A stretch of DNA of 32,198 nucleotides from Streptomyces sp. NRRL S-31 (GTDB taxonomy: Bacteria > Actinomycetota > Actinomycetes > Streptomycetales > Streptomycetaceae): positions 1 to 32,198 of the forward strand of contig NZ_JOCB01000097.1 of assembly GCF_000718775.1 (NCBI RefSeq), written 5' to 3'. The notes below the pieces were generated by a model. The model had not been told where the DNA came from and did no database searches. It saw only the letters and a list, made by a program, of their open reading frames with translations. Shown piece after piece: positions 1 through 32,198 of this stretch (positions are counted from its first letter, which is position 1; each line of letters begins with the position of its first letter). A program made the position numbers and the translations under genes.

Positions 1-792
1 CGGCCGCGCCCCCCGCGACTCCTCCGCCTCCTTCAGCAGCCGTGTGGCGGCGGCCACCGCGGGGGCCGTCACGTCCGCGGTGCGCAGCCGCACCAGCACC
101 GCCAGGCTCAGGCCCGACGCCCCCCACGGCAGCGTGCACAGGGCCGTGGCGTGCGGCACCGTGCGCGGCGGCGGGGCGTCGTCCGGGTCGGCCGACGGCC
201 AGGGCGCGACGCAGACCAGCGCGTGCGGTCCGTCCGCGCGGGGCCCGAGGGCGGCGCGCAGGTCGGCCACCGCCGCCTCCCGCTGCCAGCCCGGCTCCGC
301 GGTGAGCACCGCGCGCAGCTCCCGGCTCAGCCCCGCCCCGGCCTCCGCCTCGTCCGCGAGCAGCGCGCCGATCCGGCCCGCCACCCCCATGGCGGCGCTG
401 AGCTGGGCGTCGGTCGGCCCCGGGTCGCCGTCCAGCAGCCAGACGTAGCCGAGGACGACCCCCCGATGGCGTACCGGCAGACAGATCCGGCCCCGGTAGA
501 CGCCCGCCTCGGTGCTCGGCGGGATGCGCACCGGCCCGGTCGCGCGCGTGATGCCGAACCCCTCGAACCAGGCCCGGACGTTGGCGGTGGAGCGCCGGGT
601 CAGGATCGAGCGGGTGCGCACCGGGTCCAGCGCGGTCGGGTCCAGCTCGTCCTCGCTGTCGTAGGCACCGAAGGCGATCAGCTCGAAGTCGCGGTTCTCC
701 AGGGTCGCCGGGACGCCCAGCAGCTCCGAGATCTCGTCCACCAGCTCCTGGTAGTCACCCGCGCGGCGAAAGGAAGCAGCATCGGCCTTCAC
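1..792 (-). CDS. PucR-family transcriptional regulator, N-terminal 264 codons (C-terminus beyond window)
   Basis: This reading frame runs off the left edge, so only the N-terminal sensor part and middle of the protein are seen; the C-terminal helix-turn-helix expected of PucR/CdaR proteins lies outside. The visible part starts with a [13 protein letters not shown] stretch, then [20 protein letters not shown], a pattern I associate with streptomycete PucR regulators. I chose the GTG at 792 because GGGGGAG lies 8 nt upstream; in-frame ATGs at 810 and 831 lack a good ribosome site. The gene is divergent from the proline dehydrogenase gene with a 182-bp gap. In Bacillus the PucR-family activator PutR controls proline catabolism, so a similar local role is inferred here. 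The family is likely, the target less so. Confidence 0.8.
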
Positions 793-974
793 CCGGGCAT
801 TCTCCCCCATTCCCCGGCGGTCTTCATACATCTGTCTGAGATCCCGGGCAGGGATGCGTGACGTCTGTCGATGGCCCAGGATCGGAGAGATCCTTAGGTT
901 TCACGGTGGTTCTCCGTGCCGTACCCGAATGGTCGGGTGACGGCCGTTTCGGTGCTTGTCTGTGGAGGTGCCCC
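793..974. promoter_or_regulatory. Divergent regulator/proline dehydrogenase control region with three dyads
   Basis: This gap holds three inverted repeats: AGGATC/GATCCT with a 5-nt spacer (878-894), CACGG/CCGTG with a 7-nt spacer (902-918) and ACCCGA/TCGGGT with a 4-nt spacer (923-938). GGAGG at 964-968 is the ribosome site of the downstream gene. I could not place a convincing -35/-10 pair. The dyads are candidate sites for the adjacent PucR-type protein. Confidence 0.45.
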
Positions 975-1901
975 GTGCTGGGTCCCGTGATTCTCGCCGC
1001 GTCGCGCAGCGACCGGATGCGACGCCTGATCTCGGCGGCCCCGGTGACCAAGCAGGTCGTCGACCGCTTCATCCCGGGCGAGACCGTCACCGACGTCGTG
1101 CCGATCGTCAAGGACCTGACGGACCGGGGCCTGGAGCTGACGATGGACGTCGTCGGCGAGGACATCACCACCCCCGAGCAGGCCACCGCCGCCCGGGACG
1201 CCTACCTCGCGCTGATCGACCACCTCAAGGGCCTCGGGCTCGGCGAGCGGGTCGAGATGTCGGTCAAGCTGTCCATGTTCGGCCAGGCGCTCCAGGGCGG
1301 CCACGAGCTGGCCCTCGCCAACGTCCGCCCGGTCGTCGAGGCCGCCGCCGCCATCGGTACGACGGTGACGCTCGACGCCGAGGACCACACCACGCTCGAC
1401 TCGATGTTCACCATCCACGAGGAGCTGCGGAAGGACTTCCCGCGGACCGGCTGCGTCATCCAGGCCTACCTCTTCCGCACCGAGGCCGACGCCCGCCGCC
1501 TGGCCGGGTCCGGCAGCCGCGTCCGCCTGGTCAAGGGCGCCTACAAGGAGCCCGCCGAGGTCGCCTACCAGCAGAAGCACGAGATCGACAAGGCGTACGT
1601 GCGTATCCTGAAGACGCTGATGGAGGGCGAGGGCTACCCGATGATCGGGTCCCACGACCCGCGTCTGATCGCCATCGCCCAGGAGCTGGCCCACAAGGCC
1701 GGCCGCAAGCCGGACGAGTACGAGTTCCAGATGCTGTACGGCATCCGCGGCGACGAGCAGGCGCGGCTGGCCGCCGAGGGCCACCGCATGCGCGTCTACA
1801 CCGCCTACGGCACCGACTGGTACGGCTACTTCATGCGGAGGCTCGCGGAGAAGCCGGCCAACCTGCGCTTCTTCCTCCGTTCCATGGTCAGCAAGGGCTG
1901 A
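975..1901 (+). CDS. Proline dehydrogenase (monofunctional, FAD-dependent)
   Basis: The enzyme oxidises L-proline to pyrroline-5-carboxylate with FAD, the first step of proline catabolism. The product is 308 residues, the usual size of the short monofunctional enzymes of Gram-positive bacteria. Family motifs are present: VRLVKGAYKEP for the barrel strand near the flavin, QAYLFRTE, and near the C-terminus YGTDWYGYFMRRLAEKPANL, whose paired arginines bind the proline carboxylate in this family. The frame is open further upstream to 858, but the GTG at 975 has GGAGG six bases before it and gives the standard length. The dehydrogenase for the product starts 39 nt downstream, so the two are almost surely co-transcribed. 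Confidence 0.95.
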   Translation: MLGPVILAASRSDRMRRLISAAPVTKQVVDRFIPGETVTDVVPIVKDLTDRGLELTMDVVGEDITTPEQATAARDAYLALIDHLKGLGLGERVEMSVKLSMFGQALQGGHELALANVRPVVEAAAAIGTTVTLDAEDHTTLDSMFTIHEELRKDFPRTGCVIQAYLFRTEADARRLAGSGSRVRLVKGAYKEPAEVAYQQKHEIDKAYVRILKTLMEGEGYPMIGSHDPRLIAIAQELAHKAGRKPDEYEFQMLYGIRGDEQARLAAEGHRMRVYTAYGTDWYGYFMRRLAEKPANLRFFLRSMVSKG

Positions 1902-1940
1902 GCCCGCACACCCGCTCACGTACAAGGAGTTACGGATCTC

Positions 1941-3572
<1,632 letters not shown>

Positions 3573-3588
3573 CCAGCCCCCTGATCCC

Positions 3589-3627
3589 GGCCCGGGCCGT
3601 CCGGCAGCTGTACGGACGTCCCGGGCC
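3589..3627 (+). terminator. Hairpin after the proline operon
   Basis: Arms 3589-3603 and 3613-3627 pair over 15 positions with one mismatch around a 9-nt loop. There is no T-tract, which is common for streptomycete terminators. It separates the proline operon from the acetyltransferase gene. Confidence 0.65.
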
Positions 3628-3661
3628 GTCGCCATGCCCGGGGGCCCGCCATACTGCCGTC

Positions 3662-4201
3662 ATGACGTTCCCCGTCCGTCTCGTCCACACCGCCGACCTC
3701 GACCCCGCCGCACTCCGCGCCGTGCGCGCCCTGCTGGACGCCGCGTTCGACGGGGACTTCTCCGACGCGGACTTCGACCACGGGCTCGGCGGTCTGCACG
3801 CGCTGCTCCACGACGGGGTTGGGCTCGCCGCGCACGGGGCCGTGGTGATGCGCCGGGTGCGGCACCGCGGGCGGTGGCTGCGCACCGGGTACGTGGAGGC
3901 CGTCGCCGTCCGGGCCGACGTGCGGCGGACCGGGCTCGGCGGACGGGTGATGGCCGGCCTGGAGCGGGTGATCGACCGGGCCTACGACCTCGGCGCGCTG
4001 TCGGCGAGCGAGGAGGGGGCCCCGCTGTACACCGCCCGGGGCTGGCAGCGGTGGCCGGGACAGGTGCACGCCCTGTCGCCGGAGGGGATCGTCCGGCTGC
4101 CGGATGAGGAGGTCGGCCTCTATCTGCGGCCCGCCCTCGCCGGGCCCCTCGACCCCGCTCGGGAGGTCGTCCTCGACTGGCGCGACGGGGACGTGGCCTG
4201 A
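3662..4201 (+). CDS. Aminoglycoside 2'-N-acetyltransferase-like GNAT protein (AAC(2')-I family)
   Basis: The 179-residue protein is a single GNAT domain. Its whole length follows the pattern of chromosomal mycobacterial AAC(2')-I enzymes as I remember them: RLVHTADLD at the start, a GGLHALLHDG segment, GYVEAVAVRADVRRTGLG (the acetyl-CoA binding strand and pyrophosphate loop), then LGALSASEEGAPLYTARGW and a C-terminal end in DWRDGDV. AAC(2')-I enzymes acetylate the 2'-amino group of aminoglycosides using acetyl-CoA, though their native role may differ. The ATG at 3662 has no ribosome site; CATACT at 3650-3655 would start transcription at the ATG, suggesting a leaderless mRNA. Family assignment is fairly sure; resistance activity is not shown by sequence. 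Confidence 0.82.
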   Translation: MTFPVRLVHTADLDPAALRAVRALLDAAFDGDFSDADFDHGLGGLHALLHDGVGLAAHGAVVMRRVRHRGRWLRTGYVEAVAVRADVRRTGLGGRVMAGLERVIDRAYDLGALSASEEGAPLYTARGWQRWPGQVHALSPEGIVRLPDEEVGLYLRPALAGPLDPAREVVLDWRDGDVA

Positions 4202-4290
4202 GGGTACGGCACACCGCGCGGCCCGGGACCTCACCCGGGCTCCCGAACGAAACCCCAGGTCAGAGCGGTGGGGGCCGGTCCGTCGTCTCA

Positions 4291-4495
4291 GATAGTAGGA
4301 AGTCCGAGTAATGATGCAGACAGACGCGGGCCGCTCCCTTAGCGTAAGAGGAGCCGAACGTTTCGCTTGATCCAGCGAAGGGCGGTGGTGAGCCGGCCCG
4401 CGCAGGCAATCCCTGCGGCCGATGCTCCCCGCCCCATCCGGCGTCTCGTCACCCCCTCATGCCGTGCTCCGCGTATGCCGAAGGAGTCGATTCCC
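4291..4495 (+). promoter_or_regulatory. Structured untranslated leader upstream of the 43-residue protein
   Basis: A possible -10 box GATAGT (4291-4296) starts a stretch richer in A+T than its surroundings. Two hairpins follow: 4333-4341 with 4345-4354 (nine pairs, one bulged A, loop GCG) and TTCGCT/AGCGAA at 4362-4367 and 4374-4379. If transcription starts near 4303 the leader is about 190 nt before the ATG at 4496. I recognise no known riboswitch class. It may be a regulatory leader or a small RNA. Confidence 0.4.
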
Positions 4496-4627
4496 ATGGC
4501 CGAGACGACCGTCCGCCGCCGAGTCCGCCACGTGTCCCGCGCCGCCGAGTCCGACCGCAAGAACGCCGCCGCCGCCCTCCAGCGCGCCCTGGACCGCCGG
4601 GACAACGGCGGCGAGACCGGCCACTGA
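4496..4627 (+). CDS. Small basic conserved-type protein, 43 residues
   Basis: This short gene encodes an Arg-rich, mostly helical protein that begins MAETTVRRRVRHVSRAAES and ends DRRDNGGETGH. It has no signal peptide, membrane segment or cysteine. The start is well supported: AAGGAG at 4481-4486 lies nine bases before the ATG. The frame extends upstream to 4367, but earlier starts have no ribosome site. It is transcribed toward the phosphoesterase gene, ending 34 bases from that gene's stop. I do not recognise a function; the basic N-terminus could bind nucleic acid, which is only a guess. Confidence 0.7.
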   Translation: MAETTVRRRVRHVSRAAESDRKNAAAALQRALDRRDNGGETGH

Positions 4628-4661
4628 GCCGGGAGCGCCCGCACGGACCGCGGCGCGGCCC

Positions 4662-6212
4662 TCACCCGCCGTGCCGCACCTCGAAGTGGTCGATCCGCCG
4701 TCCGTCCTGGGCCAGCGCCGAGACCGCGAGCCGCGGTGACGCGCCGGCCCGCACCTCCACCTTCAGCAGGGAGAAACCGGTGTAGCGGACCCGGGACCAC
4801 TCCGCCGTCTCCGCCGCCCGGTCCCCGTCCTTCGTCCAGGCGAAGGTCTTCACCGCCTCGTGCCGGGTGACGTGTCCCTCGTAGCTGTCCCGGACGCCCG
4901 CGGGGAAGGCGTACAGGTCCCGGCCGCCGCCGCCCGCCGTGACGTACACGACGCCGTCCCGGGCGGGGTCGGTGGAGCCGCCGACGGGCACCGCCCGGCC
5001 GACCGCGCCGTCCCGGATCGCGTCCGTGCGCTCGTAGACGTGGTTGTGGCCGTTGATCACCAGGTCGACCCGGTGCTTCGCGAACAGCGGCAGCCACTCC
5101 CGCCGTACGCCCCCGTCCGAGGCGTGCTGCGAGGTGGAGTAGGCGCAGTGGTGGAAGAAGACGACCACGAAGTCGACGCCGTCCTCGGCGCGCAGCCGGC
5201 CCAGCGTCCGGTCCAGCCACGCCGTCTGCCGGCCGCCGCTGTGCCCGAGGTTGGCGGGGATCTCGTACGACACGTCGTTGGCGTCCAGCGCCACGAAGCC
5301 GGCGTTGCCGTACCGGAACGTGTACGCGCCCGGTGTGCCGTGCGGGTCGAAGCCGGTCTCCGGCAGGGAGAACCGGGCGAGCTGGCCGCCGTAGCCGTCC
5401 GGCGAGTACCAGGCCTCCATGTCGTGGTTGCCGGTCGTCACCATCCACGGCACGGTCCGCGCGACGGGCTCGTTCTGCTTCAGGAACAGGTCCCAGAAGC
5501 CGGGGTCGTAGCCGTCCGACGTGCTGCCCCGGCCGTTCACGTCCGCGTAGCAGATGTCGCCGGCGTGCAGGTGGAAGGCGGGCTCCTGGCGCAGCACCAG
5601 ATCGTCGTTGGCCTGCGCGGCCCGGCCCACGCCCTGGTCGCCGAAGGCCGTGAACACGAAGCGCTCCGGGCGCGTCGGCGCGGTGCGGAAAGAGGCGATG
5701 GCCGACCGGTGTGCCGGGGCGGTGGGCTCCCAGCCGTCGTGGCCGACGCCGTAGTAGTAGGTCGTGCCGGGGGCGAGGCCGTCCACGGCCGCGTGGACGT
5801 AGTACTGCTCCAGCGCGGGCCGCACCCCCGGCACCCCGGGTGTGTGCAGCGGGCGCAGCTCGGCCGCAACGCGGCGCCCGAGGTCGTCGGGGCGTGGTCC
5901 GAGCCGCACATACGGCCGCCGCACCGCGAACGGCACCTGCCAGGAGATCCGCAGCTGGGTGCGGGGATCGCCGCCGTAGGCGAGGTGGCGGCCGAACGGG
6001 CGCACCGCCGGGCCCGGTGCCCGCGAGGTGGCCGGGGCGGCCGGCCGGGTGCCGGCCGCGGCCGAACAGCCCGTCAGCAGGCCGGCCGCCACCGCGCCCG
6101 CCGTCACCAGCGTGCGCCGGGGCATCGCGCGGTCGCGCAGGTACGCGTACTGCTCGGCCATGCTCAGCCGTTCGGCGAGCGGGCGCGGGATGCCGACGTC
6201 GGGGGTCTCCAT
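4662..6212 (-). CDS. Secreted purple acid phosphatase-like metallophosphoesterase
   Basis: The 516-residue protein has the five metal-binding blocks of the purple acid phosphatase branch of the metallophosphoesterases: AFGDQG, HAGDICYADVNG, TTGNHDMEAW, FFHHCAYS and INGHNHVYERT. Before them lies a fibronectin-like N-terminal domain (GGDPRTQLRISWQVP). An export signal follows an unusual 30-residue cytoplasmic-type extension: PRRTLVTAGAVAAGLLTGC, with a twin arginine and a lipobox ending at Cys49, so a membrane-anchored lipoprotein is predicted. An in-frame ATG at 6125 would give a more ordinary signal peptide, but the ATG at 6212 has GGAAG-like bases upstream. The likely job is phosphate-ester hydrolysis outside the cell. 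It is divergent from leuB. Confidence 0.88.
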   Translation of the reverse strand: METPDVGIPRPLAERLSMAEQYAYLRDRAMPRRTLVTAGAVAAGLLTGCSAAAGTRPAAPATSRAPGPAVRPFGRHLAYGGDPRTQLRISWQVPFAVRRPYVRLGPRPDDLGRRVAAELRPLHTPGVPGVRPALEQYYVHAAVDGLAPGTTYYYGVGHDGWEPTAPAHRSAIASFRTAPTRPERFVFTAFGDQGVGRAAQANDDLVLRQEPAFHLHAGDICYADVNGRGSTSDGYDPGFWDLFLKQNEPVARTVPWMVTTGNHDMEAWYSPDGYGGQLARFSLPETGFDPHGTPGAYTFRYGNAGFVALDANDVSYEIPANLGHSGGRQTAWLDRTLGRLRAEDGVDFVVVFFHHCAYSTSQHASDGGVRREWLPLFAKHRVDLVINGHNHVYERTDAIRDGAVGRAVPVGGSTDPARDGVVYVTAGGGGRDLYAFPAGVRDSYEGHVTRHEAVKTFAWTKDGDRAAETAEWSRVRYTGFSLLKVEVRAGASPRLAVSALAQDGRRIDHFEVRHGG

Positions 6213-6322
6213 GCCGGGGAATCTTCCACCGGGGCCCGACACCCCCGCCACGTCCGGGTGAACACCAGCCGACGGGGTGACACCGGGACCCGGACCGCTG
6301 TCCGCATGGCGGACATGGTGTG

Positions 6323-6354
6323 TCATCCCATGGGACGAGGAGTAGGGTGCCGAC
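6323..6354 (+). promoter_or_regulatory. leuB promoter with palindrome, probably leaderless
   Basis: TAGGGT at 6343-6348 is a -10-like box whose expected start point falls on the leuB ATG at 6355. Just upstream, 6323-6338 is a 16-bp near-perfect palindrome (14 of 16 positions) centred on TCCCATGGGA. It sits in the -20 to -30 region and would suit a repressor site. Confidence 0.5.
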
Positions 6355-7398
6355 ATGTCTCGCAGCCTCAATCTCGCAGTGATCCCCGGTGACGGCATCG
6401 GCCAGGAGGTCGTGGCCGAGGGTCTCAAGGTCCTCTCCGCCGTCCTGCCGCAGGATGTGAAGCTGGAGACCCAGGCGTACGACTTCGGCGCCCAGCGCTA
6501 CCACGCCACCGGTGAGACCCTCACCGACGCCGACCTCGACGCGCTCAAGCGCCACGACGCCATCCTGCTCGGCGCGATCGGCGACCCGTCGGTGCCGTCC
6601 GGCGTGCTGGAGCGTGGCTTCCTGCTCAAGCTCCGCTTCGCCTTCGACCACCACGTCAACCTGCGCCCGTCGAAGCTGCTGCCCGGTGTGGCCACCCCGC
6701 TCGCCGGCCAGCCGGAGATCGACTTCGTCGTCGTCCGCGAGGGCACCGAGGGCCCGTACACCGGCAACGGCGGCACCATCCGCAAGGGCACCGCGCACGA
6801 GGTCGCCACCGAGGTCTCCGTGAACACGGCCTACGGCGTCGAGCGCGTCGTCCGGGACGCCTTCGCCCGCGCCCAGGCCCGCCCGCGCAAGAAGCTCACG
6901 CTGGTCCACAAGAACAACGTGCTGACCTTCGCCGGCCACCTGTGGACGAACGTCTTCAACACGGTGGCCCGGGAGTTCCCCGAGGTCGCCACCGACTACA
7001 TCCACGTCGACGCGGCGACGATCTACCTCGTCACCGACCCGGGCCGGTTCGACGTCATCGTCACCGACAACCTCTTCGGCGACATCATCACCGACCTCGC
7101 CGCGGCCGTCTCCGGCGGCATCGGCGTGGCCGCCTCCGGCAACATCAACCCCAGCCGCGAGTTCCCGTCCATGTTCGAGCCGGTGCACGGCTCGGCCCCG
7201 GACATCGCCGGCCAGGGCAAGGCGGACCCCACCGCCACCGTCCTGTCCGTCGCCCTGCTGCTGCGCCACCTCGGCTACGACGCGGAGGCCGACCGTATCG
7301 ACGCGGCGGTCACCGCCGACCTCACCGAGCGCGGCGGCCTGCCGGCCCGCACCACCTCCGAGATCGGCGACGCGCTCGCCGTACGCGTAGCCGGCTGA
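6355..7398 (+). CDS. leuB: 3-isopropylmalate dehydrogenase
   Basis: LeuB oxidises and decarboxylates 3-isopropylmalate to 2-ketoisocaproate in leucine synthesis, and the same enzyme class handles 3-methylmalate in the citramalate route. The 347-residue protein opens with the family beta-strand [12 protein letters not shown]. The substrate loop [15 protein letters not shown], the helix-capping KNNVLTF, the metal-binding [19 protein letters not shown] and the NAD-binding [18 protein letters not shown] follow. Start: ATG 6355, with GAGGAG 12 nt upstream, although a leaderless transcript is equally likely. ilvE follows after a strong terminator, so leuB seems to be its own transcription unit. Confidence 0.96.
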
Positions 7399-7415
7399 CC
7401 CGCCGCGCTACCTCC

Positions 7416-7448
7416 AAGCCGCCGGGTCGCGAGCGCACCCGGCGGCTT
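7416..7448 (+). terminator. leuB terminator
   Basis: A perfect 12-bp stem (7416-7427 with 7437-7448) with a 9-nt loop, followed by a short T run, lies 18 bases after the leuB stop. Confidence 0.85.
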
Positions 7449-7525
7449 TCGCTGTGTCCCGCCGGGTGCCACCATCAACCCCTGGACCGCTTTCACCCTG
7501 TTTCCGTCCACTACCGCCCCCGCGC

Positions 7526-7641
7526 GATAATCGAACGCGGAGCCGCGGCAAGAGGGAATGCTCGGACGTCCTAGCACCGACGACCGGCAGCACAGGCGTG
7601 AGCGCGGCCCGTCACTACAACCGGTGAAGGACAGACCACTG
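7526..7641 (+). promoter_or_regulatory. ilvE promoter and about 105-nt leader
   Basis: GATAAT at 7526-7531 is a good -10 hexamer; no convincing -35 is seen. Transcription would start near 7538, leaving a leader of about 105 nt before the ATG at 7642. I looked for a branched-chain-rich leader peptide, T-box or terminator in this leader and found none. Confidence 0.5.
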
Positions 7642-8730
7642 ATGACGACGCCCACGATCGAGCTCAAGCCGTCCGCCAGCCCGCTCGCCGCCGCAGAGCG
7701 CGAAGCGATCCTGGCCAGCCCCGGCTTCGGCCGCCACTTCACCGACCACATGGTGACGATCAAGTGGACCGAGGGCCGCGGCTGGCACGACGCCCAGCTC
7801 GTTCCGTACGGCCCGATCTCCCTGGACCCCTCCTCTCACGTCCTGCACTACGGCCAGGAGATCTTCGAGGGCCTGAAGGCGTACCGCCAGCCCGACGGCT
7901 CGGTCGCGCTGTTCCGCCCCGAGGCCAACGCCCGCCGGTTCCGCAGCTCCGCCCGCCGCATGGCCATGGCCGAGCTGCCCGAGGAGCTGTTCATCGCCGC
8001 GCTGGACGCGCTGCTCGGCCAGGACGCCGACTGGGTCCCGCCGCACGGCGGCGAGGCCTCCCTCTACCTGCGGCCGTTCATGTTCGCCTCGGAGACCGGG
8101 CTCGGCGTGCACCCGGCCAACGAGTACCTGTTCATGCTGATCGCCTCCCCCTCCGGGGCGTACTTCGCCGGCGGTGTGAAGCCGGTCACCATCTGGGTCT
8201 CCGAGGACCACGTCCGCGCCGTCCCGGGCGGTACCGGCGACGCCAAGACCGGCGGCAACTACGCGGCCTCCCTGCTGCCCCAGGCCGAGGCCGCCGCGCA
8301 CGGCTGCGACCAGGTCGTCTACCTCGACGCGGCCACCCGGACCAAGGTCGAGGAGAGCGGCAGCATGAACGTCGCCTTCGTCTACGGCGACCGGATCGTC
8401 ACCCCCTCGCTCACCGGCTCCATCCTGGAGGGCATCACCCGCGACTCCCTCCTCCAGGTCGCCCGCGACCTCGGCTACACCGCCGAGGAGGGCACGGTCA
8501 CCCTCCAGCAGTGGCGCGAGGACGCCGCGTCCGGCGCGCTGACCGAGGTCTTCGCGTGCGGCACGGCGGCCGTGGTCACCCCGATCGGTCACGTCAAGAC
8601 CAAGACGGACGCCTGGACCCACGGCGACGGCAGGCCGGGCCCGGTCACCCTGCGGCTGCGGGAGGCCCTGCTGGGCCTCCAGCGCGGTCTGACGGAGGAC
8701 ACGCACGGCTGGATGCACCGCATCGGCTGA
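7642..8730 (+). CDS. ilvE: Branched-chain amino acid aminotransferase
   Basis: IlvE is a PLP enzyme that carries out the last transamination in leucine, isoleucine and valine synthesis and the first in their breakdown. The 362-residue length is typical. Residue blocks: [14 protein letters not shown] near the N-terminus, the PLP-binding Lys202 in [21 protein letters not shown] (cofactor pyridine contact) and [15 protein letters not shown] (phosphate cup), then [13 protein letters not shown]. The open frame begins at 7558, but ATG 7642 gives the expected N-terminus (MTTPTIEL) and has GAAGGA ten bases before it. A 21-bp hairpin follows. Confidence 0.96.
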
Positions 8731-8777
8731 CGGGCGCACCGGGGCGGGCCGCCCCTCAAGGCGGCAGCGCCCGCGCT

Positions 8778-8823
8778 CCGAGGGCCGCCGCGGACTTCTC
8801 CGGAAGTCCGCGGCGGCCCTCGG
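8778..8823 (+). terminator. Very strong ilvE terminator hairpin
   Basis: Arms 8778-8798 and 8803-8823 form a perfect 21-bp stem closed by a TCCG tetraloop. It lies 47 bases after the ilvE stop. There is no T-tract. The perfect stem would work in either direction. Confidence 0.85.
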
Positions 8824-8914
8824 CCGTTCCGTCGTACGTCCCGCGTGCGCGGTGCCGTATCCCGAGTTTTGAGCACCGTTCGATGTGACCTGAAGCTCGT
8901 AAGTCCTCGGGTCC

Positions 8915-8953
8915 TTCAGTTCCGCACTTTCCCTGTTTAGAGTGATGCTCTAA
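8915..8953 (+). promoter_or_regulatory. Promoter and dyad upstream of the urease-like operon
   Basis: TTAGAG/CTCTAA with a 5-nt spacer forms a dyad at 8937-8953. It overlaps TAGAGT (8938-8943), a candidate -10 box; TTCAGT at 8915-8920 is a weak -35 with 17-nt spacing. A regulator bound to the dyad would block this promoter. AAGGAGG at 8971-8977 is the ribosome site of the next gene. Confidence 0.45.
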
Positions 8954-8987
8954 CTCGTGGAGGACGGGACAAGGAGGTTGCCGCGTC

Positions 8988-9707
8988 GTGAGGCTCACCC
9001 CCACCGAACGTGACCGGCTGCTGCTCTTCGGAGCCGCCGAGCTGGCCCGGGCCCGCCGGGCGCGCGGTCTGAGGCTGAACGTGCCGGAGGCCACCGCGCT
9101 GATCGCGGACACCGTCTGCGAGGCGGCCCGGGACGGCAGGCGGCTCGCCGAGGCCATCGAGGCGGCCCGGTCGGTGCTCGGCCCCGAGGACGTGCTGCCG
9201 GGCGTCGCCGACATCGTCACCGAGGTGATGGTCGAGGCCGTCTTCGACGACGGCTCCCGGCTCGCGGTCGTCTCCGACCCGATCGGCTGGGCCTCCCCCG
9301 AAGCAGGGGGAGGCATGGGGGAGGAGGCCCCCGGCGCGCTGCTGCCCGGCCCCGAGCACGCCGACCCGGAACCGGTCCTCCGGCTCCGCGTCACCAACAC
9401 CGCGACCGTGCCGGTCTCCGTCACCTCCCACTTCCACTTCTTCGAGGCCAACCCGCGCCTCGACTTCGACCGCCGCGCCGCCTACGGCATGCGGCTCGCC
9501 GTGCCCGCCGGCTCCTCGGTCCGCTTCGGGCCGGGGCAGAGCGAGGAGGTCGGGCTGGTCCCGATCGGCGGCGAGCGGATCGCGATCGGCTTCGCCGGAC
9601 TCGTGGACGGGCCGCTGGACGCCCCGGGCGCCCGGGAAGAGGCCCTGCGCACAGCCGCGGCCTGCGGTTATCTCGGAGCGACGCCGGACGGAGGCGAGGA
9701 GCGATGA
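8988..9707 (+). CDS. Urease gamma/beta fusion subunit (UreAB-like)
   Basis: The 239-residue protein joins the urease gamma subunit (about residues 1-100, LTPTERDRLLLFGAAELARA, then DVLPGVADIVTEVMVEAVFDDG) to the beta subunit (about 125-230, VTNTATVPVSVTSHFHFFEA, FDRRAAYGMRLAVPAGSSVRFGPGQ). These subunits scaffold the nickel-bearing alpha subunit. The GTG at 8988 is preceded by AAGGAGG with 10-nt spacing. The linker carries an in-frame palindromic element (9291-9314) encoding SPEAGGG, which looks like an insertion. The stop overlaps the next start in ATGA, so the two are translated together. No urease accessory gene is in the window, so nickel loading would need genes elsewhere. Confidence 0.9.
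   Translation: MRLTPTERDRLLLFGAAELARARRARGLRLNVPEATALIADTVCEAARDGRRLAEAIEAARSVLGPEDVLPGVADIVTEVMVEAVFDDGSRLAVVSDPIGWASPEAGGGMGEEAPGALLPGPEHADPEPVLRLRVTNTATVPVSVTSHFHFFEANPRLDFDRRAAYGMRLAVPAGSSVRFGPGQSEEVGLVPIGGERIAIGFAGLVDGPLDAPGAREEALRTAAACGYLGATPDGGEER
9291..9314. repeat. REP-like palindrome inside the urease gamma/beta linker
   Basis: GCCTCCCCC and GGGGGAGGC pair perfectly around a 6-nt loop, followed by ATGGGGGAGGAGGCCCCC-type sequence. Streptomycete genomes carry many short elements of this kind (clustered C and G runs in inverted order), normally between genes. Here it is translated in frame within the subunit linker. Confidence 0.55.
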
Positions 9708-11428
9708 GCCGTTCCAAGGGCCGGGAGGTCAGCCGGTCGATCCACGTCGAACCGCACGCCTACACGGCCACCCACGGCCCCCGCGCCGGCGACCGGCTCC
9801 GGCTCGGCGACTCCGGGCTGACGATCCGCGTCGAGTCCGACGCCCAGAAGTACGGCGACGAGTTCCTGGCCGGCTTCGGCAAGACCGCCCGCGACGGACT
9901 GCACCTGAAGGCCGCCGCCGTCCGCGACACCTGTGACGTCGTGATCAGCAACGTCGTCGTCATCGACGCGGTGCAGGGCATCCGCAAGGTGTCCATCGGC
10001 ATCCGCGAGGGGCGCATCGCGGCGATCGGGCGGGCGGGCAACCCGGACACCCTGGACGGGGTGGACGTGGTCGTCGGGACGGGCACGTCGATCGTCTCCG
10101 GCGAGGGTCTGATCGCCACCGCCGGTGCCGTCGACACCCACGTCCACCTGCTCTCGCCGCGCATCATGGAGGCATCCCTCGCCTCCGGCGTGACCACGAT
10201 CATCGGGCAGGAGTTCGGCCCGGTGTGGGGCGTCGGCGTCAACTCCCCCTGGGCGCTGCGGCACGCCTTCGGCGCCTTCGACGCCTGGCCGGTCAACATC
10301 GGCTTCCTGGGCCGGGGTTCGTCCTCGCACCCGGCACCGCTGATCGAGGCCCTGGCCGAGGGCGGGGCGAGCGGTTTCAAGGTGCACGAGGACATGGGCG
10401 CCCACACCCGCGCGCTGGACACCGCCCTGCGCGTCGCCGAGGAGCACGACGTCCAGGTGGCCCTGCACAGCGACGGCCTGAACGAGTGCCTGTCGGTCGA
10501 GGACACCCTGCGCGTCCTCGAAGGCCGCACGATCCACGCCTTCCACATCGAGGGCTGCGGCGGCGGGCACGTGCCCAACGTGCTGAAGATGGCCGGTGTC
10601 CCGAACGTCATCGGCTCCTCCACCAACCCCACCCTGCCCTTCGGCCGGGACGCGGTCGCCGAGCACTACGGCATGATCGTCTCCGTCCACGACCTCAAGC
10701 CCGACCTGCCCGGTGACGCGGCCATGGCCCGCGACCGCATCCGGGCCGGCACCATGGGCGCCGAGGACGTGCTGCACGACCTCGGCGCGATCGGCATCAC
10801 CTCTTCCGACGCCCAGGGCATGGGCCGGGCCGGTGAGACGGTCCGCCGTACGTTCGCCATGGCGGGCAAGATGAAGGCCGAGCTGGGGCCGCTGGACGGC
10901 GACGGGGACGGGGACGACAACGCCCGAGTCCTGCGCTACATGGCCAAGCTGACCATCAACCCGGCCATCGCGCACGGCCTCTCCCACGAGGTCGGCTCGA
11001 TCGAGACGGGCAAGCTCGCCGACATCGTGCTGTGGCGGCCCGAGTACTTCGGCGCCAAGCCGCAGCTGGTCCTCAAGTCCGGCTTCCCGGCGTACGGCGT
11101 GGTCGGCGACCCCAACGCGGCCACCGACACCTGCGAACCCCTCGTCCTGGGACCGCAGTTCGGCTCCTACGGCGCCACGGCCGCCGACCTCTCCGTCGCG
11201 TTCGTCGCCCGGGCCGCCGTCGAGGCGGGCAACGACACGATGCCCACCCGCAGGCGCCGGGTCGCGGTGCGCGGCACCCGGGGCATCGGCCCGGCCGACC
11301 TGCGGCTGAACGCGCGGCTCGGCGCGGTCGACGTGGACCGGCGCACCGGTCTGGTCACCCTCGACGGCGAGCCGCTCAGCTCCGAGCCCGCCGACTCCGT
11401 CTCCCTCAACCGCCTCTACTTCCTCTGA
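9704..11428 (+). CDS. Urease alpha-like nickel amidohydrolase, atypical substrate pocket
   Basis: The 574-residue protein is homologous to UreC along its length. Nickel ligands are all present: His146 and His148 (THVHLL), carbamylated Lys226 (GFKVHED), His255 (ALHSD), His281 (AFHIEGCGGGH) and Asp369 (TSSDAQ); the catalytic flap His329 is kept. It differs from classical ureases at the pocket. The GGGTGPAAGTHATT loop is replaced by a shorter GQEFGPVWGVG (168-178). The flap CHHLDP reads VHDLKP, losing the flap cysteine, and the alanine of SQAMG is glycine (Gly372). A hydrolase is certain; urea as substrate is doubtful. It overlaps the gamma/beta gene by 4 bases and is followed 56 bases later by agmatine deiminase. 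Confidence 0.85.
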   Translation: MSRSKGREVSRSIHVEPHAYTATHGPRAGDRLRLGDSGLTIRVESDAQKYGDEFLAGFGKTARDGLHLKAAAVRDTCDVVISNVVVIDAVQGIRKVSIGIREGRIAAIGRAGNPDTLDGVDVVVGTGTSIVSGEGLIATAGAVDTHVHLLSPRIMEASLASGVTTIIGQEFGPVWGVGVNSPWALRHAFGAFDAWPVNIGFLGRGSSSHPAPLIEALAEGGASGFKVHEDMGAHTRALDTALRVAEEHDVQVALHSDGLNECLSVEDTLRVLEGRTIHAFHIEGCGGGHVPNVLKMAGVPNVIGSSTNPTLPFGRDAVAEHYGMIVSVHDLKPDLPGDAAMARDRIRAGTMGAEDVLHDLGAIGITSSDAQGMGRAGETVRRTFAMAGKMKAELGPLDGDGDGDDNARVLRYMAKLTINPAIAHGLSHEVGSIETGKLADIVLWRPEYFGAKPQLVLKSGFPAYGVVGDPNAATDTCEPLVLGPQFGSYGATAADLSVAFVARAAVEAGNDTMPTRRRRVAVRGTRGIGPADLRLNARLGAVDVDRRTGLVTLDGEPLSSEPADSVSLNRLYFL

Positions 11429-11484
11429 CGACCCTGCCCGACCACCTCCTCCGACGACCCTCCTCAGACGACCAGGGAACGCAC

Positions 11485-12528
11485 ATGACCACCCCCGCCG
11501 CCGATGGCTTCCGGATGCCCGCCGAGTGGACCCCGCACGAGCGCACCTGGATGGCGTGGCCCGGTCCCAACCCCACCTTCGACGACCCCGAGGACCTCCG
11601 CCTCTCCCGCACGGCCTGGGCGTCCGTGGCCCGCGCCGTCCGCCGCTTCGAACCGGTGACGGTCGTCTGCGGACCCGGGCAGTCGGCCGAGGCGCGGGCG
11701 CTGCTCGGCCCCGGCGTCGACACGGTCGAACGGGACCTGGACGACGCCTGGATGCGGGACATCGGCCCGACCTTCCTGACCGACGGCGAGGGCTCACTCG
11801 CCGCCGTCGACTGGACGTTCAACGGCTGGGGCGCCCAGCACTGGGCCCGCTGGGAGCACGACGCGAAGATCGGCGCGTTCGTCGCCGACCTCGCGGGCGC
11901 GAAGACGTACGCCTCGAAGCTGGTCAACGAGGGCGGCGCGATCCACGTCGACGGCGAGGGCACCGTCCTGCTCACCGAGACCGTGCAGCTCGGCCCCGAG
12001 CGCAACCCGCACTGGTCGAAGGAGGAGGTCGAGGCGGAGATCCACGCCCACCTCGGCACCGAGAAGGCGATCTGGCTGCCGCGCGGCCTGACCGGGGACT
12101 ACCCTCCCCACGGCTTCGGCACCCTCGGCCACGTCGACATCGTGGCCGCCTTCGCCCGCCCCGGTGTCGTGGTCGCGCACCACCAGCCGGACCCGGCCCA
12201 CCCCGACCACGAGGTCACCAAGGAGGTCATCGGCCTGCTGAAGTCGGCGACCGACGCCCGGGGCCGCGCGCTCCAGGTCGTGGAGGTGCCCGCCCCGACC
12301 GTCCTGGAGGCCGACGGCCACTGGGCCGACTACTCCTACATCAACCACTACCTCTGCAACGGCGGGGTCGTGCTGTGCGGCTTCGACGATCCGCGTGACG
12401 AGACCGCCGCCGGCATCTTCCGCCGCCTCTTCCCCGAGCGGACGGTGACCCTGGTGGACGCCCGGACGGTCTTCGCGGGCGGCGGCGGCATCCACTGCAT
12501 CACGCAGCAGCAGCCGAAGACCCGCTGA
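11485..12528 (+). CDS. aguA: Agmatine deiminase
   Basis: AguA, of the guanidino-group modifying enzyme fold, converts agmatine to N-carbamoylputrescine and ammonia in the cytosol. The 347-residue protein has MPAEWTPHERTWMAWP at the start, DDAWMRDIGPTF (substrate-binding acids), GTLGHVDIVAAFARPG (catalytic His and Asp) and the nucleophile Cys338 in GGGGIHCITQQQP. ATG 11485 is the natural start with a weak AGGGAA upstream; the frame is open further upstream only inside ureC. It follows the urease-like alpha gene closely, on the same strand. The usual next enzyme, N-carbamoylputrescine amidohydrolase (AguB), is not in the window. Confidence 0.95.
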   Translation: MTTPAADGFRMPAEWTPHERTWMAWPGPNPTFDDPEDLRLSRTAWASVARAVRRFEPVTVVCGPGQSAEARALLGPGVDTVERDLDDAWMRDIGPTFLTDGEGSLAAVDWTFNGWGAQHWARWEHDAKIGAFVADLAGAKTYASKLVNEGGAIHVDGEGTVLLTETVQLGPERNPHWSKEEVEAEIHAHLGTEKAIWLPRGLTGDYPPHGFGTLGHVDIVAAFARPGVVVAHHQPDPAHPDHEVTKEVIGLLKSATDARGRALQVVEVPAPTVLEADGHWADYSYINHYLCNGGVVLCGFDDPRDETAAGIFRRLFPERTVTLVDARTVFAGGGGIHCITQQQPKTR

Positions 12529-12555
12529 CGAGGGGCGTTCGGGTAGAACATACGC

Positions 12556-13044
12556 GTGGATGTACTGCTCTGCGCCGCGTGCGGCCACCGGCTCACCGCA
12601 CCGGTCCGGCGCCTCGACGAGATCCCCGGGTCCGGCGGACGGGACGGGCTGCCCGGCCCCGGTGAGGCGTGCCGGCCCCCGGCCCTGCTGCCGCGCGGCC
12701 GCTACGCCGTGGACCCGCTGCCGCACGGGGCGCCGTTCGTGCCCGCGCCGAGGGACCGGGAGTACGACGGCGTGGTGCCCGGCGGCCCGTGGCGGTCCGA
12801 CGCGCGCGGGCTCCTCGTCTCCGCCGGGCCGCGCGGCACCTACGTCCTGCACCCGCTGGACGTCGTCGCACTGGACCCGCACCCCGACGTGACGCGGCAC
12901 ATCGGCTGCTGCGGCCCGGACGGGGAGCACGGCGTCAACCGGCTCTGCCGGTGCGGCGCCGAGGTGGCGATCGCGGCCGACGACTGCACCACCGAGTACG
13001 CGACCCGCCTCGTCCCCGGCGCGGTACGGGCGGTGCCGGCATGA
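12556..13044 (+). CDS. Cysteine-rich, zinc-ribbon-like protein of unknown function
   Basis: I do not recognise this 162-residue protein. It starts with a CxxC pair (LCAACGH, residues 6-11) and has further cysteines near the C-terminus (GCCGPDGEHG, LCRCGAE, DDC), suggesting one or two metal sites; no membrane segment or signal is seen. The start GTG at 12556 has no ribosome site, but TAGAAC at 12544-12549 would begin transcription at it, so a leaderless mRNA is plausible. It follows agmatine deiminase by 27 bases, and its stop overlaps the TetR start (ATGA). The close coupling hints at a role linked to the regulator. Confidence 0.75.
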   Translation: MDVLLCAACGHRLTAPVRRLDEIPGSGGRDGLPGPGEACRPPALLPRGRYAVDPLPHGAPFVPAPRDREYDGVVPGGPWRSDARGLLVSAGPRGTYVLHPLDVVALDPHPDVTRHIGCCGPDGEHGVNRLCRCGAEVAIAADDCTTEYATRLVPGAVRAVPA

Positions 13045-13691
13045 CCGGGGCCCCGGCGCCCCGCCGCCGCACCCCCGCCCCGCCCCGCGAGGAGGTCCTC
13101 GCCGCCGCCATGGGCATGATCGCCGAGCGCGGGCTGGAGAAGCTGACCATGGCGGGGCTGGGCCGCGAGGTCCAGATGAGCAGCGGCCACCTGCTGTACT
13201 ACTTCCGCTCCAAGGACGAGCTGCTGCTGCGGACCCTGGAGTGGAGCGAGGGCCGGCTCGGGGCGGAGCGGGGACGGCTGCTCACCGGCCCCGGCACCGC
13301 CCGCGAGCGGCTGTCCGCCTACGTCGACCTGTACGTCCCCGACGGCCACCGCGACCCGCACTGGACGCTCTGGCTGGAGGTCTGGAACCGCTCGCAGAAC
13401 GCCGACGAGGCCGCGCGCGAGCGCCAGGCGGCGATCGAGGGGGCCTGGCACCGCGACCTGGTCGCGCTGGTCGCCGAGGGCGTCTCGCGGGGCGAGTTCC
13501 GCGCGGTGGACGCGGACCGCTTCGCGGCCCGGCTGCGTGCGCTGCTCGACGGGTTCTCCATCCACGTCGCCATCGGGCTGCGCGGCACCGATCGCGGGCA
13601 AGTGCTCCGCCACGTCCGGGAGTTCATCGCGGACACGCTGCTGGCCGACGAGTCGGGCGAAGGAGTCGTCCCCGGTGCCGCCGGGCAGTAA
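13041..13691 (+). CDS. TetR-family transcriptional regulator
   Basis: The 216-residue protein has the N-terminal TetR helix-turn-helix (about residues 18-68: EEVLAAAMGMIAERGLEKLT, then QMSSGHLLYYFRSKDELLL). The ligand-binding C-terminal domain resembles the BetI-type group (DPHWTLWLEVWNRSQ, then ARLRALLDGFSIH). The start overlaps the preceding stop in ATGA, and the transporter gene begins 6 bases after its stop, so regulator and transporter share a message. The obvious candidate target is its own operon. The ligand is unknown; an agmatine or polyamine-related compound would fit the neighbours but is inference. Confidence 0.9.
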   Translation: MTGAPAPRRRTPAPPREEVLAAAMGMIAERGLEKLTMAGLGREVQMSSGHLLYYFRSKDELLLRTLEWSEGRLGAERGRLLTGPGTARERLSAYVDLYVPDGHRDPHWTLWLEVWNRSQNADEAARERQAAIEGAWHRDLVALVAEGVSRGEFRAVDADRFAARLRALLDGFSIHVAIGLRGTDRGQVLRHVREFIADTLLADESGEGVVPGAAGQ

Positions 13692-13697
13692 CGGCCC

Positions 13698-15020
13698 ATG
13701 GGACGACAACACTGGAAGAAGATCTGGGTCGGCTCGGCGGGGAACATGGTCGAGTGGTTCGACTGGTTCGTGTACGCGAGCTTCGCCCCCTATTTCGCCG
13801 GCACGTTCTTCCCGAGCGGCAACCCCACCGCCCAGCTGATGAACACCGCCGGCATCTTCGCCGTGGGCTTCTTCATGCGGCCGGTGGGCGGCTGGCTGCT
13901 GGGCCGGGTCGGTGACCGCAAGGGCCGCAAGGCGGCGCTCACCCTGACCGTGACGCTCATGTCGGCGTCGGCGGTGCTCATCGCCGTCGCCCCCACCTAC
14001 GCGGTCGCCGGCTACGGCGGCGCGCTCGTCCTGCTCGTCGCCCGCCTGCTCCAGGGCCTGTCGGTGGGCGGCGAGTACGCGGCCAGCGCCACCTATCTGA
14101 CGGAGGCCACGGACCCGGCCCGGCGGGGCTTCGCCTCCAGCTTCCAGTACGTCTCCATGACCGCCGGGCAGATCGCCGGCCTCGGCCTGCTGATCATCCT
14201 GCAACGGACCCTGTCCGACGACGCGCTGCACGGCTACGGCTGGCGCATCCCGTTCGTCGTCGGCGCGCTCGGCGCGGCGGTCGTCTTCTACCTGCGTCGC
14301 AGCATGCTGGAGACCGAGGTGTACGCGGAGGACACCTCCCACACGGCGGAGCGCGGCACCCTCGGCGCCCTGTGGCGGCACAAGCGGGAGGCGTTCCTGG
14401 TCGTCGCCCTCACCATGGGCGGCACGGTGGCCTACTACACCTACACCACCTACCTGACGAAGTACCTCTCCAACTCGGCCGGCCTGTCCAAGCAGACGGC
14501 CACGCTGGTCTCCTTCACCGCGCTGATCGTCTTCGCCTGCCTCCAGCCACTCGCGGGCGCCCTCTCCGACCGGATCGGCCGCCGTCCGCTGCTCATCACC
14601 TTCGCCGTCGGCTCCACCGTCCTCACCGTGCCGGTCATGACCCTGCTCAGGCACGCGGACGGCTACTGGCCCGCCCTCGGCCTCGCCCTGCTGGCGCTGG
14701 TCGTGGTCACCGGCTACACCTCCATCAACGCCTGTGTGAAGGCCGAGCTGTTCCCGACCGGTGTCCGCGCGCTCGGCGTGGCCCTGCCGTACGCCGTCGC
14801 CAACGCCCTCTTCGGCGGCACCGCCGAGTACGTCGCCCTGTGGTTCAAGAAGGGCGGTATCGAGTCCGGTTTCTACTGGTACGTGGCCGCCTGTGCCGCC
14901 GTCTCCCTGGTGGTGTACGTCTCCATGCGCGAGACGAAGGACCTGGACCTGACCCGGATGCGGCCCGCCGGGGCGGCCGGGGACCGGTCCGGGGCGGCCG
15001 ACCGGGCGCCCGCATCCTGA
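13698..15020 (+). CDS. MFS metabolite:H+ symporter (MHS family)
   Basis: The 440-residue membrane protein has about twelve hydrophobic segments. The N-terminal GNMVEWFDWFVYASFAPYFA and the loop GDRKGRKAALT between helices 2 and 3 mark the metabolite:H+ symporter family, which includes permeases for alpha-ketoglutarate, proline/betaine, shikimate and citrate. RLLQGLSVGGEYAAS is the expected helix-4 motif. The substrate cannot be read from the sequence. No ribosome site is evident, so translation probably depends on the TetR gene ending 6 bases upstream. Given the operon, an organic acid or amine linked to agmatine use is possible. Confidence 0.88.
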   Translation: MGRQHWKKIWVGSAGNMVEWFDWFVYASFAPYFAGTFFPSGNPTAQLMNTAGIFAVGFFMRPVGGWLLGRVGDRKGRKAALTLTVTLMSASAVLIAVAPTYAVAGYGGALVLLVARLLQGLSVGGEYAASATYLTEATDPARRGFASSFQYVSMTAGQIAGLGLLIILQRTLSDDALHGYGWRIPFVVGALGAAVVFYLRRSMLETEVYAEDTSHTAERGTLGALWRHKREAFLVVALTMGGTVAYYTYTTYLTKYLSNSAGLSKQTATLVSFTALIVFACLQPLAGALSDRIGRRPLLITFAVGSTVLTVPVMTLLRHADGYWPALGLALLALVVVTGYTSINACVKAELFPTGVRALGVALPYAVANALFGGTAEYVALWFKKGGIESGFYWYVAACAAVSLVVYVSMRETKDLDLTRMRPAGAAGDRSGAADRAPAS

Positions 15021-15063
15021 GACGGACGCGGAGCCGGGGGCGCGGCTGTGCCAGACTGCCCCC

Positions 15064-15114
15064 GTGCTCTCGTTCGCCATGATTATGGGCAGCAGGCGCG
15101 CCGGTCCGCAGTGA
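15064..15114 (+). CDS. Possible leaderless 16-residue leader peptide
   Basis: A GTG seven bases after the CAGACT box opens a 16-codon frame ending in the TGA at 15112-15114 and reading (M)LSFAMIMGSRRAGPQ. It overlaps the start of a second candidate leader frame in GTGA. It has no ribosome site of its own. It may be a regulatory leader peptide in front of cimA or chance. Confidence 0.3.
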   Translation: MLSFAMIMGSRRAGPQ

Positions 15115-15272
15115 CCACTCCGTACGACCAGGTGCGGGTGGCCATCGTCGTCCTCGACCCGCGCGCAGACCTCTCGCACCCGCGAGGGGTTTTTTCGTTT
15201 TCCGGCCCACCTTCAGCCGGGAACGGAGCGCGGGGGAGTATGGGGGGACGGTGGAGCCGGGCATTCCGGTAA
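15111..15272 (+). CDS. Possible second leader frame with Val/Ile/Leu codon cluster
   Basis: From GTG 15111 this 53-codon frame reads TTPYDQVRVAIVVLD, with six branched-chain residues in nine codons, then continues through the terminator to 15272. A ribosome stalled on the Ile-Val-Val-Leu codons would mask the first hairpin. A ribosome that continues would cover the terminator stem. It lacks a clear ribosome site and would need coupling to the preceding short frame. Confidence 0.3.
   Translation: MTTPYDQVRVAIVVLDPRADLSHPRGVFSFSGPPSAGNGARGSMGGRWSRAFR
15169..15195 (+). terminator. Rho-independent terminator with six T, upstream of cimA
   Basis: A 9-bp stem (15169-15177 with 15182-15190, one G-T pair) with an ACCC loop runs into TTTTTT. 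A U-tract this clean is unusual at this GC content. It may end the transporter operon, but the alternative pairing upstream makes an attenuator more attractive. Confidence 0.75.
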
Positions 15273-15304
15273 GACCGAAGATCCACAACAGGAGCCTTGA
15301 GACC

Positions 15305-16915
15305 ATGACCGAGACGGAAACCAGCGAGCTCGACGACTCGTTCCACGTCTTCGACACCACGCTGCGCGACGGAGCGCAGCGCGAGGGCATCAACCTCACC
15401 GTCGCGGACAAGCTCGCCATCGCCCGGCACCTGGACGACTTCGGCGTCGGCTTCATCGAGGGCGGCTGGCCCGGCGCCAACCCCCGGGACACCGAGTTCT
15501 TCGCCCGCGCCCAGGCGGAGATCGACTTCCGGCACGCCCAGCTGGTCGCCTTCGGCGCCACCCGCCGCGCCGGTGCCAAGGCCGCCGAGGACCCGCAGGT
15601 CAAGGCGTTGCTGGAGTCCGGCGCCCCGGTGATCACGCTGGTCGCCAAGTCGCACGACCGGCATGTGGAGCTGGCGCTGCGCACCACCCTGGACGAGAAC
15701 CTGGAGATGGTCCGCGACACGGTGTCGTACCTGCGCGGGCAGGGCCGCCGGGTCTTCGTGGACTGCGAGCACTTCTTCGACGGCCACCGCGCCAACCCCG
15801 ACTACGCCAAGGCGGTCGTCCGCACCGCCGCCGAGGCCGGCGCCGACGTCGTCGTGCTGTGCGACACCAACGGCGGCATGCTCCCCGGCCAGGTGCGCGA
15901 GATCGTCGCGGAGGTCCTCGCCGGCACCGGCGCCCGGCTCGGCATCCACGCCCAGGACGACACCGGCTGCGCGGTCGCCAACACCCTGGCCGCCGTGGAC
16001 GCGGGCGCGACCCACGTCCAGTGCACGGCCAACGGCTACGGCGAACGCGTCGGCAACGCCAACCTCTTCCCGGTGGTCGCGGCCCTGGAGCTGAAGTACG
16101 GCAGGAAGGTGCTGCCCGAGGGCAGGCTGCGCGAGACGACCCGGATCTCGCACGCCATCGCCGAGGTCGTCAACCTGACGCCGTCCACGCACCAGCCGTA
16201 CGTCGGTGTCTCCGCCTTCGCGCACAAGGCCGGCCTGCACGCCTCCGCCATCAAGGTCGACCCCGACCTGTACCAGCACATCGACCCCGCGCTGGTCGGC
16301 AACACCATGCGCATGCTGGTCTCCGACATGGCGGGCCGCGCCTCGATCGAGCTGAAGGGCAAGGAGCTGGGCATCGACCTCGGCGGCGACCGGGAGCTGG
16401 TCGGCCGGGTCGTCGAGCGGGTCAAGGAGCGTGAACTCAAGGGCTACACCTACGAGGCCGCCGACGCCTCCTTCGAACTGCTGCTGCGGGCCGAGGTCGA
16501 GGGCAGGCCGCTGAAGTACTTCGACGTCGAGTCCTGGCGGGCCATCGTGGAGGACCGGCCCGACGGCACCCACGCCAACGAGGCCACCGTGAAGCTGTGG
16601 GCCAAGAGCGAGCGGATCGTCGCCACCGCCGAGGGCAACGGCCCGGTCAACGCCCTGGACCGGGCCCTGCGCGTGGCGCTGGAGAAGATCTACCCGCAGC
16701 TCGCCAAGCTGGACCTGGTCGACTACCGGGTCCGCATCCTGGAGGGCAAGCACGGCACCTCGTCCACCACCCGGGTGCTGATCTCCACCTCCGACGGCGC
16801 GGGCGAGTGGGCCACGGTCGGCGTGGCGGAGAACGTCATCGCCGCCTCCTGGCAGGCACTGGAGGACGCCTACACCTACGGGCTGCTGCGCGCGGGCGTG
16901 GAGCCGGCCGAATAG
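15305..16915 (+). CDS. cimA: (R)-citramalate synthase (LeuA-like)
   Basis: CimA condenses pyruvate and acetyl-CoA to citramalate, giving a threonine-independent route to 2-oxobutyrate and isoleucine. The 536-residue protein begins with FDTTLRDGAQREGINLTVADKL, the HMGL-like lyase barrel. CDTNGGMLP and HAQDDTGCAVANTLAAVDAG carry the metal-binding residues, and ANGYGERVGNANL the glycine-rich end. An alpha-isopropylmalate/homocitrate-type dimer and regulatory domain follows (about 400-530). The ATG has AGGAG about ten bases upstream. Older annotation may call it a second 2-isopropylmalate synthase; length and N-terminal pattern fit citramalate synthase better. A candidate attenuator lies upstream. 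Confidence 0.9.
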   Translation: MTETETSELDDSFHVFDTTLRDGAQREGINLTVADKLAIARHLDDFGVGFIEGGWPGANPRDTEFFARAQAEIDFRHAQLVAFGATRRAGAKAAEDPQVKALLESGAPVITLVAKSHDRHVELALRTTLDENLEMVRDTVSYLRGQGRRVFVDCEHFFDGHRANPDYAKAVVRTAAEAGADVVVLCDTNGGMLPGQVREIVAEVLAGTGARLGIHAQDDTGCAVANTLAAVDAGATHVQCTANGYGERVGNANLFPVVAALELKYGRKVLPEGRLRETTRISHAIAEVVNLTPSTHQPYVGVSAFAHKAGLHASAIKVDPDLYQHIDPALVGNTMRMLVSDMAGRASIELKGKELGIDLGGDRELVGRVVERVKERELKGYTYEAADASFELLLRAEVEGRPLKYFDVESWRAIVEDRPDGTHANEATVKLWAKSERIVATAEGNGPVNALDRALRVALEKIYPQLAKLDLVDYRVRILEGKHGTSSTTRVLISTSDGAGEWATVGVAENVIAASWQALEDAYTYGLLRAGVEPAE

Positions 16916-16935
16916 AGCCGCGCACCCGCGTGGCT
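16916..16935. terminator. Convergent hairpin between cimA and the GPP34 gene
   Basis: Arms 16916-16923 and 16928-16935 form eight pairs, one of them G-T, with loop ACCC. The hairpin fills the 19-bp space between the two converging stop codons almost exactly and could serve both. Confidence 0.5.
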
Positions 16936-17537
16936 CAGGGCGCCCGCCAGATGTTGTCGAAGGCGATGTTCTCGATGCGCCGCCGCTCGCGGACGGCCTC
17001 CAGCTCGGTGACCGCGTCGCCGACCGCCAGCAGCACGGTGAGCGCCGCCGCGTCGTCGGGCTCCGTACCGGACGGGGGACCGGTCTGGATGCCCACGGTG
17101 GCGGCGAGGCCGGTGAGGACCGGGTCGCGGGACTCCCAGCGGTCGGCCGCGTGCCGCCGGGCGGGCGTGTCGGCCGGGACGGCGTCCCCGCCCCGGCCGG
17201 GCAGCCAGTGCCGGCGCCGCCCGGTGAGCTGCCCGTCGGCCTCCAGGACGTCGTGGTAGGCCACGGCCAGCCCCTCGCCGCGCCGCCACAGCCAGTCCGC
17301 GATCGTCTCGTACGGCTCCTCGCGGACGAGCCGCGCTCCGGCCTCGTCCAGCATCCGGTCGCCGGTGGTCAGCACCGGGCCGGGCACGACGCGGTCGCCG
17401 TCCAGGGTGAGCGCCCGTGCCCCGAGGAGGTCGATCAGCTCGGCCCCGGCGAGCGCCAGTGACAGGTCACCCTGCTCGACGGGGCGCGTGCCGGGCACGT
17501 CCAGGCTGACGAGGAACAGATCCTGCGGTGTGGTCAT
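16935..17537 (-). CDS. GPP34 (GOLPH3/Vps74-like) family protein
   Basis: The 200-residue protein matches actinobacterial GPP34-domain proteins: TTPQDLFLVSLDV at the N-terminus, GDLSLALAGAELIDLLGARAL, PPYE-type EPYETIADWLWRRG in the middle, and a C-terminal RRRIENIAFDNIWRAP. Eukaryotic relatives bind phosphatidylinositol-4-phosphate at Golgi membranes; the role of bacterial copies, which are numerous in streptomycetes, is not established. It is predicted soluble, all-helical and cytoplasmic. The frame extends upstream to 17633, but ATG 17537 with GGTGGGGG before it gives the family N-terminus, and the extension is the tail of a broken lipoprotein gene. Confidence 0.88.
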   Translation of the reverse strand: MTTPQDLFLVSLDVPGTRPVEQGDLSLALAGAELIDLLGARALTLDGDRVVPGPVLTTGDRMLDEAGARLVREEPYETIADWLWRRGEGLAVAYHDVLEADGQLTGRRRHWLPGRGGDAVPADTPARRHAADRWESRDPVLTGLAATVGIQTGPPSGTEPDDAAALTVLLAVGDAVTELEAVRERRRIENIAFDNIWRAP

Positions 17538-17907
17538 ACCCCCACCTTGGTCCGCGGGCCGCCGATCCGCAGCACGCCACACCGCCGCTCGGCACGCGTC
17601 CGCGGCGAGCCGTTCGAACGCGCCGGGGCTCATCGCCCGGCCGTCCGAGGGGGAAGGCGGTGTCGCCGCGCAGCCCCCGCCGGTCCGCGTCCCGGCCGGT
17701 GGTGACCGGGCCGTCCCCGGCGCCGCGGGGCCGCCCGTCCAGGTGCGGACCCCGGTAGGTGCCGTCGCCGCACGGACGGGACACCGCGTACGGCGTCCCG
17801 TCCGGCGCGGCGCGCACCCCCGCCAGCGGCAGGTCGACGGCGCCGCAGCCGCTCGGCAGCAGCATCCCGCCGGCGATCCCCGCCGCCACGGCCCCCGTGT
17901 GTCGCAT
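17538..17907 (-). pseudogene. Decayed lipoprotein gene, internally deleted and frameshifted
   Basis: The frame from ATG 17907 starts like a small streptomycete lipoprotein: MRHTGAVAAGIAGGMLLPSGCGAVDLP, with a degraded lipobox (proline at -3), and continues to GLRGDTAFPL near 17650. Beyond that the frame loses sense and reads on into the GPP34 gene. In the neighbouring frame the sequence SDGRAMSPGAFERLAADAC (starting near 17645) looks like the usual end of the same protein type. The middle, I estimate some 60 residues from memory of the family, seems to be missing. The most economical reading is an internal deletion that also shifted the frame. A genuinely short lipoprotein is less likely. Confidence 0.5.
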
Positions 17908-17923
17908 GTGCCGCCCTACCGCC

Positions 17924-19792
17924 TCACCGCAGTGTCCACTTCTGGTTGGCGGCTCCGGTGCACGACCAGATCTGGGCCCGGGCCCCGTTCGCCGACGAAT
18001 TGTCCGTGACGTCCAGGCACTTGTTCGCCGCCGTGTTCAGCACGGCACCCGAGGCCGCGTCGTACGACCACCGTTGGGCACCGGTTCCGTTGCAGTCGTA
18101 CAACTGCGTCTTGGCCCCGTCGGCGGTCGAGCCGGAGGTGACGTCCAGGCACTTGCCGAGCGCCCGGACCGAGCCGTCGGCCCCCACGGTCCACTGCTGG
18201 GCGGCGGAGCCGTTGCAGTCGTAGAGCTGCACCGCCGTGCCGTTGGCGGTGGAACCGCCCGCCACGTCCAGGCACTTGCCGGCGAGGCCGGTGAAGGCGC
18301 CGGTACGGTCGCCGCCGCCGCCGGACTGCGCGCCGGACCAGGTGAAGGTGGCCGAGGTCCGGCCGGGCAGCGAGTAAGTGGCGTGCTGCCCACCCCAGTT
18401 GACGGTCAGCGTCCTAGCCGAGGAGGAGCCGTTGTAGGCGATCAGCGCCTTGCTGCCGTCCGGGTTGCGCCAGGCCACGTTCGGCACCGCGGTGGAGGCC
18501 GTGGAGGCGATGCGCTGGGCGCCGGGGCGGACGAACTTGGTGAGGTGGCCCATGTCGTAGTACTCGACGGTGTAGTCCACGGTCCCGCTCGCGCCGTCGC
18601 CGTTGTGCACGGTGACCAGGCCGGTGCAGGTGCCGCAGCCGCCGTTGTGCGGGCCCATGTTCTGGTCCACGGCCAGCGACCACTTGGTCACCGACTTCGC
18701 CCAGTTGCGGGTGTAGCCGATGATGTCGGACATGTCCTCGCGCTGCTGGTCGGCGATCCAGGTGCCGCCGGAGTGCTCGGTGCCGAAGGCGTCCAGCGCC
18801 GGGTACTGGTTGTGCACGGCGGTCTGCTTGGCGATGTCGCCGCCGTAGCCGTGCCAGGCGATGCCGCCGAAGTTGGGGTGGTCGCGGATCGCCGGGTCGT
18901 CGACCGTCTGGGCGGCGTAGGAGTCGTAGACGTCCCAGTTCCAGTCGTGCGCCAGCACCTTGGTGGCGAGGCCCGCCGACTGGAGCCTGGGCAGCAGCTC
19001 GCTCTTGGTGAAGTAGGCGAGCCCGCTCGCGTTCCAGCTCATCGAGGGGTAGCCGGAACAGCAGGTCGGCTCGTTCTGCGCGGTGACGTAGGAGACGTTC
19101 ACGCCCTGGTCCTTGTACGCCTGGAGGTACTTCACGAAGTACGAGGCGTACGCGCCGTAGTTCTCGGCCTTCAGCCAGCCGCCGTTGAGCGAGCCGCTGT
19201 CCTTCATCCAGGCCGGTGCCGTCCACGGCGAGGCCATCACCGTCAGGGCGGGGTTCAGCTGGAGCGCCTGCCGGGTCAGCGGCACCACGTCCGCGAGGTC
19301 GTGGGCGAGGGAGAACCTCGACAGCGACGGGTCGCTCTGGCCGGCCGGCACGTCGTCGTAGGTGTAGCCGTAGCGCGCCAGGTCGGAGGCGCCCATCGGG
19401 TTGCGCAGGAACGACAGGCCGATGCCGTCCGTGGGGGAGAACAGCTTGCGCATGGCGGTGTCCCGGGTGGCCTGGGACAGCGCCCCGCTGCTGTTCAGCA
19501 GCCAGGCCGCGGTGTCCGTGAAGGAGGCGCCGCCGCCGGTGAAGGTCTGGTAGCGGGTGTTCTCGTCCACGGTGATGTTCTCGCCGCCGCCGCCCGTGCC
19601 GGACTGGAAGGCGAACGGCGTCTGTGCCTGGAGGCCGCGTACGACGTGCCGGCCGGCGGAGTCGTCGGTGGTGGTGAGATAGGCGGTGACCTGCTCGCCG
19701 GCCGCGTGCGCGGGGGCCACGGCCAGGCCGGCACCGGCGGCGGAGAGCAGTCCGGCCAGCAGCAGCCGGACCGCGCGGGGGGTTCTCCTCAT
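17924..19792 (-). CDS. Secreted GH30 glycoside hydrolase with C-terminal ricin-type lectin domain
   Basis: The 622-residue protein has a Sec signal peptide (MRRTPRAVRLLLAGLLSAAG to about residue 37, AHA-A cleavage). A GH30 catalytic domain follows: QTFTGGGASFTDTAAW, GLSFLRNPMGASD, ASPWTAPAWMK, acid/base Glu241 in TAQNEP and nucleophile Glu339 in GTEHSGG. A beta-sandwich and a ricin-B/CBM13 trefoil (about 490-622, three GKCLDV-type repeats with QQW, QRW and QKW) come next. GH30 members act on beta-1,6- or beta-1,4-glucans, glucosylceramide or xylan; the sequence suggests the beta-1,6-glucanase-like branch, weakly. AAAGGG lies ten bases before the ATG. It is divergent from the GH3 gene. Confidence 0.9.
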   Translation of the reverse strand: MRRTPRAVRLLLAGLLSAAGAGLAVAPAHAAGEQVTAYLTTTDDSAGRHVVRGLQAQTPFAFQSGTGGGGENITVDENTRYQTFTGGGASFTDTAAWLLNSSGALSQATRDTAMRKLFSPTDGIGLSFLRNPMGASDLARYGYTYDDVPAGQSDPSLSRFSLAHDLADVVPLTRQALQLNPALTVMASPWTAPAWMKDSGSLNGGWLKAENYGAYASYFVKYLQAYKDQGVNVSYVTAQNEPTCCSGYPSMSWNASGLAYFTKSELLPRLQSAGLATKVLAHDWNWDVYDSYAAQTVDDPAIRDHPNFGGIAWHGYGGDIAKQTAVHNQYPALDAFGTEHSGGTWIADQQREDMSDIIGYTRNWAKSVTKWSLAVDQNMGPHNGGCGTCTGLVTVHNGDGASGTVDYTVEYYDMGHLTKFVRPGAQRIASTASTAVPNVAWRNPDGSKALIAYNGSSSARTLTVNWGGQHATYSLPGRTSATFTWSGAQSGGGGDRTGAFTGLAGKCLDVAGGSTANGTAVQLYDCNGSAAQQWTVGADGSVRALGKCLDVTSGSTADGAKTQLYDCNGTGAQRWSYDAASGAVLNTAANKCLDVTDNSSANGARAQIWSCTGAANQKWTLR

Positions 19793-19916
19793 GGTGCGTC
19801 GCCCTTTCTGTCGGGTCGACAAAGGCTGACGGGTCGTCTTGACGGTTCCTGGCGACGTCAGTTAACTCACGGCGTGAGCTAAGCCATGAGTGAACCAGAG
19901 AGTCGAGGGAAGGTCC
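19793..19916. promoter_or_regulatory. Shared GH30/GH3 control region with 21-bp palindrome
   Basis: TTGACG (19839-19844) is a good -35 for the GH3 gene. Seventeen bases on, TTAACT lies at the expected -10 place and forms the left end of a 21-bp palindrome at 19862-19882: TTAACTCACG and CGTGAGCTAA match at nine of ten positions around a central G. A smaller dyad TGTCG/CGACA sits at 19809-19821 near the GH30 start. One repressor could govern both genes. Confidence 0.55.
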
Positions 19917-22900
19917 ATGCGAAGAACCGCCCTGCTCGCCTCCGCCGCGCTCCTCGCCGCATCGCTGCCCTGGGCGGCGACCGCGCGAGCAGCCGACGAG
20001 CCGGCCCCCGTCCCGGTCGACCGCTTCGAGGGCGAGGTGCCCTTCGCCGCCCAGCCCGCCGAGGGCATCTTCACCTGGGGCGGTGACGCCGACGACCCGC
20101 CCACCCTGAGGCTCGCCGACCGCGCCGACGCCCCCGAGGGCGCCAAGGTGCTCACCGGCGGCTACGACATCAGCGGCTACGGCGGCTTCACCCACGACTT
20201 CGCCGCCACCGCGCCCGCCCACGACTGGTCCGCGCACCAGGGCATCCGCCTGTGGTGGGAGGGCCGGAACAACGGCCGGAAGATCACCTTCGAGATCAAG
20301 GACGGCGGCGCGAACGGCGAGGCGTCCGAACTCTGGACCACCTCCTTCACCGACGACTTCACCGGCTGGAAGCAGGTCGAACTCCCCTTCACCGACTTCG
20401 CCTACCGCACCGACTACCAGCCCGTCGGCGGCATCGACCACGTCCTCGGCCTGAACGGGATGTGGGGCTACGCCGTCACCCTCCCGCCCGGTGCCAAGGG
20501 CGACTTCGCCATGGACGGCGTCGAGCTGTACGGCCGGGCCGACCAGGCGCTGCGCGCCTCCGTCAGCACCGACGCGCCCGTCGTCCCGGTCGCGGAGGGC
20601 GGGACGGCGAAGGTGCGGGTCACCGTGGCCACCACCGGCGCACAGCCCCTCACCGACCCGGTCACCGTCGGCTACGCCACGGGCGACGGCACCGCCACCC
20701 CCGGCGGCGACTACACCCCCGTCTCCGGCACCCTCACCTTCCCGGCCGGCACCGCGTCCGGCACCACCCGGACCGTCGAGGTGACCACCCGCCGCGACCG
20801 GACGCCCGAGACCGCCGAGACCGTCCCGCTGAAGCTCACGGTCACCGGCGCCAAGGCCCCCGCCGAGGACCCGCGGATCGTCCTGAACGCCCACGGGCTG
20901 CCCTACCTGGACGCGAAGCTGCCGGTGCGCGAGCGGGTCGCCGACCTGCTCCGCCGGATGTCCCCGGCGGAGAAGGCCGGCCAGATGACCCAGGCCGAGC
21001 GCGGCGCCGTGGGCCAGGGCGCCGACGTCGCCGCCTACGCCCTCGGCTCCCTGCTCTCCGGCGGCGGCTCCACCCCCACGCCCAACACCCCCGAGGCGTG
21101 GGCGAGGATGATCGACGGCTTCCAGCTGCGCACCCGGGCGACCCGCCTCCAGATCCCGCTGGTCTACGGCGTCGACGCGGTCCACGGCCACAACAACCTC
21201 TCCGGCGCCACGGTCATGCCGCACAACATCGGCATCGGAGCCACCCGCGACCCGCGGCTCGCCGCCCGGACCGGCGCGGTGACGGCCGCCGAGGTCCGCG
21301 CCACCGGCATCCCCTGGGACTTCGCCCCCTGCCTGTGCGTGAGCCGCGACGAACGCTGGGGCCGCGCCTACGAGTCCTTCGGCGAGGACCCCGCGCTGGT
21401 GCGGTCCATGGAGACCGTGGTCCAGGGCCTCCAGGGCCGCGCGAACGGCGCCGACCTGTCCCGGGCCGACAAGGTCCTCGCCACGGCCAAGCACTTCGTC
21501 GCCGACGGCGGCACCGCTTACGGCTCCTCCACCACCGGGACGTACACCACCGACCAGGGCGTCACCAGGATCACCCGCGAGCGGCTGGAGGACATCCACC
21601 TCGCGCCGTACCGGGACGCCGTCGACCGGGGCGTCGGCACGGTCATGCCGTCGTACTCCTCCCTGGACATCGTCGGCGACGGCAAGGGCGCGGTGAAGAT
21701 GCACGCCCGCGGCGACATGATCAACGGCGTGCTCAAGGGCCGGATGGGCTTCGACGGCTTCGTCATCAGCGACTGGAACGCCCTCGACCAGCTCCCCGGC
21801 GACTACGCCGCCCGTGTGCGCGGCGCGGTCGGCGCGGGCGTCGACATGATGATGGTGCCGTACGGCTACAAGGAGTTCACCGCCGCGCTCACCGCCGAGG
21901 CGGCGGCGGGCCGGATCGGCGAGCGGCGGATCGACGACGCCGTCTCCCGCATCCTCACCCAGAAGTTCCGCCTCGGCCTCTTCGAGCACCCCTACGCCGA
22001 CACCTCCGGCGCCGCCGCCATCGGCTCCCCGGCCCACCGCGCGGTCGCCCGGCAGGCCGCCGCCGAGTCGCAGGTGCTGCTGAAGAACGCGGGCGGGCTG
22101 CTGCCGCTGAGGAAGAGCCAGAAGGTGTACGTCGCCGGCTCCAACGCCGACGACATCGGCAACCAGACCGGCGGCTGGACCCTCACCTGGCAGGGCGCCT
22201 CCGGCGACACCGTGCCCGGCACCACCATCCTCAAGGGCCTGCGCGAGGCCGGCGGCGACGTCACCTACTCCAAGGACGCCTCCGCCCCGACCACCGGCTA
22301 CGACGTCGGCGTGGTCGTCGTCGGCGAGACCCCGTACGCCGAGGGCGTCGGCGACGTCGGCAATGGCCACTCCCTGACCCTGTCCGCCGCCGACCGGGCC
22401 GCCGTGGACAAGGTCTGCGCCGCGATGAGGTGCGCGGTGCTGATCGTCTCCGGCCGCCCGCAGCTCGTCGGCGACCGGCTGGACGACATCGACGCCCTGG
22501 TCGCCTCCTGGCTGCCCGGCACCGAGGGCGGGGGCGTCGCCGACGTCCTCTACGGCGAGCGCCCCTTCACCGGGCAGCTCCCCGTCACCTGGCCCAAGGC
22601 GGAGTCCCAGCTGCCGATCAACGTCGGCGACACGTCCTACGCCCCGCAGTTCCCCTACGGCTGGGGCCTGACCACCCGCACCGACCTCCCCCGGGGCGGC
22701 ACCGCCACCCTGCGCGACCTCGGGGCGCGGGCGGTGGCGGCCGAACGCCACGGCGACGACCGGACCGGACGCGCGCTGGTGACCCGGGCCCGGCTGCTCG
22801 TCCAGCACAAGGCGGGCGACCACCCCACCGAGGCGGTCTCCCGGCCCTTCGCCGACGCCGACCACCTGCTGCTCACCGGCCGGTACGGGAAGGCGGTGGA

Positions 22901-22931
22901 GAAGCTGGCGCTGGCCTACCGGGCGGCCTGA
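19917..22931 (+). CDS. Secreted GH3 beta-glucosidase-type hydrolase with carbohydrate-binding and Calx-beta domains
   Basis: The 1004-residue protein has a Sec signal (MRRTALLASAALLAASLPWA, ARA-A cleavage). A CBM11/CIA30-like beta-sandwich follows (about 35-205, DWSAHQGIRLWWEGRNNGRK, GWKQVELPFTDF). Then comes a Calx-beta repeat (about 210-320, YATGDGTATPGGDYTPVSG), and last a two-domain GH3 enzyme. Catalytic Asp619 is in GFDGFVISDWN; KHFVADGG and DFAPCLCVSRDERWGRAYES are substrate-site blocks. GH3 enzymes remove glucose or xylose from non-reducing ends. ATG 19917 with GGGAAGG five bases upstream is preferred over 19890. Paired with GH30, it probably finishes glucan breakdown outside the cell. 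Confidence 0.92.
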   Translation: MRRTALLASAALLAASLPWAATARAADEPAPVPVDRFEGEVPFAAQPAEGIFTWGGDADDPPTLRLADRADAPEGAKVLTGGYDISGYGGFTHDFAATAPAHDWSAHQGIRLWWEGRNNGRKITFEIKDGGANGEASELWTTSFTDDFTGWKQVELPFTDFAYRTDYQPVGGIDHVLGLNGMWGYAVTLPPGAKGDFAMDGVELYGRADQALRASVSTDAPVVPVAEGGTAKVRVTVATTGAQPLTDPVTVGYATGDGTATPGGDYTPVSGTLTFPAGTASGTTRTVEVTTRRDRTPETAETVPLKLTVTGAKAPAEDPRIVLNAHGLPYLDAKLPVRERVADLLRRMSPAEKAGQMTQAERGAVGQGADVAAYALGSLLSGGGSTPTPNTPEAWARMIDGFQLRTRATRLQIPLVYGVDAVHGHNNLSGATVMPHNIGIGATRDPRLAARTGAVTAAEVRATGIPWDFAPCLCVSRDERWGRAYESFGEDPALVRSMETVVQGLQGRANGADLSRADKVLATAKHFVADGGTAYGSSTTGTYTTDQGVTRITRERLEDIHLAPYRDAVDRGVGTVMPSYSSLDIVGDGKGAVKMHARGDMINGVLKGRMGFDGFVISDWNALDQLPGDYAARVRGAVGAGVDMMMVPYGYKEFTAALTAEAAAGRIGERRIDDAVSRILTQKFRLGLFEHPYADTSGAAAIGSPAHRAVARQAAAESQVLLKNAGGLLPLRKSQKVYVAGSNADDIGNQTGGWTLTWQGASGDTVPGTTILKGLREAGGDVTYSKDASAPTTGYDVGVVVVGETPYAEGVGDVGNGHSLTLSAADRAAVDKVCAAMRCAVLIVSGRPQLVGDRLDDIDALVASWLPGTEGGGVADVLYGERPFTGQLPVTWPKAESQLPINVGDTSYAPQFPYGWGLTTRTDLPRGGTATLRDLGARAVAAERHGDDRTGRALVTRARLLVQHKAGDHPTEAVSRPFADADHLLLTGRYGKAVEKLALAYRAA

Positions 22932-22986
22932 CGGCCGAATGCCCGGCGGGCGACCGCGCGGGGGAGGCTTCGGGTAGTTTCGAGAC

Positions 22987-24363
22987 ATGAAGGCCGTTCC
23001 GTGGACCCGTAGCCTCCCCGCACTGCTGCTGGCCGTCCTCGCCCTGGCGCTGACCACCGTGTTCGCGCCCGGGGCGAGGGCGGACACCGGCGTCTCGACG
23101 ATCGCCGCGGCCCTGCGCCAGAGCCCGGTCTACGTCGACCCGGCCGCCCGGGACCAGCTCTCCGCGGCCGACGCCGCCGCGCTCGCCTCCCGGATCAAGG
23201 ACGCCGACAGACCCCTGTTCATCGCGGTCCTCCCGGCCGGCTACCGCACCACCGACCTGTTCTCGGACGTCCGCGCCGCCACCGGCGTCACCGGCCTGTA
23301 CGGCATCCGCCTCGGCGACCGCTTCGACGCCCGCGCCGACTCCTCCGTCATGTCCGCCACCGCCCGGAAGAACCTGGTCGGCAGCGTCCAGGGCGAGAGC
23401 GCCAAGGCCCAGCTCACCGACTTCACCGACCGCGCCCTCGCCAACATGGGCGGCCACGCCCCGAAGAGCTGGGGCGGCTCGTCCGGCGGCGGCGACGGGG
23501 TCTCCGCCACCGCCCTGGTCACGACGGCCGCGGTCCTGGTGGCGGGCGGCGCGGGCGCCTACGCCCTGGTCCGCCGCAACCGCCGGCGCCGCGAGGAGGA
23601 GCAGCGGGCCGCGCTCGACCGGCTCCGGGTGGTCGTGGACGAGGACATCACCGCGTTCGGCGAGGAGCTGGACCGGCTCGACTTCAGCCCCGCCGAACCG
23701 GGCGCCGACGACGCCATGCGCGCCGACTACGAGCACGCGCTCGACGCCTACGACAGCGCGAAGCAGCGGATGGCCGCGGCGACGAAACCGGAGGACGTCC
23801 GCGGGGTCACCGAGGTGCTGGAGGACGGCCGCTTCTCCCTCGCCCTGCTGGCCGCCCGGCGCGAGCACCGCCCGCTCCCGGAGCGCCGCCCGCCCTGCTT
23901 CTTCGACCCCCGGCACGGCCCCTCGGTCACCGACGCCACCTGGACCCCGCCCGGCGGCGCCCCGCGCCAGGTCCCGGTCTGCGCGGCCGACGCCGCCCGG
24001 CTGGCCGACGGCCGCGACCCGGCGGTCCGCGAGGTCGACACCGAATACGGCCGCCGCCCCTACTGGGACGCGGGCCCGGCGTACGGCCCCTGGGCGGGCG
24101 GCTACTTCGGCGGCGGCGTGCTGCCCGGCCTCCTCGTCGGCACCGTGCTGGGCAGCATGATGGCCGCCCCCTCCTACGCGGCCGACTACGGCACCGGGTA
24201 CGGCGACTTCGGCGGGGGCGGCGACTTCGGCGGCGGCTACCAGGGCGGCGACGTCTCCGGCACCGACTTCGACCCCGGGGACTTCGGGGGCGGCTTCGGC
24301 GGCGGCGACTTCGGCGGGGGCGGCGACTCGGGCGGTGGCGGCGACTTCGGCGGGGGCTTCTGA
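22987..24363 (+). CDS. Secreted/membrane protein with TPM-like N-terminus and Gly-Asp-Phe-rich tail
   Basis: The 458-residue protein has a signal peptide (to ARA-D, residue 32) and an extracytoplasmic domain of about 130 residues similar in outline to TPM/YgcG proteins (SPVYVDPAARDQLSAADAAA). A membrane helix (VSATALVTTAAVLVAGGAGAYALV, about 170-193) and a charged coiled stretch follow. A Cys-containing domain (PPCFFDPRHGP, VPVCAADAARLADG), a second hydrophobic stretch (GVLPGLLVGTVLGSMMAAP) and a tail of FGGG repeats complete it. I know no proven function. The ATG at 22987 lies six bases after TAGTTT (22975-22980), so the mRNA is probably leaderless. Confidence 0.82.
   Translation: MKAVPWTRSLPALLLAVLALALTTVFAPGARADTGVSTIAAALRQSPVYVDPAARDQLSAADAAALASRIKDADRPLFIAVLPAGYRTTDLFSDVRAATGVTGLYGIRLGDRFDARADSSVMSATARKNLVGSVQGESAKAQLTDFTDRALANMGGHAPKSWGGSSGGGDGVSATALVTTAAVLVAGGAGAYALVRRNRRRREEEQRAALDRLRVVVDEDITAFGEELDRLDFSPAEPGADDAMRADYEHALDAYDSAKQRMAAATKPEDVRGVTEVLEDGRFSLALLAARREHRPLPERRPPCFFDPRHGPSVTDATWTPPGGAPRQVPVCAADAARLADGRDPAVREVDTEYGRRPYWDAGPAYGPWAGGYFGGGVLPGLLVGTVLGSMMAAPSYAADYGTGYGDFGGGGDFGGGYQGGDVSGTDFDPGDFGGGFGGGDFGGGGDSGGGGDFGGGF
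24190..24360 (+). repeat. In-frame GDFGGG-coding repeats
   Basis: The last 55 or so codons of the preceding gene repeat short units coding for GDFGGG and variants, giving a low-complexity DNA tract of ggcgacttcggcggn type. Such tracts often change copy number between strains. Confidence 0.7.
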
Positions 24364-24371
24364 GCCCCCGC

Positions 24372-24614
24372 TCAGCGGGCGAGGCCGCCCAGGAACTCGC
24401 TCCAGGTGCCGGGGGACAGGGTGAGCGCCGGACCGGCGACGACCTTGGAGTCGCGGACGTGGACGGCGGCGGGGTGGGCGGCGACCTCTACACAGTTGCC
24501 GCCCTCGCTGCCGCTGTGGCTGGACTTGCGCCAGGTGTAGGCGAGTTCGAGGCAGTCGCCGCCCTGGCTGCCGCTGTAGCTGGACTTGAACCACGCCAAT
24601 GCTGCGGTGTTCAT
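24372..24614 (-). CDS. DUF397 protein with duplicated motif
   Basis: The 80-residue protein carries the DUF397 signature twice: WFKSSYSGSQGGDCLELA (residues 9-26) and WRKSSHSGSEGGNCVEVA (28-45), followed by the usual VRDSK and TWSEFLGGL ending. Single-motif DUF397 proteins are partners of XRE/DUF5753 regulators in streptomycete WhiJ-like loci. The start overlaps the regulator stop in ATGA, so the pair is translationally coupled. The molecular role is not established; binding to and restraining the XRE partner has been proposed for such pairs. Confidence 0.93.
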   Translation of the reverse strand: MNTAALAWFKSSYSGSQGGDCLELAYTWRKSSHSGSEGGNCVEVAAHPAAVHVRDSKVVAGPALTLSPGTWSEFLGGLAR

Positions 24615-25432
24615 GACTCTCCTAGCAGTCCGTTCAGCAGGCGTGTGCTCTCGTCGGGTGAGAGGGCCTGTGACCGCAGCATTCCATATTGGAGGTGGTA
24701 GTCGCTGACCTCATCGGGATCGGTGACGAGAAAACTGGACCGTTGCACCTCCAGGTAGACCAAGCGCTCGTACTCGGGCGTCTCGAGGAGCACCATGGGG
24801 CCGTCGAGGCAAGCGTGCGGTGTCAGGTTCTTGGGCATGATCTGGAAGCTCATGTGGACCGGCTTGGTGTACTCCAGGATCTGCCGAATCTGCTCTTGCA
24901 TCACCTGCGGACCTCCGACCTGTCGCTGGAGGATGCTCTCCTCCAGGACGAAGTGCCCAACGGGCGGTCGCTCCCTCTGCCAGATCAACTGGCGTTCCAT
25001 ACGAGCGTTCACCCATTGCTCGGCCGTCTCGCTACCGAGTGCCGGGTAGCGGTAGTCGAAGACGGCGCGGCAGTAGTCCCGGGTCTGAAGGAGTCCAGGG
25101 ATCACCAGGCTCTGGTAGGACAGGATGCCCACCGCCTCCTGCTCATGATCCACCAGCCCCTGCGCGAACTGCACGATCCGGTCCCGCACCGGCAGCCGGG
25201 CCACCAGAACCGCTAACGCGTCGCCCGTGTCCAGCAGTTCGTCGAACTGCTCGGCCCGGTCGGGCTGGAGGGCGAGCCTCCCCTGCTCGATCGACCTCAC
25301 CGTGTCGACCGACAGATTCGCCAGCTCCGCGAACTGCTCCTGGGTGAGCCGCGCCTTCTTCCTGAAGTGCGCCACCAACGCACCCACCGCGTACCAAGAA
25401 CCGACCTTCTTGGACCTCATCGCCTCGTGCAT
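24611..25432 (-). CDS. XRE-family regulator with DUF5753 (WhiJ-like)
   Basis: The 273-residue protein starts with an XRE helix-turn-helix (about 17-70: LVAHFRKKARLTQEQFAELA, NLSVDTVRSIEQGR) and continues as a DUF5753 domain (IPGLLQTRDYCRAVF, ARMERQLIW, ESILQRQVGG, MSFQIMPKNLTPHA). WhiJ-type proteins of this class affect aerial development and antibiotic timing in Streptomyces. ATG 25432 has AAAGGA seven bases upstream. Its codons are less G/C-biased than those of neighbours, as is common for this regulator class. It forms a coupled pair with DUF397 and is divergent from an ATPase-domain gene, the standard three-gene layout. Confidence 0.93.
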   Translation of the reverse strand: MHEAMRSKKVGSWYAVGALVAHFRKKARLTQEQFAELANLSVDTVRSIEQGRLALQPDRAEQFDELLDTGDALAVLVARLPVRDRIVQFAQGLVDHEQEAVGILSYQSLVIPGLLQTRDYCRAVFDYRYPALGSETAEQWVNARMERQLIWQRERPPVGHFVLEESILQRQVGGPQVMQEQIRQILEYTKPVHMSFQIMPKNLTPHACLDGPMVLLETPEYERLVYLEVQRSSFLVTDPDEVSDYHLQYGMLRSQALSPDESTRLLNGLLGES

Positions 25433-25465
25433 GGCCGTTCCTTTCCCCCGTGCGCACCACGAGCC

Positions 25466-25533
25466 CTCGTAGTGGACTCGTAGCAATCAGCGCTACGACT
25501 TCACTCACTGACCCACTGTAGTGACTCACAGTG
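25466..25533. promoter_or_regulatory. Divergent WhiJ-like promoter region with repeated operator motifs
   Basis: The region has CTCGTAG twice (25466-25472, 25477-25483), a dyad CGTAGC/GCTACG with 7-nt spacer (25479-25497), and a dyad CACTGT/ACAGTG with 8-nt spacer (25514-25533). GTAGTGGACTC (25469-25479) recurs as GTAGTGACTC (25518-25527). TGTAGT at 25517-25522 is a likely -10 for the ATPase gene and lies inside the second dyad. These are good candidates for the sites of the XRE protein. Confidence 0.5.
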
Positions 25534-25544
25534 ACACTCGTCTC

Positions 25545-25973
25545 ATGAACGCGGAACCTCAAACCCCCCACACGCGCCAGGCGTTCTACCGCCGGGACCG
25601 CAGGTCGGTACGGATCGCACGGGAGTTCGCCCGCACGGCGCTGACGGACTGGGCCCATGCCGGGCGCGGCGACGACGTATTGCTCTGTGTGAGCGAACTG
25701 GCGACCAACGCCCTCCTCCACGGCGTCCCCGCCGGGCGTGGCTTCCTCCTCCGGCTGACCCTGCACGCCGACGGCGTCCTGCGCGTGGAGGTGCACGACA
25801 GCGGGGGAGGGGAGGTCCGGGTCCCGGACGGACTCCGTCAGGCGGGTGCGGAGGCGGAAGGCGGCCGGGGTCTGCTGCTCGTCGCCGCCCTCGCGGACAA
25901 GTGGGGCGTGGCGGAGCGGGACCCGGGCAAGGTCGTCTGGTGCGAGTTCGCGGCGCGGGACGGTCGCGTCTGA
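25545..25973 (+). CDS. RsbW-like histidine-kinase-type ATPase (anti-sigma-like)
   Basis: The 142-residue protein is a lone GHKL ATPase domain: the N-box SELATNALLHG, the G1 box VEVHDSGGGEVRV and the G2 box GGRGLLLVAALADKWG. Proteins of this size act as anti-sigma-factor kinases (RsbW/SpoIIAB type), but the many streptomycete copies beside XRE/DUF397 pairs have no defined target. No ribosome site is seen before ATG 25545; GTG 25521 is a possible earlier start but would lie on the likely -10 box. It belongs with the divergent regulator pair. A bidirectional hairpin follows. Confidence 0.9.
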   Translation: MNAEPQTPHTRQAFYRRDRRSVRIAREFARTALTDWAHAGRGDDVLLCVSELATNALLHGVPAGRGFLLRLTLHADGVLRVEVHDSGGGEVRVPDGLRQAGAEAEGGRGLLLVAALADKWGVAERDPGKVVWCEFAARDGRV

Positions 25974-26000
25974 ACCGGGCCGGTCGCCGGGCATGCCGGA

Positions 26001-26038
26001 GCGCCCGTCCTCTCCTGGGGGGAGTGGAGGACGGGCGC
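26001..26038. terminator. Bidirectional terminator between ATPase gene and YceI gene
   Basis: Arms 26001-26012 and 26027-26038 pair perfectly over 12 bp around a 14-nt loop. It lies between two converging genes and can serve both. Confidence 0.8.
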
Positions 26039-26082
26039 GCTCAGGGGGCGGGTGCTCCGAGGTCGGCTGGGCCGCCGGAGGT

Positions 26083-26700
26083 TCACGCGTTCTTGATGGC
26101 CGAGATGTCGAAGACGAGCTTGATCTTGTCGGAGACCAGGACGCCGCCGGTCTCCAGGGCCGCGTTCCAGGTCAGGCCCCACTCGGAGCGCAGCAGCTCG
26201 GTCTTGCCCTCGAAGCCGACGCGCTCGTTGCCGAACGGGTCCTTGGCGGAGCCGTTGAACTCCAGGTCGAAGGTGATCGACTTGGTGACGCCGAGCAGGG
26301 AGAGGTCGCCGGTGATGCGGTAGTCGTCGCCGCCCAGGGCCTCCGCCTTGGTGGAGCGGAAGGTCATGACCGGGTGCTCGTCGATCTTGAAGAAGTCGGC
26401 CGACTTCAGGTGGCCGTCGCGGTCGGCGTTGCCGGTCTCGATGCTGTCCATCTGGATGTCGAGCGTGGCGGTGGACTTGGACGGGTCGGCGCCGTCCAGG
26501 TGCAGGGTGCCGGTGAAGTCCTGGAAGCCGCCCTTGACGTTGGTGACCATGGCGTGGCGGGCGACGAAGCCGATCGTGCTGTGGCTCGGGTCGATCGTGT
26601 AGTCGCCGCTCAGCGCGGTGAGGTCGGTGCCGGCCGTGGCCTCGGCGGCGGGGGCGGCGATGGTGGCGGTGGCGGTGGCCTTGCGGCTGAAGATACCCAT
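26083..26700 (-). CDS. YceI-family protein
   Basis: The 205-residue protein has the YceI lipocalin-like fold sequence: GDYTIDPSHSTIGFVARHAM at the N-terminus, then VKGGFQDFTGTL, ADRDGHLKSADFFKIDEHPVM, ITGDLSLLGVTKSITFDLEF and a GLTWNAALETGG end. YceI proteins bind long isoprenoid chains and are linked to quinone or stress physiology. Unlike the periplasmic E. coli protein this one has no signal peptide; an Ala/Thr-rich 40-residue N-terminal extension takes its place, so it is probably cytoplasmic. GGAG lies eight bases before ATG 26700. A clear promoter with operator-like repeats is upstream. Confidence 0.92.
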   Translation of the reverse strand: MGIFSRKATATATIAAPAAEATAGTDLTALSGDYTIDPSHSTIGFVARHAMVTNVKGGFQDFTGTLHLDGADPSKSTATLDIQMDSIETGNADRDGHLKSADFFKIDEHPVMTFRSTKAEALGGDDYRITGDLSLLGVTKSITFDLEFNGSAKDPFGNERVGFEGKTELLRSEWGLTWNAALETGGVLVSDKIKLVFDISAIKNA

Positions 26701-26713
26701 GACGAGCTCCGTG

Positions 26714-26771
26714 GTTGAACGTTGAACTACCGATGTCCCTGAAGGTAGACCCATTCCGTTGATTTTTCAAC
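26714..26771 (-). promoter_or_regulatory. YceI promoter with four GTTGA half-sites
   Basis: On the minus strand TTGAAA (26770-26765) and TACCTT (26747-26742) are spaced 17 bp, a good vegetative promoter. GTTGA/TCAAC with a 4-nt spacer (26758-26771) overlaps the -35. Downstream, GTTGAAC occurs twice in tandem (26714-26727) in the leader. The arrangement suggests a MarR- or TetR-type repressor, not encoded next door. Confidence 0.65.
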
Positions 26772-26917
26772 TTCATCGTCTGCGTGACCATCCATGCGCG
26801 TTCGGTGATGCGGTACGCCCTCTGGCGCGGGCGGCGAACGCTCGGGCACCATCTGCCTGCACCCCCTGCACAGCCGCCCCCCACGCAGAGCCCGGCCCCC
26901 CTCGCAGGAAGGTCACC

Positions 26918-27433
26918 ATGAACCCGCTGAAGCCGCTGAGATCCCGCGCGTTCCTCACCTCGCTGGCCCTGGTCGCCGCCCCGGCCGTCGCCGTCCTCGG
27001 CACCGCGACCGACGCCTTCGCCGTCACCAAGATCAGTCATGCGACCGCCACCTCGATGTTCCGCCAGTCCGGCATCACCTGGTCGTCCTCGGGCAACTGC
27101 TCCGACCGGAACAACTCCACCTGTACGTCATTCGAACAGCTCAACCTCGCCACCGCACAGGGAGCCCAGACCCTCAAGAGCGCCAGCGGCTGCGCCCTCA
27201 ACATCACCGGCGGCACCGAGACCGGCCACGCCTCCGGCACGTACTCGCACTGGAACGGCTACAAGCTCGACTACGGCAAGAACACGTGCGTGACGTCGTA
27301 CGTCAAGAACACCTTCACGTACATCGGCCTCCGCGGCGACGGCGCCCCGCAGTACCAGTCCGGCTCTGGGAACATCTACGCCGACGAGGGCAGCCACTGG
27401 GACGTCCTCTACTACAACTGCGGCGGCTGCTGA
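26918..27433 (+). CDS. Small secreted protein with M15/VanX-like zinc peptidase motif
   Basis: The 171-residue protein has a signal peptide (MNPLKPLRSRAFLTSLALVA to about residue 38, AFA-V). The mature part is Cys-rich, so disulfides are likely. It carries SHWNGYKLD, in which His111 and Asp118 have the HxxGxxxD spacing of the LAS/M15 zinc peptidases, and DEGSHWD, in which Glu157 and His160 match their ExxH(W). M15 enzymes include D-Ala-D-Ala carboxypeptidases, VanX and phage endolysins. A secreted cell-wall peptidase is therefore predicted; the motif fit is mine and not a family match. AGGAAGG lies just before ATG 26918. The polysaccharide lyase gene starts 16 bases after its stop. Confidence 0.75.
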   Translation: MNPLKPLRSRAFLTSLALVAAPAVAVLGTATDAFAVTKISHATATSMFRQSGITWSSSGNCSDRNNSTCTSFEQLNLATAQGAQTLKSASGCALNITGGTETGHASGTYSHWNGYKLDYGKNTCVTSYVKNTFTYIGLRGDGAPQYQSGSGNIYADEGSHWDVLYYNCGGC

Positions 27434-27449
27434 ACCGGGGGCGAGGGCG

Positions 27450-29768
27450 GTGACCGGGCCCCTGGGCATGACCCGACGCGCACTGCTGCTGGCCGCCGCC
27501 CTCGCCGCCGCCCCGGCACCGGGCGCGCGGGCGGCCGACGGCGACCCGTACGAACCGCTGCGCCGCCGCTGGCTGGGCATCACGCTCGGCACCGGATACG
27601 ACCCGGCCGCCGAGCCGTACGCCTCCCGGCTCGCGCGACTGGGGCGGCAGGCGCGGGAGTTCCAGGCCACCATGGCACCCGGGCCGGTCTCGCTCTGGCC
27701 CGGTCACCCCTTCGACCCGCCGTCCGGCATCACCTTCGGCTACGGCCGGCTGTGGACCATGACCCAGGCGTACGTCCAGCCCGGCACCGGCACCACCGGC
27801 GACCCGGGCCTGCTCGCCGACGTCCTGCGCGGCCTCGACCACCTCTCCGCCACCGTCTACCACCCCGCCACCACCCCGTACGGCAACTGGTGGGAGTGGC
27901 GGATCGGCAGCCCCCGGCCGCTGATGGACATCACGGCCGCCCTGTACGAGCGGCTCGGCGCGGACCGGATCGCGGCGGCCTGCGCGGCCGTCGACCACTT
28001 CGTCCCGGACACCGCGCTCACCGACTACTCCGGCACCTCCACCGGCGCCAACCGCGTCGACCTGCGCCGTTCGGTCGCCCTGCGCGGTGTCCTCGGCCGC
28101 GACCCCGGCCGCATCGCCCTCGCCCGGGACGCCCTCTCGCCGGTCTTCCCGTACGTCACCGAGGGGGACGGCCTCTACGCCGACGGCTCCTTCGTCCAGC
28201 ACACCTCGGTCGCCTACTCCGGCACCTACGGCCAGGTCCTGCTCGACGGCCTCGGGCGGCTGTTCGCGCTGCTCGCCGGGACGGAGTGGGAGGTGACCGA
28301 CCCCGCCCGGCAGCACGTCCTCGACAGCGTCGAGCACGCCTACGCGCCCCTCCTCCACGACGGACTGGTCATGGACTGCGTCAACGGCCGCGCCATCAGC
28401 CGCGGTTACCTGCGCTCCGACGACCAGCACGTCCTGCGCGGCGACCACTACCACGGGCAGGCCCTGATCGCCGCCGTCGCTCTGCTCGCCGACGGCGCGA
28501 GCGACGCCGAGCGGGCGCGCTGGCACGGGCGGGTCAAGGGCTGGATCGAACGGGACACCGTCGTACCGGTGCTGACGGCACCGCAGTTCGGCGTGGCCGA
28601 CCTCGCCCGGCTGCGCGCCGTCGCCGACGCGCCGGGACCCGCCCTCCCGGAACCCCTCGGGCCCCGCCTCTTCCCGGCCATGGACCGCGCCGTCCACCGC
28701 GCGCCCCGGTTCACCGCGGCCCTCGCCATGGCCGGCGACCGCATCGCCCACTACGAGTGCGGCAACGGCGAGAACCCGCGCGGCTGGCACACCGGTTCCG
28801 GAATGCTCTCCTGGTGGACGCGGGACGGCGGCGACCAGTACACCGACTGGTACTGGCCCACCGTCGACTGGTACCGGCTGCCCGGCACCACCGTCTCCAC
28901 CCGGCGCCTCGCCGACCGGGCCGGCGGCGAGTGGGGCGCCCCCCGGCCGGACGTCCGCTGGGTCGGCGGCACCACGGACGGCCGGTACGCGGCCGTCGGC
29001 CAGCACCTCAAGGGCCTCGGCTCCACCCTGGAGGCCCGCAAGTCCTGGTTCTTCCTCGACGACGCCGTGGTCTGCCTCGGCGCCGGGATCAGCTGCGCCG
29101 ACGGCGTCCCGGTCGAGACCGTCGTGGACAACCGCAACCTGGGCGAGAGCGGCGCACCGGCCTTCGCGCGGGGCGCGCGCTGGGCCCACCTGGAGGGGCA
29201 CGGCGGCTGGCTGCTGCCGTACGGCGGCGCACTGCGCGCCCTCCGCGAGGACCGCACCGGCGCCTGGTCCGACATCAACACCACCGGCAGCCCCGAACGG
29301 CGCACCCGCCGCTGGCAGACCCTCTGGCTCGACCACGGCACCGACCCGGTGGCCGCCGGCTACGCCTACGTCCTGCTGCCCGGCGCCGGCCGCGCCGAGA
29401 CCGCCGCCCGGGCCGCCGACCGGCACTGGCTCACCCTCCTCGCCAACGACACCGGCGCCCAGGCCGTCGCCGTGCCCCGGCTGGGGCTGACGGCGTGGAA
29501 CTTCTGGCGGGCCGGTACCGTGGGGGACGTCACCGTCTCGGGCGGCGCGAGCGTGCTCGTCGTCCGCGGGGGCCGTACCGCCACCCTCCGGGTGAGCGAG
29601 CCATCGCGCACCGGGGCCCCGCTGGACCTGCTCTGGGACCGCCCCGTGCGCGCGGTCACCCGGGCCGGCGAAGGCGTCGAGGTCCTCTCGGCGGACCGCC
29701 GTCTGAGGCTGCGCGTCACTCCGGGGATGGCATGTGCCACCCTCGAATGTGAGGTGGCTCTCCGGTGA
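27450..29768 (+). CDS. Secreted polysaccharide lyase family 8 (hyaluronate/chondroitin/xanthan lyase type)
   Basis: The 772-residue protein has a twin-arginine-like signal (MTRRALLLAAALAAAPAPGA) and the PL8 alpha/alpha toroid: YGNWWEWRIGSPR with the aromatic patch (residues 145-157), catalytic Asn201 (GANRVDL), His251 (FVQHTS) and Tyr260 (GTYGQ). The Asn-His-Tyr spacing (50 and 9) equals that of the pneumococcal hyaluronate lyase as I recall it. A beta-sandwich C-terminal half follows (NGENPRGWHTGSGMLSWW). PL8 enzymes cleave uronic-acid polymers by beta-elimination; the exact substrate is not readable. GTG 27450 with GCGAGGG upstream is preferred; ATG 27468 is the alternative. It probably shares a message with the preceding gene. 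Confidence 0.9.
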   Translation: MTGPLGMTRRALLLAAALAAAPAPGARAADGDPYEPLRRRWLGITLGTGYDPAAEPYASRLARLGRQAREFQATMAPGPVSLWPGHPFDPPSGITFGYGRLWTMTQAYVQPGTGTTGDPGLLADVLRGLDHLSATVYHPATTPYGNWWEWRIGSPRPLMDITAALYERLGADRIAAACAAVDHFVPDTALTDYSGTSTGANRVDLRRSVALRGVLGRDPGRIALARDALSPVFPYVTEGDGLYADGSFVQHTSVAYSGTYGQVLLDGLGRLFALLAGTEWEVTDPARQHVLDSVEHAYAPLLHDGLVMDCVNGRAISRGYLRSDDQHVLRGDHYHGQALIAAVALLADGASDAERARWHGRVKGWIERDTVVPVLTAPQFGVADLARLRAVADAPGPALPEPLGPRLFPAMDRAVHRAPRFTAALAMAGDRIAHYECGNGENPRGWHTGSGMLSWWTRDGGDQYTDWYWPTVDWYRLPGTTVSTRRLADRAGGEWGAPRPDVRWVGGTTDGRYAAVGQHLKGLGSTLEARKSWFFLDDAVVCLGAGISCADGVPVETVVDNRNLGESGAPAFARGARWAHLEGHGGWLLPYGGALRALREDRTGAWSDINTTGSPERRTRRWQTLWLDHGTDPVAAGYAYVLLPGAGRAETAARAADRHWLTLLANDTGAQAVAVPRLGLTAWNFWRAGTVGDVTVSGGASVLVVRGGRTATLRVSEPSRTGAPLDLLWDRPVRAVTRAGEGVEVLSADRRLRLRVTPGMACATLECEVALR

Positions 29769-29771
29769 TGT

Positions 29772-29792
29772 CTTTGTCGCCTCCCTACAAAG
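29772..29792 (+). terminator. Weak hairpin after the lyase gene
   Basis: CTTTGT and ACAAAG pair (6 bp) around a 9-nt loop four bases after the lyase stop. It is a modest terminator candidate only. Confidence 0.3.
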
Positions 29793-29843
29793 CTGAGCCC
29801 TTCTGAGCAGTCGGAACGCTGCATGCGGCGATGGTTCTGTTCA

Positions 29844-29921
29844 CTGGTACCAGGAAAACGGGCCGGAGACTGTACAGAGTCGACGGCTCGCTTTTCTTGG
29901 TGTCCTTCGTAAGGTCGCTAC
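29844..29921 (+). promoter_or_regulatory. accB upstream region with two perfect palindromes
   Basis: CTGGTACCAG (29844-29853) and CTGTACAG (29870-29877) are perfect palindromes. TAAGGT (29910-29915) is a -10-like box whose start point would fall on the accB ATG at 29922, although AAGG could also act as a ribosome site. The region is less G+C-rich than the genes around it. Binding of a lipid-synthesis regulator is possible but not shown. Confidence 0.4.
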
Positions 29922-31517
29922 ATGACCGTTTTGGAAGAGACGACGGGCGAGCCGACGGGTGAGCCGACGGACGCGCGCGGACGGGTGGCCGAGCTGCACG
30001 AGATCCGTGCGCGGGCCGTGGCGGGCCCGAGCGAGAAGGCGACCGAGGCGCAGCACGCCAAGGGCAAGCTGACGGCGCGGGAGCGGATCGAGCTGCTCCT
30101 CGACCCCGGGTCCTTCCAGGAGGTCGAGCAGCTGCGCCGGCACCGGGCGACCGGCTTCGGCCTGGAGGCCAAGAAGCCGTACACCGATGGTGTCATCACC
30201 GGCTGGGGCACGGTCGAGGGCCGTACCGTCTTCGTCTACGCCCATGACTTCCGGATCTTCGGCGGCGCGCTGGGCGAGGCCCACGCCACCAAGATCCACA
30301 AGATCATGGACATGGCCATCGCGGCCGGCGCGCCCCTGGTCTCCCTGAACGACGGCGCGGGCGCCCGCATCCAGGAGGGCGTCTCGGCCCTCGCCGGCTA
30401 CGGCGGCATCTTCCAGCGGAACACCAAGGCATCGGGTGTCATCCCGCAGATCTCCGTGATGCTCGGCCCGTGCGCGGGCGGCGCGGCCTACAGCCCCGCC
30501 CTGACGGACTTCGTCTTCATGGTCCGCGAGACCTCGCAGATGTTCATCACCGGCCCGGACGTGGTCAAGGCGGTGACGGGCGAGGAGATCACCCAGAACG
30601 GCCTGGGCGGCGCCGACGTCCACGCCGAGACGAGCGGCGTCTGCCACTTCGCGTACGACGACGAGGAGACGTGCATCGCCGAGGTGCGCTACCTCCTCTC
30701 GCTGCTGCCGCAGAACAACCGCGAGAACCCCCCGCGGGTGGACTCCTCCGACCCGGTGGACCGCCGCGGCGACGTCCTGCTCGACCTGGTCCCGGCCGAC
30801 GGCAACCGGCCGTACGACATGGCCAAGGTCATCGAGGAGATCGTCGACGACGGCGAGTACCTGGAGGTCCACGAGCGCTGGGCGCGCAACATCATCTGCG
30901 CCCTGGCCCGGCTGGACGGCCAGGTGGTCGGCATCATCGCCAACCAGCCGCAGGTCCTCGCGGGCGTCCTGGACATCGAGGCGAGCGAAAAAGCTGCGCG
31001 TTTCGTCCAGATGTGTGACGCTTTCAATATCCCGATCGTCACCTTCCTGGACGTGCCGGGCTTCCTCCCCGGCGTCGACCAGGAGCACGGCGGAATCATC
31101 CGCCACGGCGCGAAGCTGCTGTACGCCTACTGCAACGCGACCGTGCCGAGGATCTCGCTCATCCTGCGCAAGGCGTACGGAGGTGCCTACATCGTCATGG
31201 ACTCCCAGTCGATCGGTGCCGACCTGACCTACGCCTGGCCGACCAACGAGATCGCCGTGATGGGCGCGGAGGGCGCGGCCAACGTGATCTTCCGCCGGCA
31301 GATCTCCGCCGCGCAGGACCCCGAGGCCATGCGCCAGAAGATGGTCAAGGAGTACAAGGCCGAGCTGATGCACCCGTACTACGCGGCCGAGCGGGGCCTG
31401 GTCGACGACGTCATCGACCCCGCCGAGACCCGCGAAGTGCTGGTGAAGTCCCTGGCGATGCTGCATACCAAGCACGCCGACCTGCCCTCGCGCAAGCACG
31501 GCAACCCTCCGCAGTAA
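29922..31517 (+). CDS. accB: Acyl-CoA carboxylase carboxyltransferase beta subunit (acetyl/propionyl-CoA)
   Basis: AccB transfers carboxyl from biotin on the alpha subunit to acetyl- or propionyl-CoA, making malonyl- and methylmalonyl-CoA for fatty acids and polyketides. The 531-residue length is typical. The two oxyanion blocks are GPCAGGAAYSPALTDFVFMV and RKAYGGAYIVMDSQSIGADL. Ile424 in AYIVM corresponds to the known specificity position (Asp422 in propionyl-specific PccB), so the broader AccB type is indicated. The alpha subunit is not in the window. A short stretch at 30985-31032 uses A/T-ending codons unlike the rest. The epsilon gene follows. Confidence 0.95.
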   Translation: MTVLEETTGEPTGEPTDARGRVAELHEIRARAVAGPSEKATEAQHAKGKLTARERIELLLDPGSFQEVEQLRRHRATGFGLEAKKPYTDGVITGWGTVEGRTVFVYAHDFRIFGGALGEAHATKIHKIMDMAIAAGAPLVSLNDGAGARIQEGVSALAGYGGIFQRNTKASGVIPQISVMLGPCAGGAAYSPALTDFVFMVRETSQMFITGPDVVKAVTGEEITQNGLGGADVHAETSGVCHFAYDDEETCIAEVRYLLSLLPQNNRENPPRVDSSDPVDRRGDVLLDLVPADGNRPYDMAKVIEEIVDDGEYLEVHERWARNIICALARLDGQVVGIIANQPQVLAGVLDIEASEKAARFVQMCDAFNIPIVTFLDVPGFLPGVDQEHGGIIRHGAKLLYAYCNATVPRISLILRKAYGGAYIVMDSQSIGADLTYAWPTNEIAVMGAEGAANVIFRRQISAAQDPEAMRQKMVKEYKAELMHPYYAAERGLVDDVIDPAETREVLVKSLAMLHTKHADLPSRKHGNPPQ

Positions 31518-31574
31518 CCCGGCGGACCCGCCGCGGCAACCCCCCGGACCTCTCTCACCCGGAGACTGACACCC

Positions 31575-31766
31575 ATGAGCACTCCCGACATCCGCGTCGA
31601 GAAGGGCCACGCCGAGCCCGAGGAAGTCGCCGCCATCACCGCGATCCTCATGGCCCGCGCCGCCGCCCGCCCCGAACCCGTCGCCACGCACCGGGTCCGC
31701 CCCCGGGCGGCCTGGCGCCGGCTGGAGCGCGAGGGCGGCTTCCGCGCCCCGCACAGCTGGCACTGA
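31575..31766 (+). CDS. accE: Acyl-CoA carboxylase epsilon subunit
   Basis: The 63-residue protein is the small epsilon subunit of actinobacterial acyl-CoA carboxylases, which stabilises and stimulates the alpha-beta complex. It reads DIRVEKGHAEPEEVAAITAI in the first third and ends with the conserved WRRLEREGGFRAPHSW. The start ATG has CGGAGA about 11 bases upstream. It lies 57 bases after accB and must be co-transcribed with it. Two strong hairpins follow. Confidence 0.93.
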   Translation: MSTPDIRVEKGHAEPEEVAAITAILMARAAARPEPVATHRVRPRAAWRRLEREGGFRAPHSWH

Positions 31767-31782
31767 GCCCTTCGCGCACGGC

Positions 31783-31823
31783 CCACGGCCCCGCCGCTCC
31801 CTCCCGGGAGGGCGGGGCCGTGG
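31783..31823 (+). terminator. accE terminator, first hairpin
   Basis: A perfect 13-bp stem (31783-31795 with 31811-31823) encloses a 15-nt loop that itself holds the palindrome CTCCCGGGAG. It begins 17 bases after the accE stop. Confidence 0.8.
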
Positions 31824-31857
31824 CATGCGCGCGCTGACCCGGAACCGGAGTCGGGTA

Positions 31858-31912
31858 CGTACGGCGAAGGCTCCCGTCCCCTGGTGAAAGGGGCGGGAGC
31901 CTTCGCCGTACG
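31858..31912. terminator. Long second hairpin between accE and the conservon GTPase gene
   Basis: Arms 31858-31881 and 31890-31912 give 23 pairs interrupted only by a bulged T at 31877, with an 8-nt loop. It lies 14 bases from the converging stop of the minus-strand gene and probably terminates that operon. Confidence 0.85.
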
Positions 31913-31925
31913 CGCGGGGCGGTGA

Positions 31926-32198
31926 CTACCGCAGCCGCGCCATCAGCGCGTGTTCCACCAGGGTGATCAGGGCGCTCTTGGCGTCCGAACGGTGGCGGGC
32001 GTCGGTCGTGATGATCGGGGTGTCGGGGCCGATCTGGAGCGCCTCGCGCACCTCGTCCGGGGAGTACGGCTGGTTGCCGTCGAAGCCGTTGAGGGCGATG
32101 ACGAAGGGCAGGCCGCTGTTCTCGAAGTAGTCGACCGCGGGGAAGCAGTCGGCGAGCCGGCGGGTGTCGACCAGGACGATCGCGCCGATCGCGCCGCG
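31926..32198 (-). CDS. Conservon-type (CvnD-like) MglA-family GTPase, C-terminal 90 residues
   Basis: The gene enters from the right edge; only the last 90 codons and the stop are present. They read GAIVLVDTRRLADCFPAVDY, then FENSGLPFVIALNGFDG, where NGFD takes the place of the guanine-specifying NKxD motif, and end with RHRSDAKSALITLVEHALMA. This is the pattern of the small GTP-binding proteins that close streptomycete conservons, four-gene units of sensor ATPase, roadblock-type protein, DUF742 protein and GTPase. The other members would lie to the right. Nucleotide-binding P-loop not visible. Confidence 0.88.
   Translation of the reverse strand, partial: RGAIGAIVLVDTRRLADCFPAVDYFENSGLPFVIALNGFDGNQPYSPDEVREALQIGPDTPIITTDARHRSDAKSALITLVEHALMARLR

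What the first reader, a model, noticed from the sequence alone, without database searches (positions are those of the whole stretch)
9704..12528. Urease-like enzyme beside agmatine deiminase may hydrolyse N-carbamoylputrescine or another substituted urea
Seen: the alpha-like subunit keeps all six nickel ligands (His146, His148, Lys226, His255, His281, Asp369) and flap His329. The classical loop GGGTGPAAGTHATT is replaced by the shorter GQEFGPVWGVG at 168-178, flap CHHLDP by VHDLKP, and SQAMG by AQGMG. In classical urease these segments contact urea. The next gene, agmatine deiminase, produces N-carbamoylputrescine, itself a substituted urea. The usual enzyme for the next step, AguB, is absent, and so are ureDEFG. 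Inference: the fused UreAB-UreC pair is a re-purposed ureidohydrolase completing an agmatine-to-putrescine pathway. Comparison with classical urease is from memory.
Basis: partly seen in the sequence, partly recalled or inferred. Interest (0 to 1): 0.82.

Follow-up and report, generated by a model that had tools for sequence, protein, structure and literature searches.

The report
Urease-like enzyme in agmatine breakdown
A protein that databases call a second urease in Streptomyces is probably not for urea: its gene sits where other bacteria keep the enzyme that turns N-carbamoylputrescine into the polyamine putrescine, which is quick to test in the laboratory.

Summary
UreC (9704-11428) keeps all urease metal ligands, but its urea-contacting segments are rebuilt in a way largely fixed across its subfamily (117 distinct sequences), and it misses NCBI's urease-alpha cut-off (644 of 680 bits). 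The genome has a classical urease with UreD and UreG elsewhere, yet 17 of 44 surveyed carriers of atypical UreC have neither above cut-off. In 296 genomes of the class, 68 carry the window's AguA type; 35 of these have atypical UreC, 19 an AguB-like nitrilase, 13 an amidase, none has two, one has none. The amidase is AguY, a proven N-carbamoylputrescine amidohydrolase (PMC12283126; a Microterricola gilva amidase is 86% identical to one of ours). So the urease-like complex fills the slot of two N-carbamoylputrescine hydrolases, one proven. Best reading: UreAB-UreC is a third, unrelated N-carbamoylputrescine amidohydrolase that does not need UreD or UreG. Against: no assay; two agmatinase homologues give another route to putrescine; AguA lacks a known agmatine-binding acid. 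Listings of seven library searches (some capped) showed no earlier report.

The parts
8988..9707 (+). ureAB: fused urease gamma/beta-type subunit (239 aa)
   Evidence: Pfam Urease_gamma 122 bits and Urease_beta 108.5 bits; NCBIfam PRK13192 322.5 bits, cut-off 243
9704..11428 (+). ureC-type alpha subunit (574 aa), atypical subfamily; predicted N-carbamoylputrescine amidohydrolase
   Evidence: Aligns from residue 18 to its end with solved ureases; below the urease_alph equivalog cut-off, 643.9 against 680; swap evidence
10139..10147 (+). His146-x-His148, metal ligands
   Evidence: 117 of 117
10205..10237 (+). rebuilt loop GQEFGPVWGVG (168-178), holding the near-invariant acid Glu170 and invariant Trp175
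   Evidence: Glu in 116 and Asp in 1 of 117, Trp in 117 of 117
10379..10381 (+). Lys226, equivalent of the carbamylated bridging lysine
   Evidence: 117 of 117
10685..10702 (+). flap VHDLKP with His329
   Evidence: His329 in 117 of 117; position 328 is V/C/A/S/T
10808..10825 (+). DAQGMG: ligand Asp369 plus the Ser-to-Ala and Ala-to-Gly changes
   Evidence: Asp369, Ala370, Gly372 each 117 of 117
11485..12528 (+). aguA-like deiminase (347 aa, PAD_porph family)
   Evidence: Pfam PF04371 364.6 bits; TIGR03380 313.5 against cut-off 381.8; catalytic Cys, His and Asp kept
13041..13691 (+). BetI-type TetR regulator, possible regulator of the cluster (inferred)
   Evidence: PF13977 84.8 bits; TetR genes also beside ureABC in L073, L075, L076, L077 and beside AguA-AguY in L195, L198, L202, L203, at 26-37% identity
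13698..15020 (+). MHS-type MFS transporter, possible substrate importer (inferred); present in only some Streptomyces clusters
   Evidence: PRK10406 458 bits, below its cut-off of 550; present in e.g. L060, L070, L135, L138

Best explanation
UreAB-UreC is an N-carbamoylputrescine amidohydrolase that grew out of the urease family. AguA deiminates agmatine to N-carbamoylputrescine and ammonia; the UreAB-UreC complex then hydrolyses the ureido group with a two-metal site bridged by carbamylated Lys226, giving putrescine, CO2 and ammonia. Shown: the metal site is intact, the urea-contacting segments are rebuilt in a largely fixed way, the gene sits beside aguA, and it alternates with two other enzyme families, one proven to hydrolyse N-carbamoylputrescine. 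Inferred: the substrate; that the shortened loop and the Thr-to-Gly, Trp-to-Met/Thr/Leu and Ala-to-Gly changes make room for the aminobutyl chain; that Glu170 (Glu in 116 and Asp in 1 of 117) holds its terminal ammonium; and that the site is metallated without UreD and UreG, so perhaps with a metal other than nickel.
For: (a) In 296 genomes, 68 carry window-type AguA; 35 have atypical UreC, 19 the AguB-like nitrilase, 13 the amidase, 0 have two, 1 has none. (b) The amidase is AguY: Microterricola gilva AguY hydrolyses N-carbamoylputrescine with Km 0.07 mM (PMC12283126, section 7), and a M. gilva amidase (585 aa; the paper gives 584) is 86% identical to the Agromyces one in L198; in each of the 13 genomes one copy lies 15-60 bases from AguA. 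(c) The nitrilase's nearest solved structure is plant N-carbamoylputrescine amidohydrolase 5h8i, and its match lies 0-516 bases from AguA in 16 of 19 genomes. (d) Putrescine oxidase (L199; PDB 3rha, 774 bits) lies in an AguA-AguY cluster; relatives of it lie in the AguA-AguY cluster L193 (65%) and the AguA-nitrilase cluster L207 (53%). (e) UreC and AguA matches are 8-123 bases apart in 22 of 22 same-genus carriers, and AguA lies within 800 bases in four f15 and two f29 genomes in other arrangements. (f) Equivalog-level agmatine deiminases lie near atypical ureABC in L045 (518 bits; 0.5 kb) and L046 (552 bits; 2.1 kb). (g) At least three PotABCD-like genes lie beside it in L040, L041, L044, L048, L054, L114, L119, L127, L150 and L170; those of L040 match Pot models best. 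(h) 17 of 44 carriers have neither UreD nor UreG above cut-off.
Against: No activity was measured. The genome has two agmatinase homologues above the TIGR01230 cut-off, so agmatine has a one-step route. Window AguA scores below the agmatine-deiminase cut-off and has Gly where plant AIH has Asp220, which holds agmatine's amine (PMC6447857); but AguA neighbours of AguY share both traits (TIGR03380 271 bits). Nine carriers lack window-type AguA: 6 have an amidohydrolase-3 gene and 2 a canonical AguA nearby, and G276 has nothing recognised, so the substrate could differ there. UreC and window-type AguA are not neighbours in 7 of the 35 genomes that have both (G020, G037, G052, G156, G233, G241, G265). 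The AguB-like nitrilase also occurs without AguA in 7 genomes. The Pot-type binding proteins score far below the PotD cut-off (e.g. 123 of 582), so their ligand is open. The AguB-like and AguY families were picked because they neighbour AguA, so the near-complete coverage is partly built in; the lack of overlap is not. The genome searches scored only the best 4-8 first-look candidates per genome, so a few members may be missed. Related genomes are not independent: the AguA tree (quick method) needs only 4 changes of partner, and well supported branches alone force 2 for each partner.
Confidence: 0.72

Rival explanations
1. The AguA type and UreC act on a different guanidino/ureido pair (for example homoagmatine, arcaine or a guanidino acid), so UreC is an omega-ureido hydrolase but not for N-carbamoylputrescine.
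For: The acid contacting agmatine's amine in plant AIH is Gly in the window's AguA and the nearby Asn/Asp is Leu; the window transporter matches metabolite/H+ symporter models such as the tricarballylate carrier; some carriers pair UreC with an amidohydrolase-3 protein instead of AguA.
Against: AguA genes with the same Gly sit beside AguY, proven on N-carbamoylputrescine in M. gilva; putrescine oxidase and Pot-type transporter genes appear in the swap clusters.
Confidence: 0.15
2. It is an ordinary second urease that borrows UreDEFG from the classical cluster and lies beside aguA by chance or because both release ammonia.
For: All metal ligands kept; its close relatives are named urease subunit alpha; ure(AB)C was counted as a urease type in Streptomyces (PMC5489568); this genome has UreD and UreG.
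Against: Urea-contacting segments changed in a largely fixed way; below the urease equivalog cut-off of 680 (644, 622, 522 and 556) while classical L079 scores 887; 17 of 44 carriers have no UreD or UreG above cut-off; no overlap with AguB-like or AguY in 35 AguA-bearing carriers.
Confidence: 0.09
3. The complex is bound to another task, and the association with AguA is indirect.
For: One carrier, G276, has neither AguA nor the amidohydrolase-3 gene in the 17.5 kb fetched around it and no window-type AguA in the genome.
Against: 41 of 44 carriers have an AguA or the amidohydrolase-3 gene within 5 kb; full catalytic site conserved.
Confidence: 0.04

Closest known systems
Classical nickel urease (UreABC; e.g. 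Yersinia enterocolitica-type chain 4z42, Sporosarcina pasteurii and Klebsiella aerogenes; species names recalled)
   Same: Subunits, end-to-end sequence match, six metal ligands, flap histidine, Arg345
   Different: Urea-contacting loop shortened and rewritten; Thr to Gly, Trp to Met/Thr/Leu, Ala to Cys, Ser to Ala and Ala to Gly in the motifs around the site; below the urease equivalog cut-off; 17 of 44 surveyed carriers lack UreD and UreG above cut-off
ure(AB)C cluster of Streptomyces coelicolor and S. avermitilis (PMC2492869; SCO5525-5526 in PMC3293853)
   Same: Probably the same genes: a fused ureAB plus ureC without accessory genes, noted in 2008. That the window locus corresponds to SCO5525-5526 is inferred from recalled gene order; I did not fetch the S. 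coelicolor sequence.
   Different: Described there and in PMC5489568 as urease; no link to agmatine in the passages I saw
AguB, canonical N-carbamoylputrescine amidohydrolase (nitrilase superfamily)
   Same: Predicted reaction; AguB-like homologues occupy the same slot beside AguA
   Different: Unrelated fold, cysteine chemistry (recalled), no metal
AguY, amidase-type N-carbamoylputrescine amidohydrolase (Li et al. 2025, PMC12283126)
   Same: Predicted reaction; pairs with the same AguA type in Actinomycetota; also an AguB replacement
   Different: Amidase family, single polypeptide of about 570-590 aa, proven biochemically
Iron urease UreA2B2 of Helicobacter mustelae (recalled; only a search listing seen; chain 3qga, 'Urease subunit beta 2', is in the list)
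   Same: Recalled precedent for a urease-family enzyme with a metal other than nickel
   Different: Hydrolyses urea; membership in this subfamily not tested

Membership tests
Urease (EC 3.5.1.5) | Gamma, beta and alpha urease domains | tested here: met
   PF00547, PF00699 and PF00449 above cut-offs
Urease (EC 3.5.1.5) | Binuclear site: 4 His, carbamylated Lys, Asp; flap His | tested here: met
   117 of 117 distinct sequences; carbamylation itself not testable
Urease (EC 3.5.1.5) | Urease alpha equivalog score (TIGR01792, cut-off 680) | tested here: not met
   Window 643.9; L043 622, L056 522.3; L170 556.3; classical L079 886.9 and accessory-bearing L057 817.8 pass
Urease (EC 3.5.1.5) | Urea-contacting loop and pocket motifs (GGGxGP.., HTDTLNE, EGAGGGH, DSQAMG) | tested here: not met
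   assignment of these segments to urea contact is recalled
Urease (EC 3.5.1.5) | Presence of accessory proteins UreD and UreG in every host | tested here: not met
   17 of 44 carriers have neither above cut-off; G265 set aside because of a ureG fragment at a contig edge. In this genome both exist beside the classical urease. UreE and UreF were not searched.
Urease (EC 3.5.1.5) | Hydrolysis of urea | not testable with these tools
   no assay
N-carbamoylputrescine amidohydrolase, AguB family | Nitrilase-superfamily fold | tested here: not met
   UreC matches urease and amidohydrolase models only
N-carbamoylputrescine amidohydrolase, by function (EC 3.5.1.53) | Occupies the slot beside agmatine deiminase and excludes other such enzymes | tested here: met
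   No overlap in 68 AguA-bearing genomes; adjacency
N-carbamoylputrescine amidohydrolase, by function (EC 3.5.1.53) | Converts N-carbamoylputrescine to putrescine | not testable with these tools
   no assay
Agmatine deiminase AguA (for 11485-12528) | PAD_porph family with catalytic Cys, His, Asp | tested here: met
Agmatine deiminase AguA (for 11485-12528) | Equivalog score (TIGR03380, cut-off 381.8) | tested here: not met
   313.5; two AguY-linked AguAs also fail (270.6 and 270.9)
Agmatine deiminase AguA (for 11485-12528) | Acid at plant position 220 holding the terminal amine | tested here: not met
   Gly instead; same in the 15 AguY- or AguB-like-linked AguAs printed

The most novel reading that the evidence does not exclude
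A whole subfamily of urease, carried by most of the Streptomyces-genus genomes sampled (22 of 31) and scattered through other Actinomycetota, has left urea: it is a UreDEFG-independent, possibly nickel-free N-carbamoylputrescine amidohydrolase, the third unrelated hydrolase for this step after AguB and AguY, with an acid in the rebuilt loop (Glu170) reading the polyamine end of the substrate. In lineages without AguA an amidohydrolase-3 protein supplies its substrate, so both steps of the pathway are interchangeable modules.
Probability: 0.5. Interest if true: 0.85.

Novelty: new variant of a known kind. Interest (0 to 1): 0.75.

Why it matters
Urease is the textbook nickel enzyme with, as far as I recall, one known physiological substrate. 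If this subfamily hydrolyses N-carbamoylputrescine without UreD and UreG, it shows how urease can change substrate and metal-loading needs, adds a third unrelated hydrolase to one polyamine step, and corrects the 'urease subunit alpha' name carried by many Streptomyces proteins, including in studies that count ure(AB)C as ureolytic capacity. It also makes the accessory-protein question testable, because natural hosts without UreD and UreG exist.

Tried and rejected
Tried and set aside. (1) I first read the loss of the plant Asp220 equivalent in AguA, together with the MHS-type transporter, as a sign of a guanidino-acid substrate; this weakened when AguA neighbours of AguY, whose substrate is proven, turned out to share the loss. 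(2) TIGR03380 and TIGR03381 cut-offs do not sort this group: 0 of 296 genomes of the class pass the AguB cut-off (2 of 14 control genomes pass), and two AguY-linked AguAs fail the AguA cut-off, so they were not used to decide the substrate. (3) G035 looked like a genome with AguA but no UreC; its AguA ends at a contig edge (L089), so loss and an assembly gap cannot be told apart; it carries the AguB-like gene elsewhere and was counted as AguB-like. (4) No structure prediction was run, because coordinates are not returned and the loop geometry could not be measured. (5) A UreC tree was not built, because few classical and intermediate sequences were in hand. (6) The paper hit for SCO5526-SCO5524 in PMC4991794 concerns nrdABS and was dropped as unrelated.

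Thresholds and dropped rows: atypical UreC counted at 52% identity and 612 bits or more (next lower 563 bits); window-type AguA at 319 bits or more (next 276); AguB-like at 283 bits or more (next 153); AguY over its curated cut-off (14 matches in 13 genomes; the second copy of G274 is not beside AguA). These searches scored only the best 4-8 first-look candidates per genome. G265 was left out of the accessory-free count. The tree holds 60 AguA rows chosen by me: 28 labelled UreC (12 of the window's genus including the window, 16 others; four come from named contigs outside the 296-genome sample; in 7 UreC lies elsewhere in the genome), 16 of the 19 AguB-like, 13 AguY and 3 canonical outgroup rows; it was built with the quick method.


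Full report
What is there. The window is contig C97 of an 8.74 Mb genome in 322 contigs. Between ilvE and cimA lie ureAB (8988-9707), ureC (9704-11428), an aguA-like gene (11485-12528), a small unknown gene (12556-13044), a BetI-type TetR gene (13041-13691) and an MHS-type transporter gene (13698-15020). Named contigs with the same gene order are mostly Streptomyces and the closest UreC proteins listed are Streptomyces, so the genome is very probably a Streptomyces.

The rest of the genome. No gene reaches the canonical AguB cut-off: 6 nitrilase-superfamily genes were found and the best scores 254.7 bits against 410.25. Two agmatinase-family genes exist and both pass the TIGR01230 cut-off, so putrescine can also be made from agmatine in one step.

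A distinct subfamily. Of 296 genomes of the same class, 44 carry a UreC at least 52% identical to the window's, while the other listed UreC matches lie at 46-50% (weaker matches were not listed). Among the loci I fetched, 117 distinct sequences of the subfamily were compared. All six metal ligands, His228, His329 and Arg345 are invariant, and so are several differences from classical urease: Gln169, Trp175, Gly176-Val177-Gly178 in a loop shorter by four residues, Ala370 and Gly372; Glu170 is Glu in 116 and Asp in 1, Gly258 is Gly in 115, Cys285 is Cys in 116, Gln371 is Gln in 111; other flap positions vary. From recalled urease structures these segments line the urea pocket. The four members scored miss NCBI's urease-alpha equivalog cut-off of 680 bits (window 643.9; L043 622, L056 522; L170 556), whereas the genome's classical enzyme L079 (887) and the accessory-bearing relative L057 (818) pass.

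No need for UreD and UreG. In 56 genomes searched, of which 44 carry the subfamily, UreD and UreG above cut-off are both missing from 17 of the 44: G076, G048, G020, G037, G052, G023, G234, G281 and nine f29 genomes; G265 was left out because of a ureG fragment at a contig edge. Fifteen of these 17 have one UreC match in all; G076 and G156 have further, weaker matches that were not listed. UreE and UreF were not searched. How the metal site is filled is therefore open; a metal other than nickel is an inference.

Neighbours. UreC and AguA matches are 8-123 bases apart in 22 of 22 same-genus carriers. Beyond the genus, AguA is found beside ureABC in four f15 genomes, and upstream of ureAB in two f29 genomes. 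Named contigs of the same length place f29 clusters in Candidatus Nanopelagicales, and further clusters lie in contigs named Acidimicrobiaceae. Equivalog-level agmatine deiminases lie 0.5 kb (L045, 518 bits) and 2.1 kb (L046, 552 bits) from it. In other carriers an amidohydrolase-3 gene takes that place, in several with PotABCD-like transporter genes; the Pot-like binding proteins score far below the PotD cut-off, so their ligand is open. In Kribbella catacumbae (L170) and a MAG (L150) Pot-like genes, an AguA relative and ureABC lie together. In all, 41 of 44 carriers have an AguA of some kind or the amidohydrolase-3 gene within 5 kb; G276, G233 and G241 do not, though the last two carry window-type AguA elsewhere.

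The swap. Window-type AguA occurs in 68 of the 296 genomes. I fetched AguA neighbourhoods in genomes without atypical UreC and found two recurring neighbours: a nitrilase whose closest solved structure is plant N-carbamoylputrescine amidohydrolase, and an amidase of family NF005127. Searched over the same 296 genomes and combined: 35 of 68 AguA genomes have atypical UreC, 19 the nitrilase, 13 the amidase, none two of them, one (G253, fragmented AguA) none. Within the AguA-bearing genomes, UreC against the other two gives 0, 35, 32, 1 (Fisher p about 1e-18; genomes are related, so this p is only a guide). The amidase occurs in 13 genomes, all AguA-bearing, each with one copy 15-60 bases from AguA; G274 has a second copy elsewhere. 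In 16 of 19 genomes the nitrilase match lies 0-516 bases from AguA; in G160 and G203 the two lie on different contigs with AguA near a contig end, in G035 they are apart. The nitrilase also occurs in 7, and atypical UreC in 9, genomes without window-type AguA. The families were defined after looking at neighbours, so the coverage of 67 of 68 is partly built in, but the absence of overlap is not. Each genome search scored only the best 4-8 first-look candidates per genome. On a quick tree of 57 AguA proteins plus 3 outgroup rows the partner changes at least 4 times, and well supported branches alone force 2 changes for each partner. Within code families the partner differs: f15 has UreC and amidase, f3 and f31 amidase and nitrilase, f1 UreC and, in G035, nitrilase.

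Why this points to N-carbamoylputrescine. The amidase is AguY. Li and colleagues (PMC12283126; abstract, passages, sections 5, 7 and 10 read) showed that AguY of Shewanella oneidensis and of the actinomycete Microterricola gilva convert N-carbamoylputrescine to putrescine, the latter with Km 0.07 mM. A M. gilva amidase (P0184, 585 aa; the paper gives 584 aa, and I did not match accessions) is 86% identical to the Agromyces subbeticus one in L198, which sits beside a window-type AguA (56% identical to the window's). Putrescine oxidase lies in the AguA-AguY cluster L199, and relatives of it in L193 (AguY) and L207 (nitrilase). TetR genes flank AguA-AguY and AguA-ureABC clusters; the Pseudomonas aeruginosa regulator of aguBA is also of the TetR family and answers to agmatine (PMC4287709, passages). 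The AguY paper does not contain the word urease.

Results against. The acid that holds agmatine's amine in plant agmatine iminohydrolase (Asp220, PMC6447857, passages) is Gly in the window's AguA, and its TIGR03380 score is below cut-off. AguAs beside AguY and the nitrilase share the Gly (15 of 15 printed) and the three scored are low too (271, 271, 259 bits), so this does not separate them; but the second acid that many relatives have in the loop (RDYDE or RDYDD) is missing in the window's own loop. Seven of 35 genomes keep UreC and window-type AguA apart. Nine carriers lack window-type AguA. The genome has agmatinase homologues. No enzyme was assayed.

Mechanism proposed. Agmatine to N-carbamoylputrescine by AguA, then hydrolysis by UreAB-UreC: a metal-bound hydroxide attacks the ureido carbon, His329 of the flap acts as acid (recalled from urease), and putrescine, CO2 and ammonia result. 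The near-invariant acid Glu170 in the rebuilt loop is my candidate for holding the substrate's ammonium end; it is an inference from conservation and recalled geometry.

Prior knowledge. The lone ure(AB)C cluster of Streptomyces coelicolor and S. avermitilis was noted in 2008 (PMC2492869, passages), counted among urea-utilising genes in an ArgR study (PMC3293853, passage) and as a urease type in cave Streptomyces (PMC5489568, passages). Searches of the held library brought up no paper that, by its listing or the passages read, joins a urease-family protein to N-carbamoylputrescine; several listings were capped (for example 15 of 393), most hits were not opened, and subscription papers and preprints are not held.

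Noticed in passing
L104 8042-9730 (G254, a genome of the window's genus): A third UreC type, 46-47% identical to the window's, with yet another loop (GMGIGGVW), followed by an amidohydrolase-3 gene (31%) and a transporter 32% like the window's; this genome has no UreD or UreG match. It may be another accessory-free urease relative.
   Followed up: partly
L222-L226 (G267, G275, G140, G003, G223): Five of the seven genomes that have the AguB-like nitrilase but no window-type AguA were fetched; in all five the nitrilase sits beside an amidohydrolase-3 gene (36-40% like L040's), the same partner that atypical ureABC has in six carriers without AguA; that protein may be an alternative first enzyme.
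   Followed up: partly
L065 (G125, second locus): A second atypical ureABC copy with a divergent AguA (43-44%) and two further AguA-like genes nearby, one with what looks like a twin-arginine signal.
   Followed up: no
L057 and L058 (G267, G043): Fused-ureAB urease with UreD and UreG alongside and an intermediate loop (GGGLGPVT) and SQGMG; L057 passes the urease cut-off (818 bits); perhaps near the branch from which the subfamily arose.
   Followed up: no
window 12556-13044: Small gene between aguA and tetR with no family match, found in only some Streptomyces clusters.
   Followed up: no
L089 (G035) and L221: AguA of the aguA-tetR-cimA locus ends at a contig edge, no atypical UreC was found in the genome, and the AguB-like gene sits alone elsewhere; possibly a recent replacement within the genus, or an assembly gap.
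   Followed up: partly
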